From the IMG/VR virus record IMGVR_UViG_3300006350_000011, positions 1-35,157 of that record: 35,157 bases of DNA; one strand, written 5' to 3'. Below, piece by piece: positions 1 through 35,157 of the stretch (position 1 is its first letter; each line of letters starts with the position of its first letter). A program made the translations under genes and the position numbers. This DNA is from a virus. The notes under the pieces are model-generated. The model saw nothing but the letters and a program-made list of their open reading frames with translations, did not search any database and was not told the DNA's origin.

Positions 1-3000
1 CAGGAAGTGGACTAGAATCATAAGTGTTTTCATCGAATACTAAATCATCAATATGACTGTTACCATCTAATTTTACAACATCTCCTTCAGATCCACCAGT
101 TATATTCTGAACTGTCTTATCAAAATACAAATAGTAGTTTGTACCAGAGGTAGTTCCAGTTCCATCTATAATTCTAGTTCTAACAAAGTTACTTTCTTTA
201 GTAATCTGAATATCAACAATATTAGCATATTCATTATTAATTTGTATTATATCTCCCCTAACAAATGGAGAACTATCAAACACTTCAATACCAAAACATA
301 AAGTTATTGAAGTACTAGCAGTATGTGATGCAGCATTAGTACCTGATTGACCTCTTAAAACAAATAAATGCCCAGTACCTAATTTAACAACCTTCATGTA
401 CTCATCATCAATCTTAATATACTTTAATTCAGTTGTAGAATAGAAATCTGAAATAGTTCCATTAGTAAAACTCCCTATAGAAAAATAGGTATCAACACTA
501 CTAATATCTTCTGTCAATAATGCTGTAATGATATTAGCAGTAACAGAAATGTTACTTTTATCAGGACCTGATAATTCACTAGATACGGTATTATCTACTA
601 CCAACGTATCGTCATATATCTCGTCTCCAACTGCTGGATGACTTGTAACAGCATCTAAATATACTCTTCTATTATTGGGGTCTATACTGTGTATAGTTCC
701 TTGAAAAGTACCATAATTCTTTATTGTTTGTCCAACTGTAAAATGCTGTAATTCATTTGCATACTCAAGATAGTGATATTCAGCAAAACTAACACTACTT
801 ACTGGTTTACCTTTTAATACACTAATATAACCACCTGCACCAAATCCTTCAGTATCACTACTATCAAATACTACTGTATCACCTATCTTATATTCATCAC
901 CAGAACTTATTATTTTAATAGAATCCAAAGTAGCTAATGATGATGTTGGCACTGATGCTACCTTAAAACTACCTTTATCAATAGGTTTTGATACTGCTGT
1001 AGATTCTTGTCTAACATATCTTGTAACATTACTAATATTGTCAGTATTAACAACGTCTGTCTCATTAAACTCTTTATATGTCTTTCCTGCAAACTTAGGT
1101 CCAATAAAGAATGGATATCCAGATTGAATGATATTATTTGAACCTAAGTCATAAGTCATGAAATAAGCATAGACCCCATTTGGAAACTCTGGTGTTACAC
1201 AGAATCTACCATTTTGTTCATCTAAATCAGCATTAAGTGGAGTCCAAATATAATCTTGAGCAAAAGATCCTAAAATATAGTTTTCAAGACCTTGTATATT
1301 AGTAGCTTCTACTCTAATAGGATCTAGATTAGTTTCATGTTGAACTGAGGTGAATTTAACATATCCACTCTCCATCTTCTTAATTTGATTTGGATTTGCT
1401 TCATAAGCATTTCTATATCCATAAGGACCATATATTGGAGCACCATCTAATGCCCAACCAATAATTGGAGAATGGACTGTTGCATCTGTAAAATCGACTG
1501 TAGATACAACATCATCATCTTTAATAGTTAAATTTCTTGGTGGACCTAATACTGTTAGTTTCTTACCAATTTTTGTTTGTCCATCTACCTCTATTTGTCT
1601 TTCACCTGCTAAAAACAGACCTGATGCATCATTATAGTAACTTGTAATATTATCAGTATCAAAGTTATTAATAAGATCCCATTTAGTGACATTTGGTAAT
1701 AATATATCTCCAGAACCTGGTTCTAGGATGTCTAATGTAACTCCATTATCTGAATAGTTAATTCCACTATTAATTACCTTTAATTCAACAACTGACCCAG
1801 CAGACATAGTTGGTACGATAACAGCACCACTTCCAGTATTAGCATTATCATTAATTGTTACTATTGGAGGACTATTATAATTGTTTCCACCATTAATAAC
1901 TGTTGCTTGTATAATCTTACCATTAGATACTGTTACAAATCCAGTAGCACTAGTACCCTTTATAAGTTGATACGTAGGATCCTGCATATATCTGGCACCT
2001 GGGTTAGTTACATTAACCTTACTAATAGAACCAGTAACAAAAGGAGTTAATACAGCATTTTCTCTTACACCAGCTTGAGCACCCAAAATAGGTGTTACTC
2101 TTATTGTTGGTTGCATAGTATAACCCTTTCCAGCATCTAGAATTCTTATTTTTGTTATTCTTCCACCAACTACAATTGGCTGAACTATAGCTGGTGAAAA
2201 ATCACCATTTTCTGTATACTCAGTATCGTTTACATCCTTAATAATATCAATAGAAACGTTCTTAGGGTATCCTAAACCAGCATTCTCAATATAAACTTCC
2301 TTTAATGATCCATTTACAACTAATGATGCTTCTGCCCTTGTTCCTTCATGACCACTAACTGGATTAATCAAAGCAGGTATTGTAAGGTCTTTTCCATCTT
2401 CTCTAGGTACATCAATAAGGATTGTAGGTGGATTATTGACATTATAGTGTGTTCCACCAGATTCTATACTAACACTCTCTAATTTACCTCTAGTAATGGT
2501 TGTAGTACTTTTCCAACTTAAAAGTGCAGTTCCATCTCTCAAATATCCCATAGGATCATTAGTTGGAATATCCTCTTTATTTCCTTCAGTATTACGTTGG
2601 AATGTTCTTGGGAAACGTCTAATATAATCTCCATCCTCTAAAATTACATTACTGGGTATTGAGAAGAGATCATAGTAAGGTATACTGGATGTATAGACAT
2701 AAGTTGACTCAGTATCATACCAGACACTATTAATACCACATAAGAATCCATTATTTATTGTACATGGTAATAAGTCATTAAAATACCAACTAGTGACAAT
2801 ACTATCAGTTATATCAAGATTATCAGTTACAATACCAAGATCACCGACTTGATAAGAAGTATATGAAGAATCTATAGTAAAATCAGAAACACCAGCGTAT
2901 ATTACGAAAGATTGGTCTGGTCTACTCTTTACAGTTGCTAAAGTTGAATAATCGTAAATTGTATCGCCAACTTTGTATCTTGTAGTTCCAAAGTTCTTTA

Positions 3001-4039
3001 CTTTAAAATAATTAAGTGTTTTTCCAGTATATTCGACTATAGCTCCCCCAATACGCAAATATCCCGTTGATGGAAACTCATGAGTGGAATCTACGAATAA
3101 TTTCTCCCCAGAAATAGAAGAACTGATTTTTGTGAATTTTGTTGGTTGTAAAAGTCCTCCATTAGACAATTCTACTTCATATACCTGACTTGAGAAAGAA
3201 AAGACGTTTTCTACTGTTTGAACTGGAAATTCATTCCCTAATTGTATTAATGAATCACCATCAAGTCCTCTAGTATTGAAATCGTCTAAAGAAGCGATTC
3301 TAACTATCTGTTTACTCTGATAAGTTGCATTTGAAGCATCTATTAGTGCTTCATTGTAATTCTTGACCTCTGGCTTCTCTTGAAAGAGGAATTTGAAGTA
3401 ATAATCAATTCCTTGGGGTGTTCCTTTACTAAGATAGAAATCTTTTGCTCTTTTTAGTAGAAAATCAACATTTACAAGATCCAAATTGTCAATTAAGACA
3501 TTTTGAGGGAAATCTATCAAATATTGCTCCCTAATCTGTTCTAGGAAGTATAAAATGTAATTATAGGACTGATTATTGACAACTGAAGCATTTGAGTGCT
3601 CTGCAGCGACTGTTACGTTATTTGCCTTGAATCCGTCTTCAATATTTAAGGTATTATATGTCCATCCTCTAATACAATCATTGAAAACAGTTTTCTTAAC
3701 ACTATTCTCTGTTATCGTTGATAATTGCTTATAAAATATGACCTCATCGTCGATTTTAAGGAGTCCGTTATTCCTAGGGAAGTCAACATGCCCTAGAACT
3801 GTAATAGACGTGTCTGAGGCGGTTATAGCACCGTCTAACGATGCTGTACGGTCTGCTTCAGTGTAAGTATCAATATCAACAAGTTCTGTAAGTCCATTTA
3901 GTAAATCAAGTGCATTTCCATTAGTTTCTAAGAACCTATAATAGTCCTTAAAGAAATTAATGAAATTTGGATACTCATTGGACAGATAATCTGGAACCTG
4001 CTGTTCAATGGCATTCGATACTTGTAAAGAATTGAACAT
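1..4039 (-). CDS. giant baseplate wedge protein (gp7 position), YHYH domain, C-terminus cut off
   Basis: The frame opens at an ATG that overlaps the gp6 stop (TAATG) and stays open to the window edge, so at least 1346 residues are present and the C-terminus is missing. Residues about 520-780 hold six tandem beta units of roughly 40 residues with the pattern hydrophobic-G-x-x-Y-x-x-x-P-x-V/I-x-I (for example SGGTHYNVNNPP and NGGNNYNSPP). From residue 856 follows HSPIIGWALDGAPIYGPYGY and, about 85 residues later, NGRFCVTPEFPNGVYAYF; together these are the signature of the YHYH domain. Its place directly after gp25 and gp6 matches the large wedge protein (gp7 position) of T4-like cyanophages, so I infer a structural role at the baseplate periphery. 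No catalytic role can be assigned to YHYH from sequence. Confidence 0.85.
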   Translation of the reverse strand, partial: MFNSLQVSNAIEQQVPDYLSNEYPNFINFFKDYYRFLETNGNALDLLNGLTELVDIDTYTEADRTASLDGAITASDTSITVLGHVDFPRNNGLLKIDDEVIFYKQLSTITENSVKKTVFNDCIRGWTYNTLNIEDGFKANNVTVAAEHSNASVVNNQSYNYILYFLEQIREQYLIDFPQNVLIDNLDLVNVDFLLKRAKDFYLSKGTPQGIDYYFKFLFQEKPEVKNYNEALIDASNATYQSKQIVRIASLDDFNTRGLDGDSLIQLGNEFPVQTVENVFSFSSQVYEVELSNGGLLQPTKFTKISSSISGEKLFVDSTHEFPSTGYLRIGGAIVEYTGKTLNYFKVKNFGTTRYKVGDTIYDYSTLATVKSRPDQSFVIYAGVSDFTIDSSYTSYQVGDLGIVTDNLDITDSIVTSWYFNDLLPCTINNGFLCGINSVWYDTESTYVYTSSIPYYDLFSIPSNVILEDGDYIRRFPRTFQRNTEGNKEDIPTNDPMGYLRDGTALLSWKSTTTITRGKLESVSIESGGTHYNVNNPPTILIDVPREDGKDLTIPALINPVSGHEGTRAEASLVVNGSLKEVYIENAGLGYPKNVSIDIIKDVNDTEYTENGDFSPAIVQPIVVGGRITKIRILDAGKGYTMQPTIRVTPILGAQAGVRENAVLTPFVTGSISKVNVTNPGARYMQDPTYQLIKGTSATGFVTVSNGKIIQATVINGGNNYNSPPIVTINDNANTGSGAVIVPTMSAGSVVELKVINSGINYSDNGVTLDILEPGSGDILLPNVTKWDLINNFDTDNITSYYNDASGLFLAGERQIEVDGQTKIGKKLTVLGPPRNLTIKDDDVVSTVDFTDATVHSPIIGWALDGAPIYGPYGYRNAYEANPNQIKKMESGYVKFTSVQHETNLDPIRVEATNIQGLENYILGSFAQDYIWTPLNADLDEQNGRFCVTPEFPNGVYAYFMTYDLGSNNIIQSGYPFFIGPKFAGKTYKEFNETDVVNTDNISNVTRYVRQESTAVSKPIDKGSFKVASVPTSSLATLDSIKIISSGDEYKIGDTVVFDSSDTEGFGAGGYISVLKGKPVSSVSFAEYHYLEYANELQHFTVGQTIKNYGTFQGTIHSIDPNNRRVYLDAVTSHPAVGDEIYDDTLVVDNTVSSELSGPDKSNISVTANIITALLTEDISSVDTYFSIGSFTNGTISDFYSTTELKYIKIDDEYMKVVKLGTGHLFVLRGQSGTNAASHTASTSITLCFGIEVFDSSPFVRGDIIQINNEYANIVDIQITKESNFVRTRIIDGTGTTSGTNYYLYFDKTVQNITGGSEGDVVKLDGNSHIDDLVFDENTYDSSPLP

Positions 4040-5883
4040 TAGCTAGAAACTGGTGTTTGACCTACTCCTGATGTTCTAGATGAAGATGAAATTTCGTCTA
4101 GAACTGTTGTAACTGTAATATCTGAATCTGCTATAGTTAAATAGAGATCTCTCAAGGCAATAATATCATTCGAGGCAGGAACTAATGATACAGAGATGTA
4201 TGGAGTACTTCCTACAGTAGAGCTTATATTAATACCATTAATATTTATTTCACCCATCGAATAATCAATAGTTCCGATGTTTTGACTATAATATTTCTTC
4301 TCACTTCCATCTATACGATAAATGGCAATATCACTAGTGCCAAATTTCTCCAAATACCAAATATACTCTTGATTTTCACCTGTTAGTTTAAATCCAGTGG
4401 ATATAAGGTCAGTATTTTGTGAAATTACGTTACCATAACACACTTTATAAGATGCAAACACATTAGTCAGTGCTTCAATGTTCTTTTTCATCCTAATACG
4501 TGTAATATTAGATGTTATACCAACATCTGCAGCATCAATTAAACCAACCAGCTTAGAATACTTAAATTTACCGTTAAATCTCTCTAAATCTGCAGTATTA
4601 CCGAAGTTTTGGATAGTTGAACGTACAACATTCTCAATATCAGCTGGTTTTCTCCTTGTTCTGTTATTATCGAAGTATACAAAGGAACTTATCTCCAGAT
4701 ATAAGAAAGAAGGGTCTGATATCTCAGGTATAACACTTAATATGGTGTATTTTCTAATTGCCTTTTGTAATTCCTTTTTAGCAGTGGTTGTAAGTGATTC
4801 TGCACCGTTAGGTTTTGCTACAATATATACTTTTCCATATTGCGGTGGATTTGCTTCTTCTCCTCCATAAACAGATAGAGATTGTAAGTTTGGATATAAT
4901 TCTGCAACTAAGGTCTCATAATCCCGTACTGTAACAGCTCTTCTTTGGGAAGAATAGTATCTTGGAGCCAAATACTTGATAGAAGTTACGTCTTCTGGCT
5001 TTGAACCACCTACAGAATTAGTCGTAACTGTGATAGTTGGTGTAAGTTCTGTAATTATAGTAGAGCCACTTATAATAGTTCCTACAAACTCAAAGCTCGA
5101 ACACTCATTTCCTTCATCCATATTAGTATCCAAGTACTCTATGGCAATAACATCTCCGTTATATACCTTACGACCAAATACACCATCTCCAAATATAATC
5201 TCAAACTGTTCACTCTTATTCTCTTGTACAAAGTAGATTCTATCAGTTGCAGATATCTCAGTAATATCTTTTACAGGTTTATATGATAAAGGTACTGCAT
5301 TATCCCATTGGTCAACAATAACCTTTAACAGATCAACGTCTGCATTGGCACTAGGGATGATAAATGACTGTTTTGTAGTTGTATCTACTGTATAGGAGAG
5401 ATTTAAGAGGTTTCCCTGATAAATGTCAATGTCTGTAAAGGTGACACGACGAATTCCATTACCATCAACGTATGCTTCTCTTGTAGTATCTGCTAAAACA
5501 CTGAATACAAAGGTTCCTTCTCCATTTTGACCTATAAATGCAGTACCTTTCTTAATGGTTAATGATTGCTGAGAAGGAGTAACCAAGAAATCCATTGTAA
5601 TGGTTGCTTTTGCTGCTTTTGCAGACCTTGGGGTATATCCAACTAACTTAGCAAGTGATACTACATTCTCTCTTATGGATGCACTATCAAAAAAGACCTC
5701 ATTCGCCACCAGGTTGGCGTTTAAGGCACTGTAATAGGTGTTATAGGATAATACATCCAATAACTGTGATAATACCGATCCCTCGAAGTTATAATCACTA
5801 AATGTATCAGAAGAACGCATGAAGTTCTTCAAGCTTCTTTTTACATCTTCAAAGTCGAGATTGGTTACTTGATTGAATGCCAT
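4039..5883 (-). CDS. 6: baseplate wedge subunit gp6 (baseplate J-like)
   Basis: The 614-residue product is close to the length of T4 gp6 (about 660). The N-terminus has the family hallmark NFEGSVLSQLLDVLSYNTYY followed by NANLVANEVFFDSA and a lysine/arginine-rich VGYTPRSAKAAKA segment, typical of the gp6/J family that forms the dimeric ring joining baseplate wedges. The middle part has the FIFGDGVFGRKVYNGD-type loop (here IIFGDGVFGRKVYNGD) seen in baseplate J proteins. The ATG overlaps the gp25 stop and the stop overlaps the next ATG, so gp25, gp6 and the following giant protein are translated as a coupled late structural operon. In the mature virion it should sit in the baseplate inner ring and rearrange during tail contraction. 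Confidence 0.95.
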   Translation of the reverse strand: MAFNQVTNLDFEDVKRSLKNFMRSSDTFSDYNFEGSVLSQLLDVLSYNTYYSALNANLVANEVFFDSASIRENVVSLAKLVGYTPRSAKAAKATITMDFLVTPSQQSLTIKKGTAFIGQNGEGTFVFSVLADTTREAYVDGNGIRRVTFTDIDIYQGNLLNLSYTVDTTTKQSFIIPSANADVDLLKVIVDQWDNAVPLSYKPVKDITEISATDRIYFVQENKSEQFEIIFGDGVFGRKVYNGDVIAIEYLDTNMDEGNECSSFEFVGTIISGSTIITELTPTITVTTNSVGGSKPEDVTSIKYLAPRYYSSQRRAVTVRDYETLVAELYPNLQSLSVYGGEEANPPQYGKVYIVAKPNGAESLTTTAKKELQKAIRKYTILSVIPEISDPSFLYLEISSFVYFDNNRTRRKPADIENVVRSTIQNFGNTADLERFNGKFKYSKLVGLIDAADVGITSNITRIRMKKNIEALTNVFASYKVCYGNVISQNTDLISTGFKLTGENQEYIWYLEKFGTSDIAIYRIDGSEKKYYSQNIGTIDYSMGEININGINISSTVGSTPYISVSLVPASNDIIALRDLYLTIADSDITVTTVLDEISSSSRTSGVGQTPVSS

Positions 5884-6275
5884 TATACTCTTTCTAGTAC
5901 TAGGTTAAGTTTTTGTCTATCCAAAGGTATGCCGATTATCTTATAGTAGATTGTTATTGATAATGAACCACTATCAATATCATCTTCGACATCAACTGTA
6001 ATCACTTTAACCCTTGGTTCATATGCTTTTAAGGCATCTTCTATAGAAATCTGAATATCGTCTGATGTTGCAAAGTTAAAAGGTTCAAATAATGAATTAG
6101 AAACAGTACTTCCGAAAAATGGACGAAATGCTCTATCACCTCTAACTGTCATTACGATGTTTTTTACTGCAAATTTGATCGCTTCAGCGTTTTTTAGCAG
6201 TGGTAAATCCTTAGTAAGAGGATTTTTATCAAAATTAGGGTTTAAATCGACAAATTTCTTCGATACGGTTGCCAT
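5883..6275 (-). CDS. 25: baseplate wedge subunit gp25
   Basis: At 130 residues this matches T4 gp25 (132). It shows the gp25/GPW family layout: an N-terminal DLNPNFDKNPLTKDLPLLKNAEAIKFAVKN-like segment, the core motif of NIVMTVRGDRAFRPFFGS, then LFEPFNF, and a beta C-terminus ending in YYKIIGIPLDRQKLNLVLERV-like strands. The protein is a conserved sheath-initiation and wedge component in contractile tails. The stop codon overlaps the gp6 ATG. The 26 nt upstream separate it from a 38-residue ORF on the same strand. No clear Shine-Dalgarno is visible beyond an AAAGG about 15 nt upstream. Confidence 0.95.
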   Translation of the reverse strand: MATVSKKFVDLNPNFDKNPLTKDLPLLKNAEAIKFAVKNIVMTVRGDRAFRPFFGSTVSNSLFEPFNFATSDDIQISIEDALKAYEPRVKVITVDVEDDIDSGSLSITIYYKIIGIPLDRQKLNLVLERV

Positions 6276-6301
6276 TTTATCAGGACTTTACCTTTTATAT
6301 A

Positions 6302-6418
6302 TCAAGCTTTTTCAGATTTGTCTTCTTTTTTCTCTGAAGAGGGTCTAGAAGGGTATTCACTAATCAATTTTCTGCCAGATTTGACAAATTCTTCACTTTT
6401 ATCGACTCTAATTGTCAT
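6302..6418 (-). CDS. 38-residue hypothetical protein upstream of gp25
   Basis: A short frame starting MTIRVDKSEEFVKSGRKL and ending in a Lys/Glu-rich tail (KKEDKSEKA). It sits between the terminator at 6455-6481 and gp25, on the same strand. A TATAATA sequence lies just ahead of its ATG, which could be a promoter -10 or chance. I do not recognise the protein. The amino-acid composition is plausible and it fills an otherwise empty gap, but there is no classical ribosome-binding site, so it may instead be leader sequence for gp25. Confidence 0.45.
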   Translation of the reverse strand: MTIRVDKSEEFVKSGRKLISEYPSRPSSEKKEDKSEKA

Positions 6419-6454
6419 TTTTTCATTATTATACGATAATACTATCTATAAGCA

Positions 6455-6481
6455 TAAAAAAAGAGGGTCTTTCGACCCCCT
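6455..6481 (-). terminator. intrinsic terminator after the 50-residue basic protein
   Basis: On the minus strand an 8-bp stem (AGGGGGTC / GACCCTCT, one G-U pair) with a GAAA tetraloop is followed by seven U. It begins three bases after the stop of the gene at 6485-6637 and would separate that gene from the gp25 operon. Confidence 0.85.
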
Positions 6482-6484
6482 GTT

Positions 6485-6637
6485 TCATCTTCCTTGTCCT
6501 CGATACTTTTTCTTTGCTTTGTTTCTTGAAGTTGCACTATATTTTGTGTTTTTACTTGTGCCTTGACTGGTCTTTTTTGGATTCTTTTCTACTGCTATAG
6601 TAGTTCCAAATCCACCCATTTTTGTACGTACTGCCAT
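6485..6637 (-). CDS. 50-residue basic protein, MAVRTKMGGFGTT type
   Basis: The frame encodes 50 residues: an N-terminal MAVRTKMGGFGTTIAVEKNP, then a Lys/Ser/Thr-rich low-complexity tail ending KKKYRGQGR. It has about 14 Lys/Arg and few acidic residues, so it should bind nucleic acid or another acidic surface. I believe similar tiny proteins lie next to gp25 in other T4-like cyanophages, but I cannot verify that here. It ends at a strong intrinsic terminator and is preceded by the structured-RNA candidate, so it may be transcribed from the sigma70-type promoter at 6868-6896. Function unknown. Confidence 0.7.
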   Translation of the reverse strand: MAVRTKMGGFGTTIAVEKNPKKTSQGTSKNTKYSATSRNKAKKKYRGQGR

Positions 6638-6644
6638 ATGTCGA

Positions 6645-6716
6645 TTAAAAGAAGATATTTTCGTTGTGGTTGTAGGAGGGAGGTTGGATTCCTGTATACC
6701 AACAAGAGCGAGGCAT
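6645..6716 (-). CDS. possible 23-residue peptide inside the RNA candidate
   Basis: An ATG (context GTAGTAATG) opens a 23-codon frame MPRSCWYTGIQPPSY... ending TAA. It lies in the 3' half of the foldable RNA. The ATG sits in the closing strand of a hairpin and there is no Shine-Dalgarno, so this may well be chance. It is listed because a structured leader followed by a short peptide is a known arrangement in cyanobacterial and phage glutamine-responsive leaders, although the ligand-binding consensus is not present here. Confidence 0.2.
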   Translation of the reverse strand: MPRSCWYTGIQPPSYNHNENIFF

Positions 6717-6861
6717 TACTACAGTAGTAATTTTCACTCTGCCTGAGACCCGACTGGTAAGTCGATTCACCTTTCGGTGCAGCACCACCTGTGTCTCATC
6801 ACCTTAACCAGCAAAATGCCAGTAAGTTTATTCAGTCACTCCCAATGTGCTGATCAGGCAC
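6645..6861 (-). ncRNA. candidate structured RNA between the 2OG oxygenase and the baseplate genes
   Basis: Downstream of a near-consensus sigma70 promoter lies about 215 nt without a large gene that folds well on the minus strand. Elements in order: GUGC-loop-GCAC; a GU-rich ACUGGC-AUUUU-GCUGGU hairpin; a three-way junction closed by UGAGAC/GUCUCA that holds a CACC-GAAA-GGUG hairpin (GNRA tetraloop) and a CGACU-UACC-AGUCG hairpin; then GGCA...UUACUA-CUG-UAGUAA-UGCC; then GUUGG...CCAAC. The 3' part contains ACCUCCCUCCUAC, complementary to Shine-Dalgarno sequences. I could not match it to a family I know (glutamine leader, hammerhead, fluoride, cobalamin and tRNA were considered). Confidence 0.5.
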
Positions 6862-6867
6862 GAATAT

Positions 6868-6896
6868 AGTATATCAAATGCTCCTAGATTTGTCAA
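6868..6896 (-). promoter_or_regulatory. near-consensus sigma70 promoter inside the end of the 2OG-oxygenase gene
   Basis: On the minus strand TTGACA (6891-6896), a 17-nt spacer and TATACT (6868-6873). It lies within the last codons and stop of the oxygenase gene and would start transcription near 6861, at the 5' edge of the RNA candidate. It lacks the 22-bp dyad found at other promoters in this window. Confidence 0.7.
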
Positions 6897-7416
6897 GCTC
6901 AGGCATAATATATCCAAAATTGATCACATGACGACATCTAGAGTCAGTATGAGCAACTCCCCTGTGCTTAATATCACCAGAAAAGCGTACTAATCGGTTT
7001 TCTACGCTATGAACAATGGTTCCATCCTCAAATTCGGTGTATCCATTACATGAATTTACATAAAATATCGCTGTTTCGAGGTTTTTTGCGGGATTTTTTC
7101 CATAATCACTCACAAAATCCCAATGAAACTCACTTTTGAAGGGTTTTTCACCCGCAAAGGTCTCTAAATTAGCTTTTACACGATAAATTCCCAGAGGGAG
7201 AAGTTTTTTAAACACAGGAACTACTAAATCGAAGTATTTCGACTGTTTTCTACCTAAAGTATAGTAGTCATGGATAAACATGTGGTCTCGAAAGTCCTCA
7301 TTCCCCTTAATTACCTTATTTGGGCAATACGTCCAGAATTCTGGATAACGTAAAGTTTCTTTTATTGCCTCTAATGAATGTTGATCAAGAAAACCATCAA
7401 TAACTTGGGGTTTCAT
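6874..7416 (-). CDS. 2-oxoglutarate/Fe(II)-dependent oxygenase
   Basis: The 180-residue product carries the Fe(II) facial triad of the double-stranded beta-helix dioxygenases: HWD (H98, D100) and a distal H151 in HRGVAHTDSRCRHVINFGY, with an arginine (R160 or R162) placed to hold 2-oxoglutarate. The N-terminal DGFL...I..TL..PEFW segment is usual in prolyl-4-hydroxylase-like phage members. Such enzymes hydroxylate a protein or nucleic-acid substrate using O2 and 2-oxoglutarate; the substrate is unknown. It is the last gene of the operon that includes the PAAR spike tip, so a virion or baseplate protein could be the target, which is inference. A sigma70-type promoter is embedded in its 3' end. 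Confidence 0.85.
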   Translation of the reverse strand: MKPQVIDGFLDQHSLEAIKETLRYPEFWTYCPNKVIKGNEDFRDHMFIHDYYTLGRKQSKYFDLVVPVFKKLLPLGIYRVKANLETFAGEKPFKSEFHWDFVSDYGKNPAKNLETAIFYVNSCNGYTEFEDGTIVHSVENRLVRFSGDIKHRGVAHTDSRCRHVINFGYIMPELDKSRSI

Positions 7417-7418
7417 AA

Positions 7419-7652
7419 TTAATAACTATGTTCCTCCGTTAAACCTACTAAACATGTATCTTCTATACACTCAGCATACGTAAGTTCATCTCTAAAGTAA
7501 GAACGATATATCTTATCCCATATAAGATCAAATTCATCTTGATTCAAATTCTTAAATAGGCACCTTTCATTTAAATAAATGTGATACGTTGCTACTGGTG
7601 TGTAGGTAATGTTTGGTTGGTTATCGTTGTGTGTTTCGTAATCTCCTGACAT
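7419..7652 (-). CDS. 77-residue hypothetical protein
   Basis: The start chosen is the ATG at 7652 (MSGDYETHN), because AGGAGG lies seven bases upstream; the more distant in-frame ATG at 7667 would include the ribosome-binding site in the coding region. The product is acidic and aromatic-rich, with a predicted beta-alpha core (TYHIYLNERCLFKNL, then DEFDLIWDKIYRSYF) and three Cys. It is two bases from the oxygenase start and overlaps the end of the PAAR gene region, so it belongs to the same operon. I do not recognise the family; it may be a small conserved cyanophage protein. Confidence 0.75.
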   Translation of the reverse strand: MSGDYETHNDNQPNITYTPVATYHIYLNERCLFKNLNQDEFDLIWDKIYRSYFRDELTYAECIEDTCLVGLTEEHSY

Positions 7653-7653
7653 T

Positions 7654-7941
7654 TTAACCTCCTGCAAATACGGAACTACTCCCTCCTGACACAGATGTAC
7701 AAGTTGGGTCCCCTATTCTACCACATCCTTTGCCATTTACAAAGACCGTAGAACTTCCACTACTTATAGCAGTAGAATGTGCAGGACATTTATCTCCTAC
7801 AGGGAACTTATGGGTTGTGTTTTTATCTCCTTGTCTACTCACTGAGATGCCATTAGCAAATACATTACCAGAACCACTGGCTCGTACCATACCTGAGCAA
7901 TGAGATACTTCACTGTCTCCTACTCTCGTAACTGCTGGCAT
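7654..7941 (-). CDS. PAAR-motif baseplate spike tip protein
   Basis: At 95 residues this is the size of the T4 gp5.4 PAAR tip. It is a Gly/Ser-rich repeat protein with the PAAR pattern: MPAVTRVGDSEVSHCSG, NVFANGISVSRQGD, CPAHSTAISSGSSTVFVNG, and GCGRIGDPTCTSVSGGSSSVFAGG. His and Cys residues (H14, C15, H44, C53, H56, C80) are placed as expected for the metal site at the tip of the cone. The protein caps the gp5 needle and pierces the outer membrane. It overlaps the upstream small gene by 22 nt. The stop lies within the Shine-Dalgarno region of the next gene, which implies coupled translation. Confidence 0.93.
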   Translation of the reverse strand: MPAVTRVGDSEVSHCSGMVRASGSGNVFANGISVSRQGDKNTTHKFPVGDKCPAHSTAISSGSSTVFVNGKGCGRIGDPTCTSVSGGSSSVFAGG

Positions 7942-8135
7942 TCTTCAGATCCTCCACTATCTATATTATCTATCGCTTTTTTAATGTCTTGATGTAACCT
8001 TGCTGTTCTATACATGGTCTCATGTAAAGTAACTGGTACATCTTGGGGTTCTTCTACTAAATGTTTAATGTCTTTGGGCATATCTAAAAACCATGGGTCG
8101 AACGGTAAAAATTGGGGTTTGGCGTAAAAGGTCAT
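7920..8135 (-). CDS. 71-residue hypothetical protein upstream of PAAR
   Basis: The frame begins MTFYAKPQFLPFDPWFLD, an aromatic- and proline-rich segment, followed by an amphipathic helix (LHETMYRTARLHQDIKKAID) and a short acidic tail. The ATG overlaps the previous stop (TAATG) and the 3' end overlaps PAAR by 22 nt, a sign of tight co-translation with the spike tip. I do not recognise the family. Its position suggests a small virion or assembly component, but nothing in the sequence proves it. Confidence 0.75.
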   Translation of the reverse strand: MTFYAKPQFLPFDPWFLDMPKDIKHLVEEPQDVPVTLHETMYRTARLHQDIKKAIDNIDSGGSEECQQLRE

Positions 8136-8677
8136 TAATCATAATAGGTATCTACAAATGATCGTATTCCTTCCCATTCATTATTAACTTGCAAGGTAGC
8201 AGTTTTAGTAACTGTACTGGTTGCTCCTCCAATAGTAGTAGTAACTACCACTTGTATCGTAAACGTTACAATAACGTAATTACGAGTGTCTTGGTCGAGA
8301 AGATAGTATTCCTTGTTTGCTGGCATATTAGATACACCAATAATTGTAGTGGGAGTGTCTACTAAATTAGTACCACCCTTCTCTACGTAAGTAAAACTAT
8401 CGGAAAACGGATCATCAAAAGTTCCTGAGATATTAACGCTAGTAGTACCAGGTGTAATTGTCAACGTACTTGTTAAGTCAGTTGCTCCACCTACTACTGA
8501 ATCAGATGCATTATAATAAGAATATGTTACTGCAGTACAGGTAACACTTGTAACTTCATCATCTTCATCACTGGTACTAGCAGAAACAGAATGATTTAAA
8601 GTATAATCTGGTCTTTCCTTCTCAGCGAACTGAGTAGTACTATCACCTTGTGGTGAACATGTTATACTGACAGTCAT
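8135..8677 (-). CDS. 180-residue beta-rich protein, probable virion component
   Basis: The product is dominated by Thr, Ser and Val in alternating beta-strand patterns (VTSVTCTAVTYSYYN, STLTITPGTTSVNISGTF, YVIVTFTIQVVVTTTIGG), with an aromatic acidic C-terminus (EWEGIRSFVDTYYD). This resembles an immunoglobulin-like or similar beta-sandwich module of phage structural proteins. No signal peptide or membrane segment is seen. Its ATG overlaps the preceding stop (ATGA) and its stop overlaps the next ATG (TAATG). The operon context next to PAAR suggests a tail or spike accessory protein; that is inference. Confidence 0.7.
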   Translation of the reverse strand: MTVSITCSPQGDSTTQFAEKERPDYTLNHSVSASTSDEDDEVTSVTCTAVTYSYYNASDSVVGGATDLTSTLTITPGTTSVNISGTFDDPFSDSFTYVEKGGTNLVDTPTTIIGVSNMPANKEYYLLDQDTRNYVIVTFTIQVVVTTTIGGATSTVTKTATLQVNNEWEGIRSFVDTYYD

Positions 8678-8880
8678 TGTGTTTCTCTACCCATTATCTG
8701 CTGAAGATACCAAGAATACTTAGCATACTCAGCATGTTGGTCTTCTGTATGAGGACCATCAGGTATATCTGGTTGAAACTTTATAACATTATCTATTATT
8801 AGGGGTATGTCACCTATACGATTATAGGTCTTTAAGTCACCATCCACTAATATTTCAAAATGTCCTGTAACGTCGTTCAT
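8674..8880 (-). CDS. 68-residue hypothetical protein
   Basis: A short acidic protein, MNDVTGHFEILVDGDLKTYN at the N-terminus, then a hydrophobic strand DIPLIIDNVIKFQPDIP and a helical end with DQHAEYAKYSWYLQQIM. The C-terminal helix has the look of a small phage tail-associated protein, but I cannot name a family. Coupled to both neighbours by TAATG and ATGA overlaps, so its expression follows the operon. Confidence 0.7.
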   Translation of the reverse strand: MNDVTGHFEILVDGDLKTYNRIGDIPLIIDNVIKFQPDIPDGPHTEDQHAEYAKYSWYLQQIMGRETQ

Positions 8881-9056
8881 TACATTAATGCTAAATCTTC
8901 ATTCTCACTAACATCGAAGTTTAATAAAAAGAAATCTTCTGCTCCTTCGTAATCTCTAAAGTAATACGTTTCGCCATTGGGTGCTTCTAATATAAACTTA
9001 TCAATGAACCTATTATACTCTATAGGTTTCTTTTCTTCAAGTTCATCTTCATGCAT
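8880..9056 (-). CDS. 58-residue acidic hypothetical protein, first gene of the PAAR operon
   Basis: The frame starts MHEDELEEKKPIEYNRF and ends FDVSENEDLALM. It is preceded by AGGATAA at a good distance for a ribosome-binding site, and its stop forms a TAATG overlap with the next gene. The middle part FILEAPNGETYYFRDYEGAE is plausible as a beta hairpin. Function unknown. Being first in an overlapping run that ends with the 2OG oxygenase, it probably marks the operon's 5' end. A TATATAAAG sequence about 25-35 nt upstream is the nearest thing to a late promoter octamer but does not match it exactly. Confidence 0.65.
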   Translation of the reverse strand: MHEDELEEKKPIEYNRFIDKFILEAPNGETYYFRDYEGAEDFFLLNFDVSENEDLALM

Positions 9057-9100
9057 GAAATTTATCCTGTGAATTTTTCTTTATATAGAATTTTCCATTT

Positions 9101-9130
9101 CTGGGAATTTTTCTCTGGGAAATTTTTCTC
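9101..9130. repeat. two-copy 15-nt direct repeat in the 9057-9232 gap
   Basis: TGGGAATTTTTCTC and TGGGAAATTTTTCTC stand head to tail. The rest of the gap (9057-9232) has a second direct repeat, CGAAATCGGG twice at about 9195-9214, and no gene that I can support. Confidence 0.6.
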
Positions 9131-9232
9131 ACTCGTTGGGATACTTTTGTAGGTTAGATGGTACCTTTGCATTTTAATCGCACGGCCAAACCCCCGAAAT
9201 CGGGCGAAATCGGGATTAGTGCGAATTGGGTG

Positions 9233-9406
9233 CTAGTCCCTGTCGGTGTATTCTCCGTATAGTACACGTGTACCGTTTAGAGAATAGGCGACCACTTCAG
9301 CGTGACCAAATTCTTGGGCGAGGTCGTAGCATATATCCCAACACTCGTCGAGAGAATCTCTCCACTCTAGGATTCTGTTATTAACTTCGATTGCATATGA
9401 GTTCAT
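9233..9406 (-). CDS. 57-residue hypothetical protein
   Basis: MNSYAIEVNNRILEWRDSLD then ECWDICYDLAQEFGHAEVVAYS and a beta end (LNGTRVLYGEYTDRD). The helix-then-strand layout with two Cys and three Trp/Tyr pairs looks like a small folded domain; no family recognised. Its upstream region (9407-9489) contains a TATAAT and a 12-bp perfect palindrome TACCATATGGTA at 9443-9454, but no convincing -35 sequence. Confidence 0.65.
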   Translation of the reverse strand: MNSYAIEVNNRILEWRDSLDECWDICYDLAQEFGHAEVVAYSLNGTRVLYGEYTDRD

Positions 9407-9489
9407 AATTTAAAATTCAAATTTGTTTATACTATTATTATATACCATATGGTAACGCAGTGCGAGGTATGTAACAATAGTTAATAATA

Positions 9490-9513
9490 AAAAAAGAGAG
9501 GTTAACCCTCTCT
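9490..9513 (-). terminator. intrinsic terminator overlapping the end of the 88-residue gene
   Basis: On the minus strand AGAGAGG-loop-CCTCTCT followed by seven U. The 5' arm is inside the last codons (EIREG) of the gene ending at 9502. Confidence 0.85.
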
Positions 9514-9768
9514 TATTTCTTTAATTAGGTTGTCGCATTCTGTTAGATTTGCTTCCCCCCAATCTGCTCCATCAGGTGTAAAGAATGACCCTATCATATA
9601 TTGCATTTCATATAGAAATTCATTATATGTTTCGCATTCTTTAGCAATGCTATTAAAACAACTGTCGTTGTTTATCCAGAGAGCAACATTCCAAGTTGTC
9701 CAATCTGCCCACCCATTGAATTCAGTAGGTGTGTCTGATAGATTAAAACTTGATTGTGCGTAAGGCAT
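9502..9768 (-). CDS. 88-residue phage protein with a WADWTTWNVALWI motif
   Basis: The N-terminal third contains the tryptophan-rich stretch GWADWTTWNVALWINND, which I associate with a widespread small protein family of cyanophages and other phages without known function. The remainder is helical and acidic (YNEFLYEMQYMIG, NLIKEIREG). It has its own promoter (9801-9829) and terminator (9490-9513), so it is a single-gene unit. The promoter does not carry the 22-bp dyad seen at its neighbours. Presumed early host-takeover gene by position. Confidence 0.8.
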   Translation of the reverse strand: MPYAQSSFNLSDTPTEFNGWADWTTWNVALWINNDSCFNSIAKECETYNEFLYEMQYMIGSFFTPDGADWGEANLTECDNLIKEIREG

Positions 9769-9800
9769 GGCGGTTTTTAATGCGAGTTTGGTATATATGA

Positions 9801-9829
9801 ATTATAGCAAAAGGGGGGTCTATAGTAAC
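9801..9829 (-). promoter_or_regulatory. sigma70-like promoter of the WNVALWI gene
   Basis: Minus strand GTTACT (9824-9829), 17-nt spacer, TATAAT (9801-9806). The C-rich 3' arm of the preceding terminator fills the spacer. There is no dyad upstream. Confidence 0.6.
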
Positions 9830-9838
9830 CCCCCCTTT
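9809..9838. terminator. G/C-run terminator hairpin after the 64-residue gene
   Basis: AAAGGGGGGT and ACCCCCCCTTT form a long perfect stem; the U tail for minus-strand transcripts is short (UUUU), and the stem is near symmetric. Confidence 0.7.
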
Positions 9839-9850
9839 GTTAAGAAAACA

Positions 9851-10045
9851 TTAAATTGCTGATGTTCCCTTAGTTGCCCATAATGCAAGTCGCATTGTAG
9901 ATGCTTTGTAAACCGCTTCGGCATTTCTGCCTGTCTGACGTGCTGCTGTTTGTAGCACTGTGCGAGATGCCTTACGAGGTTGTCCCTCTGGGCAGTTTCC
10001 AACTAATACGTTTCTCGCAGTTTGAAAGATGTCTTTCTGAGTCAT
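9851..10045 (-). CDS. 64-residue basic hypothetical protein
   Basis: MTQKDIFQTARNVLVGNCPE at the start, then a basic Gln/Ala/Arg-rich helical segment (RKASRTVLQTAARQTGRNAE) and a short hydrophobic end. The protein has many Arg/Lys against few acids, which suits a nucleic-acid-binding peptide. It lies between its own dyad promoter (10080-10137) and a strong terminator (9809-9838), so it is monocistronic. A second overlapping frame in this interval is a shadow. Family not recognised. Confidence 0.7.
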   Translation of the reverse strand: MTQKDIFQTARNVLVGNCPEGQPRKASRTVLQTAARQTGRNAEAVYKASTMRLALWATKGTSAI

Positions 10046-10079
10046 GATTAAAAATTCAAAATTGATTGATTACTTCTTT

Positions 10080-10137
10080 ATTATAAGGGGTAGGGGGAAA
10101 GAAGTCACCCCCTAGTGGACACTTTAAAAATCGTCAC
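10080..10137 (-). promoter_or_regulatory. dyad-promoter cassette 10
   Basis: Minus strand: dyad GTGACGAT-TTTTAA-AGTGTCCA (10116-10137), 7 nt, -35 GTGACT (10103-10108), 17 nt, -10 TATAAT (10080-10085). The dyad overlaps the TAA of the upstream gene (10124-10126). Predicted transcription start near 10073, 28 nt before the next ATG. Confidence 0.7.
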
Positions 10138-10321
10138 ATATACCGAAAGCGAAGTTATAATCTTCGTCGGTTCCCATTCCAGCGGATTCTAACCACTCGC
10201 TGTCCTCAGTGCCTGAGAGTTCATAAAGATCTTCTAATAGAAAATCTTCGGTATCGAGATCCTGCTCGATTTCTAATAATTCCGCTTCGTTAGGAAGTTG
10301 AGTTTTAGTTGTTGGAGTCAT
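10124..10321 (-). CDS. 65-residue strongly acidic protein
   Basis: The product has about 24 Asp/Glu in 65 residues (EAELLEIEQDLDTEDFLLED, then SEWLESAGMGTDEDYNF) and only one or two basic residues, with an expected pI near 3.5. Such proteins in phages often act as DNA mimics or inhibitors of host nucleic-acid-binding proteins, but there is no specific evidence here. GAGGT precedes the ATG by a few bases. Transcribed from dyad-promoter cassette 1; its own stop lies in the loop of dyad 10. Confidence 0.75.
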   Translation of the reverse strand: MTPTTKTQLPNEAELLEIEQDLDTEDFLLEDLYELSGTEDSEWLESAGMGTDEDYNFAFGICDDF

Positions 10322-10345
10322 GAGACCTCTTTGTTAACTGATTTA

Positions 10346-10404
10346 AATTTAATTGATTTTGGGGAGTATTTCAACCCCCCGTGTGTCAGTTTGTTTACTG
10401 GCAC
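10346..10404 (-). promoter_or_regulatory. dyad-promoter cassette 1
   Basis: Minus strand: GTGCCAGT-AAACAA-ACTGACAC (10383-10404), 8 nt, -35 TTGAAA (10369-10374), 17 nt, -10 TAAATT (10346-10351). A G6/C4 hairpin (about 10360-10381) covers the -35. The dyad overlaps the TAA at 10395-10397. Confidence 0.7.
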
Positions 10405-10523
10405 ATATCTTGAAATCTTTGGTTAGCAATTTCGATTTGCTTATCTTCGTCTAGGTAAGGGAATGCCTCTTGTACCTCTTCAAAGATGTTTTCAAGGATT
10501 TCAGCGTGATGTAGAACTGACAT
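10395..10523 (-). CDS. 42-residue acidic microprotein
   Basis: MSVLHHAEILENIFEEVQEA then FPYLDEDKQIEIANQRFQDMCQ, almost entirely helical and acidic. The final codons TGC CAG TAA form the left arm of a 22-bp dyad, as in several neighbours. Its promoter (cassette 2) would start the message about 17 nt before the ATG. Too small to assign; could be a host-protein inhibitor. Confidence 0.65.
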   Translation of the reverse strand: MSVLHHAEILENIFEEVQEAFPYLDEDKQIEIANQRFQDMCQ

Positions 10524-10546
10524 AATTTAATTTCGTATCTAATAGT

Positions 10547-10605
10547 ATTATTGCAAAAAAAAGACCCCTATACAAGGGGTTGTGTGACACTAATCTGACT
10601 GGCAC
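10547..10605 (-). promoter_or_regulatory. dyad-promoter cassette 2
   Basis: Minus strand: GTGCCAGT-CAGATT-AGTGTCAC (10584-10605), 8 nt, -35 TTGTAT (10570-10575), 17 nt, -10 AATAAT (10547-10552). The dyad covers the TAG at 10590-10592. Confidence 0.7.
10555..10581 (-). terminator. intrinsic terminator within cassette 2
   Basis: ACCCC-UUGUAU-AGGGGU followed by a run of U on the minus strand; the loop is the -35 hexamer of the next promoter. Confidence 0.8.
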
Positions 10606-10730
10606 AAGGTCGGATCTATTTGACATATTTGTGCATTTCGCTGATTAGTTACTTCTTTCATATTCTTAATTGCTGTGTCTCCTATGACGTAGGCACATAC
10701 AATAGTAACTAGGATTAGGGCATATCTCAT
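10590..10730 (-). CDS. 46-residue membrane microprotein
   Basis: MRYALILVTIVCAYVIGDTA forms one hydrophobic segment (residues 3-16), followed by a polar tail with three Cys (IKNMKEVTNQRNAQICQID, then PTLCQSD). It could be a single-pass inner-membrane peptide or a secreted or lipidated peptide (VCAYV is not a clean lipobox). Last of three genes joined by TAATG overlaps. Its final codons LCQSD and stop lie inside dyad 2, which ends the transcription unit with a terminator. Confidence 0.65.
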   Translation of the reverse strand: MRYALILVTIVCAYVIGDTAIKNMKEVTNQRNAQICQIDPTLCQSD

Positions 10731-10852
10731 TAGTATGACCTATAAGGGTGGACTATGTTAGAAGTAAAATCCAAAGCGTTTGAGATTTGGACTCTAGTGA
10801 AATTGTTTGTAGTTACAAACAAGATGGCAAAGATTAAAACGATAGTTTTCAT
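10730..10852 (-). CDS. 40-residue membrane or signal-peptide microprotein
   Basis: MKTIVLIFAILFVTTNNFTR is a typical signal-anchor: a Lys, then about 13 hydrophobic residues. The remaining 20 residues are polar and aromatic. The ATG and stop overlap the neighbouring genes by TAATG junctions, a strong indication that the frame is translated. Probably inserted in the host membrane; function unknown. Confidence 0.65.
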   Translation of the reverse strand: MKTIVLIFAILFVTTNNFTRVQISNALDFTSNIVHPYRSY

Positions 10853-11019
10853 TAGTGTTTGTCTGAGATGTTCCAAGTTCCAGGATTTGGAGTTGGTAGG
10901 GGTTTGAAATTTCTTGCTGCCATTGCTGCAAGTGCTGCTTGAACAACTGGGTCGTTCATTGCTGATTGATTAACTAAAACTCTGCCGTTGTAGATAGGTT
11001 TTAGTTGAGAGTCGAACAT
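10852..11019 (-). CDS. 55-residue hypothetical protein
   Basis: Starts MFDSQLKPIYNGRVLVNQSA, then an Ala-rich helix (VVQAALAAMAARNFK) and a proline-rich end (PLPTPNPGTWN). Coupled to the next gene by TAATG. A possible extended -10 (TGGTATAGT, about 11055-11063) lies upstream, without a good -35. Not recognised. Confidence 0.65.
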   Translation of the reverse strand: MFDSQLKPIYNGRVLVNQSAMNDPVVQAALAAMAARNFKPLPTPNPGTWNISDKH

Positions 11020-11076
11020 AATGAATTTGTTTCGTTATTATTAATATAGCATGAACTATACCATAGTGTGACTATG

Positions 11077-11241
11077 TTAATAATTCTTAACAATTCGGTT
11101 TGCCCATCTCTTTTGCTTACGTATGATCCTTTTATGGATCCGCTGACGTATAGCAATACAAAATCCTATAACATAATTCATGCATTCAGTCAAGAACCAA
11201 TAGCATAGGAAGAATAGTACAATTGTACTAAGCGACTTCAT
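11077..11241 (-). CDS. 54-residue membrane microprotein with a basic tail
   Basis: MKSLSTIVLFFLCYWFLTEC continues into MNYVIGFCIAI, giving one or two hydrophobic segments in residues 5-31. A very basic C-terminus follows (RQRIHKRIIRKQKRWANRI), which should stay in the cytoplasm by the positive-inside rule. The start lies inside the last codons of the upstream gene in another frame (14-nt overlap). Could be a membrane-anchored nucleic-acid or phospholipid-binding peptide; function unknown. Confidence 0.65.
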   Translation of the reverse strand: MKSLSTIVLFFLCYWFLTECMNYVIGFCIAIRQRIHKRIIRKQKRWANRIVKNY

Positions 11242-11836
11242 TAATCCTCCTGTGGCATACCCACGTTATCGCCTGCACCTGATTAGGTGAATACTGTTTC
11301 TCTTGATGTAAATTAATAACGTTAGCACTCTCTTTATATGCTGCTGATACTTCAGCATATAATTTGTTTGAGATATTAGGCACCTTATTAAGTGGGGTGT
11401 AGTATCCATTCCAAATATTGTAAGCGTGACCATCAACTGTAATTTCATCACACTTACCGTTAGTTGCAAGTCCCTTATAAAATGCTATTGTTTTGTTTCC
11501 ATTGAGTAACCTTGCAATGTTTTTAGGATTATCGTAGTTATTCTCAAGCATCATAATTGCTTTATCTCTTTGTCCCCCAAATGTACATACTTTAGGGTAT
11601 TCAATTTCAAAAAGAAATGCTCTAATTAAATTCTCAGCGTCTATAATGTTTCTATCCCATTTGTTGTTAGGTGATAAAGCACTTACAACGCCTGCAACTG
11701 TGTCAACATTTAGACCGTATTGGTTAGCAATCATTGAACATATTTCATGCCCCTTGCTATACCATACTTCACCATCTATCAAATCTTGTTGATTTGCTTT
11801 ATAGTATGTTGAGAGAATGTTTTTAGTTAATGTCAC
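11228..11836 (-). CDS. about 202-residue conserved phage protein, LTKNILSTYYKA type
   Basis: Motifs LTKNILSTYYKA, VAGVVSALSPNNKWDRNIIDAENLIRA, VCTFGGQRDKA, LNGNKTIAFYKGLA, ITVDGHAYNIWNG and QAITWVCHRRI match a phage protein family that I know only as uncharacterised. The LSPNNKW and VDGHAYNIW positions recall the helix-hairpin-helix glycosylase/endonuclease III fold (VDTHV-type residue), which is inference only. Start: an upstream in-frame ATG exists at 11869, but the dyad promoter puts transcription start near 11851, inside that extension, so I prefer the GTG at 11836, about 15 nt downstream of it and just before the conserved LTKNIL. First gene of a unit ending at 10590. Confidence 0.8.
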   Translation of the reverse strand: MTLTKNILSTYYKANQQDLIDGEVWYSKGHEICSMIANQYGLNVDTVAGVVSALSPNNKWDRNIIDAENLIRAFLFEIEYPKVCTFGGQRDKAIMMLENNYDNPKNIARLLNGNKTIAFYKGLATNGKCDEITVDGHAYNIWNGYYTPLNKVPNISNKLYAEVSAAYKESANVINLHQEKQYSPNQVQAITWVCHRRINEVA

Positions 11837-11857
11837 TTGTTTGTTGCTGTTGATAAT

Positions 11858-11916
11858 ATAATAAGGCATAAATGCCCACTAAGTCAATGCCTAGTGGACA
11901 CTTTGCCAACTGTCAC
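11858..11916 (-). promoter_or_regulatory. dyad-promoter cassette 9
   Basis: Minus strand: GTGACAGT-TGGCAA-AGTGTCCA (11895-11916), 7 nt, -35 TTGACT (11882-11887), 18 nt, -10 TATTAT (11858-11863). The dyad includes the TGA of the upstream gene. Confidence 0.65.
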
Positions 11917-12134
11917 ACCCAAACCAATTTGTTCTCTTCGTTTGCTATGTCAAAACAAATTTCACACATACAGTCAACGTGTGGAAAATGTCCTCGCCAG
12001 TCATAATCCTCTACACAAAAATCACCATCATAATAATAATATAATTCTGGTTGATAATCCTGTCCAGTTTGAAGTTCGGGCATACCATCAGTATGTTCAT
12101 CATCATAGTTGCCACATACGTCACAAAATGCCAT
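11913..12134 (-). CDS. 73-residue Cys-rich, probably zinc-binding protein
   Basis: C4-x2-C7 at the N-terminus (MAFCDVCGNYDDEHTDGM) and a C-terminal CMCEICFD cluster frame an acidic, Tyr-rich middle (YQPELYYYYDGDFCVEDYDW). The CxxC...CxCxxC layout is that of a small zinc ribbon or treble-clef. The ATG overlaps the preceding stop (TAATG), and the TGA sits in the left arm of dyad 9. Likely an early protein that interacts with host machinery; no family recognised. Confidence 0.75.
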   Translation of the reverse strand: MAFCDVCGNYDDEHTDGMPELQTGQDYQPELYYYYDGDFCVEDYDWRGHFPHVDCMCEICFDIANEENKLVWV

Positions 12135-12340
12135 TACAACTCCTCAACAAATTTCTGTGCATTGTCCTTTTGTTGATTATCCCAAACTCTCAGTTTGAAA
12201 TTCTTAACTGCTTTGTCTAGCGATTTCATGTCACCATCACATATTGCAGGTTCCCACTCCTCACCAACGAAGCAAAATGTTTTGCTTATGTCGTTGATGA
12301 GATCTAGGTATGCTAATTCATTAGGGGTATAATCGTCCAT
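12134..12340 (-). CDS. 68-residue acidic hypothetical protein
   Basis: Helical and acidic (YTPNELAYLDLINDISKTF, then DMKSLDKAVKNFKLRVWDN and DNAQKFVEEL). Both ends join neighbours as TAATG, so it is translationally coupled in the middle of the three-gene unit starting with the Api92-like gene. Not recognised. Confidence 0.7.
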   Translation of the reverse strand: MDDYTPNELAYLDLINDISKTFCFVGEEWEPAICDGDMKSLDKAVKNFKLRVWDNQQKDNAQKFVEEL

Positions 12341-12807
12341 TAGAAATAACCTGCAATTTCCATTCCTGGTTCATCAAAAAACCAGGTGACATATACATCA
12401 GGATAATTTTCCCTTATTCTAGCATAGATTCCCTCAGGTGGACTCCATGCAGTGTTGAAAGTGACTTGAAAACTGTCTTCGTCAGCGTGAGCAATTTCTT
12501 TGTCGTATGCTTCCCACTTAGTGTCCCAGTTGGCAAGTCGCCAGGAATACCATCTATCGTCCTGTGTCCCATCACTCCATTGAGTAGTTGAACAAATGAC
12601 CTCACCATTAGGGGCAGTCATTTCTTTAACTTTTGAAAATTCACCTCGTTTTGGGTCTTGTAATAGAGACCAGTTCGGTTCGGGAATAATCCTATTAAAT
12701 GGGTCACTGGACTCAAAGATTTCCAATAATTTAGAAAATTGCTGTTTAGCACTTTCTGAGTCAGAGTTGCAACCTATGTCAACTCTATTGTAACAATGAT
12801 TAGGCAT
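12340..12807 (-). CDS. Api92/YubB-like protein (DUF1281 type)
   Basis: The 155-residue product begins MPNHCYNRVDIGC and shows the family motifs in order: FNRIIPEPNW, LANWDTKWEAYD, FNTAWSPPEGIY and FFDEPGMEIAGYF. These identify the Api92-like/YubB proteins found on plasmids and phages, with a ferredoxin-like C-terminal domain. Their molecular role is not established; position suggests early takeover. AAGGGAA precedes the ATG. Transcription comes from dyad-promoter cassette 3, whose predicted start is about 19 nt upstream. It heads a unit with two further genes joined by TAATG overlaps. Confidence 0.85.
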   Translation of the reverse strand: MPNHCYNRVDIGCNSDSESAKQQFSKLLEIFESSDPFNRIIPEPNWSLLQDPKRGEFSKVKEMTAPNGEVICSTTQWSDGTQDDRWYSWRLANWDTKWEAYDKEIAHADEDSFQVTFNTAWSPPEGIYARIRENYPDVYVTWFFDEPGMEIAGYF

Positions 12808-12832
12808 AAATTCCCTTGTTGTTTACATTTGT

Positions 12833-12891
12833 ATATTACTACTAATTAGGATACTAATCAATAGCATTTGTGCCAGTAATCTAACTGGCAT
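12833..12891 (-). promoter_or_regulatory. dyad-promoter cassette 3
   Basis: Minus strand: ATGCCAGT-TAGATT-ACTGGCAC (12870-12891; the arms are complementary except for the outermost base), 8 nt, -35 TTGATT (12856-12861), 17 nt, -10 TAATAT (12833-12838). The TAG of the upstream gene lies in the dyad centre. No terminator separates the units here. Confidence 0.75.
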
Positions 12892-13066
12892 ACCATTCCT
12901 CATTTTCGGGAATGATCTCCTCTATACTCCAATCAGTAACAGATTCAGAGATCACCTCATGAGAGTTGATATCGGCAAGTGCTAAATCTTCTGCTTCCGC
13001 TGATGATTCTGCTTCGATAGCAACCGTAAAGTTTACAACTTCGTAACATTTAACATGATAAATCAT
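12881..13066 (-). CDS. 61-residue small protein, DpnD/PcfM-like layout
   Basis: MIYHVKCYEVVNFTVAIEAE then SSAEAEDLALADINSHEV and an acidic end. A beta-strand pair followed by an AxxxAEAEDLA helix recalls the small DpnD/PcfM-like proteins (beta strand, V-x-A-x-S-x-E-E-A). The resemblance is weak. The ATG overlaps the preceding TGA (ATGA), and the TAG is at the centre of dyad 3. Confidence 0.65.
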   Translation of the reverse strand: MIYHVKCYEVVNFTVAIEAESSAEAEDLALADINSHEVISESVTDWSIEEIIPENEEWYAS

Positions 13067-13329
13067 GGGTGCCTCACTGTATTTCCTGGTGGACGTTTGA
13101 AGTCACACTTCATGTAGTCCCTGACTTCTTCAACTACTTCATCGAACATATCGTCCCAGTAGTTGTGTGCTTCTTCTAAGAACTCATGCTCACCCATCTT
13201 ATCAAAGTAAGTAAACAAGTCATTAGAAACATACTCTTCTAAATCTTTTGTGGACATGTTATCCACCATTCTTTCTGTTAGAAACTCCTTAAGTTCTAAC
13301 AATTCTTCCCGATTTAATGGTTCTGTCAT
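13063..13329 (-). CDS. 88-residue acidic helical phage protein
   Basis: The central motif LTERMVDNMSTKDLEEYVSNDL followed by YFDKMGEHEFLEEA (given here in two parts) is one I associate with a small conserved cyanophage family of unknown function. It is rich in Asp/Glu and predicted all-alpha. The C-terminus (KRPPGNTVRHP) is basic and flexible. Read from dyad-promoter cassette 4, with predicted transcription start about 18 nt before the ATG. Coupled to the next gene by an ATGA overlap. Confidence 0.75.
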   Translation of the reverse strand: MTEPLNREELLELKEFLTERMVDNMSTKDLEEYVSNDLFTYFDKMGEHEFLEEAHNYWDDMFDEVVEEVRDYMKCDFKRPPGNTVRHP

Positions 13330-13353
13330 TTTTTAATAGTTTCTACAGTTTTT

Positions 13354-13412
13354 ATTATAAATGAAGAAAAGGGGGAATTCCACCCCCTTTGTGACAGTTA
13401 TACAACTGCCAC
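13354..13412 (-). promoter_or_regulatory. dyad-promoter cassette 4
   Basis: Minus strand: GTGGCAGT-TGTATA-ACTGTCAC (13391-13412), 8 nt, -35 TGGAAT (13377-13382), 17 nt, -10 TATAAT (13354-13359). The arms pair fully with one G-U. Confidence 0.75.
13366..13390 (-). terminator. terminator hairpin within cassette 4
   Basis: AAAGGGGG-UGGAAU-UCCCCCUUUU on the minus strand; the -35 of the next promoter forms the loop. Confidence 0.8.
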
Positions 13413-13841
13413 ATCTTCTGTAGGAATTTCACGAGGTCTGGTAATTGTTTCAATTACTTCAGAATAGTCCTCGTTGTACTTTTTGTCTATTTCAAAGCAT
13501 AACCACTCACCAAATGTAGTGTAAATGTAACAGTATTCCTCCCATGAGTTAGCATTGGCGAAATACTCTTGAATAGTTGCATCAGTTCGAGGAGGGCAGT
13601 CCTCACCTCTTTCTGAATAGTAACATGGTTGTGGATCTCTCTTTTCATCGTAATCCCAACCTGTGTCAGAATAACAAGAGGACATGTCACCCCCGTCAAT
13701 GAGTTTCTTGACTGCAGCATCTGTGTTGTAGTGCTGCTTTAGGATCCTACCTAACCACTCAGGATAACCATCCCAATGGTGATAAACAGAATAGATGTTC
13801 CCGTTTGGTAATTCTAAACCAATTCGTGATCTTGTTCCCAA
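13398..13841 (-). CDS. MGTRSRIG-family phage protein
   Basis: 147 residues starting MGTRSRIGLELPNGNIYSVY then HHWDGYPEWLGRILKQHY, the well-known signature of a phage family without known function. Downstream motifs LIDGGDMSSC and EYCYIYTTFGEW fit the family. The start codon is TTG: AGGAGA lies six bases upstream and no ATG fits. The leader between transcription start (near 13925) and this TTG is about 84 nt and holds a 25-codon upstream frame that overlaps the TTG. The stop lies in dyad 4, followed by a terminator, so the gene is monocistronic. Confidence 0.88.
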   Translation of the reverse strand: MGTRSRIGLELPNGNIYSVYHHWDGYPEWLGRILKQHYNTDAAVKKLIDGGDMSSCYSDTGWDYDEKRDPQPCYYSERGEDCPPRTDATIQEYFANANSWEEYCYIYTTFGEWLCFEIDKKYNEDYSEVIETITRPREIPTEDVAVV

Positions 13842-13891
13842 GGTAATCTCCTAGTAAATGTGTAATAGGGGAGGTTCGATTTAAAAAGCAT
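13814..13891 (-). CDS. possible 25-residue leader peptide overlapping a TTG start
   Basis: ATG with AGAGGAAG immediately ahead opens MLFKSNLPYYTFTRRLPWEQ and ends 25 nt inside the MGTRSRIG gene, in another frame. The SD-to-ATG spacing is very short, so initiation may be weak. Listed because it could control the TTG start. Confidence 0.3.
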   Translation of the reverse strand: MLFKSNLPYYTFTRRLPWEQDHELV

Positions 13892-13931
13892 CTTCCTCTG
13901 GGGTCGCTTACCCTTGCCCCCTATACCATAT

Positions 13932-13989
13932 ATTATAATACAAAAAAGGGGTAATTCAATACCCCTTGTGACACTATTTCAACTGGATC
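13932..13989 (-). promoter_or_regulatory. dyad-promoter cassette 5
   Basis: Minus strand: GATCCAGT-TGAAAT-AGTGTCAC (13968-13989), 8 nt, -35 TTGAAT (13954-13959), 16 nt, -10 TATAAT (13932-13937). The dyad covers the TAG at 13974-13976; its left arm is degenerate. Confidence 0.75.
13942..13967 (-). terminator. intrinsic terminator within cassette 5
   Basis: AAGGGGUA-UUGAA-UUACCCCUU with a U tail on the minus strand; the loop carries the -35 hexamer. Confidence 0.82.
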
Positions 13990-14228
13990 TCGTAATCAAT
14001 CTTTTTGATACACCATCCAGATGATGCTGTGACTTCCTCTATCAGGTCGTCTTCGTCGTCTGCTTCCCAAACACCTAGGTGTCCATCTATTATTTCTTGT
14101 CTGTCCCAGTTAGAAGCAATAAAATAGGTGTCTAGGTCATTGTTGCAGATATGCTCAGTGTTTCCCGTGATGTCTTCGGGATAGTCATCGTCAAAATCAA
14201 ATTCGATGTCTGTTACTAAGAATTTCAT
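13974..14228 (-). CDS. 84-residue acidic hypothetical protein
   Basis: The start at 14228 (MKFLVTDIEFDFDDDYPEDI) is preferred over upstream in-frame codons because it begins right after the previous stop and opens a clean beta-strand/acidic domain. The rest (DTYFIASNWDRQEIIDGHLG, then DDLIEEVTASSGWCIKKIDY) suggests an alpha-beta fold. Very acidic overall. Last gene of the unit read from cassette 6; the stop lies in dyad 5. Not recognised. Confidence 0.7.
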   Translation of the reverse strand: MKFLVTDIEFDFDDDYPEDITGNTEHICNNDLDTYFIASNWDRQEIIDGHLGVWEADDEDDLIEEVTASSGWCIKKIDYEIQLK

Positions 14229-14229
14229 G

Positions 14230-14424
14230 CTAGTGGTCACAGTTCTTATCTTGGTAGCAATCTTCGTTCCAATGCTCTCCTTCGTCAAGAACTCCCATGT
14301 ACTGCATAATCTCATCATAGGTCTGCATACCACTACGGGTCATAGTCCCACAAGTGTATTCCCAACCTAGGTCAGCAAGTTTATCCAATAGGACAGAAAC
14401 TTTTGGTTGTTTAGTTTTAGGCAT
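14230..14424 (-). CDS. 64-residue hypothetical protein
   Basis: MPKTKQPKVSVLLDKLADLG then WEYTCGTMTRSGMQTYDEIM and an acidic end with two Cys. AAGGAGC sits five bases before the ATG at 14424, which fixes the start; an upstream extension in the same frame is a shadow over the preceding gene. Overlaps that gene by 8 nt. Not recognised. Confidence 0.7.
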   Translation of the reverse strand: MPKTKQPKVSVLLDKLADLGWEYTCGTMTRSGMQTYDEIMQYMGVLDEGEHWNEDCYQDKNCDH

Positions 14425-14620
14425 AATGCTCCTTGTCGTAAAATGAATAATCAGATGGTTCTGGATCTGTGATCTTCTCAAATAGAGAATCGTAAGCAGA
14501 TTGTGTAGATTCGTCGATCCACCCCATGTCATTAAAGAACATGACCATTTGAACAAGGACTTCTTCCTCGTCCCTAGTCATATCTAAATGACGTATTTCG
14601 ATAACGTTTTCAATAGTCAT
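14417..14620 (-). CDS. 67-residue acidic helical protein
   Basis: MTIENVIEIRHLDMTRDEEE then VLVQMVMFFNDMGWIDESTQ; amphipathic helices with a Met/Phe-rich face and an acidic end. First gene of the unit from dyad-promoter cassette 6 (predicted transcription start about 18-20 nt before the ATG). Not recognised. Confidence 0.7.
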   Translation of the reverse strand: MTIENVIEIRHLDMTRDEEEVLVQMVMFFNDMGWIDESTQSAYDSLFEKITDPEPSDYSFYDKEHYA

Positions 14621-14645
14621 AGAAGAATTTGTCTTGTACTCTTAT

Positions 14646-14704
14646 ATTATTGCACAAAAAAAGAGGGTAGTAAATACCCTCTGTGACAGTAATATAATTG
14701 GCAC
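14646..14704 (-). promoter_or_regulatory. dyad-promoter cassette 6
   Basis: Minus strand: GTGCCAAT-TATATT-ACTGTCAC (14683-14704), 8 nt, -35 TTTACT (14669-14674), 17 nt, -10 AATAAT (14646-14651). The only one of ten that does not overlap a stop codon; the preceding stop is 36 nt away, and a further hairpin (UUGGCA...AGUCCCU...AGGGA...UGCCAA) fills that gap. Confidence 0.7.
14656..14682 (-). terminator. intrinsic terminator within cassette 6
   Basis: AGAGGGUA-UUUAC-UACCCUCU followed by seven U on the minus strand. Confidence 0.87.
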
Positions 14705-14739
14705 TCCCTACTATCCAAGAGGGACTCTGCCAATTTATA

Positions 14740-14970
14740 CTATGCTGTCTGTTGTGTTAATGCACCTCTCTTACGAGCAAGAGCAATAAACTTACCAACT
14801 GACTCACCATTAGATGCTGCCCCTGATAGGTTAGCAACTAATTCACCTTCAGTAATGTCAAAGCGATATGCCTTGTCTCTGTTAGTGGTGTATGTGATGT
14901 CCATAGTATTGTCATCATTAACAACAATAGGTGACACTACTGCAGATGACTTTTCAAATGTGATTTGCAT
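14740..14970 (-). CDS. 76-residue hypothetical protein
   Basis: The longer in-frame ORF (to 15051) cannot be right because it would start upstream of its own promoter. The first sensible starts are ATG 14982 and ATG 14970 (MQITFEKSSAVVSPIVVNDD). Two beta strands (MDITYTTNRDKAYRFDI) are followed by a helix (SVGKFIALARKRGALTQQ). The layout recalls small KTSC-like domains, but key residues are not clear. Read from cassette 7, which has the only perfect TTGACA among the dyad promoters. Confidence 0.7.
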   Translation of the reverse strand: MQITFEKSSAVVSPIVVNDDNTMDITYTTNRDKAYRFDITEGELVANLSGAASNGESVGKFIALARKRGALTQQTA

Positions 14971-15001
14971 AATCAAATTCATTACTAATTTGTCCATTAT
15001 T

Positions 15002-15058
15002 ATAATAGCACATGTTCCAGGTATTGTCAAGCATTGGGGACACCCTGACAACTGGCAT
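15002..15058 (-). promoter_or_regulatory. dyad-promoter cassette 7
   Basis: Minus strand: ATGCCAGT-TGTCAG-GGTGTCCC (15037-15058), 6 nt, -35 TTGACA (15025-15030), 17 nt, -10 TATTAT (15002-15007). The dyad begins at the last base of the TAA at 15058-15060. No terminator. Confidence 0.75.
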
Positions 15059-15462
15059 TACCTGGAGGGTCGGACCTCAATATCCATGGTAGTATTATTG
15101 TACAACTTGTCGGTATACTTCATCCAACCGATGTCACCAACCTCAGTGTGACCTCTATCATTGTAATTGGCACCACGAATCTCACCTTTATCATTGTGAT
15201 TCTCACCTCTTATAATACCTCTTCCATATGATACTTTTGGCTGAAATAGAAAATCTTGACATAATTTATCAAAAGTTTCAACTTTTACTATTTTTACCCA
15301 CTTTGAACTATACTGCCCACCTATTAACCTTTTCCATATTCTATACACTAATTGATAAGAATGGTAGGGCATTACACGTTCTTCTAAAAATGAACGTTTT
15401 GCAGGATTCCATAACTTTAGATGATTTCCTTCCAGTTTTAAGATATAGTACATAATCTTCAT
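15058..15462 (-). CDS. 134-residue basic protein with an internal RGxNxNDxG repeat
   Basis: The N-terminal 75 residues are basic and aromatic (KLWNPAKRSFLEERV, YHSYQLVYRIWKRLIGG) with no family that I recognise. Residues about 84-104 then hold an imperfect tandem repeat (GIIRGENHNDKGEIRGANYN, then DRGHTEVG), mirrored at DNA level by repeats of about 24-30 nt near 15150-15215. ATGs at 15462 and 15453 are both possible starts. It sits next to the DnaA-box region, and the basic composition would allow DNA binding, but no DNA-binding fold is visible. Confidence 0.65.
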   Translation of the reverse strand: MKIMYYILKLEGNHLKLWNPAKRSFLEERVMPYHSYQLVYRIWKRLIGGQYSSKWVKIVKVETFDKLCQDFLFQPKVSYGRGIIRGENHNDKGEIRGANYNDRGHTEVGDIGWMKYTDKLYNNTTMDIEVRPSR

Positions 15463-15499
15463 AAACTGTAACTTTATACACTATTTAGAGATTCTTTAC

Positions 15500-15735
15500 A
15501 TTTCTCGCAGTTTCTCACAAGTTTGTCGTTTTCCACAGGTTTTCAAAGTTTTCCACAGGTTTGTCTGTTTTTGTGGAAAACTCCCAGTTTCGCCATTTGT
15601 GTTGGTTTTCTGAATTACTTGACAGATGGGTGCTTGCGTGCTAAGACAACAACAAATCTCTACTTTTCCACAGATTATCCCCACCTTGTGGAAAACTTAG
15701 ATATATTTAATTTAACATTTAATTAAACTAGTACA
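15500..15735. other. DnaA-box cluster, candidate replication origin or DnaA sink
   Basis: No supportable gene lies in 15463-15747. Five exact TTTTCCACA 9-mers occur: plus strand at 15529-15537, 15549-15557 and 15664-15672; minus strand at 15572-15580 and 15687-15695. A TTATCCCCA (15675-15683, one mismatch to the E. coli box) and a weaker TTTCTCACA (15511-15519) add to the array. TTTTCCACA is the DnaA-box sequence reported for cyanobacterial chromosome origins. The cluster is followed by an A/T tract (about 15696-15728) that could act as an unwinding element. Short frames across it on both strands look like shadows. Confidence 0.5.
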
Positions 15736-15747
15736 AACGTACAATAC

Positions 15748-15939
15748 TTAAGTCAAGTCCCTTGATTCAACCCATACATCCTTATGATCTGTTGCCTTTC
15801 CTGACTGTTGTTCCATCCAATCAAACATATGTTGTAGTTCCTCACACCTACGTTCCGCTTGATCTTTATCTTCAAACAGTTCATCTAGATTAGGAGTTCT
15901 ATCTCCCCTCTTGAATAATACAGCATACTTGAGTGTCAC
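15748..15939 (-). CDS. 63-residue hypothetical protein, GTG start
   Basis: GTG start supported by GGAGGT about ten bases upstream, inside the end of the preceding gene. MTLKYAVLFKRGDRTPNLDE leads into a charged helix (DQAERRCEELQHMFDWMEQQ). The helix could form a short coiled coil. Last gene before the DnaA-box region. Not recognised. Confidence 0.65.
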   Translation of the reverse strand: MTLKYAVLFKRGDRTPNLDELFEDKDQAERRCEELQHMFDWMEQQSGKATDHKDVWVESRDLT

Positions 15940-15946
15940 TGGGTTC

Positions 15947-16195
15947 TTACCTCCAAAATGTTCTCTTTAGTATAGCATAATTGTTCTTAATATGATACTC
16001 GTATGTAACACCTCTGCTACTGGTTGCAATAATTGCTTGACCTTGTACAATAGCAGTTTCAATATCTGAACCAAATGTCTGTATTATACCTGTTCTAGCA
16101 CTAGATCTTAACTGTGCTCTTCCATTAGCAACAGTACAATAGTATGATGGGACTTCGTTAGGATGGGACATAATAGCATAAACCTTCTTGGACAT
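15947..16195 (-). CDS. 82-residue hypothetical protein
   Basis: MSKKVYAIMSHPNEVPSYYC, with beta-rich continuation (GRAQLRSSARTGIIQTFGSD, TAIVQGQAIIATSSRGVTYE) and a C-terminus NYAILKRTFWR. A GTG nine bases upstream is an alternative start close to AAGGAT. The 5' end overlaps the neighbouring frame by about 38 nt. Not recognised. Confidence 0.6.
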   Translation of the reverse strand: MSKKVYAIMSHPNEVPSYYCTVANGRAQLRSSARTGIIQTFGSDIETAIVQGQAIIATSSRGVTYEYHIKNNYAILKRTFWR

Positions 16196-16382
16196 AATAA
16201 TCACATATCCTTATCAATGATGGATACCTCGTTAGATGTAAATCCATATCTAGGACAGTTTGTATTAGATCTATTTGATATTTAGGATCGAAAGCACCAT
16301 GCCAAAATGCTTCAACAGATAGATCAAGTTCCTCTATGATATTTGATGGAGAAGAGTGATTGTTGGTAGATACAGATTCCAT
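16158..16382 (-). CDS. 74-residue hypothetical protein, overlapping both neighbours
   Basis: Starts MESVSTNNHSSPSNIIEELD; the coherent part is LSVEAFWHGAFDPKYQIDLIQ and TVLDMDLHLTRYP, which looks like real coding sequence. It overlaps the upstream gene by 59 nt and the downstream one by 38 nt. A TTG at 16397 is an alternative start. Not recognised. Confidence 0.55.
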   Translation of the reverse strand: MESVSTNNHSSPSNIIEELDLSVEAFWHGAFDPKYQIDLIQTVLDMDLHLTRYPSLIRICDYYVQEGLCYYVPS

Positions 16383-16599
16383 AACGTTGATTGTCAAGTG
16401 TAATAGTGATTTGATCAGGAAATGTTCTAGAATGAGTACGACATCCCTGAGTTCTAAATGTAACAGTTCCTAAAGATCTGTCTTCATATAGTACCCGATC
16501 TCCTACTTGTAGGTCTAACACTTTCTTTGGTGTTATCCAATTTGGAGAGGGTGGTGGTGAGGAGGGTGTGGAATGATCCTCCTTCTTTGTTTGGGACAT
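16324..16599 (-). CDS. 91-residue hypothetical protein with a proline-rich start
   Basis: The first 20 residues (DHSTPSSPPPSPNWI) are low-complexity, in the region shared with the upstream gene, so the functional domain may begin later: PKKVLDLQVGDRVLYEDRSL then GTVTFRTQGCRTHSRTFPDQ, an SH3-like or small beta-barrel pattern (VGDRVLY...GTVT). Overlaps both neighbours (116 and 59 nt). Not recognised. Confidence 0.5.
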   Translation of the reverse strand: MSQTKKEDHSTPSSPPPSPNWITPKKVLDLQVGDRVLYEDRSLGTVTFRTQGCRTHSRTFPDQITITLDNQRYGICIYQQSLFSIKYHRGT

Positions 16600-16675
16600 G
16601 CTTGTATTCTAGCAATTCTTTTTGAATAAGGGTACATATGAGTTTTGCTTGTTCACTCGTTATATCTACTACCAT
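16484..16675 (-). CDS. 63-residue hypothetical protein
   Basis: MVVDITSEQAKLICTLIQKE then LLEYKHV and FHTLLTTTLSKLDNTKE: the TxEQAxLIxxLIxKEL...LxxxLxKL pattern occurs in many small cyanophage proteins of unknown function. The last 115 nt are also read in another frame by the next gene. Overlaps the upstream gene by 7 nt. Confidence 0.6.
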   Translation of the reverse strand: MVVDITSEQAKLICTLIQKELLEYKHVPNKEGGSFHTLLTTTLSKLDNTKESVRPTSRRSGTI

Positions 16676-16854
16676 TGTTCTTCTCCTTCTGGGTAATCGT
16701 CAATCTCTACTATATCTTCTTCAGCATCATCATATGGTGTGGAGATAGTTCTCCAATAGTTTGAATCAGCAATTAATGCTTCTTTGATGACTTTATATGG
16801 AATGTTAGGTTGTTCCATGGTTAGAGGGGGATATGAAGGTGTTAGAGAGTACAT
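16669..16854 (-). CDS. 61-residue acidic hypothetical protein
   Basis: MYSLTPSYPPLTMEQPNIPY then KVIKEALIADSNYWRTISTP and an acidic tail (EEDIVEIDDYPEGEEQW). TAATG overlap with the upstream stop supports the start at 16854, though an internal ATG (MEQPN, 16818) is possible. Not recognised. Confidence 0.6.
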   Translation of the reverse strand: MYSLTPSYPPLTMEQPNIPYKVIKEALIADSNYWRTISTPYDDAEEDIVEIDDYPEGEEQW

Positions 16855-17042
16855 TAATCAACAAATCCTAGTCCTGTTTGGTTAGGTTCTGCTCTTTCTT
16901 GTCTTAACTCGGTCAAGCGAGATTTCAGTTTCCTGAGTTCTTCGCTATCATAGAGATAATCCTTCTTGAGTGCTTCCTTCAACAACTTCATCTCACGCTT
17001 GGGAGAATAGAACTGTTGATAATTACGTAGTTTCATGTTCAT
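16854..17042 (-). CDS. 62-residue basic helical protein
   Basis: NMKLRNYQQFYSPKREMKLL then KEALKKDYLYDSEELRKLKS: a basic helix pair with an R/E-rich end. The ATG overlaps the preceding stop (ATGA) and the stop overlaps the next ATG (TAATG). Could bind nucleic acid. Not recognised. Confidence 0.65.
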   Translation of the reverse strand: MNMKLRNYQQFYSPKREMKLLKEALKKDYLYDSEELRKLKSRLTELRQERAEPNQTGLGFVD

Positions 17043-17206
17043 ATGTCACACGTGTAGTGATCGTTATGTTTGAGGTGGTTGTAACTTGCTTCAATCTTAT
17101 TATATAATTGAGTAAGCATTTTCCCTCCCAGTTCCCCTTCGTCTCTTTTCGAGATGCAGTTGAGACCTGTCATGATAGCAAATAGTTCTTCTTTAGAGAG
17201 GTTCAT
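17039..17206 (-). CDS. 55-residue hypothetical protein
   Basis: MNLSKEELFAIMTGLNCISK then RDEGELGGKMLTQLYNKIEA; helical, with an HxxH-rich end (NHLKHNDHYTCDI). ATGA overlap to the next gene. The motif LSKEEL-x-I-x-x-GL is common in tiny phage proteins. Not recognised. Confidence 0.65.
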   Translation of the reverse strand: MNLSKEELFAIMTGLNCISKRDEGELGGKMLTQLYNKIEASYNHLKHNDHYTCDI

Positions 17207-17221
17207 AGTAAAAAATCGTCG

Positions 17222-17398
17222 CTAATCCTCCCAGATCATTTCGAGATTAATATCGTGAAACTCTTCAAGATAGTAATCTACTGTGATCTCAAGTTCTGCT
17301 GCTTTGGATTCGATATCCATTGCAAACTTGTTTGCTTCTTCTTCTGCCTTATCACAGAAGAGATCTAGTGATGATTCGTGCATTGGTGTTAGATCCAT
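17222..17398 (-). CDS. 58-residue acidic helical protein
   Basis: MDLTPMHESSLDLFCDKAEE then EANKFAMDIESKAAELEITV and DYYLEEFHDIN; long amphipathic helices, very acidic. Only 21 nt separate it from the endonuclease VII gene, so it is likely part of the same message from cassette 8. I believe relatives occur in other cyanophages but cannot name a family. Confidence 0.65.
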   Translation of the reverse strand: MDLTPMHESSLDLFCDKAEEEANKFAMDIESKAAELEITVDYYLEEFHDINLEMIWED

Positions 17399-17419
17399 TT
17401 GTGTTATTCTACCACACAG

Positions 17420-17890
17420 TTATATATCCGTCAATGGTTTGCTCAAGTAATTAACAGCACGTTTAAGTGACTCAAGATTATCTCCCAAGTTACCTAGTCC
17501 TGTGTTACATTGCTTGCATAACCAACCACGAAACTCTCCTGTTTCATGGCAATGATCTAATTGCCACACCCATGTTCCATTTACACCATCAGGTACTTGC
17601 TCTTTAGATGCATAAACTGGTTTACCACAACATTCACATGGTGTTCCATGTAGTGGTGGTTTAAGGTGTTTATACTTCTTCCGTATGGCACTACGCTCTG
17701 CTGCTTTAACTTTGGTACATGAATAACAATTAGTGTTAACTCTTCTACGTTTGCCTGTCCATGGGTGCTCTAAACCCTTGTTATAGAACTGATTTGCATA
17801 GTACGGAAACTCGGTATTCGGTTTTGTAGTAAAACAGATGGAGCATTTGCATACCCCATCTGGAATGTTCTCTAAATTTCTTGATCTCAT
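17420..17890 (-). CDS. recombination endonuclease VII-like HNH nuclease
   Basis: The start at 17890 makes an ATGA overlap with the preceding gene; an earlier in-frame ATG exists. The 156-residue product has Cys sets C14KCSIC19...C55YSC58 and C85ECC88...C125KQC128 that can hold two zinc ions, and the catalytic endonuclease VII core LDHCHETGEFRGWLCKQCNT followed by GLGNLGDNLESLKRAV. This fold cuts branched DNA in T4 (gp49), but many small phage versions are homing or free-standing HNH enzymes. It is the second gene of the cassette 8 operon, and not next to packaging genes, so I cannot tell resolvase from homing nuclease. Confidence 0.9.
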   Translation of the reverse strand: MRSRNLENIPDGVCKCSICFTTKPNTEFPYYANQFYNKGLEHPWTGKRRRVNTNCYSCTKVKAAERSAIRKKYKHLKPPLHGTPCECCGKPVYASKEQVPDGVNGTWVWQLDHCHETGEFRGWLCKQCNTGLGNLGDNLESLKRAVNYLSKPLTDI

Positions 17891-18351
17891 CTCATGTATA
17901 AGTAACCACCTGCCCAATCACATTTGACCTCAAGTGCTTGTCTGTCTCTGATTCTTCTTAAATCATATCTGACATGCTTAGAAGGTCCTTTCCATGATGC
18001 AGGTTTGTAAACTTCTCCTGTTTTCTTGTCAACAAATGCATGTACACTTGTCTGATCATTCTTACGATCAGCATTACATGCTGTCTTCATGATGATCTTG
18101 TGATACTTACGACCTGTCTCAACAGAGAAGAGAGCATAAGGTATCATTGTACCGTTCTCAATCTCTTGTAGTTTAGTAGTGTAGTAAGTATGCTCCCATG
18201 TATCAGGTAATGATTCTTGGAGATGTCTCTTTGCAGATTTGATCTCATTGTATCTAACGTCTTCTTGTAACCATGTGACTAATGAGTTAGTCCATGCTGT
18301 AACGTTCTCTTCGATGAGGTCAAGTGCTTGTTGTTGTGCTGAAGTAGTCAT
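17887..18351 (-). CDS. 154-residue conserved phage protein, KTACNADRK type
   Basis: The C-terminal half contains KYHKIIMKTACNADRKNDQT then SVHAFVDKKTGEVYKPASWK and GPSKHVRYDLR, a strongly conserved block found in many tailed phages in proteins of unknown function. The N-terminal half is helical (QQALDLIEENVTAWTNSLVT). AAGGATT precedes the ATG. First gene of the operon read from cassette 8 (transcription start about 17 nt upstream) and coupled to the endonuclease VII gene by ATGA. Confidence 0.85.
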   Translation of the reverse strand: MTTSAQQQALDLIEENVTAWTNSLVTWLQEDVRYNEIKSAKRHLQESLPDTWEHTYYTTKLQEIENGTMIPYALFSVETGRKYHKIIMKTACNADRKNDQTSVHAFVDKKTGEVYKPASWKGPSKHVRYDLRRIRDRQALEVKCDWAGGYLYMR

Positions 18352-18374
18352 AATCCTTTGTTTGTTATGTACTT

Positions 18375-18433
18375 ATTATAGTGTAAGATAACATACTATT
18401 CAATACTGTGTGTGACAGTTTATAGGGTGTCCA
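18375..18433 (-). promoter_or_regulatory. dyad-promoter cassette 8
   Basis: Minus strand: TGGACACC-CTATAA-ACTGTCAC (18412-18433), 8 nt, -35 TTGAAT (18398-18403), 17 nt, -10 TATAAT (18375-18380). The TAA of the upstream gene is in the centre. The left arm is the most divergent of the set. Confidence 0.72.
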
Positions 18434-18701
18434 TGTCCTTACCATGTCTACCATTCTTACTAGCACCTACTAACTCCTCAATATCTTTCTGAATCTGTCC
18501 TTGTATAGTAGCAGCAGTGCCACGTGTTACTGTTGGTTCCTCTGGTGCATCTTTCTCTAATTGATCTAACACCTCTAATCCACCACGTACACGTGCTTTC
18601 AATTCTTTTAATTGTGTGAGTTGTTCCTCTGTGTCAACTATATCACTATTAATCTTAGCTAATTGACTAGTGAGATTCTCTCTATAACGAGTGAAGTCCA
18701 T
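18420..18701 (-). CDS. 93-residue coiled-coil protein
   Basis: Start at 18701 (MDFTRYRENLTSQLAKINSD) rather than the in-frame ATG at 18740, whose extension (LCYCIIKYCIYM) covers the divergent promoters. A long heptad region (IVDTEEQLTQLKELKARV, then GGLEVLDQLEKD) predicts a coiled coil, followed by a Thr/Gln linker and a basic patch (GASKNGRHGKD). Could be a small structural or assembly factor. It diverges from the plus-strand fibre gene. Confidence 0.75.
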   Translation of the reverse strand: MDFTRYRENLTSQLAKINSDIVDTEEQLTQLKELKARVRGGLEVLDQLEKDAPEEPTVTRGTAATIQGQIQKDIEELVGASKNGRHGKDMDTL

Positions 18702-18737
18702 ATAAATACAATATTTGATTATACAATAGCATAAATA
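18701..18737 (+). promoter_or_regulatory. two T4-type late promoter octamers
   Basis: TATAAATA (18701-18708, exact T4 late consensus) and CATAAATA (18730-18737, the usual cyanophage variant) on the plus strand, about 54 and 25 nt before the ATG at 18762. No -35 is needed for sigma gp55-type late transcription. Confidence 0.75.
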
Positions 18738-18761
18738 CAAGAAAAAGGCAACCCCAGTGGC

Positions 18762-21700
18762 ATGGCATTAAAGGCATTTCAAAGAGAAGGATTAAGAAGG
18801 GATAAGAACTTATCAGATCTACCCTCACCACAGTCAGCATTAAATAATATCTTAGGCACACCAACAATGCTAGGAACTAATGAGTCCTTCACTGTTGCTG
18901 ATCTTGCACCAATACAGAATATCTATATTACAAACATCACATCATCCACATTTGCCACACTGGATGGTGTTACACTAGAGTTTACAGTTATATTACCAGG
19001 ACCTCCTGCTGTTATTGACAACACTAGTAACCCTTTGCCTTTCAAACCACTAGTTAAGATAAAAAATAGATTAGATACAGCATACTTCTCAACAGGTGAA
19101 CCATTCTTCTTTGGTGGTGATGGTCCTGATGCAACATACTATGATTCTGCTAATATTATAAGAGATCCTGTAGCATTACAGTTTGATGTAGTATATGGTG
19201 TTGACGTAGAACCTGCTATGCAAATAGTCAGGTCAGGTAATAACTTATACAGAACATCTGAAGGTGCTACTAGAACAACAGCAAGTGGTCCTCTAACACA
19301 TTTGGCAAGTGGTGGTATTGTTGATGGTTTCTCATGGGTAGCAGAATATGATGAGTATGAACCATATCTATTCCCTACAATAGATGAATTAACACTTGAA
19401 GATAAGAGTATAAGAGATAACTTCTGGGAACGAGGTCAGTTTGTATATGGTAACAAGGTACAAGCATCATTCGTATCATTATTTGGTGGTGCTAACTGGC
19501 AAGGTATGTTCAAGTCAGTTGAACCAGGTTATGCTAGATTCTATTTAAGAACTACAGGTTCGACTGTATTCAAGTTCCAACATCCTCTCTATCCATCATA
19601 CACACCACTAAAATATGGTAAGATAGATCTTACATGGGAAGCAAACAATGGCACATTCTCTGCTGGTGGTACATATTTGGCTAACTTACAAACAATTTTG
19701 TCTGATGCTAGTAGAAGATGGATTAAGGTAATATGTGATGATAATGTACAACTACAAACAGGAGATATTATTTACCTAGAGATAGAGGAAGGTCCTCTAC
19801 AAGCAAGACAATATGAAATATATGGTCTGACTGAGAGAAATATAGATGCTCAACCACAAGATCCTACATTAGTAACAGGTCAAACTATATTCTTTGTTGA
19901 AGCAACAACTGACTTTAACTTAAATAATGTTAATTATAATTCTATACCTACAGTCAATGATCCTAATAACACTGCTAGTGGATATAAAGGCATTGCTAGA
20001 TATTTCCCATGGGAACGTAGACCATACAAAACATACTTTAACTCAACCAAGCATAAGTTTTCAATAGATCCATCTGAATTTACATTAAGTGCTAATACTA
20101 TTACATTCTCTGATGAGAAAATATACAGATCAATATTCATAGAGGATTATATCTATGATTATAGAAGAAGATCTGGTGATACAGTAGAAGAAGGAGAACC
20201 CCCAGTCAGTGTACCAGGATATGGTGTTAGAAGATATAAGGTAGTTAGTTGTAATGATGGTAATATGTCAGTAGGTGTAGAGTTAGATGCTAATTACAAT
20301 GCAGTATCACCATCAACCAGTACTAATGATCAGTATGGTTATGTTGACTCACTCAGTGGTCAATTAAAATTCACACCATCAACAGTACCTGCAACAGAGG
20401 AAGCAGAAAGAATAACAACTGTATTCAACACTGGTGGTATAGACGAAACTATTGATACTGGTACTGGTGCATTTACAGATCCATTGTTCCCAAACACACC
20501 AACACAAACATTATATTATGTGGCAAGATATGGTGATGCAGTACCAAGATATAGATATTTCACTATTGAACAGTTCTTAGAGAGGGCAGTTGATTATGCT
20601 ATTGACTGGACATACTTCAGTAAAGATGAAGATATATCAGACACATCAACAGACAAGGCATGGGTATTATGGTATAGAAATGAAACTAATGCTGATTATG
20701 GTCCTCTTAGTTACAAATATTTGTATGCTAAAGATTATGAATTCTATGAAATAGGTGACTTCAAGAGATTCTTAGATAACTCTGTATTATTATATGGTAC
20801 AAGTAGAGAAGATGGTATTGATCAGAGAGCATTTGGTAAATCTAAGTTAGTAGACAAGGGTGATCAATATAATTTAATGTACTCACTATTACCTATTAAA
20901 TCTGAGTATGATCCTCCCGTTAATTTTAATGAAATTGCTACATCAATCACGGGTACTATAGCAGAGGGATCAAGGGCAGTTAGTGTTAGTGATACAGCAG
21001 CAGTCATAGAAGGTAATTATCTCTTTGATGCTTCAAGTGTTGATGCAACAATCAATGGTAGTGGTGCATTTGGTTATAGAGGTAGAGTTATTGAAAAACT
21101 ATTCTCTACAACTCTTGTTATAACAAGTAAACTAGCAACAACAGCTGCTACAGGTACTAATTTATATGCTGTAGATCATCAAGGATTTATCACAGCACTT
21201 AAGATAACAGGTGGTAGTGGTAACAGTTGGAACTTTACAGGTGATGGATCAGAAGTTAAGATAGGTCATGTTATAGTCACACCAGAGGATGCTGCACGTA
21301 GTACATATGTACGTATTGTTAAGGTTGATTATAATAGTGGTGCTCAAACTGGTACTATGATACTAGACACATCAATAGGTCTTGCTGCTGATAAACTAGT
21401 ACTTGTGTACTATGATAGAGGTATAGACATAACAAAACCACTACAAACATTCTGCACAGACACTGGTTGTGGGCAACATGCTTATAGTGGTGAGACAACA
21501 AATACTGAATACATTGCAATTAAAGCAACATTTAATAGTGGTTCTGATGGTCAATTAGATAATTACTTTAGTAATAACCAAGGTATTGTACAAACTATTA
21601 ATAATAATAGTGCACAGGTACAATGGTTATTAGAGAGTAATCAAGTTGGTGGTGTTTATAGTGTTGATGAAAATAATTATAACAGCACAACATTTAAAAA

Positions 21701-22964
21701 TAGTGTAGTCAAGGTACAATGGGATTCTACTTTAGGTGCACGTGGTAGTGCTTCTGAAGAAGGTGTAACATCTGTTCCTACTAGTACATCCTTACCAATA
21801 GGTTGGGTTAGAGGTATGGTTAGATTAAAAGGTAAGATATGGGATGGTACAGATGCTGGTAATGAATATGAATACTATTATATTGTTAGATTAGGAGACG
21901 GTTGGCAATCCAATGTAGATAAGATAGCAGTACCAGAGTCAGTGCCTGGTGCTGGTGATGCTAATGGATTGAGTCGTAATGTAGGATTTAATCCTAGAGC
22001 ATTTGCAGGATCATTATGGAATGTACAATCATATACATTACAAATACAAGGAGGTCCTGCTAATTATAGTAAGGCAGGTGATATTGCTAATCAAACTAAT
22101 TTAGATAGTGCTAACTCTAGTGGAAATACTGGATTCTGGAGAATTACTTCATCATTTGATATATCTGCTGGTCAACAGTCATACTTTGAAAATCTTGATA
22201 GTTTTGCTCCTGACTCACCTAGTACAACATACAGATTAACGGTAGGTAATTATATTAGAAAAATAGGTGGTAAACTATGGTGGTTTAATGATTTCAATAA
22301 TTTCCAAGATGTATATTCAGTGTGGTGTAATTGTGATGGTAGTTTTAATCCTAGTGGTAGTGGTAACACTGGTATATCAAATGGTAGTGGTAGAACACAA
22401 CAGTTAGTGTATCTAGAATCACAAGAAGGACCAGTCAAGGTAACTCTTCCTGCAGGTAGTTCATTTGGTGGATCACTAAATGATAACTTCAAGTACATGC
22501 ACTACAGAAGAAAACAATATGAAATAGTACCAATGAATTCAATAGTAGAGAATGCTTTTGATGGTCATGTTAAATTGATTAATGTTAATGCTAATACATC
22601 ATCACTAGTAGATAATATACTACAAAATGGTACTAACAAACTGTCAGTGTTTACCTTCGCTAATACTACTGACAATAGAGAGTTATGCTGTCCACCATTG
22701 GATACATCTCCACCATTTGATAGTTCACCAATAGGATTATCTACTACTGTATTAGAACCAGACATGAGTATTGATGGTCTAGTAAATGTTAGAAGTATAA
22801 ATGGTAATCACCCTGATGATAAGATACACCCTATTACTACAACATCAACACCATTTGACTCAACAACTATTAACAATGCTGCTGTTAATAAGAAGTTTAC
22901 AGTTATGTTTAATGGTGTAAAATATGATATATTATTATCTGATACTAATCCTGTTGTTCCCTAA
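18762..22964 (+). CDS. giant virion structural / fibre-like protein (1400 aa)
   Basis: The N-terminus MALKAFQREGLRRDKNLSDL then PSPQSALNNILGTP has, to my memory, the start typical of large cyanophage virion proteins. The rest is Thr/Asn/Ser/Tyr-rich beta sequence with an aromatic block near residues 225-300 (RDNFWERGQFVYGNKVQASF, FGGANWQGMF, RFYLRTTGSTVFKF) that vaguely recalls PA14/lectin-type sandwiches, not proven. The C-terminal segment KKFTVMFNGVKYDILL forms a beta hairpin. It is the only long plus-strand gene in the window, with its own late promoters, and its stop overlaps that of the neighbour by four bases. Likely a tail-fibre or baseplate appendage protein. Confidence 0.8.
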   Translation: MALKAFQREGLRRDKNLSDLPSPQSALNNILGTPTMLGTNESFTVADLAPIQNIYITNITSSTFATLDGVTLEFTVILPGPPAVIDNTSNPLPFKPLVKIKNRLDTAYFSTGEPFFFGGDGPDATYYDSANIIRDPVALQFDVVYGVDVEPAMQIVRSGNNLYRTSEGATRTTASGPLTHLASGGIVDGFSWVAEYDEYEPYLFPTIDELTLEDKSIRDNFWERGQFVYGNKVQASFVSLFGGANWQGMFKSVEPGYARFYLRTTGSTVFKFQHPLYPSYTPLKYGKIDLTWEANNGTFSAGGTYLANLQTILSDASRRWIKVICDDNVQLQTGDIIYLEIEEGPLQARQYEIYGLTERNIDAQPQDPTLVTGQTIFFVEATTDFNLNNVNYNSIPTVNDPNNTASGYKGIARYFPWERRPYKTYFNSTKHKFSIDPSEFTLSANTITFSDEKIYRSIFIEDYIYDYRRRSGDTVEEGEPPVSVPGYGVRRYKVVSCNDGNMSVGVELDANYNAVSPSTSTNDQYGYVDSLSGQLKFTPSTVPATEEAERITTVFNTGGIDETIDTGTGAFTDPLFPNTPTQTLYYVARYGDAVPRYRYFTIEQFLERAVDYAIDWTYFSKDEDISDTSTDKAWVLWYRNETNADYGPLSYKYLYAKDYEFYEIGDFKRFLDNSVLLYGTSREDGIDQRAFGKSKLVDKGDQYNLMYSLLPIKSEYDPPVNFNEIATSITGTIAEGSRAVSVSDTAAVIEGNYLFDASSVDATINGSGAFGYRGRVIEKLFSTTLVITSKLATTAATGTNLYAVDHQGFITALKITGGSGNSWNFTGDGSEVKIGHVIVTPEDAARSTYVRIVKVDYNSGAQTGTMILDTSIGLAADKLVLVYYDRGIDITKPLQTFCTDTGCGQHAYSGETTNTEYIAIKATFNSGSDGQLDNYFSNNQGIVQTINNNSAQVQWLLESNQVGGVYSVDENNYNSTTFKNSVVKVQWDSTLGARGSASEEGVTSVPTSTSLPIGWVRGMVRLKGKIWDGTDAGNEYEYYYIVRLGDGWQSNVDKIAVPESVPGAGDANGLSRNVGFNPRAFAGSLWNVQSYTLQIQGGPANYSKAGDIANQTNLDSANSSGNTGFWRITSSFDISAGQQSYFENLDSFAPDSPSTTYRLTVGNYIRKIGGKLWWFNDFNNFQDVYSVWCNCDGSFNPSGSGNTGISNGSGRTQQLVYLESQEGPVKVTLPAGSSFGGSLNDNFKYMHYRRKQYEIVPMNSIVENAFDGHVKLINVNANTSSLVDNILQNGTNKLSVFTFANTTDNRELCCPPLDTSPPFDSSPIGLSTTVLEPDMSIDGLVNVRSINGNHPDDKIHPITTTSTPFDSTTINNAAVNKKFTVMFNGVKYDILLSDTNPVVP

Positions 22965-25330
22965 GTTTTCTTCATCATAAGATAGAAAACTTCTCCGTTG
23001 ATAGTAATCTTAAGTTTAAATGATGTTGGATTTGATTCACTTATAGCAAAGTTCTGTCCTAGTGTCTGATTTAAATCACTAGTGGATGTAAATCTAGTAC
23101 CATTGGCAACAGATGTATTAATATCAAATTCTATTTCTGTTGTCCATACCAAATCATTGATAGTTACATTTAATGACTGTGTTGATAATTTACTAGCAGC
23201 AGGGAATGCAGTCCATGGGTTGAAGTCACTAGAAAATGATCTTGTCTTGTTAGCATAGTCAGATGCTAGTGGATTAGTTATCTGTGATAAAGAACTACTA
23301 ATGTATATGCCTGGTGATAAATCAGTAAGTAAATCTGTTTGTGTTAGATTTAATTCATCAGGATCATATGATGTAATGAATCCATTGAACTTAATTTCTT
23401 TCTCATAATATAAATTTCTATCAATTCTAAACTTTGTACCTCTAAGATATATTGACTCATCAACATTATCTGTGATATTAGAAAGTTCTCCTGCATATCC
23501 ATCAGTTATACCATAACTAAATCCACCTTGACCAGCACTATATGATGTCTCTCCATCATCTATAATCTCTGGTGTCTCTAAGTTCTGAATATTTGTTAGA
23601 GTTAATGAGTCATCTCTCTTGAATACTATGTCAGGTAATAATGTTAACGTAGGTACTTGTTGATTAGTATATTGTGTACTCTCAGTAATTGGTAATGTGT
23701 AACTACTGGAGAATAGAACCATATCTTTAACAGATTCTACAGTAGATCTAGGGTTAGTTCTAAGATAGAACTTACTACTACCATCAGAGTCAAATATACC
23801 ATACTCTGAACTCTTATTGAATACAGGCGTACCAACACTGGGTGTTAATGTTGGATTAACATCAAATGCAACGCCATTAGGAAATCCTGATCCACTAGCA
23901 ACTATCTTTACATAATAAGTACTAGAAATAGTAAACTTATCTACTATTCTATACTGTATATTATTCCATGTCTTTAGTACACCTATACTAGTGTTAATAT
24001 AATCTGCCTGTGATACAGTACATGTCTGAGCTGATCCATACTTAGCAAAGTTATCATATATGTTTACCCACTCTCCTGTCTGTAGTCGTTCGATAAAGAA
24101 ATATGCAGTATTATAAGGATCAGGTGTATCTGTATCTACGTCTGGTTCTACACTACCTGGACTTCTAGGTATCTTACATGTAACACTGATAGCATGATTA
24201 ATAGCACCAGCATTTACCAGTCCAGTAGATAATTGTTGTGCTGTTCTTCTCTGATATATTATACCATTACCAGTTTGATAAGATGATAATAAGTTAATAT
24301 CATTAATATCAGCAACCCCAGTACCATCTACATCTAATACAGATGGTGCTAATCCATCAATATATCTGTATATCGCTGGTCCTGTCTGTCTACTACCAGA
24401 AGAATCTGAATTAGTATTTAAGTAACTAGTAAAATCAGCTTCAGTATCACCATTAATATACTTGCTTAAATATATTACATCATTGGCATCAAAACCACCA
24501 TTACCATTAATATCATATATGTCTAGATTATCTGTTATCTTTTCTTGTACTGCTATCTGTCTATTAATATCATATGGAAGTGTGGTTTGTGAATTAGGTT
24601 GTCCCCATACATTCTGACCACCTACCATATCAATAGCATAAGTACCATCTAAGTTTACACTACAGTTATCAAACGTAACTCTTAAATTAGTGGTAGCAAT
24701 ATCATTAACATCCCATGCAAAATTACCGACTGCAGTTGCAGTCCATGGTAATGCTGTTATTCTAATTACAAATCCAACACCAGCTCCAACAGTTTGGTCA
24801 GATAATGTTAATTTATCTCCCTGTGAATAGTTCAGTCCATTATTTGATATTTGTACAGATTGTACTGTACCATCTTGTTTAACAACAATGTTTGCTTTAG
24901 CACCAGTACCAGTACCACCAGATAATGATACATTAGTATAAGTTCCTGGTGTATAACTCTCTCCAATATCAAAATTAATATCAAGTCCACCTAGTGGATC
25001 AGATATTAATCCATCATTATCAAATCCAACATATTCTGCATGGAAACCTCTTAGAATATTAATAGGTTCAATATAAACATAATCATCATCAGTATATGTG
25101 TAGTTGGTATCCCATTGAAATTGTGTACCATTCTTTAATGATGCTACTGACTGATTAATCTCTGTAGTATTCTTAAATCTATTCCAAAATAATTGTGATC
25201 TCTGGGCAGATAATCCAGCAAATACTCTCAGGTCAGCATCAACAGTACCACCTGCTAAGTTTTGAATGGTTTGAGCACCATCATTTATTTCATCTAAATT
25301 GAGTGTTTTTACAAAACCTTGGTTAGCCAT
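22961..25330 (-). CDS. fibre-like structural protein with dockerin-type calcium loops (789 aa)
   Basis: N-terminus MANQGFVKTLNLDEINDGAQ then AGLSAQRSQLFWNRFKNTTE fits, to my memory, a family of cyanophage virion proteins. Residues about 130-190 have a Gly-rich repeat (GGTGTGAKANIVVKQDG). Around 270-290 stands YDINGNGGFDANDVIYLSKY and around 330-350 LDVDGTGVADINDINLLSSY: two EF-hand-type loops with ligands at positions 1, 3, 5, 9 and 12, laid out as in dockerin repeats. The C-terminus ends in a hairpin KLKITINGEVFYLMM. Immediately precedes nothing downstream; it meets the plus-strand fibre gene tail to tail. Probably part of a distal fibre whose fold is stabilised by calcium. Confidence 0.8.
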   Translation of the reverse strand: MANQGFVKTLNLDEINDGAQTIQNLAGGTVDADLRVFAGLSAQRSQLFWNRFKNTTEINQSVASLKNGTQFQWDTNYTYTDDDYVYIEPINILRGFHAEYVGFDNDGLISDPLGGLDINFDIGESYTPGTYTNVSLSGGTGTGAKANIVVKQDGTVQSVQISNNGLNYSQGDKLTLSDQTVGAGVGFVIRITALPWTATAVGNFAWDVNDIATTNLRVTFDNCSVNLDGTYAIDMVGGQNVWGQPNSQTTLPYDINRQIAVQEKITDNLDIYDINGNGGFDANDVIYLSKYINGDTEADFTSYLNTNSDSSGSRQTGPAIYRYIDGLAPSVLDVDGTGVADINDINLLSSYQTGNGIIYQRRTAQQLSTGLVNAGAINHAISVTCKIPRSPGSVEPDVDTDTPDPYNTAYFFIERLQTGEWVNIYDNFAKYGSAQTCTVSQADYINTSIGVLKTWNNIQYRIVDKFTISSTYYVKIVASGSGFPNGVAFDVNPTLTPSVGTPVFNKSSEYGIFDSDGSSKFYLRTNPRSTVESVKDMVLFSSSYTLPITESTQYTNQQVPTLTLLPDIVFKRDDSLTLTNIQNLETPEIIDDGETSYSAGQGGFSYGITDGYAGELSNITDNVDESIYLRGTKFRIDRNLYYEKEIKFNGFITSYDPDELNLTQTDLLTDLSPGIYISSSLSQITNPLASDYANKTRSFSSDFNPWTAFPAASKLSTQSLNVTINDLVWTTEIEFDINTSVANGTRFTSTSDLNQTLGQNFAISESNPTSFKLKITINGEVFYLMMKKT

Positions 25331-28300
25331 TTAATCTGTCCTAACGAGCCATCCTCTTGCTGTGAGGAAATTCTTTAACACAATACCACCAGTATATTCT
25401 GTTCTAGTTCCATAAACAGTTTGCCATACTTCTACTTTAATAGTAGAACCATGTGGTGGATAATTTACAACAGCACCAGCACTATTACCAGTAAATGTTA
25501 TAACATCACCTGCATAATCAATAGATATTGTTCCATTACTAGTTATATCAACACCATCTAAAAATACTCTAGTTTCATATTCATTTGTTGTTTGTGATGG
25601 TGGATCAAATCCATCTCTAATATTAGCAGTAACTAAGTAGAAAATATACTGAGGATCTTGTGGTGTTGGAACCCATACTTGTTCTGAATATTCATCACCA
25701 CTGTTGGGTATACCATCAGGATCATAATTGACTGTATTAAAATATCCTGCTTCAGTAAATTGATTCTGATCTACACTAATAGTTTCCTCTTGAATCTTAG
25801 ATGTTGTTTGTGTTGGTATTGATACTGGTATCTTACTTGGTGGTGCATTGCCCATCATATTAAATATAACTCCACCTCTTGGTGCAGCATTATAATTATC
25901 AACTAAATCACTAAGAATAGTATCAATAATAAGTGTATTAAAATTATTATTAGAGAGATCTACTGATCTAATCCTAGTACATGTAGAGAATGAACCATCA
26001 ATATAATTTGTAAAATTACAGTTATTACATCCAATGTTTTTGATATTAGGAGAACCTTGACTGAAGTTAGGTAAATCAGGTCCTAAATTAGGATTACTTG
26101 ATACTGATAAGTATTCTAATGCTGGTAATGATGTGAAAACAGTAATTGCTGTTAGATCATTCTGTGAAGCATAAAACTCTTGTAGATTAGAATGATTAGA
26201 TAATTGTACATTACCACTAAAATTATTATCTTCTAATCTAACATAACGTATAACTGAATTACCTGCAAATGATGGGAACTGTGTTCCTCCAGGTATATCT
26301 TTACCCCAACCAGTAGAATATGAAATTATTTCTTGTAATGATGGTGCTTGTGAAGGATCAAAGAACTCTCCTCTAATTCTTTCTTCTGGGCATAGTATTT
26401 CTAATACTGATAATAATGGTAAATTAAATGTAGCACCTTGAAATGCTGCACCACTCCATGTCTGAGTTGCAGTATCAAATGTACCAATATTTCTACCAAG
26501 AACACTACTACGTATTCTTATTGTTGTTATATTCTGAGCATCCTCAAATGTATCATTCCACATAATCCATCTTCTACCATGATATTGACCATTTTCAGTT
26601 GATTCTGGTCTACCACCTTCTATAGAGGTATTACGTAAATCAATACTACTCAAAGAACCATTTCCAATTAACTTAGGGAAGAACCCATCCATATTTGCAG
26701 CATAAAATGCAAATGATGAAAGATTTCCACAATCTTTAAAAACATATCCATTTAAATCTGCAGGATTAGGAGTGTTGTAGAAATAATTATTAGCACCACT
26801 AGGATTACCACCACCATTAGGTAATATAGTTACATTTGGGTTTCTGCCTGGAAATCTTGAATAGACACAGTTTACTGAAGATAGTTGTGTCTTTCCTGTT
26901 AAACCTTGAGGTATTGGTACAGATGTATCACCGATATCTATTCTCTTAATTTTAGTCATCTTAGTAAAATCAAGATTATTACCTACAGCAGTTAATGAAT
27001 CATTATCATATACATCAAAGTATTCTAAATCACTATCATTACCATGTAGATAAACATCAGGATTAGAAAAGTCATCAGGCAATACTCTAAAACCATTACT
27101 TCTTATATAATAATTAACAATATTCTTTATATTAACTCTAGGTGCTATTTCTGTTCCACTAGTATACTGATATGAATTTAGATAATCAGGATATGCTGAG
27201 CTAGAAGTTTGGTATAGATGTTCATTACCAACTCTACCCATATAAAATGATTGTAATTTAGGACATCTAGTTCTAATATCTAATGCTTGTAAATATCCTT
27301 GCTTACCAAATGCATACCCACTTGGAGGTGCATTAGAAGCTGTAACTTCAGTACCACCACTAGGTGTATCTGTACTAAAATTAACTCCATACTTTACAGT
27401 TGGTTTATCAACATAAATGTAATGGAAATTATCCCATGTCTGTTTATCATAGAATTTACCCTTAACACTAATATTATCTCCAGCCATACTAAAACAATAT
27501 GTCTGAGTTGCATCAGGATCAATTTTAACAGTATTATATTCAGTATCAGATATATTAGCCCAACTACCACTAAGTGATTGTACTCTGGCAAATAATACTA
27601 ATGATTCACTTGCTACTAAGAAATCACTATCTTCTCTATAAGTACCATGTATATGAAGAGCAGTAAGTAATCTTGGTATTCTTTCCATTACATTAGTACC
27701 AAACTTTATTAATTCTTCATCTTCAGAAAGATATAATGGATTATAATGAATATCAATATAAGTTAATGTACTTCGTGGAGTAGTATAATTTGTACTACCA
27801 TCACTTAGTGATTGTGAGAAAATACCAGTTGCAGGTGGTAAGTTACCTTGAGTAGGATAATACTCATAGTTAATATTTCTCCAGTCAGGCATCTCACCTA
27901 ACAAGTTATAATTAATATTAATAGATTGTAAATATAAAAACTTAGCAGCAGGTAGATGTCTAAGATTAATATTAGTTCCAGTAATACTTGTAATATTATT
28001 TGGTGGGTAATATACTCTAATATCTCTTTCTTTATATGATTGAGCACCATAATATAAATTAGACACATTATTATTTCCAGATGGTACTGATACTATTTCT
28101 GGTTCAGAATCATCAGTTGCTTTAAATGTGTATATTGGAACTTGTTGTACTCCACCTACAGTAAATGGACTGAATGCAAATGTCATTGATATTGTTTTAA
28201 ATGCTGTAGTGAATATAAATGGAATACCTCTCATAGCATAAACATATTGCTTACTAACAACTCCACTTTGATTAACATTTAGTTCAATAACATCTGTAGC

Positions 28301-28885
28301 AACTTCAGTAGCAAATCTAATTGGTTCGGGAGTATCTAATACGTTAAGTAAACACTCACTATTATCTGGTGTAAATCCAGAGTTCTGACCTATCTTTAAA
28401 ACACCTTTTACCTGTACTGATCCACCATATGATATTGCTTGAGTTAAATTAGTTTCATCACTAGTAGCACTACTCCATGAACTTACTCGTGATGTTGATA
28501 TGTCACCATATTTAAGATTACTTGCATTCTGTCCAACACCACCATCATTAGGAATATACTTATATCTTACTGCACCTCCAGACACAGGACCATATGCTTC
28601 TAAGTTACCTTTAGTTGCATAGTTGAAACCTGCTAAATTATTAACTAAATTTCTATATCTACTTGTATCTGCACTTAATCTATTAAGATACCTAGTCAAG
28701 TTAGTATCAAGACCAGATACGTTTTGTAAATCTATTTTATTAATACTAGATGATATACCTCTAATAACTTCAAGATCTCTTATATCTAATCCTAAGCTCT
28801 GTAAGGCAGTAGCTTTCGACTCAATATCTGAGAAATTGAAAGATACTTTAAGACCAAATAATACCTTATTTACTATGGATGACAT
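25331..28885 (-). CDS. leucine-rich-repeat structural/adhesin protein (1184 aa)
   Basis: N-terminal region (residues 1-120) is helical (ATALQSLGLDIRDLEVIRGI, LNRLSADTSRYRNLVNN) and may join the virion. From about 570 to 1000 come irregular leucine-rich repeats: LSSIDLRNTSIEGG, VIRYVRLEDNNFSGNVQLSN, NLQEFYASQNDLTAI, LEYLSVSSNPNLGPDL, RIRSVDLSNNNFNTLI. The final 90 residues form a beta domain (VFLDGVDITSNGTISIDYAG). The gene starts just after the preceding stop and ends one base before the next ATG, so it is co-transcribed with the other fibre genes. LRR domains bind proteins or glycans, so this could be a receptor-binding protein; that is inference. Confidence 0.82.
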   Translation of the reverse strand: MSSIVNKVLFGLKVSFNFSDIESKATALQSLGLDIRDLEVIRGISSSINKIDLQNVSGLDTNLTRYLNRLSADTSRYRNLVNNLAGFNYATKGNLEAYGPVSGGAVRYKYIPNDGGVGQNASNLKYGDISTSRVSSWSSATSDETNLTQAISYGGSVQVKGVLKIGQNSGFTPDNSECLLNVLDTPEPIRFATEVATDVIELNVNQSGVVSKQYVYAMRGIPFIFTTAFKTISMTFAFSPFTVGGVQQVPIYTFKATDDSEPEIVSVPSGNNNVSNLYYGAQSYKERDIRVYYPPNNITSITGTNINLRHLPAAKFLYLQSININYNLLGEMPDWRNINYEYYPTQGNLPPATGIFSQSLSDGSTNYTTPRSTLTYIDIHYNPLYLSEDEELIKFGTNVMERIPRLLTALHIHGTYREDSDFLVASESLVLFARVQSLSGSWANISDTEYNTVKIDPDATQTYCFSMAGDNISVKGKFYDKQTWDNFHYIYVDKPTVKYGVNFSTDTPSGGTEVTASNAPPSGYAFGKQGYLQALDIRTRCPKLQSFYMGRVGNEHLYQTSSSAYPDYLNSYQYTSGTEIAPRVNIKNIVNYYIRSNGFRVLPDDFSNPDVYLHGNDSDLEYFDVYDNDSLTAVGNNLDFTKMTKIKRIDIGDTSVPIPQGLTGKTQLSSVNCVYSRFPGRNPNVTILPNGGGNPSGANNYFYNTPNPADLNGYVFKDCGNLSSFAFYAANMDGFFPKLIGNGSLSSIDLRNTSIEGGRPESTENGQYHGRRWIMWNDTFEDAQNITTIRIRSSVLGRNIGTFDTATQTWSGAAFQGATFNLPLLSVLEILCPEERIRGEFFDPSQAPSLQEIISYSTGWGKDIPGGTQFPSFAGNSVIRYVRLEDNNFSGNVQLSNHSNLQEFYASQNDLTAITVFTSLPALEYLSVSSNPNLGPDLPNFSQGSPNIKNIGCNNCNFTNYIDGSFSTCTRIRSVDLSNNNFNTLIIDTILSDLVDNYNAAPRGGVIFNMMGNAPPSKIPVSIPTQTTSKIQEETISVDQNQFTEAGYFNTVNYDPDGIPNSGDEYSEQVWVPTPQDPQYIFYLVTANIRDGFDPPSQTTNEYETRVFLDGVDITSNGTISIDYAGDVITFTGNSAGAVVNYPPHGSTIKVEVWQTVYGTRTEYTGGIVLKNFLTARGWLVRTD

Positions 28886-28886
28886 G

Positions 28887-31800
28887 TTACAACTGTTCTA
28901 CGTAGGTTATATTAATGGTTACATCAATGTTAGTACCATCTAATGCTCTTCCCGTTACAAATACTGCTTCAGTATTCACAATATCAGGAGTAATGACTTT
29001 TCTATCAAATCCGAAGATGTCAGTCAGATCAAACATTTTTGTCTCATCATTAATATATAGAGTCGTCATTGTATTTCCAGGTCTTAGTAATGATTCTGCC
29101 TGTCTATCAACTTGAGAAGATGATAATCTATTTACCTGTGTAAATGCAGGAGGTACTAATTCATCTATACCTGATGGTGTTTGAGATATACTACCATTAC
29201 CATTAACATCTAATTCACCTGTTTGATTATTAGTACCAGCATTATATGTACCAGAATTAACACCATCAATTTGATTAATCTTCCATTGTGGATTCTTAGT
29301 AGATACATCACCTAGTAAATTAATATCATGTATTTCTCCAGAATATACTACAGAGGAATCATATAATTCCATGAATGCATATAGTGGGAATGCATCAAAC
29401 TCAAATACGCCAGTACCACCAATACCTGGAGTATAACTATTTGGTGTATCATATCTTCCTGTACCATCTGCTATCTGTTGGAACCATGCTCTCATCGTTA
29501 CACTGTTATATCCAACAGAGAATTGTGTTCCTATTCCAGCAGATACACTACCAGTACCAGTAGAAGTAAACTTAGCATCAGATAATGGTGTTGTTACTTC
29601 AGTACCATCACTTACTTTAAATAATTTAATTGGTATTGTATAATAAGTAGTTTGGTTTCCACCTGTTGGTGTATTTGTATATGTTTGTTGTTCTCCTGCA
29701 AATCTTATAAACACCTCAGTTTCATAATCAGCAGCATTACCATCATTATCTACAAACACTGATTTAATGAATACATTGTTTGCAAATACAGCTAACTGAC
29801 CATTTTCAGGACTCTTATTTCCAGTATATATTGGTGCTTCAGATTGTAAGAAATAAGTTGACTTAGCGAGATAAGGAGCAATAGTTGTATTATCTAAATT
29901 TGACCATCTTGGTTCAGCACCATTATTAGGATTAATAGTTCCTAATTCTGTTGCTGTTCTTTCAATACATGTAACAGTTGATGGATCATTCTTATCAAGT
30001 TTTATCTCTGAACAATATCCACTGTAACTACCTTTAGGATTACCTATTCTAAAATCTTGATAGAAAGGATGTATTCTTCCAAACCAACCTTCACCTTGTT
30101 CTAATCCTCTATAAGAAATTTCTTGGTTATATTGATGATAATCAAGATAAACATATTCAGATTCTGGTAGAACAGTAACATTAACTACTGAACCATTTCT
30201 TAGTTCTGTAAGAGGTTGAGTCCAATTAGTGTCTGCTTTTAACCATCCTGTTAATTCACCTGTAAGAGCATTATATTGTGGTCTATGTGGAGTGAATCCC
30301 ATTCTCCAATTAGCTTTCTGACCACCACTTTCTTGTGGAACTGGATTTAAGAATTTAAAATATGATATAGGTCCTGATACTGCATTAGGTGATGCAGCTA
30401 TCATACTCTTTTGTGATAATCTAACATCAAATGTACCACTAGTACCAAAGAATTCTGCTGGTGGGAATGGCTCAGTATCTTGATTAGCAATGATTTTAGT
30501 TGGATCTAATTTTCTAGCATATTTTAATTCATGTCTATCACCTTGTACATACATTAACATATCAACTGAAGAACCAGTTATAGCATTACTTGCTGCACCT
30601 AAATTATTACCAATATAAGTATTCCAAATCTTCTCATATATTACTTTTGCTTTATAATCTCCTACATCTAAATTAGCAGCTGCTCTAGTTAGTTCATCTA
30701 CAATAAAGACAGGTTGTACTGTTACTGTTGCACCATTTGGTATTCCATTACCAGATTGATCTCCTTGTGGTTGATCCATTGTAAGATCATAATTATTTCC
30801 ATTTGCAACTATTGATAATATTTTACCACCAACAATATTATCAGCATTTACATTACCATTATAACTACCCAGAACAACATCACCAGTTCTAATTAAATTA
30901 ATAAAACCACTATCTACAGTAATTACTGTACCTGTATCTGCAGTAGGAGCTTGTGTTGTAAAAGTAAGTGGTTCTAATATTAGAGTATCAAATGTTCCAT
31001 CAGGATCTATTTTCTTTAATCTACGTATTTGACCATTTTGATTTGCTGTAATATTTGGCATATAAACAAATCCATTACCTCTACATGCTGTACATTTAGT
31101 AAAGTTAAGTTCACAGAATCCATCTGCAGTGACTGATACTTGTTTTGGAATAATAATCTTCTTGTTAGGTATATCAACTCCTCCACCACTAGTAATATTA
31201 GTTTTAGGATATATTCCCATTAAAGTAGTATAATCACCAGAAGAACCTAATTGTTTAACATCTGATGTCTCAGAGTATACATTAACAGTACCTTCGTCAC
31301 CACCATCAATATACATTGAAGTACCATACTTATATAAAACTTGTGGTGATACTAGATCAGGTGCTTGCCCAGAACCTATTCTAACTTCATATTTAAATCT
31401 AAAGAATGGATCACCCATAGAAGGAACATCCAATTTGTTTTCAATAACGAACGTATGTACTACTACCCATCTTGCTTTACCATGTTCAACTGGGATATAT
31501 GCATACATTCTCAATCCAATAGCACCATACCAACCAAACTCAATCTTATACATGGTAATTTCGTCAGTGTTTAATAGATAACCACTTGGTCCGTTACCAT
31601 TTAAACTATCACCATTAAATTTCTCCTTACCGAGTTTAACCTCTTGCATAGTATAATTTGTACCTGCAATAGTTTTCTGATATGTTTGAACAAAACTAGG
31701 ATCTACCTGTCCTAGATCATCTGCTACTCCTAATTCTTGTAGCATCTTAGTGTCATAAGGTATATTAGATCTTCTTATAATATAGAAATTGGCACCTTCT

Positions 31801-33620
31801 CTTCTGAATACATACTCATCAAAATCATTAAAGATTCCCCATTCTCCATAGTTAGAACCTTCTGTCTTATCCATGAATGCTCTAGTACCATAAGTATACC
31901 CACTAATACGCCCTGGTTGGTACCTAAATGCCTGTCTGGACTGCAGTAAAGCATACTGACCCCCAACTGGACTATAACCAGGTACAAAGTCGTCTGAAGA
32001 GGGATTTTGAGATTGTGATGCTTCTTGGAATGGTTTATTAATCCATGTCTCTTTATATGGATTAAGAACCTGATGAGATCCTGGAGTACCTGTTTCAATA
32101 CTACCTGCATTTTCTCTTAAATCTAATCCAGTACCTCTTAAATCTAATCCAGTCAATGTAAATGAACCATTGATATCATACTTAACTGGTGTTGTGCCTG
32201 AACTGGTAGGATCATTATCTACAGGTATTGCAGCACCTTCTAATAAACTCTGAATATCTGCAAACTTAATATAATCTCCACTAACTGGATTAACTAATTC
32301 ATTACCAGCTACAATCTTTTGATAAGTTCTTGTCCATATATCAACTTGAAGATAATATCTATCTGGATCATCATTATAATATAATCCATTATAATATGTT
32401 TTATCATCCCATAAATTTACAGCTGGGAGAAATCTTGTAAGTAATTGTCCATACTTATAGTAATTTGATTGAGGACTATCTGAAGGTACTTCACTATCTC
32501 TTAGAAATCTAAAGTATTCCCATAATGACTTACCTAATTTGCAGAAGTTAATCCACTTTGGCCAACCAGTTGGGCTATACAATCCGAGAGTATCATTACC
32601 TTGAGCATCAAAGTTTTGTACTAATGGTGGATATGGAAAAGTATATGGAACAGGGTATGTAGATATCTTTAATGCTCCTTCATTCTTCTCTTCAGAAATA
32701 GTTGCTGCATATCTTCTCTCACCATTTTCTGTTGGTCTATTAGACCATTCAGTAGGTCCTGTGGGAGGATTATCTGTATAGAATACAAACTCATCACTAT
32801 TAAAACCATATGTAGATACATTAGAAAATAATGATAGCTGTGTCTCAGCTCTGTCAATACCTAGTAATGTACTACTAACTTCTGATGTAGATGGAAATAC
32901 TTCTTCTATCTTCCATGTACCAGTTCTTTCTTTTGTTATTAATCTTCTAATATATGTAACTTCACGTGTTGGAGTTTCAGTACTTGGATCTGTACTTAGA
33001 TTGAATTGAATCTCAAAATTACCACTAGTATTATCTGAAGAGTAATCATATATTACTGTACCTAATGAATCTCTTATAACACTAAGACCAGATGTTGCTG
33101 GTATTTCATGAACACTTTCAACTATAAATGTTTCAAATTTATGTCCATCAGGTAAACCTGGAGTTGATGGATCATCATCGAGATCTTCAAGTAATGGATC
33201 ACCTGTTGCTATTTGAATTCTTGACCCTTTAAATATTGCTCTCCATGTAGGATCTGGGTTAAAGACCTTTACATAGGCATCTTTCTTAAAATCTGGTGTT
33301 CTACTAGAATCTGATTTCTTGACTTCAAAAGTATTACCAAATACTATAGTATAAAAATTAGATACTAATCTAACTTCATCTGGTACAACAACTGAAACTG
33401 CTTTCTCAGATGTTAATTCACTAGTAACAAATCCTTCTACTTCGGTAATAAGATCATTACCAGCTTCGTCTGTTAATTGTGAACCCTCAACGTCTTGAAG
33501 AACAACTGCTAGATCTCTCTTAGCAGCTGCCCTCTTATCATATCCGATTTTAACATCAAGTGAATTACCTTTTAAACTTTCACCTGAAAACGTTTGTTCG
33601 TTATCAATGTTATCTGGCAC
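28887..33620 (-). CDS. giant virion protein (1577 aa), GTG start
   Basis: GTG start with GGGAGG about ten bases upstream. Residues 1-150 have charged helical and beta sequence (LKGNSLDVKIGYDKRAAAKR). Near residue 490-505 a short tandem repeat TGLDLRGTGLDLREN is matched by an 18-nt DNA duplication at about 32113-32153. At about 689 begins TMYKIEFGWYGAIGLRMYAY then KARWVVVHTFVIENKLDVPS and MYIDGGDEGTVNVY, a domain shared with the next upstream gene. Close to 1468 there is one EF-hand-like loop DVNGNGSIS. The protein is the largest in the window, and I regard it as a baseplate or fibre-associated structural protein. Confidence 0.8.
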   Translation of the reverse strand: MPDNIDNEQTFSGESLKGNSLDVKIGYDKRAAAKRDLAVVLQDVEGSQLTDEAGNDLITEVEGFVTSELTSEKAVSVVVPDEVRLVSNFYTIVFGNTFEVKKSDSSRTPDFKKDAYVKVFNPDPTWRAIFKGSRIQIATGDPLLEDLDDDPSTPGLPDGHKFETFIVESVHEIPATSGLSVIRDSLGTVIYDYSSDNTSGNFEIQFNLSTDPSTETPTREVTYIRRLITKERTGTWKIEEVFPSTSEVSSTLLGIDRAETQLSLFSNVSTYGFNSDEFVFYTDNPPTGPTEWSNRPTENGERRYAATISEEKNEGALKISTYPVPYTFPYPPLVQNFDAQGNDTLGLYSPTGWPKWINFCKLGKSLWEYFRFLRDSEVPSDSPQSNYYKYGQLLTRFLPAVNLWDDKTYYNGLYYNDDPDRYYLQVDIWTRTYQKIVAGNELVNPVSGDYIKFADIQSLLEGAAIPVDNDPTSSGTTPVKYDINGSFTLTGLDLRGTGLDLRENAGSIETGTPGSHQVLNPYKETWINKPFQEASQSQNPSSDDFVPGYSPVGGQYALLQSRQAFRYQPGRISGYTYGTRAFMDKTEGSNYGEWGIFNDFDEYVFRREGANFYIIRRSNIPYDTKMLQELGVADDLGQVDPSFVQTYQKTIAGTNYTMQEVKLGKEKFNGDSLNGNGPSGYLLNTDEITMYKIEFGWYGAIGLRMYAYIPVEHGKARWVVVHTFVIENKLDVPSMGDPFFRFKYEVRIGSGQAPDLVSPQVLYKYGTSMYIDGGDEGTVNVYSETSDVKQLGSSGDYTTLMGIYPKTNITSGGGVDIPNKKIIIPKQVSVTADGFCELNFTKCTACRGNGFVYMPNITANQNGQIRRLKKIDPDGTFDTLILEPLTFTTQAPTADTGTVITVDSGFINLIRTGDVVLGSYNGNVNADNIVGGKILSIVANGNNYDLTMDQPQGDQSGNGIPNGATVTVQPVFIVDELTRAAANLDVGDYKAKVIYEKIWNTYIGNNLGAASNAITGSSVDMLMYVQGDRHELKYARKLDPTKIIANQDTEPFPPAEFFGTSGTFDVRLSQKSMIAASPNAVSGPISYFKFLNPVPQESGGQKANWRMGFTPHRPQYNALTGELTGWLKADTNWTQPLTELRNGSVVNVTVLPESEYVYLDYHQYNQEISYRGLEQGEGWFGRIHPFYQDFRIGNPKGSYSGYCSEIKLDKNDPSTVTCIERTATELGTINPNNGAEPRWSNLDNTTIAPYLAKSTYFLQSEAPIYTGNKSPENGQLAVFANNVFIKSVFVDNDGNAADYETEVFIRFAGEQQTYTNTPTGGNQTTYYTIPIKLFKVSDGTEVTTPLSDAKFTSTGTGSVSAGIGTQFSVGYNSVTMRAWFQQIADGTGRYDTPNSYTPGIGGTGVFEFDAFPLYAFMELYDSSVVYSGEIHDINLLGDVSTKNPQWKINQIDGVNSGTYNAGTNNQTGELDVNGNGSISQTPSGIDELVPPAFTQVNRLSSSQVDRQAESLLRPGNTMTTLYINDETKMFDLTDIFGFDRKVITPDIVNTEAVFVTGRALDGTNIDVTINITYVEQL

Positions 33621-33622
33621 AA

Positions 33623-35157
33623 TTACTGTTCCTCCCAGGTAATAGCAGCACTTATAGTTGTAGCAGCAGTACTTGAATTGTACGTGCTAGATTGACTTGC
33701 AACAACGAATAATGTTTCTACATCATCTGTCAATGGGAATGATAGATAATCTTTATTATAATCAAAGAATTGTTGAAGTGGGAACTGTTCGCCACTATTA
33801 GCTGGTGTAAACAGAGTCGTAATTTGTTGACCTGTACCAGGTATAGGTGTCCTCTGCTCAGTACTAATTGATATAGCAGAGAGTGCAGTTAGAGGAGTAT
33901 CAGAAGGTACGAATGAACTACCATCTATAGAGGTTGGGTTAGGTTCATAGAACTCTCCTGCCCTCAAGAAATCACCGTATATTAATAAATTAATATTTGT
34001 CTTCTCGTATGCATTGAACAGATAATTACCACTTGCAGATCGTTGTAGCAATCCAAATATAGTTATAATGTTAGAACTATCTCCATCATAGAATCCTCTA
34101 AAGTATCCATATGTTGACTGACCAGCTTCTAAGTAAGTTGAGTTATTAACATTGGTACTATTAAATATAGTTGGTTTACCAATAGATCCTATGTTAAGTG
34201 CATTTCCTATGCCATAAGTTGTAGTAAAGCTACCAGTAGGAGTATCTTGTGTCTGGAATACTGGACTCTTAAGAAGTTTAACAGTTGCATAACTTCCAGA
34301 GTTACCAATAGATAAACGAGTAGGATATACCTGTACTCTATTTCTAACACTATTAATTTCTTCTCTACACTTAAGACCAAGAAGTATCTTAGGTCTGTCT
34401 ATAACAAACTTAAATGTACCAGCAGCAGTAGAATCAATAACTTTGTTTAGATATACTTTTAAGTTACCAGTATCTACCCAAGTAACTTTAACTCCTGGTT
34501 CTCTGTTAGGAGTAATAACAGTAGCATTCATTAAGAAGGTTAAATCACCACTGACTGTCAAGTTATCCATAGTTGCAGGTATTATAAGATGTGGTTCTGG
34601 ATCTTGTGTAGTTCCAGCACCCTCATTATTACTTGCAAGTAATGATGCAGTAATTGTATTACCAAATACATCTGCTGTTGCAGGAGTTGCATAGTTGAAC
34701 AGACGAACTGTACCACGGTCACCTCCATCAATGTAGTATGAAGCACCATACTTGACTAAGTATTCAGATCTAGATGAAGAACCAGCAATGTAGTTCTGAT
34801 CTCGTGTATCATTCCTATAACCATAGGAGAATTGAGTACCACCACCATACACATAGTATGTGATAGGTAGAGTTGGGTTTCCTAATGAAGCAACCTTCAA
34901 CTGGTTAGATGCTCTTAGATGATGAACACGTACCCAACGTGCTTCTCCAGAATCTAATGGAACATATGCTAAGAACAGAGCACCAACAGCACCATACCAT
35001 GAGAATTCAATCTTGTACATGGTTACGTTCTCTGGATTCAGGTTCCAGTTAGATGTTCTAGTTGTGGCAGAATCTGTTGCTACATCTATAACCTTTTCAC
35101 CTGGGAAGTGATTAGATCCATCACTATAAACTACATCAGAATATAGTACGTTTGAAT
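33623..35157 (-). CDS. virion protein sharing the MYKIEF domain, N-terminus cut off
   Basis: The frame runs open through the right edge of the window: codons before the internal Met at 35020 read FPGEKVIDVATDSATTRTSN then WNLNPENVTMYKIEF, so the visible 511 residues are only the C-terminal part. The domain MYKIEFSWYGAVGALFLAYV, EARWVRVHHLRASNQLKVAS and YYIDGGDRGTVRLFNYATP is a paralogue of residues about 689-800 of the neighbour. The last third (QQFFDYNKDYLSFPLTDDVE, TTISAAITWEEQ) may be a terminal beta domain. The stop is two bases from the next GTG. Likely a tail-fibre or baseplate structural protein. Confidence 0.8.
   Translation of the reverse strand, partial: SNVLYSDVVYSDGSNHFPGEKVIDVATDSATTRTSNWNLNPENVTMYKIEFSWYGAVGALFLAYVPLDSGEARWVRVHHLRASNQLKVASLGNPTLPITYYVYGGGTQFSYGYRNDTRDQNYIAGSSSRSEYLVKYGASYYIDGGDRGTVRLFNYATPATADVFGNTITASLLASNNEGAGTTQDPEPHLIIPATMDNLTVSGDLTFLMNATVITPNREPGVKVTWVDTGNLKVYLNKVIDSTAAGTFKFVIDRPKILLGLKCREEINSVRNRVQVYPTRLSIGNSGSYATVKLLKSPVFQTQDTPTGSFTTTYGIGNALNIGSIGKPTIFNSTNVNNSTYLEAGQSTYGYFRGFYDGDSSNIITIFGLLQRSASGNYLFNAYEKTNINLLIYGDFLRAGEFYEPNPTSIDGSSFVPSDTPLTALSAISISTEQRTPIPGTGQQITTLFTPANSGEQFPLQQFFDYNKDYLSFPLTDDVETLFVVASQSSTYNSSTAATTISAAITWEEQ

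Follow-up and report, generated by a model that had tools for sequence, protein, structure and literature searches.

What is the purpose of a 22-bp dyad that recurs ten times ahead of small genes on one stretch of virus DNA? The question bears on the start of early transcription in T4-like cyanophages, a step called unclear for these phages, which are without the Alt, AsiA and MotA of T4 (PMC2984593). The stretch, here called the window, is a 35,157-base IMG/VR virus contig on which the T4-type baseplate genes gp7, gp6 and gp25 are present together with a manA RNA, an endonuclease V, a PAAR protein and a toxin-like gene. The same gene set adjoins gp25/gp6 in the Prochlorococcus phage P-HM2, the gp6 of the two being about 40% identical. 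The dyads sit in an island of small genes adjoining gp25-gp6 of the window, with transcription on the minus strand, and a search of the window for known RNA families found the manA RNA alone and none matching the dyad. Most likely the dyad belongs to a group-wide early-promoter element of T4-like cyanophages, being at once an activator site and part of a PeSL-like cassette.

Ten dyad units in the window

All ten dyads of the original prediction are found where it placed them, on the minus strand, and are given below with their −10 hexamers and with the terminator-like hairpins returned by a terminator scan.

10116..10137, minus strand: dyad 1 (GTGACGATTTTTAAAGTGTCCA), weak; −10 TATAAT at 10085-10080; overlaps the stop of ORF 10321-10124
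10383..10404, minus strand: dyad 2 (GTGCCAGTAAACAAACTGACAC); poor −10 TAAATT at 10351-10346; overlaps the stop of ORF 10523-10395
10564..10580, minus strand: terminator-like hairpin in unit 3, then a T run
10584..10605, minus strand: dyad 3 (GTGCCAGTCAGATTAGTGTCAC); −10 AATAAT at 10552-10547
11895..11916, minus strand: dyad 4 (GTGACAGTTGGCAAAGTGTCCA); −10 TATTAT at 11863-11858; overlaps the stop of ORF 12134-11913
12870..12891, minus strand: dyad 5 (ATGCCAGTTAGATTACTGGCAC); −10 TAATAT at 12838-12833
13368..13390, minus strand: terminator-like hairpin in unit 6
13391..13412, minus strand: dyad 6 (GTGGCAGTTGTATAACTGTCAC); −10 TATAAT at 13359-13354
13946..13967, minus strand: terminator-like hairpin in unit 7
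13968..13989, minus strand: dyad 7 (GATCCAGTTGAAATAGTGTCAC), weak; −10 TATAAT at 13937-13932
14662..14682, minus strand: terminator-like hairpin in unit 8
14683..14704, minus strand: dyad 8 (GTGCCAATTATATTACTGTCAC); −10 AATAAT at 14651-14646
15037..15058, minus strand: dyad 9 (ATGCCAGTTGTCAGGGTGTCCC), weak; −35 TTGACA; −10 TATTAT/TATAAT within 15007-14999
18412..18433, minus strand: dyad 10 (TGGACACCCTATAAACTGTCAC), weak; −10 TATAAT at 18380-18375; before ORF 18351-17887

The consensus first proposed gives 13 strand-matches at up to three mismatches where 0.26 are expected (a number that no shuffle in 100 equalled), and a broader consensus at up to two mismatches gives 7 dyads against 0.2 in shuffles. 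Nine of the ten overlap the stop of the preceding gene, as had been said, that at 15037 by one base, and the dyad at 14683 makes no overlap. The −10 hexamers lie 31-33 nt from the dyad and so the centre of the dyad falls at about −53.5, in keeping with the predicted −54; seven hexamers with at least five of the six TATAAT bases stand at 30-32 nt where 0.22 are expected from other offsets, and in six cases the −10 is 29-31 nt upstream of the ATG.

The idea of a sigma70-type promoter holds for the −10, which keeps its distance, and is not quite right for the −35, which is hardly conserved across units and among those of the window includes such poor sequences as GTGACT, GTGGAA and TTGTAT. In the units at 10584, 13391, 13968 and 14683 the −35 lies within the terminator-like hairpin with its T run, between dyad and −10.

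Anatomy of the unit

More generally the unit reads TGTGMCAST-N6-ASTGKCACA, a gap of 30-32 nt, and TATAAT. For 121 units, a set chosen for a good −10, the dyad consensus is T GTG(A/C)CA(G/C)T(T) N4 (A)A(G/C)TG(G/T)CAC A, and downstream of the gap the −10, TATAAT or TATACT, is followed by A and, some 11 nt later, by a CAT-like start. The fixed spacing supports an operator set at a constant distance from a sigma70-type −10 downstream. Among the matches listed for IMG/VR dyads, strict −10s at 30, 31 and 32 nt number 10, 29 and 11; other offsets have about 1-4. The extended dyad with TATAAT at the right spacing occurs in at least 120 viral stretches, against 7 in the whole collection when the spacing is made nine bases shorter; the dyad alone, scanned for in viral contigs, likewise gives at least 120 stretches. 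Within single genomes the −10s in place again exceed expectation (28 versus 1.3 in ACG-2014f, 17 versus 0.7 in P-SSM2 and 12 versus 0.8 in S-SSM7).

A match to TTGACA of at least five in six at a spacing of 16-18 is found in 15 of the 121 units, and this rate of TTGACA-like −35s (12%) is close to the 9% for all TATA(A/C)TA in these genomes. An unsupervised k-mer test on the sequence upstream of −10s recovered the dyad arms in ACG-2014f, S-SSM7 and P-SSM2, and in most genomes tested placed TTGAC at −23 in a separate promoter class; in ACG-2014f it is TAGGC that occupies the −35 position of the dyad class. The spacer folds as a hairpin below the 5th percentile of its own shuffles in 53 of the 121 units, an optional rather than universal feature, and with the dyad-to-(−10) spacer so often a hairpin or terminator, one cassette can serve both as the end of the upstream gene and as the start of its successor.

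Distribution among phages and hosts

The motif was at first thought to be without counterpart in cyanophages, and here the original prediction fails, since a motif search finds it widespread in cultured T4-like members including S-PM2, Syn9 and P-SSM2; its broader interpretation keeps the fixed-geometry operator and the PeSL likeness and loses this absence together with the true −35. The unit is present in P-SSM2, P-HM2, S-PM2, Syn9, S-SSM7, S-CRM01, S-SRM01, ACG-2014f and many IMG/VR contigs. Dyads with up to one mismatch (shuffled counts in brackets) number 30 in ACG-2014f (0.3), 15 in S-CRM01 (0.1), 11 in 35 kb of S-SSM7 (0.0), 9 in 50 kb of S-SRM01 (0.0), 9 in P-SSM2 (0.1), 6 in P-HM2 (0.0) and 6 in S-PM2 (0.1), and Syn9 has about six units, weaker than those of the other phages (44775, 48559, 49079, 52997, 127493, 148743). 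At the same threshold none is found in T4, the Pelagibacter phage HTVC008M, the Methylophilales phage Melnitz or S-B43, nor in the Prochlorococcus podovirus P-SSP7 or siphovirus P-SS2. The signal is weak in S-SM2 and S-TIM5, the latter having three diverged units, with GGCCC flanks, against 0.16 expected. Because S-B43, S-SM2 and S-TIM5 infect Synechococcus with few or diverged units, the element is inessential for this way of life.

The exact unit occurs in none of 390 cyanobacterial genomes, by an exact-match search that degenerate host sites could escape. Across 84,980 bacterial and archaeal species the strict dyad is found in 32 places, about as expected by chance; the promoter geometry is seen at none of these, and marine Synechococcus and Prochlorococcus contain none of them.

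Proposed early and middle promoters

In P-SSM2 the dyad units gather between 44 and 69 kb, ahead of small hypothetical genes, and TTGAC (TTGACA-type) promoters precede gp32, gp61, purL and psbA among others, only one of 29 such promoters coinciding with a dyad unit. Doron et al. 2016 (ISME J), working on Syn9 and P-TIM40, are said to have described a novel element for early genes and host-like promoters for middle genes, the early-gene element reportedly being conserved in T4-like cyanophages. The split seen in P-SSM2 matches the early versus middle division reported for Syn9, and the dyad unit is probably the "novel regulatory element" of the Syn9 early genes, given that it too is present in Syn9 and conserved among T4-like cyanophages. 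Papers citing Doron et al. 2016 do not describe the motif. The probable early timing of the dyad units is read from gene location, from the genes that TTGAC promoters serve and from what is reported for Syn9. Published P-HM2 data put the peak of early gene expression at 0.5 h, with psbA, nrdA/B and other auxiliary metabolic genes falling in the middle class (PMC5082946).

What may read the dyad

We think it probable that the unit is an early promoter of T4-like cyanophages with an activator-bound dyad near −54, in a PeSL-like cassette, and we infer the binding, the activation and the early action from the arrangement described above. The units would serve as early promoters across Kyanoviridae and allies, with a dimeric DNA-binding protein reading the imperfect dyad TGTGMCAST-N6-ASTGKCACA near −53.5. 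Once bound there it may bring the host RNA polymerase, carrying the primary sigma factor, to the strong −10 (TATAAT) and the CAT-like start region, so taking over the role of the missing or weak −35. The spacer would often fold as an intrinsic terminator for the upstream gene, such that a cassette of about 75 bp may end one gene and start the next. That the dyad stops short of a −35 which is itself not conserved suggests a promoter in need of help.

Whether the protein comes from host or phage is a sub-question of the activator reading and not an alternative to it. A host transcription factor exploited by the phages is a real possibility, towards which we lean slightly less than away: the first transcripts precede any phage protein unless one is injected, and cyanomyoviruses are without homologues of alt, modA, modB, motA and asi (PMC2984593). 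Set against this are the lack of the exact unit in the 390 cyanobacterial genomes, the chance-like occurrence of the strict dyad outside phages and its lack in marine Synechococcus and Prochlorococcus, the lack of the dyad in the Prochlorococcus phages P-SSP7 and P-SS2, its lack in S-B43 and the diverged flanks of S-TIM5. A host regulon built on the unit was rejected, on the 390 genomes and on the want of geometry around strict dyads in an exact-match control.

A gene-profile comparison found phrog_470 (DUF3110) and phrog_385 in all six unit-rich complete genomes and in S-SM2, and neither in S-B43, S-TIM5, HTVC008M, Melnitz or T4. The label of phrog_385 is "transcriptional regulator", with a weak, sub-threshold Pfam match. 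With few genomes compared, phrog_385 and DUF3110 are leads only as partner candidates. More tentatively still, a phage-encoded dimeric activator, virion-borne or made at once, might replace −35 recognition in most T4-like cyanophages, its imperfect operator being kept by selection and doubling as a recombination handle for gene trading, with S-TIM5 having a diverged version of its own specificity.

A repressor operator is an unlikely reading of the same site. Early promoters would then fire unaided until a later-made phage protein shut them off, which suits the drop of early phage transcripts later in infection (the 0.5 h peak in P-HM2), the near-consensus −10 and a dimer site that would do for a repressor as well; it sits poorly with a dyad that ends before the −35 and does not overlap the core promoter, and with the −35 not being conserved.

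Probable gene shuffling at the units

The activator-bound early promoter would also be a cassette at which recombination can insert, delete or exchange blocks of genes in the manner of the T4 PeSLs, since the small genes have such similar cassettes between them. The clearest case is in ACG-2014f, where isolate Syn7803C7 is without a three-gene block of about 3.5 kb found in Syn7803C90 and C9, which consists of a hypothetical gene, a DNA methyltransferase gene and a helicase gene. The block is flanked exactly by the units at 36297 and 39840 of C90, and the single C7 unit is chimeric, its flank, dyad and terminator being those of the first C90 unit and everything from the −10 on that of the second. 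On this comparison of sequences, with one clean junction examined, the chimeric unit is the footprint of recombination inside a unit. A second ACG-2014f indel, of an HNH gene, has a unit at one end. Like the window gene 13398-13841, at whose 3' end dyad 6 lies, its homologue has a dyad at the 3' end in P-SSM2, P-HM2, S-SKS1 and S-SRM01, and the order of shared genes in P-HM2 differs from that in the window.

The chimeric unit and the differing gene order could be taken to mean that the repeats are recombination sequences alone, shuffling sites of the PeSL type that need no regulatory protein; we hold this very improbable, as homology by itself gives no reason for a dyad to keep its 30-32 nt from a −10 across a spacer of freely varying sequence.

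For the dyad as an RNA stem-loop closing the upstream mRNA at its 3' end and serving termination, processing or stability, the relevant evidence is in the arms. The two variable arm positions pair 69 times against 87±5.6 when arms are shuffled within genomes (P=0.0012), a test in which relatedness inside a genome is only partly controlled. The departure is the reverse of what an RNA stem would show, and perfect palindromes number just 1 among 113 units. Although the dyad can be drawn as a hairpin and in the window mostly overlaps the upstream stop codon, the RNA reading is scarcely credible and was rejected, given arms that avoid base pairing, a fixed spacing to the downstream −10 and a separate G/C-rich hairpin that already resembles a terminator. 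The barely conserved −35 and the arms that avoid pairing favour a DNA operator over an RNA hairpin.

Significance

An element of this kind has probably been reported already, and what may be added here is the consensus in detail, the finding that perfect symmetry is avoided, the overlap with a terminator and the junction left by recombination. The exact cis element is supplied, with its spacing, its spread over cultured phages and the finding that hosts and other phages are without it; the promoter is also tied to gene shuffling. A pull-down for the binding protein and a simple reporter test are thereby enabled, and early genes can be predicted in uncultured marine phages.

Comparison with known systems

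T4 middle promoters, with a MotA box and a −10, resemble the dyad unit in that an upstream box replaces the −35 beside a good −10. MotA's box lies near −30 and, unlike the dyad, has no palindromic form. T4 late promoters have the −10 TATAAATA, and the units carry TATAAT or TATACT. A few of the IMG/VR dyads also lie close to TATAAATA.

Activation of the CRP/NtcA type shares with the unit an imperfect dyad upstream of a sigma70-type promoter. The dyad differs from GTA-N8-TAC and TGTGA-N6-TCACA, and its centre is at about −53.5 and not at −41.5 or −61.5; tested as an NtcA site (GTA-N8-TAC near −41.5), the units show TGTGMCAST-N6-ASTGKCACA near −53.5 instead. The MarR factor of phage P-SSP7 was rejected as a match, being podoviral and working on a host gene from a position downstream of its start site.

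The Syn9 element is reportedly also of early promoters, conserved in the group and distinct from host-like middle promoters; no link to terminators or recombination, such as the dyad unit shows, is known from Doron et al. 2016. The PeSLs of T4-type phages (Arbiol 2010, Comeau 2014) join a terminator to an early promoter, as many of the units would, and are placed between the small genes of hyperplastic regions, with copies bounding gene-block indels; the likeness first proposed is supported. The units are sigma70-like intergenic promoters with the −10 fixed at 30-32 nt, and a joined stem-loop or terminator is found by the terminator scan in four window units and is clear in the 53 of 121 noted above. 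They lie in hyperplastic small-gene regions (the window island, P-SSM2 44-69 kb and ACG-2014f 27-58 kb), and movement of a block by recombination between copies is seen in the single 3.5-kb ACG-2014f case. The dyad unit differs from a PeSL in having a 22-bp protein-type dyad ahead of the cassette, the terminator inside the promoter spacer, and a hairpin that is optional.

Features of the window and of the tandem and diverged promoters

6673-6862, minus strand: manA RNA in the window (RF01745, 177 bits)
15529-15695, both strands: cluster of DnaA-box-like sites in the window
66150-66660, minus strand: tandem dyad promoters in P-SSM2
1-420, minus strand: tandem dyad promoters in the viral contig stretch L027
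165045, 165331 and 170889: three dyad-type units in S-TIM5, outer bases altered to GGCCC

The manA RNA lies directly downstream of gp25 and adjoins the endonuclease V gene. Where no long gene is obvious, five exact copies of TTTTCCACA (three on the plus strand, two on the minus) fall inside 167 bp, a possible origin-like cluster.

Variants of the dyad promoter

In P-SSM2 and L027 the dyad promoters stand two or three in series and would drive short segments where no gene is annotated. The DNA separating these promoters (GATCAACGTTCGACACTCCCCCTGCGATGAAA...) is conserved from P-SSM2 to L027, found no match in Rfam and is a candidate small RNA.

At the −35 position a sub-group of units (L019, L044, L047, L068, L073 and L105) holds (G)AGCACAG or GGCACAG, not TTGACA. 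In L029, L046, L084 and L112 the −10 is CATAAT and is followed immediately by TATAAATA, the T4 late promoter; judged by sequence, these units are early and late promoters combined.

The S-TIM5 units retain the core and spacing of the dyad unit and differ from it in their outer bases, which suggests a shifted operator specificity.
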